DNA from: Sulfurimonas sp.
GTDB taxonomy: Bacteria > Campylobacterota > Campylobacteria > Campylobacterales > Sulfurimonadaceae
Length of the DNA: 11,425 nt
Reading direction: 5' to 3'
NCBI GenBank assembly: GCA_002733155.1
Contig: NVUO01000027.1
Coordinates: forward strand, 8,101 to 19,525
The notes below the pieces were generated by a model. That model saw only the letters and a list, made by a program, of their open reading frames with translations, was not told the DNA's origin and did no database searches. Every line of letters begins with the position of its first letter. Within the stretch, counting starts at the first letter, position 1. Both the position numbers and the translations under genes were made by a program. Of this stretch, positions 1 through 11,425 are shown in pieces.

Positions 1-627
1 TTACAAAAGCTCGTAATTTTTTCCTACTTTAGATATTTTTTGCTCTTTTTCTAGGTTTTTTAAATTTCTTGATAAGGTCTCAGCTGTCATACCTAAAAGA
101 GCAGCTATTTCATATTTTTTTAAATCTAAATTTAAACTTTGGTTTTGTTTATAAAAATGCAGTATCTTCTCTTTTGCAGATGTTGCAATATTTAGATGAA
201 TGTTTTGTTGAAGAAGTTGTATTTTATGTAAAAGTGATTGTATAAGTCCATATGATATATTTGAGTTAGATAAAAAATTATCTTTAAAACTATCTAGTTT
301 AATTTTAATAATTTTAGCATCTGTTTTAAAAACACCATTAGAGGGGAAGGGGATATTTTGTAATATAGCTGGTTCAGCTATTAATGAAAACGGATTAAAA
401 AAAGCAATGATAATTTCATTCCCTTTATCATCATGTTTAAATACACTTACTATGCCTTCAATTAAAACAAAAAGACTTTCACTAGTATCACCTTTCATAA
501 AAAGGTAGGAATCTTTTTTGTACTCATGTATACTACAAATCTTAGAAAGTTTATTTAGTTCATCATCATTCATAGAAGAAAATAGATAAATTTTACTTAA
601 AACATTTGATATTGATTCTTTTTGCAT
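1..627 (-). CDS. Crp/Fnr-family transcriptional regulator without Fe-S cysteines
   Basis: A 208-residue one-component DNA-binding regulator, complete (TAA at 1-3, ATG at 625-627). An N-terminal cyclic-nucleotide-binding-type beta barrel spans about residues 12-115, a dimerisation helix about 120-145, and a winged helix-turn-helix about 165-205. The recognition helix reads GMTAETLSR (179-187), with the E-x-x-S-R pattern (E183, S186, R187) used by Fnr to read TTGAT half-sites. There is only one cysteine (C31), so it cannot hold an Fnr-type [4Fe-4S] cluster. The region equivalent to Crp's cAMP pocket (about 80-98) lacks the usual Gly-Glu and Arg-Ser/Ala contacts, so cAMP binding is unlikely. The effector is unknown; nitrosative, redox or haem-type signals are all possible. 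A weak AGG Shine-Dalgarno lies about 9 nt before the start. It is separated from the upstream methyltransferase by a hairpin and a -10 box, so it is probably its own transcription unit. Family assignment is firm; role is not. Confidence 0.93.
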   Translation of the reverse strand: MQKESISNVLSKIYLFSSMNDDELNKLSKICSIHEYKKDSYLFMKGDTSESLFVLIEGIVSVFKHDDKGNEIIIAFFNPFSLIAEPAILQNIPFPSNGVFKTDAKIIKIKLDSFKDNFLSNSNISYGLIQSLLHKIQLLQQNIHLNIATSAKEKILHFYKQNQSLNLDLKKYEIAALLGMTAETLSRNLKNLEKEQKISKVGKNYELL

Positions 628-644
628 TTTAGTACCTAAAAAAT

Positions 645-650
645 ATTATA
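645..650 (-). promoter_or_regulatory. Candidate -10 box for the Crp/Fnr-type regulator gene
   Basis: A perfect TATAAT on the minus strand lies 18-23 nt upstream of the regulator's ATG. No convincing -35 is seen, which is common for sigma-70 promoters of Campylobacterota. An Fnr-like near-palindrome (692-705) lies about 60 bp upstream of the expected start of transcription. Confidence 0.4.
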
Positions 651-677
651 GAGTAGGGAAATATTTAATAGCTTAAA

Positions 678-719
678 ATAAAAAGTTTAGTTTGAGAATT
701 CTAAATACTAACTTTTTAT
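678..719 (-). terminator. A/T-rich hairpin over the methyltransferase stop codon, possible terminator
   Basis: The arms 678-691 and 707-719 are complementary over about 13 bp with one bulged base. They contain A5/T5 runs, so on either strand a stem is followed by a T-run. The 15-nt loop contains the palindrome AGAATTCT. On the minus strand it sits exactly at the end of the pyrD-peptidase-methyltransferase run, where a terminator is expected. The stem is poor in G+C, so terminator strength is uncertain. Confidence 0.4.
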
Positions 720-1310
720 TGCACTTACTAAAAATATTGGGAACTCTTTTCCTTCTTTCTTAACAGTATGTGCAGTTGAGAAGCTTATATTGATAAAACC
801 TTGCTTTTGTAATATGTTTTTAAATTCATCTCTTTTAAAACCAAGATGAAATATTCCCTTAGTATTTTGTGGATGAAATGTTCCATCCTCTTTATCTAAG
901 TCTGCTAAGGCAATTAATGCTCCAGAGTTTAAACTTTCAGAAAATCTTTGAATAAGTTTATTCGTGTCTTTTACGTGATGTATAGCCATTACACTAATTA
1001 TCAAGTCAAATTTTTTATTTATAGGTATATCTATAATATTTTGACAGAGCATTTCTACCTTGGAATTTAATTCTGATTTAGATACAAGTTGTTTTAGCAT
1101 TGCTTCTGAAATATCAACAGCAGTAATTTTTTTAACAAGAGGAGCAATTTGAGAGCTAATTAGACCTGTCCCCGCACCAAAATCCATTATATTCATTTGA
1201 TTATGTAGCGGAATATTCTTAATTATTGAGCTGCCAACAGCTGATGAAAGAATCTTAATAATCTCATTAGAATCCCATTCTTCAGCTTTTTTATCAAATA
1301 AATCACTCAT
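708..1310 (-). CDS. Class I SAM-dependent methyltransferase
   Basis: A 200-residue soluble methyltransferase of the UbiE/Methyltransf_11/25 type. SAM-binding motif I is IMDFGAGTG (41-49), the acidic residue after strand 2 is D66 (VDIS), and the motif IV region is LIISVMAIHHV (103-113). A DLDKEDGTFH segment (137-146) and H155 lie where small-molecule methyltransferases place substrate-contacting residues. The substrate cannot be told from sequence; a small molecule is more likely than a macromolecule given the length. The start codon overlaps the end of the M16 peptidase gene (ATGAGTGA), so the gene is probably translated by coupling; only a distant AAAGG lies upstream. It is the last gene of the pyrD run, followed by a hairpin. 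Sure of the fold, not of the role. Confidence 0.9.
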   Translation of the reverse strand: MSDLFDKKAEEWDSNEIIKILSSAVGSSIIKNIPLHNQMNIMDFGAGTGLISSQIAPLVKKITAVDISEAMLKQLVSKSELNSKVEMLCQNIIDIPINKKFDLIISVMAIHHVKDTNKLIQRFSESLNSGALIALADLDKEDGTFHPQNTKGIFHLGFKRDEFKNILQKQGFINISFSTAHTVKKEGKEFPIFLVSAIKS

Positions 1311-2700
1311 TTGTTGTTTTATTGCCTTTTTTTAGGATAAGTGTAGTAGATTTATCAAAATTAAAGTATTTGTTCGCAATTTCTTGAACTTTTTTGGCTG
1401 TAACTTTTTGAACATCATCTTCATATGTTAGAAGTGGTTCTAAGTCTCCACGAACAAGATAAGAACCAAATAGATTAGCTACAGAAGTTGAACTCTCTAA
1501 TGAATATATAAAGTCAGCTTTAGTATTTATCTTAACCTTATCAATCTCAGCCTTAGTAACTTTTTCATTTTTAATAAGTTTTATTTGTTTAATAAGTTCA
1601 ACTTCAACATCTTCAGCTTTTATACCAGGGTTACATGAAGCTAGAAATATAAATAAACCTGGATCTATATTTTCCATATTATATGCGTAGATACTATTTA
1701 CAAGTCTTTGCTTATTTATTAACTCTTTATATAATCTTGAACTTTTTCCAGAGTATAAAATCTCAGATATTACACTAAGTGTAACTTGGTCTTTGTCTTT
1801 AAAGTCTGGTATATGAAAAGTTATAGCTAATATCTCAACTTCACTTTCTCTATGTATAATTATACGTTTTGGTCCGTCTTGTTCTGGTTCTTTGAACTTA
1901 ACTTCTGGTATTTTAGCTGTATTTTTAATATCACCAAACTCTTTTTTAGCTTTTTTAAATACATCTTTAGCTTTTACGTCACCAGTTACCATTAAAATAG
2001 CATTTGATGGTTGATAATAAGTTTTATGGAATTTTTTAATATCTTTAATAGTCCAAGTTTGTATATCATTCATAAAGCCAATTGGTGTCCAGTGGTATGG
2101 ATGATATACATATGAATTATTAAACATTGCAAAGTAAAGATAACCAACTGGAGAATTTTCTGTACGCCATCTACGTTCCTCTGCAACTACATCACGTTCG
2201 GGCTGAAACTCTTTATCTTTTAGGTTTAGATTTTGCATAAGTTCAGCATAAAGTTCTATAGACTTTGAAAGATTATCTGTACTTGATTTTATATAGTAGT
2301 GGGTATAGTCAAAACTAGTAGATGCATTATTTACACCACCTATGCTTTTTACCTCTTTGTCAAATTCACCAGCATTTAGGTTTTTAGTTGACTTGAAATT
2401 CATATGTTCTAGCATATGTGCAATACCTGTCTTACCCATAACTTCATTTCTGCTTCCTACTTTATAAAAGATATCAGTAGATATTACATTTGTAGAGTTT
2501 TCTAGTGGAATTACAACTATTTGTAAGCCATTTTTTAAAGTTTTTGTTTCGTATCTTGGTAATGATGAAGACATGTTTTTAATCTCTTTTGTTTTGATTT
2601 TACTTTTAGGTTTTTCTTTTGTAGCATCATTGTCATTTATAAACGATGATGATGCTAAAAGTAAAGATGAACTAAGTAATATTGTTATTATTGTTTTCAT
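1303..2700 (-). CDS. Periplasmic M16-family zinc metallopeptidase (insulinase-like)
   Basis: A 465-residue M16 peptidase. Residues 1-17 form a signal peptide (MKTIITILLSSSLLLAS) with no lipobox cysteine, so it should be a soluble periplasmic protein. The inverted zinc motif HxxEH is intact (H95, E98, H99), and the third ligand is in ERDVVAEERR (E174 or, by spacing, E175), so the N-terminal M16 domain (about 50-195) looks catalytically active. A non-catalytic M16_C domain spans about 205-385. Length is that of single-chain bacterial homologues. The ATG directly follows the pyrD stop (TAAATG) and the 3' end overlaps the methyltransferase start by 8 nt, so the three genes are probably one operon. 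From memory, Campylobacter jejuni has the same pyrD-zinc protease pair (Cj0804-Cj0805) followed by dapA; here a methyltransferase takes that place. Natural substrate unknown; degradation of peptides in the envelope is the likely role. Confidence 0.93.
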   Translation of the reverse strand: MKTIITILLSSSLLLASSSFINDNDATKEKPKSKIKTKEIKNMSSSLPRYETKTLKNGLQIVVIPLENSTNVISTDIFYKVGSRNEVMGKTGIAHMLEHMNFKSTKNLNAGEFDKEVKSIGGVNNASTSFDYTHYYIKSSTDNLSKSIELYAELMQNLNLKDKEFQPERDVVAEERRWRTENSPVGYLYFAMFNNSYVYHPYHWTPIGFMNDIQTWTIKDIKKFHKTYYQPSNAILMVTGDVKAKDVFKKAKKEFGDIKNTAKIPEVKFKEPEQDGPKRIIIHRESEVEILAITFHIPDFKDKDQVTLSVISEILYSGKSSRLYKELINKQRLVNSIYAYNMENIDPGLFIFLASCNPGIKAEDVEVELIKQIKLIKNEKVTKAEIDKVKINTKADFIYSLESSTSVANLFGSYLVRGDLEPLLTYEDDVQKVTAKKVQEIANKYFNFDKSTTLILKKGNKTTNE

Positions 2701-3759
2701 TTATTTTCTATCAGCTCCAGTTGCCTCAATGATATTTTTGTATCCATCTGCAAGTATTAACTCTGTTAGTTCTTTATTTATATTCATAATCATATCAGGA
2801 CCATGGTATATTAAGCCACTTAAAATTTGAACTAATGATGCCCCAGCTTTTATACGTCTATAAACCTCTTGTGCTGAATCTATGCCACCAACTGAAATAA
2901 GTGTAGTTTTACCATATAATTCTTTTGCTATAGCTTCAAAAATTTCAAAACTTTTTTCTTTAAGAACAGCTCCACTTAAACCACCAATAGACTTTGGATT
3001 TTTAACTAATGAATAATCAATAGTAGTATTAGTAGCAATTATACCATCAGCTCCTTTTTCAACAGCCATAGTAGTCAAAGCTACTGCATCCTCAGCTGTC
3101 ATGTCTGGTGCAATTTTAAGAAGGATTGGTTTATCTGTAATATCTTTTGCTTCTTTAAATAATCTTGTTATAAACTCTTCATTTTGTAAATCTCTTAAGC
3201 CTGGAGTATTTGGTGAAGAGATATTTATAATGAGATAATCACCAAGTTCATGTAAAGACTTAATTAAAGTTATATAGTCATTTATAGCTTCACTCTCAGG
3301 GGTTAGTTTATTTTTACCAATATTTACACCAATAGGTGTAGTAAAAGGGAAACGAGTTTTAAGTCTTCTTTGAACTTTTAGTAGTCCTTCATTGTTAAAA
3401 CCCATGGCATTTTGAATACTCTCTTCTTCAATATGGCGAAACATCCTAGGTTTTGGATTTCCAGCTTGTGCCTTTGGTGTAATAGTGCCAATCTCTGTAA
3501 AACCAAATCCTAAAATTTGCATACCACGAATCATAGTTGCATTTTTATCAAATCCAGCTCCGAGTCCAACTGGGTTATAAAATGTACGACCAAAAAGTTC
3601 TTGACTTAATACATCATTAGTGATAAAATGAGATTCCAAAAAACCATTAAAGGCTATAGGGAAAATATTTGGAATTCTAAGTGCAGTCTCAGCAAGATGG
3701 TGGGCATTTTCAGGTTGTAGTTTAAATAGCCAAGGTTTTATGCTTTGATAATTTATCAT
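2701..3759 (-). CDS. pyrD: Dihydroorotate dehydrogenase (quinone), class 2
   Basis: The 352-residue flavoenzyme oxidises dihydroorotate to orotate with quinone as acceptor, the fourth step of pyrimidine synthesis, at the inner face of the cytoplasmic membrane. Class 2 is shown by the N-terminal amphipathic helical extension (about 1-40, WLFKLQPENAHHLAE), which binds membrane and quinone, and by serine as catalytic base in NISSPNTPGLR (179-189; S182 corresponds to E. coli S175). FMN-contact segments are visible: NPVGLGAGFDKNA (62-74), EIGTITP (89-95), NAMGFNN (117-123), LKIAPD (214-219), ATNTT (242-246) and SVGGIDS (289-295). Length matches the family. It is first in a run with the M16 peptidase (TAA directly followed by ATG). 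The Shine-Dalgarno (AAAGG) lies unusually far, about 15 nt, from the ATG. A minus-strand TATAAT at 3791-3796 probably drives it. Confidence 0.97.
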   Translation of the reverse strand: MINYQSIKPWLFKLQPENAHHLAETALRIPNIFPIAFNGFLESHFITNDVLSQELFGRTFYNPVGLGAGFDKNATMIRGMQILGFGFTEIGTITPKAQAGNPKPRMFRHIEEESIQNAMGFNNEGLLKVQRRLKTRFPFTTPIGVNIGKNKLTPESEAINDYITLIKSLHELGDYLIINISSPNTPGLRDLQNEEFITRLFKEAKDITDKPILLKIAPDMTAEDAVALTTMAVEKGADGIIATNTTIDYSLVKNPKSIGGLSGAVLKEKSFEIFEAIAKELYGKTTLISVGGIDSAQEVYRRIKAGASLVQILSGLIYHGPDMIMNINKELTELILADGYKNIIEATGADRK

Positions 3760-3790
3760 AAGTTAGTATTTGCCTTTGTAAAATTTATTA

Positions 3791-3796
3791 ATTATA
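3791..3796 (-). promoter_or_regulatory. Candidate -10 box for the pyrD operon
   Basis: A perfect TATAAT on the minus strand lies 32-37 nt upstream of the pyrD ATG, giving a leader of about 25 nt. No clear -35 is seen. It lies back to back with the promoter of the plus-strand gene at 3891. Confidence 0.5.
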
Positions 3797-3831
3797 CTGA
3801 AAAAAAGTTAAGATTTAGTTAGTTCGCTATG

Positions 3832-3860
3832 TTGATATTGTAATTATCTTTAAATATAAT
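3832..3860 (+). promoter_or_regulatory. Strong sigma-70-type promoter for the small hypothetical gene
   Basis: TTGATA (3832-3837), a 17-bp spacer, and TATAAT (3855-3860) give a near-consensus promoter, 11 of 12 bases. The predicted transcription start is near 3867, leaving a leader of about 24 nt with a good Shine-Dalgarno (AAGGAAAAGGA, 3879-3889). It is the best -35/-10 pair in the window. Confidence 0.7.
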
Positions 3861-3890
3861 GTGCTTAAATAAATTTATAAGGAAAAGGAA

Positions 3891-4313
3891 ATGCATTATT
3901 TTAATAAAGTTAAACTAGGTCAAAAAGTTTTTAGTATTATTTATGGAAAAGGCACAGTTATATTTACCTTACCAAAAGAGCATAGGTTGGATGGTTTTTA
4001 TGTATTTGCAGCTCAGTATTCAAAAAAAAATAGAGTATATTATACAATAGATGGGTTTCCAAACTGGTCAGATAAAGAGTTTGCTTATCAAAGTGTTTTT
4101 TATAAAGATGATATTGATTTTGCAGATATGGATACTCAAGATGTAAGTAAAATATTATCACAAAAACAAATATTAAAATATAGAGATAGGAGTGAGTTAG
4201 AAATTCAATGTCCATCAGGTCTTTGGCGTAATGTTGATGAAGTACCAGAGAGTTTAATGAAAAAAGCTTGTAATAAATCACAATTTCATTTATTTAGAAA
4301 AGAGACTACTTAG
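3891..4313 (+). CDS. Uncharacterised 140-residue protein, possible beta-barrel (KOW/Tudor-like) domain
   Basis: I do not recognise a named family. The protein is soluble, with no signal peptide or membrane segment. The N-terminal half (about 7-75) has the look of a small beta barrel: LGQKVFSIIYGKGTVI (9-24), a strand FYVFAAQY (36-43), then YTIDGFPNW (51-59) and QSVFYKDDID (67-76). The pattern 'G-x-x-V-x-S-x-x-x-G-x-G-x-V ... Y-T-x-D-G' resembles small phage and bacterial proteins that begin 'V-W-s-x-x-x-G-x-G-x-V' and are often called KOW/Tudor-like; this is pattern resemblance, not a proven match. The C-terminal half (85-140) is charged and probably helical. The start is well supported by a strong Shine-Dalgarno and a near-consensus promoter. 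The gene is monocistronic and faces the HAD phosphatase gene tail to tail. A9 at 4022-4030 lies inside it. Confidence 0.85.
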   Translation: MHYFNKVKLGQKVFSIIYGKGTVIFTLPKEHRLDGFYVFAAQYSKKNRVYYTIDGFPNWSDKEFAYQSVFYKDDIDFADMDTQDVSKILSQKQILKYRDRSELEIQCPSGLWRNVDEVPESLMKKACNKSQFHLFRKETT

Positions 4314-4349
4314 TATATTAATTATTTAATTAAAGTTAATACTTAGTAG
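4306..4349. terminator. Imperfect inverted repeat between convergent genes, possible bidirectional terminator
   Basis: Outer arms 4306-4321 (CTACTTAGTATATTAA) and 4336-4349 (TTAATACTTAGTAG) pair imperfectly. Inside them is a perfect palindrome TTAATTA-TT-TAATTAA (4318-4333). The structure spans both stop codons and fills the 22-bp gap between two convergent genes, the place for a shared terminator. G+C content is very low, so the hairpin is weak. Confidence 0.3.
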
Positions 4350-4914
4350 CCTTGTCCGCCAAGGCTAACATAGCATCATCTCCAGCACTATCTCCATAAA
4401 CATATATTGTATTGAATTGTTCTAAATTAAGATGTTTTTTTATACGATTTACTTTTTCATCTCCATAACAATTTTTAGTTAAAAACTTACCAGTAATCTT
4501 AGAGTTTATAAATTCTAATTCTGTACAAAGAAGCTCTATAGAGTTTTTATCACACCAAGGTTGTAGCCAAGATTTCATAGATGCTGAAACTATTATAACC
4601 CTATCACCATTTTTTTGGTGTTTCTTAAGTATCTCTAATCTATCTTTATTTATCAGCTTATCTAGTATTTTTAAAGAGTAGTTAGATGAAATTTGTTTAA
4701 ATTCCGCCTCATCCATTCCAGCATAAAAAGTTTCAAATAATTTCTCTTTTGATATATCGTTTCTTAGCAGTTTTAGTTTGTACATAATGAAATAAGGTAA
4801 AAACTTAAACATACTTAGTAAGTATTTTTCTCTGTTTACACTATACTTCAAAAATTCACTTAAAGAATCCTTTTTTGTTAGAGTACCATCAAAGTCAAAT
4901 AAGGCTAAATTCAT
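4336..4914 (-). CDS. HAD-superfamily (subfamily IB, PSPase-like) phosphatase, candidate phosphoribosyl-polyprenyl-phosphate phosphatase
   Basis: A 192-residue HAD phosphatase. Motif I is DFDGTLT (D7 nucleophile, D9 acid/base), motif II is VSAS (S110), the motif III lysine is K154, and motif IV is GDSAGDD (174-180; D175, D179). A helical C1-type cap (about 15-95) lies between motifs I and II. All catalytic residues are present. It is last in the six-gene arabinose-lipid run: its ATG overlaps the GT gene's stop (TAATG) and has a good GGAG Shine-Dalgarno 7 nt upstream. The mycobacterial pathway needs removal of the 5-phosphate of phosphoribosyl-polyprenyl phosphate between the UbiA and DprE1 steps; there a PAP2-type protein (Rv3807c) has been proposed. 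I infer that this HAD protein does that job here. From memory, proteins fusing a HAD domain to a UbiA domain occur in other Proteobacteria, which would support this. Fold certain, substrate inferred. Confidence 0.9.
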   Translation of the reverse strand: MNLALFDFDGTLTKKDSLSEFLKYSVNREKYLLSMFKFLPYFIMYKLKLLRNDISKEKLFETFYAGMDEAEFKQISSNYSLKILDKLINKDRLEILKKHQKNGDRVIIVSASMKSWLQPWCDKNSIELLCTELEFINSKITGKFLTKNCYGDEKVNRIKKHLNLEQFNTIYVYGDSAGDDAMLALADKATKY

Positions 4915-6398
4915 TATCTTTCTCCATTATAATATCTATCATTAAAATAACATTCACCAATGGGCAGCCAATCTGGGATATTATAAAACTTTTCTTTTTG
5001 AATATCTAAATAAAGTTTTTTATACATATCATATTTGAAATTTTTACACTCAGCTGAATAAAATTTAGCCTTATTTATATCTATTTGTTTAGTGCTAAAT
5101 GTAGTACAAACATTTTCTAAAGTTTTTGCTTTTATTTCTTTTTTATCAAAAAGAATTATATCTTTGTTTTTTAACTCTCTTACATCCAATAGTTTATCAT
5201 CTAAGCGTCCATATTTTGATGTAGAAAATAAAACAAGTACATCTCTTTTACAATGATAAGAAAGAATTGAAGCTGTAGAATAACCAAAGGTGAAAATTCT
5301 TTTTTCACTTAGTTTATCTAGTTGTTCACAGACTTTTTGTGTTTGAGTAAACATAACTACATCTGAGTATTTTTTATGATTTTGAAGTAATGATTTTGGC
5401 AAAAATATAAGAATTAGCAGGATAGCTATATGTAAAAAAGTAAAAATAATATTATATTTAAATACCTTAGATAATATTTCTTTGTCTAAAAAGTAAAAAA
5501 GTAAAAACATATATGGAGTAAAAAGTAAAAACCAGTGAAGACCTATACTTTTTTTAAGGGATACTATAAAGAAAATACTAAAGGAAAGTACTAATATAGA
5601 TAATAAAAGTTTTAGTAGTTTGGAGTTTTCAAATTTACTCTTAAATAGATAATATAAACCCCATGGTGTAAAAATATAAGACATAAGTAAAAAATATCCA
5701 AGTACAGTTTTTATATTGTAGATAGTATTTTCAGTCCTTGCAAAGAAGTTAAACATTATGTTATTCCAACAAGAATTGTAGTTAAAATAAAGGTTTTGAA
5801 ATATGAAAACAGATATAACTATGCTAACTAAAATAATATTTTTTATAGCCTTTTTTTTGTAAACAATTAAAGCAAATATTAAAAGACTTAACATTAAAAA
5901 AACTGCAAAATACTTACTTAAAAATGCTAAACCTAAGAATATACCAGCAAGCAAGGTATTAAAAAACCATTCTTTTTTTTCTAATGAATAAAGTAAAAAT
6001 AAAGTCCCTAAAGAACCAAATAACAATAACGGAATATCATTTGTCATAAGAGATAAAAGTATATCCACTGGTGAGGCTAAAAAAATCATAGATACATATA
6101 ATGATTTATTTTTGTCTTTTGTGTAAAGAGTAGATATTTTATAAATTATAAATGCTGTAACTATAGTTGTGAAAACTGAAAACAGCCTAAATAACACATA
6201 AGAATCATTTAAAAAACTTAAAAGATAAATTACCCATGCAACCATTGGTGGATGGTCATAATAACCAGAGGATAAGTTTTGAGCCCATTTGATAAAGTAT
6301 GCCTCATCCCCAGTTAGAGGTAAGAAAGTAAGTATAATAATCTTAAATACAAAGATTATAAATAGAGTTATAAACTCTTTTTTATATAGATTTATCAT
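4914..6398 (-). CDS. GT-C membrane glycosyltransferase (GT39/GT83-like), candidate arabinosyltransferase
   Basis: A 494-residue polytopic membrane enzyme of the PMT/ArnT class, which transfers sugar from a polyprenyl-phosphate donor on the periplasmic side. After the first membrane helix (8-27) comes the class signature: GDEAY (30-34, D31 the expected catalytic acid of the first periplasmic loop) and GYYDHPPMVAW (45-55). Roughly a dozen hydrophobic helices extend to about residue 336, and a soluble, probably periplasmic C-terminal domain of about 155 residues follows. The start codon overlaps the SDR stop (ATGA), and no real Shine-Dalgarno is seen, so translation probably depends on coupling. 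Its place directly after DprE1/DprE2 homologues mirrors AftA (Rv3792) after Rv3790-Rv3791, and recalls TfpW, the GT-C arabinosyltransferase for Pseudomonas type IV pilins. Donor inferred from context as polyprenyl-phosphoryl arabinose; the acceptor (LPS, pilin, flagellin, other glycan) is unknown. Confidence 0.9.
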   Translation of the reverse strand: MINLYKKEFITLFIIFVFKIIILTFLPLTGDEAYFIKWAQNLSSGYYDHPPMVAWVIYLLSFLNDSYVLFRLFSVFTTIVTAFIIYKISTLYTKDKNKSLYVSMIFLASPVDILLSLMTNDIPLLLFGSLGTLFLLYSLEKKEWFFNTLLAGIFLGLAFLSKYFAVFLMLSLLIFALIVYKKKAIKNIILVSIVISVFIFQNLYFNYNSCWNNIMFNFFARTENTIYNIKTVLGYFLLMSYIFTPWGLYYLFKSKFENSKLLKLLLSILVLSFSIFFIVSLKKSIGLHWFLLFTPYMFLLFYFLDKEILSKVFKYNIIFTFLHIAILLILIFLPKSLLQNHKKYSDVVMFTQTQKVCEQLDKLSEKRIFTFGYSTASILSYHCKRDVLVLFSTSKYGRLDDKLLDVRELKNKDIILFDKKEIKAKTLENVCTTFSTKQIDINKAKFYSAECKNFKYDMYKKLYLDIQKEKFYNIPDWLPIGECYFNDRYYNGER

Positions 6399-7126
6399 AT
6401 ACTCAATTTTTTGAAAATAAATTCGGGTATATTTTTTATGATTAGCATAATTAAAAACCAGATTGATTTTGTATAGAGTATATTTTTGCCAGCTTGTTGA
6501 GCCTTATATATATCCTCAGCTACATCTATAGGTTCAGCTGTTAGTCTTTCAGGTAAATGTAGTTTCTGTGTCATTTTAGTAGCTACAAAACCTGGTTTTA
6601 CTGTTAAAACACTCACTCCAGATTTAAATAATCTATTTCTTAGACCACTTAAATAAGAAGAAAAAGCAGCCTTAGCACTTCCATATATATAATTAGCTTT
6701 TCTACCACGGTCACCAGCAACGGATGATATACCTACAATAAAACCACGTCTTTCTTTCTCAAAATCATTTGAAATTATATTTAAAATACTTACAGCGCCA
6801 GTATAATTGACATTTATAGTATTTAAACATTCCCCCCAATTCTTTTGAGCTATTTTCTGTTCAGTCATGTATCCAGATACTATTATAACTCCAAGAGGTT
6901 TTTCACTTAATTGCTCATAAAAACTCTTATGAGTATCATAGGCAGTAATATCAAAGTCTAAAATTTGTACATTTACAGCTGAACGAACTTCTATATCTGT
7001 TTTTAGCTCTGATAAATCAGATGAAGACCTTGCGCATAGATAAAGGTTATAACCATTTTTTGCATATGTACGTGCAATCTCTTTTGCTATATCACTTTTT
7101 GCGCCTATAATTAAAACATAACTCAT
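6395..7126 (-). CDS. dprE2: DprE2-like SDR: polyprenyl-phosphoryl-2-keto-ribose reductase
   Basis: A 243-residue short-chain dehydrogenase/reductase. The start chosen is ATG at 7124-7126: it has GGAG 7 nt upstream and puts the Rossmann strand at the N-terminus (MSYVLIIGAKSDIA) as in homologues. A longer open frame to 7171 would add 15 residues with no family match and a 44-nt overlap into the upstream gene. Seen: cofactor loop GAKSDIA (8-14), NVNYTG (105-110), catalytic S134/S135, Y148 and K152 (YGSAK), and PGF (178-180). The C-terminus has a hydrophobic stretch (about 221-236) that should bind membrane, as expected for a polyprenyl-lipid substrate. In mycobacteria DprE2 reduces the 2-keto intermediate made by DprE1 to polyprenyl-phosphoryl-arabinofuranose using NADH. 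The gene sits directly after the DprE1 homologue (1-nt gap) and overlaps the GT gene by 4 nt. The symbol rests on context and similarity. Confidence 0.88.
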   Translation of the reverse strand: MSYVLIIGAKSDIAKEIARTYAKNGYNLYLCARSSSDLSELKTDIEVRSAVNVQILDFDITAYDTHKSFYEQLSEKPLGVIIVSGYMTEQKIAQKNWGECLNTINVNYTGAVSILNIISNDFEKERRGFIVGISSVAGDRGRKANYIYGSAKAAFSSYLSGLRNRLFKSGVSVLTVKPGFVATKMTQKLHLPERLTAEPIDVAEDIYKAQQAGKNILYTKSIWFLIMLIIKNIPEFIFKKLSI

Positions 7127-7127
7127 T

Positions 7128-8420
7128 TTATATCTCCACTCTTTTTGATTGTAATGAGTTGAATTTTTCACTCATATTATTTTTTTCTCTAAAGTCTCTA
7201 AATTTTTGTATATTTGGATAACCTAACTCAAAAGTCTCTTTTGATACACGTACATCTTTAGTTAAATATATACGTCCATTATATTTAACTACTATTTTAT
7301 CAAGTTCATCTAAAAGCTCAAATAAGCCGTTTTCTATTTTAAAGTCTAATGCTAATGAATAGCCCTCTATTGGAAATGAAAGAAAGTTTTTATTCTCTTT
7401 TCCATATAGTTTTAAAACAGCTAAAAATGAGCCTTTCCCACTTTGTGATATCTTAGTTAAAATATTTTGTAGACCTTCAAATGAATTTTCTTTTGGAAGT
7501 ATAAATTGATACTGGGTAAAACCATTTTTACCATATATACGGTTCCAGTTTTTTATAGAATCAAGGGGGTAAAAAAAACTGTCTATGGAAACTCTTTGTT
7601 TTGAAATTCCATTTGCTGCTTTTGCATAATAAAGCCAGTTAAAGGCTTTTACACTTAAGTTGTTTAGGGCAAATGAAGGAAAGTTAAATGGTATATTTAA
7701 TTTGCTTTTACTTTTATAGTCTAAGTCCCCATCATCATCAAAGTCACCTAACATTAATAAACATTTACCAAGATTAGCACCTTGGGCTAAGCAGTCTATC
7801 CAAGCAACTGAATACTGAAATTCTTTAAAAGATTCAAAGGCCTCAAAAGTCTCTTTTAGGTTTGTAGTTTTTACTGTAGTTTGTTTTATAAACTGCGAGT
7901 TTATTTTTTTTAAAGATATACAAGCTTCTAAAATAACTCCAGTAAGACCCATACCACCACAAGTAGCAAGAAATAATTCACTTCCAGCTTTAACAGTCTC
8001 TATGTCACCATTAGCTAACATGATTTTAAACTCTGATACACATTTGGAAAAGCAGCCCTCTATGTGATGGTTTTTTCCGTGAACATCTGAGGCTATAGCT
8101 CCGCCAATAGTTATAAGTTTAGTACCAGGGCTAACTTTTAAAAACCAGCCACGTTGTACAAAACTTTCTAAAATTTCAGATAATAATACTCCAGCTTGAC
8201 ATCTAAGTATGCCATTTACTTCATCGAATTCTAAAAAGTTGTTATAGTCCTTGCAGTATAAAATTTTTTCATTTATAGCACTATCACCATAACTGCGACC
8301 ATTACCAAATGATATAAATTCTTTAGTTTTTTTTATATATTCATAAAGTCCTGATACACTTTTTAAAGATGTTTTGTTATTTTGTATCTTTGGATACATG
8401 CCCCAGCTAAATAAACTCAA
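7128..8420 (-). CDS. dprE1: DprE1-like FAD-dependent oxidase: polyprenyl-phosphoryl-ribose 2'-epimerase subunit
   Basis: A 430-residue flavoenzyme that would oxidise the 2'-OH of polyprenyl-phosphoryl-ribose, the first half of epimerisation to arabinose. FAD-domain segments match mycobacterial DprE1 closely: FGNGRSYGDSA (38-48), SPGTKLITIGGAIASDVHG (97-115), KNHHIEG (116-122) and TCGGMGLTGVILEA (153-166). H114 and K116 correspond to Mtb H132 and K134. In the substrate domain K337 and K388 correspond to K367 and K418. At the benzothiazinone-target position (C387) the residue is Ala (A357); the spacings to both lysines (20 and 31) equal those in Mtb. The start is TTG at 8418-8420 with AAGGA 6 nt upstream; the ATG seven codons later would remove the family's conserved N-terminal 'WG' motif (FSWG, 4-7). 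It is two bases from the GtrA gene and one base from the DprE2 gene. Confidence 0.93.
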   Translation of the reverse strand: MSLFSWGMYPKIQNNKTSLKSVSGLYEYIKKTKEFISFGNGRSYGDSAINEKILYCKDYNNFLEFDEVNGILRCQAGVLLSEILESFVQRGWFLKVSPGTKLITIGGAIASDVHGKNHHIEGCFSKCVSEFKIMLANGDIETVKAGSELFLATCGGMGLTGVILEACISLKKINSQFIKQTTVKTTNLKETFEAFESFKEFQYSVAWIDCLAQGANLGKCLLMLGDFDDDGDLDYKSKSKLNIPFNFPSFALNNLSVKAFNWLYYAKAANGISKQRVSIDSFFYPLDSIKNWNRIYGKNGFTQYQFILPKENSFEGLQNILTKISQSGKGSFLAVLKLYGKENKNFLSFPIEGYSLALDFKIENGLFELLDELDKIVVKYNGRIYLTKDVRVSKETFELGYPNIQKFRDFREKNNMSEKFNSLQSKRVEI

Positions 8421-8422
8421 AT

Positions 8423-8824
8423 CTAGTCCTTTTTTTCATCTGTAAATACAAACTTTTTATCTAAAAAGTATTTTACTAAATAACCAATAGCAAGACCTAT
8501 AATCCCACCTAGATATTTAGCATTTTCATCTTCAAAAATATAATCAAAGCCAATCTCAAAAGCCCAAAATATGAGTGTAGTAAATATGCCCATAAGTGAG
8601 TAAAGCATAAACTTTTTACCATCATCTTTTTTACTTTTTGGAGTATGAAAAAAGATATATTTTTTATCTAAAATGTATTTTAACACAAGACCAGCTAGTG
8701 TACCTAAAAACATAGCTAAGTATAAAGATAAAACACCATCGTAGATTAAAAAACTAAGGTACTGGACAGCTATATTTAGTATAGTTGAGAGTAAGGCAAA
8801 TAGGGCGTATTTAAGTACTATCAT
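8423..8824 (-). CDS. GtrA-like four-helix membrane protein
   Basis: A 133-residue GtrA-family (PF04138-type) inner-membrane protein with four hydrophobic helices (about 5-28, 34-52, 72-92, 103-121). An internal duplication is visible: KYILDKKYIF (49-58) and KYFLDKKFVF (118-127) close each two-helix half, typical of the family. Family members are linked to flipping or presenting polyprenyl-phosphate sugars. Mycobacterial Rv3789, the gene before dprE1, is GtrA-like and has been proposed either to flip decaprenyl-phosphoryl-arabinose or to act as a scaffold for AftA. The same position before the DprE1 homologue here suggests the same job. Its ATG overlaps the UbiA gene's stop (ATGA) and no Shine-Dalgarno is visible, so reinitiation after UbiA translation is likely. 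Family firm; flippase versus scaffold unresolved. Confidence 0.9.
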   Translation of the reverse strand: MIVLKYALFALLSTILNIAVQYLSFLIYDGVLSLYLAMFLGTLAGLVLKYILDKKYIFFHTPKSKKDDGKKFMLYSLMGIFTTLIFWAFEIGFDYIFEDENAKYLGGIIGLAIGYLVKYFLDKKFVFTDEKKD

Positions 8825-9687
8825 ATAAGTTTAGCTATAGCTATAAAACTTAAAAGCCAAAAGAAAATGGTTAGTTTCATAAATGTGTCTTTTATAACTA
8901 CCTTAGTTGGACTACTACTATTTTCTTCAACAAATGTTATTTGCATATAACGTAGTACACCAAGGATAACAAAAAATGAAGTTAGGTAAAGATAGTTAGT
9001 ATTAAGTCTACTTATAACCTCAGGGGAGATAGTGTATTGTATATATGAGACTATAACTACACCAGCCATAAGTACCATAGCTGCATTTACAAACTCTAAA
9101 TTATAACCATCTATATTTTTGCGCGTCTCTTGTCCAGCTAAGGATAATAATACATCATCCCTTCTTTTTGCTAAAGCCAAAAATATTGCAAGTAAAAATG
9201 TCATAATAATTATCCACATTGATAAGTCTATATTTGTAACTGCACTTCCTGCAAACAGTCTTAAAACAAAACCAGTAGCTATAATGAAAATATCTAAAAT
9301 TGAGATATGTTTTAGTTTTAAAGAATATAAAATATTTAAAATAAAATATATAAGTAAAACTATAAATAGTTTTATACTTATAAACAATGAAAGGCTTAAA
9401 GATATAAAAGATAGAGTAAAAATGAATAATTTAGCTTTTGTTTTTGAAATACTTCCCGATGCAAGGGGGCGATTTTTTTTTGTAGGATGTGCCCGATCTT
9501 CATCTATGTCCATAAGGTCGTTAAATATATATATTGAAGAAGCAAGTATAGAAAATAAAACAAAAGCAAGTATGGTATTTATATTATCTGTAATATTAGA
9601 AAAAGAGAAAGAAAAAAGTAATGGCATAAATATAAATAGGTTTTTTATATATTGATGTACTCTAAATAGTTTAAAAACTTCTTTCAA
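8821..9687 (-). CDS. UbiA-family 5-phosphoribosyl-1-phosphoryl-polyprenol (DPPR) synthase
   Basis: A 288-residue polytopic prenyltransferase, with eight or nine hydrophobic helices, that would move phosphoribose from PRPP to polyprenyl phosphate, the committed step of the pathway. The DPPR-synthase branch of UbiA is recognised by the N-terminal FRVHQYIKNLFIFMPL (8-23), the first Asp-rich motif NDLMDIDEDRAHP (56-68) with KKNRPLASG (70-78), the second motif YSLKLKHISILD (121-132) and the loop AKRRDDVLL (173-181). This resembles mycobacterial Rv3806c and not menaquinone, haem or ubiquinone prenyltransferases. The start is TTG (9685-9687) with AGGGA 7 nt upstream; no suitable ATG or GTG gives the family's N-terminus. 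It is first gene of the six-gene run, with a candidate -10 at 9717-9722. A T9 run (9473-9481, A9 in the coding sense) falls at the TKKN codons of the active-site loop. Confidence 0.92.
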   Translation of the reverse strand: MKEVFKLFRVHQYIKNLFIFMPLLFSFSFSNITDNINTILAFVLFSILASSIYIFNDLMDIDEDRAHPTKKNRPLASGSISKTKAKLFIFTLSFISLSLSLFISIKLFIVLLIYFILNILYSLKLKHISILDIFIIATGFVLRLFAGSAVTNIDLSMWIIIMTFLLAIFLALAKRRDDVLLSLAGQETRKNIDGYNLEFVNAAMVLMAGVVIVSYIQYTISPEVISRLNTNYLYLTSFFVILGVLRYMQITFVEENSSSPTKVVIKDTFMKLTIFFWLLSFIAIAKLI

Positions 9688-9716
9688 AAATATTTCCCTG
9701 TATGAATTTGAATTGG

Positions 9717-9722
9717 ATTATA
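9717..9722 (-). promoter_or_regulatory. Candidate -10 box for the arabinose-lipid operon
   Basis: A perfect minus-strand TATAAT lies 30-35 nt upstream of the TTG start of the UbiA gene. No clear -35 is present. A short inverted repeat ATATCA/TGATAT (9720-9725 and 9735-9740) overlaps and flanks it, and an Fnr-like sequence TTGATATTTAGAAA (9734-9747) lies about where the -35 would be. This is the only obvious promoter position for the six genes downstream. Confidence 0.45.
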
Positions 9723-9796
9723 TCATTTATAGATTGATATTTAGAAATTAAGTTATATTTTTTATATAAGCTCACTGATAACTCATTATTTGATAT

Positions 9797-9802
9797 TATA
9801 AT
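9797..9802 (+). promoter_or_regulatory. Candidate -10 box for the response-regulator gene
   Basis: A perfect TATAAT on the plus strand lies directly before, and by two bases inside, the octamer repeats. It would place the transcription start near 9809 and the repeats in the 5' leader. TATAGT boxes inside the second repeat (9836-9841 and 9844-9849) are alternatives. No convincing -35. Confidence 0.35.
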
Positions 9803-9856
9803 TAGTGTATTAGTGTATTAGTGTATTAGTGATTTTATAGTTTTATAGTTTTAGGG
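9801..9856 (+). repeat. Two consecutive 8-bp tandem repeats, (ATTAGTGT)~4 then (TTTTATAG)~2.6
   Basis: ATTAGTGT is repeated at 9801-9808, 9809-9816 and 9817-9824, with a fourth copy differing in the last base (ATTAGTGA, 9825-9832). The second octamer TTTTATAG follows at 9833-9840 and 9841-9848, then partly at 9849-9856, where it runs into the Shine-Dalgarno AGGGA (9853-9857). The repeats fill the leader of the response-regulator gene in the 174-bp gap between divergent operons. Copy-number change would alter promoter or leader spacing in 8-bp steps without touching a reading frame. Confidence 0.9.
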
Positions 9857-9861
9857 ATATT

Positions 9862-10659
9862 ATGAATAAAGTAACTGCTACTGTACTTTATGTAGAAAAT
9901 GATTGTGATATAAGAAAAGGAATTTCTGCATACCTTAGTTATAAGTTCACAAATATTATAGAGGCTAAAGATGCAGAGATTGCATATCAGCTTTACCAAG
10001 CGAAAAAACCTGACTTGATTATTACAGATATCAATTTAGGTAAATTCAAAGGGATAGAACTTATACAAAAAATTAGAAATATAGATAAAAATATTCCAAT
10101 AATCATTACTAGTTCATATTTTAAAAAAGATAAATTACTTAAAATCGTTAACCTAAATATTATTGATTATATTATAAAACCTATAGAAAAAGCAACATTG
10201 CAGTTTGCATTAGATGTAGCTGTATCTCAAATATTATCAATGACTGATAATAGTCAAACTATCGTAGAACTTGAGTTTAATAAACTTAAACAAATATCTA
10301 GGATAAAAAAAGAACATGCATGTGCTGTGTTTATTAATATCAATAATTTAAGTCTTATTAATGACGCATTTTCCTTTAATTCTAAAAGTGAATTAATTAA
10401 AATATTTTTTGAAGCATTAGTCTTAAGTGTTAAAAAGAATGATTTAGTTGTGCCTTTGATGGGTGATACTTTTTTAATATTATTGCTAGATAGTTCCTTA
10501 TATAAAATAGAACAGCTTACAAATAAAATAAAAAATAAAATAAAAAACATTGAGATTAATGGTTATAGGAATTTCACATGTACATGCTCTATGGAATTTA
10601 TAAATCATGACGATAGTTTATATGAAGTCATTAATAGACTTAAAGAAAAAAATAATTAA
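9862..10659 (+). CDS. Response regulator with a degenerate GGDEF output domain
   Basis: A 265-residue two-domain cytoplasmic protein. The N-terminal receiver domain (about 6-122) has phosphoacceptor D56 (LIITDINLG), E12 in YVEND (the second acidic metal ligand is N13), the switch residue T83/S84 (IITSS) and conserved K107-P108. The C-terminal half (about 150-262) follows the diguanylate-cyclase fold: AVFININNLSLINDAF (155-170) matches the usual 'F-x-D-I-D-x-F-K-x-I-N-D' segment, but the acidic metal ligand is missing (FININN), and the GGDEF signature reads MGDTF (200-204). The usual C-terminal 'A-D-x-A-L-Y-x-A-K' is replaced by DSLYEVINRLKEK. It should therefore not make c-di-GMP, and more likely works through binding. 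Shine-Dalgarno AGGGA lies 4 nt before the ATG. The next gene encodes a periplasmic sensor, a likely partner. Confidence 0.9.
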   Translation: MNKVTATVLYVENDCDIRKGISAYLSYKFTNIIEAKDAEIAYQLYQAKKPDLIITDINLGKFKGIELIQKIRNIDKNIPIIITSSYFKKDKLLKIVNLNIIDYIIKPIEKATLQFALDVAVSQILSMTDNSQTIVELEFNKLKQISRIKKEHACAVFININNLSLINDAFSFNSKSELIKIFFEALVLSVKKNDLVVPLMGDTFLILLLDSSLYKIEQLTNKIKNKIKNIEINGYRNFTCTCSMEFINHDDSLYEVINRLKEKNN

Positions 10660-10687
10660 TAAAAGAATATAGTTAAATAAAATAAGT

Positions 10688-10693
10688 TATAAT
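10688..10693 (+). promoter_or_regulatory. Candidate -10 box for the sensor gene
   Basis: TATAAT lies 25-30 nt before the GTG start, in the 58-nt gap after the response-regulator stop. There is no clear -35, so read-through from the upstream gene is equally possible. Confidence 0.3.
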
Positions 10694-10717
10694 TAAATTT
10701 TTATAAGGGTAATTTCT

Positions 10718-11425
10718 GTGGGTTATTTAAAGCTGATATTTTTGTTGTTTCTATTTATTTTACTTGAGGCAAAGGCTAACAAGTTAGGGACTATACAAAT
10801 CCTTGACAATACTAGTATATTGATATTAAGTGATGAAGAACATAAATATTTAGAGAAAAAAAAAGAGATAAAAGTTTGTGTAGATCCAAGTTGGTTGCCC
10901 TTTGAAAAACTTCAAAATGGAAAATATATAGGAATGAGTGCCGATTATTTCAAAATATTTGAAAAAAAGATTGGGATAAATTTTAAAATTATACAAACAA
11001 AAAATTGGAGCCAATCTGTTGAGTTTGCAAAACAAAGAAAGTGTGATATATTTTCTTTAGTTATGCAGACAAAAAATAGAAAAAAAAATATGAATTTTAC
11101 AGATCCATATATAAGTGTGCCCCTTGTAATAGCTACTACCCACGATAAGTTATTTATATCAAATATAGATGATATCTTAAATAAAAAGATAGGAATCACA
11201 AAAGATTATGCATTTATAGAGATACTAAAAGCTAAGTATCCAAGTATAAATCTAGTAGAAGTTAGTTCAGTTGATGATGGTTTAGAGAAATTAATTAATG
11301 GTGACTTGTATGCTTTTATTGATAATCTAAGCTCAATTGCATATAAAATTCAAAAAAGTTATATTGGTAGACTTAAAATTGCTGGACAAATTGAGGAGAA
11401 ATGGGAACTAGGCATTGGTGCTAGA
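10718..11425 (+). CDS. Periplasmic solute-binding-domain (SBP_bac_3) sensor protein, 5' part only
   Basis: An open frame of 236 codons that continues beyond the window end. The start is GTG (10718-10720) with AAGGG 8 nt upstream; the next in-frame ATG comes 72 codons later, inside the domain. Residues 1-20 are a signal peptide (GYLKLIFLLFLFILLEAKA), so the domain is periplasmic. LSDEEHKYLEKKKEIKVCVD (37-56) followed by PSWLPFE (57-63), then DYF (76-78), CDIFSLVMQT (109-118), MNFTDPYISVPLVIAT (125-140) and KIGITKDYAF (157-166) are typical of SBP_bac_3 (PF00497-type) modules, especially those with the 'L-x-x-E-E-x-x-Y-L' lead-in that sit in membrane histidine kinases and diguanylate cyclases, not ABC transporters. 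The missing 3' part should hold further sensor, kinase or GGDEF domains. The adjacent response regulator is a plausible partner. Ligand unknown; amino acids or similar small solutes are usual. Confidence 0.88.
   Translation, partial: MGYLKLIFLLFLFILLEAKANKLGTIQILDNTSILILSDEEHKYLEKKKEIKVCVDPSWLPFEKLQNGKYIGMSADYFKIFEKKIGINFKIIQTKNWSQSVEFAKQRKCDIFSLVMQTKNRKKNMNFTDPYISVPLVIATTHDKLFISNIDDILNKKIGITKDYAFIEILKAKYPSINLVEVSSVDDGLEKLINGDLYAFIDNLSSIAYKIQKSYIGRLKIAGQIEEKWELGIGAR

Follow-up and report, generated by a model that had tools for sequence, protein, structure and literature searches.

For the locus described here, the rhizobial noeCNHOP operon (Agrobacterium pusense IRBG74; noeCHOP in Azorhizobium) is the nearest Gram-negative counterpart for which mutants have been studied. 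According to the available part of the report on its mutants, deletion of noeP in IRBG74 abolishes Nod-factor arabinosylation and deletion of noeN lowers it, while the DprE1 and DprE2 homologues themselves do not figure there among the deleted genes (PMC5080398). The three-component systems of Citrobacter youngae comprise a UbiA phosphoribosyltransferase with a HAD phosphatase, a flippase, an epimerase (in the O2 type) and an extracytoplasmic GT-C glycosyltransferase, and Kelly et al. (2024) reported that pentofuranose systems are widespread, with DprE1/DprE2 homologues where arabinofuranose (Araf) occurs (PMC11127046). Another Gram-negative D-Araf system, in which the acceptor is pilin, is that of Pseudomonas paraeruginosa (PSPA7_6245-6251, TfpW), placed on a genomic island in the accessible part of its description (PMC12369383).

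A word search of open-licence papers revealed no report of such a pathway in Campylobacterota. The operon analyzed in this work, judging from its sequence, very probably makes polyprenyl-phosphoryl-D-arabinofuranose and passes the sugar to some envelope acceptor.

Organization of the operon

The window, i.e., the whole stretch of DNA that was analyzed (11,425 nucleotides), comes from a host whose genus, as judged from its nearest kin, is Sulfurimonas, which agrees with the Campylobacterota-like host of the original prediction. Six minus-strand open reading frames fill positions 4336-9687, and pyrD flanks the chromosomal site of the operon:

8821..9687, minus strand: UbiA-type polyprenyl-phosphate 5-phosphoribosyltransferase (DPPRS/PPPRS; counterpart of NoeC and Rv3806c), 288 aa, TTG start, PF01040
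8423..8824, minus strand: GtrA-family membrane protein, probable lipid-linked-sugar flippase (Rv3789-like; counterpart of the noe-operon GtrA), 133 aa, PF04138
7128..8420, minus strand: DprE1-like FAD oxidase (C2 oxidation of polyprenyl-phosphoryl-ribose), 430 aa, TTG start, FAD_binding_4 PF01565
6395..7126, minus strand: DprE2-like SDR reductase, 243 aa from the inner ATG, adh_short PF00106
4914..6398, minus strand: GT-C glycosyltransferase with an ArnT-like predicted fold, probable D-arabinofuranosyltransferase, 494 aa, PMT_2 PF13231
4336..4914, minus strand: HAD-IB phosphatase, probable polyprenyl-phosphoryl-5-phosphoribose phosphatase, 192 aa, PF12710
2701..3759, minus strand: pyrD (dihydroorotate dehydrogenase), outside the pathway, PF01180

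The neighbouring genes of the operon are tightly packed, with overlaps of 1-4 nt or gaps of 1-2 nt, and the predicted coordinates, overlaps and gaps were all confirmed: UbiA and GtrA share 4 nt (8821-8824), GtrA and DprE1 are separated by 2 nt, DprE1 and DprE2 by 1 nt (given the DprE2 start at the inner ATG, 7126), and the overlaps of GT-C with DprE2 and HAD are 4 nt and 1 nt, respectively. The 243-aa frame of DprE2 is the longest frame in 20 of 21 loci (L016-L025 and L062-L072); the GTG start at 7171, to which the open frame reaches, is an upstream extension. Since the order UbiA-GtrA-DprE1-DprE2-GT-C-HAD recurs in many relatives with the catalytic residues conserved, the gene set is not a chance arrangement. 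Neither promoter-like sites (45 found, 41.1 expected from shuffles) nor terminator-like sites (2 and 1.8, respectively) were in excess. Within nine loci read from operon-lacking Sulfurimonas, a DJ-1 gene directly precedes pyrD in four.

Enzymes predicted to form the lipid-linked sugar

In the proposed route, the UbiA phosphoribosyltransferase would form the lipid entry from PRPP and polyprenyl phosphate, the HAD protein would strip the 5-phosphate, DprE1 would oxidise C2 with FAD and DprE2 would reduce it with inversion at that carbon, which yields the D-arabino form; GtrA may then aid flipping of the lipid to the periplasmic side, where the ArnT-like GT-C would transfer D-Araf onto the envelope, with a sugar of lipid A or of the LPS core as the likeliest acceptor. 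The synthase and epimerase steps are supported by homology and by conservation of the active sites, the HAD and GtrA steps by linkage, fusion and precedent, and the donor of the last step is deduced from strict co-occurrence, its acceptor being a weaker assignment.

The UbiA protein scored 220 bits with PRK12324.1-2 (cut-off 234) and 187.9 bits with the UbiA-family model PRK08238 (cut-off 351); among models named for other types of reaction, the highest score was 65.6 (PRK12884, prenyltransferase). Its best PDB sequence match was DPPRS (8j8j, E 9.8e-33), and chains other than DPPRS appeared from 8.5e-9 onwards. Residues N56, D57, D60 and D64, conserved in 53 of 54 alignment rows (with one gap), correspond by motif, not by an ORF15 alignment, to N247, D248, D251 and D255 of Citrobacter ORF15, the four positions mutated by Kelly et al. 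(PMC11127046).

As judged from its sequence, the product of 7128..8420 is a DprE1-like homologue and not an NCBIfam equivalog, as its NF053785 score (371.6 bits) lies under the cut-off of 500, a value reached in none of 298 genomes of the phylum and exceeded among 14 control genomes by Corynebacterium glutamicum alone. The best PDB match was DprE1 (E 3.9e-70), and FAD enzymes other than DprE1 appeared from 6.5e-6 onwards. His114, Gly115, Lys116, Gln305, Lys337 and Lys388 (numbers mapped by motif) are conserved in 58-59 of 59 rows, and in the alignment with 4aut the equivalents of His132, Gly133, Lys134, Gln336, Lys367 and Lys418, contacts of DprE1 inhibitors (PMC6128881), are all present. The places of Asn385 and Cys387 hold Ser355 and Ala357 in the window (the second is Ala in 54 of 59 rows); Cys387 is the covalent benzothiazinone target and is dispensable for activity (PMC6128881). 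The DprE2-like protein exceeded the cut-off of PRK07102, named only SDR family oxidoreductase (344.9 bits, cut-off 267), and fell under that of NF053786 (174.1 bits, cut-off 250). DprE2 (21gq_C, E 4.3e-28) was the only distinct PDB sequence at E of 1e-15 or below, and the SDR catalytic Ser, Tyr and Lys occur in 51 of 51 rows. Similar scores were obtained for the IRBG74 homologues (401.2 for DprE1; 192.4 for DprE2, which also passed PRK07102), and because these noe-operon proteins miss the equivalog cut-offs too, the cut-offs do not decide function.

Pfam families and, for UbiA, DprE1 and DprE2, PDB matches together with the retained residues bear out the predicted gene identities. The search against curated families was favourable in part: the best PDB matches were DprE1, DprE2 and DPPRS, but NCBIfam equivalog cut-offs were missed by all three proteins.

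It is improbable that the lipid-linked sugar is something other than D-arabinose, with the SDR and FAD enzymes making another product or ribofuranose being delivered beside an idle epimerase. Citrobacter systems that begin with the same lipid deliver Ribf or Xylf (PMC11127046), and both the sub-cut-off scores and the two differing active-site residues of DprE1 would fit such a case; however, both epimerase halves are adjacent, keep their catalytic residues and match DprE1 and DprE2 best in the PDB, and the IRBG74 operon, 43-44% identical in both enzymes, goes with arabinose in the part of its report available to us (PMC5080398). The predicted polyprenyl-phosphoryl-D-arabinose pathway came through the homology, active-site and co-occurrence tests as a probable one.

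The HAD protein scored 119.2 bits with TIGR01490 (cut-off 98.3), and its motif residues are conserved in 31-35 of 35 rows. By analogy with the HAD-UbiA fusion proteins found in two other loci (L046 and L104) and with Citrobacter, it is likely the 5-phosphate phosphatase. GtrA scored 173 bits with NF037976 (cut-off 50) and is the sole PF04138 match above the cut-off in its own genome (84% complete). Service to a GtrB-type glucosyl donor was considered and rejected, the neighbours being a phosphoribosyltransferase and DprE1 in an operon without a GT2-type sugar transferase. Our data suggest that the GtrA protein is encoded by noeN, a gene for which the role of the missing phosphatase was proposed in 2016; a flippase role fits noeN better, because the mutant phenotype is partial in the portion of the report at hand.

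Distribution and origin

Among 60 relatives, UbiA matches (E up to 1e-10) and DprE1 matches (above 600 bits) occupy the same 17 genomes. A GT-C orthologue (above 500 bits) is present in 11 of 11 DprE1-bearing and 0 of 26 DprE1-lacking Sulfurimonas; these are raw counts over related, in some cases incomplete genomes, uncorrected for relatedness. This strict co-occurrence points to the D-arabinose lipid as the GT-C donor. Within the phylum, DprE1 homologues were found in 13 of 298 sampled genomes, representing 8 of 58 genera. The second copy of S. aquatica has Wzt_C, Bac_transf and several sugar transferases as cluster neighbours, and the other Sulfurimonas site of the operon, read in L064, adjoins MotA, MotB and FliP genes.

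An earlier DprE1 tree (58 rows) came from a short search without bootstrap. In a test of 55 rows (L025, L046, L051 and L052 left out, an IRBG74 row added), a single Campylobacterota clade (32 rows) against outsiders (23 rows) was rejected (p-AU 0.0082), whereas with 8 of the 23 outsiders retained, four of them isolates, it was not (p 0.5). As the 15 omitted outsiders are all labelled MAG, the case for horizontal transfer rests on metagenome bins.

GT-C transferase and its acceptor

The GT-C protein carries a PMT_2 domain, and its structure model has a GT-C fold, nearest to ArnT over most of the length (model residues 3-452, 12% identity), with matches to Pmt4 and OST-type structures as well. 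No match was found among PDB sequences at E up to 1, no sequence similarity to AftA was detected, and BLASTP gave no match to the IRBG74 transferase NoeP at E up to 0.01. The order GtrA-DprE1-DprE2-GT-C resembles that of Rv3789-Rv3792, and this part of the predicted mycobacterial likeness stood, while the transferase itself did not follow it. Despite this order, construction of a mycobacterium-like arabinan polymer is very improbable and was rejected: the operon has one GT-C, which lacks sequence matches to solved arabinosyltransferases, and its genome (84% complete) holds no second orthologue and just two other PMT_2 matches, one of them under the cut-off.

Lipid A or the LPS core is our leading guess for the acceptor, and a tentative one. 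There is nearly an even chance that the GT-C, fed by the same donor pathway, acts instead on a protein (flagellin, pilin or another glycoprotein) or on an O-polysaccharide side chain. Type IV pilin (PMC12369383) and Nod factors (PMC5080398) are among the known D-Araf acceptors in the available parts of these sources, polysaccharide Araf side chains were reported with DprE1/DprE2 homologues (PMC11127046), and the Pmt4 and OST-type matches, the surroundings of the second S. aquatica copy and the MotA, MotB and FliP neighbours in L064 point the same way. Against this, the fold comes closest to ArnT across most of the protein, and no glycosyltransferase, pilin or flagellin genes were recognised among the other genes of the window or, partly by eye, up to the DJ-1 gene. 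Moreover, the GT-C model ends without an extra C-terminal beta domain, whereas the model of the L065 partner bears one of the kind of the C-terminal CBM of Citrobacter ORF12 (GT136) (PMC11127046).

Returning to lipid A or the LPS core, a bolder and somewhat more doubtful possibility is that this GT-C founds a new family adding D-arabinofuranose there. Abundant marine sulfur oxidisers would then possess a D-sugar equivalent of the ArnT reaction with L-Ara4N, and one genome would employ the donor module a second time, with an unrelated GT-C, for O-polysaccharide.

Comparison with known systems

The operon belongs to a known kind, that of extracytoplasmic pentofuranose addition, and would extend the polyprenyl-phosphoryl-D-arabinose pathway to Campylobacterota. 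Within one compact operon, the whole route between PRPP and the transferred sugar can be putatively assigned, step by step, and is open to testing in cultivable marine bacteria, and a modular scheme is pointed to, in which a conserved donor module is combined with varied GT-C transferases.

With the noe operon, which in IRBG74 (UbiA-GtrA-DprE1-DprE2-hypothetical) lies beside nodA, nodB and nodC, the window shares an identical UbiA-GtrA-DprE1-DprE2-transferase order and identities of 43% (DprE1), 44% (DprE2), 42% (GtrA) and 30% (UbiA). In contrast, the noe transferase has no Pfam match and no detectable similarity to the GT-C, the noe operon is without an annotated HAD gene, and its acceptor is a lipo-chitooligosaccharide. 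The window also fits a three-component pentofuranose system, as phosphoribosyltransferase, phosphatase, candidate flippase and GT-C are encoded together, and the epimerase of the Citrobacter O2 type likewise has its counterpart; in Citrobacter, however, HAD and UbiA are fused, the role of flippase falls to an EmrE/ArnE-like protein (named MATE there) rather than to GtrA, and the GT-C bears the C-terminal CBM. The synthase and epimerase are homologous to those of the mycobacterial DPA pathway (Rv3806c, Rv3807c, DprE1/DprE2, Rv3789 and AftA), with the catalytic residues conserved, whereas the GT-C resembles Rv3792 in position alone. With ArnT, finally, the PMT_2-bearing transferase of the window shares the GT-C fold, while the ArnT donor, L-Ara4N, is made by a different route.

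Organization of the Operon and Its Neighborhood

The window spans 8101-19525 of its contig, and the assembly it belongs to (2.29 Mb, 84% complete) has Sulfurimonas as its closest kin. The original prediction described six tightly packed genes, and this packing is borne out by the ORF coordinates.

Features of the window and its surroundings:
9687 to 4336, minus strand: six operon ORFs (UbiA, GtrA, DprE1-like, DprE2-like, GT-C, and HAD), neighbors either overlapping by 1-4 nt or being 1-2 nt apart (ORF listing)
3891-4313, plus strand: 140-aa ORF, convergent with the operon, without a Pfam match
Flank on one side (Pfam/NCBIfam): the 140-aa ORF; pyrD; M16-peptidase-like and methyltransferase-like genes; Crp/Fnr-like regulator
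Flank on the other side: response regulator with GGDEF; sensor kinase with a solute-binding domain; second response regulator; 315-aa ORF; then a DJ-1 gene (the last three partly assigned by eye)

The longest DprE2 frame comprised 243 aa in 20 of 21 loci (L016-L025 and L062-L072), and the window frame starting from the ATG at 7126 gives those same 243 aa, so that the 44-nt DprE1/DprE2 overlap in the ORF list is spurious.

Identity of the Encoded Enzymes

The six products were assigned by Pfam and NCBIfam to UbiA, GtrA, FAD_binding_4/DprE1, SDR/DprE2, PMT_2, and HAD-IB. Against the PDB, the FAD protein matched DprE1 at 3.9e-70 (first FAD enzyme of another kind only at 6.5e-6), the UbiA protein matched the phosphoribosyltransferase of mycobacteria with an E value of 9.8e-33 (chains of other kinds beginning at 8.5e-9), and for the SDR protein no sequence other than DprE2 came within the 1e-15 limit. 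In the comparison with curated families, proposed together with the original prediction, all three NCBIfam equivalog cut-offs were missed (DprE1 371.6/500, DprE2 174.1/250, and the UbiA-type phosphoribosyltransferase DPPRS 220/234). As a control, proteins of Agrobacterium pusense IRBG74 were scored likewise, and they also fell below the cut-offs for DprE1 (401.2/500) and DprE2 (192.4/250). The IRBG74 UbiA fails the three PRK12324 models shown and passes PRK08238 (390.9/351), whereas the window UbiA scores 187.9 against the latter, i.e., below its cut-off of 351.

Catalytic residues were counted in fetched loci, picked for their similarity to the window. Conserved were N56, D57, D60, and D64 of UbiA (53/54 rows, 1 gap), His114, Gly115, Lys116, Gln305, Lys337, and Lys388 of DprE1 (58-59/59), Ser150, Tyr163, and Lys167 of DprE2 (GTG-start numbering; 51/51), and Asp7, Asp9, Asp175, and Asp179 of HAD (34-35/35). 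By contrast, the equivalents of DprE1 Asn385 and Cys387 are Ser355 and Ala357 in the window protein (7128-8420); the position of Mycobacterium tuberculosis Cys387 is Ala there and in 54 of 59 rows, so that covalent benzothiazinone adducts would not be expected with these homologues.

Distribution and Phylogeny

Surveying the phylum, as had been suggested, revealed DprE1 homologues in 13 of 298 sampled Campylobacterota genomes (8 of 58 genera). Among 60 relatives, the DprE1 query had matches (E up to 0.001) in 52, strong ones (>600 bits) in 17 only; the remaining matches reached at most about 60 bits, and most of them, judging by length and region, resemble other FAD enzymes. The same 17 genomes also carry the UbiA enzyme. 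The GT-C orthologue (>500 bits; next match 118) occurred in 11 genomes, exactly the DprE1-bearing ones of 37 Sulfurimonas, and in none of the other 26, some genomes being incomplete (Fisher 1.2e-9, a test which ignores relatedness). The window-type GT-C was missing from the six DprE1-bearing genomes outside Sulfurimonas. Ca. S. baltica GD2 (DSM 111898 according to PMC9789136) has a GT-C with 65% identity to that of the window.

In the DprE1 tree, some Bacteroidota, gammaproteobacterial, and desulfobacterial rows were interspersed among those of Campylobacterota. A single Campylobacterota clade was rejected with all outsiders included (p 0.0082) and was not rejected after dropping the 15 outsiders titled MAG (p 0.5).

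Chromosomal Sites

In six Sulfurimonas loci read (the window, L062, L063, L066, L067, and L068), the operon is flanked by a DJ-1/PfpI gene and pyrD, and four of these loci have further genes within this interval. Ten operon-lacking genomes had a pyrD match; of the nine that were read, seven have DJ-1 upstream of pyrD and four have the two genes directly adjoining. The DJ-1-pyrD interval is thus a site of operon gain or loss.

The stretch before pyrD varies among Sulfurimonas, its inserts being signalling genes or the arabinose operon (window 9862-11425; L060:1962-6197; the interval before pyrD in L097, L098, and L100), and in this it resembles an insertion hot spot of small size. Other Sulfurimonas operons form a second group, located elsewhere in the chromosome. 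One operon of this second group (L064) has MotA, MotB, and FliP genes nearby and adjoins two more PMT_2 proteins, GT9, PAP2, LPG_synthase_TM, and a sulfatase-family protein.

Other Possible Transferases at DprE1 Loci

In Sulfurimonas aquatica, which carries two modules, a 649-aa GT-C with a C-terminal beta domain (L065:11521-13470), without a Pfam match, adjoins a second DprE1 module. Of 8000 candidates scored, 19 proteins, itself among them, had E values of 0.001 or lower, and two of the 19 are named Vibrio.

In two Bacteroidota loci (L028 and L036), a GtrA gene was not detected with the window GtrA as a query. Both encode a protein of about 400 aa between DprE2 and HAD (50% identity between the loci, no Pfam match), which may be another arabinosyltransferase.

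Comparison with Known Systems

A general scheme, with DprE1/E2 homologues in candidate Araf-glycan systems, is outlined by Kelly et al. 2024 (PMC11127046), where Citrobacter ORF15 was assayed in E. coli membranes supplied with PRPP and farnesyl phosphate. According to the same text, a HAD domain fused to UbiA takes off the 5-phosphate in Citrobacter. There, the two form one protein, whereas in the window HAD is a separate gene, which would suit the 5-phosphate removal step. HAD-UbiA fusions adjoining DprE1 were also found in Actibacterium (L046) and Azospirillum (L104). In Thiomicrorhabdus (L039:6164-6634), a DUF212 (divergent PAP2) protein encoded between UbiA and GT-C may be yet another type of phosphatase acting at this point.

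DprE1 homologues were present on 64 plasmid records, 34 of them Rhizobium. The order UbiA-GtrA-DprE1-DprE2-hypothetical is found near nod genes in both A. pusense IRBG74 and S. alkalisoli (Sinorhizobium); judging by order and place, this gene set is the noeCNHOP operon for Nod factor D-arabinosylation. In the excerpted text of PMC5080398, deletion of noeP abolished arabinosylated Nod factors and deletion of noeN reduced them, no single deletions of the remaining noe genes are described, and noeN is put forward as the missing phosphatase. However, the IRBG74 plasmid gene between UbiA and DprE1 (L105:6582-7004), matched to noeN by gene order and position, encodes a GtrA-family protein (42% identity to the window GtrA; NF037976, 147.6 bits) and no evident phosphatase, so that noeN would fit a flippase role better.

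Homology, linkage, and a counterpart studied through mutants lend the predicted donor pathway good support, and transfer of D-arabinofuranose by the window GT-C is likely. By listing, the openly licensed literature yielded no account of the pathway for Campylobacterota; as far as it shows, the system is of a known kind and the phylum is new for it. The closest precedent is noeCNHOP, with which the window operon has the UbiA-GtrA-DprE1-DprE2 order in common.
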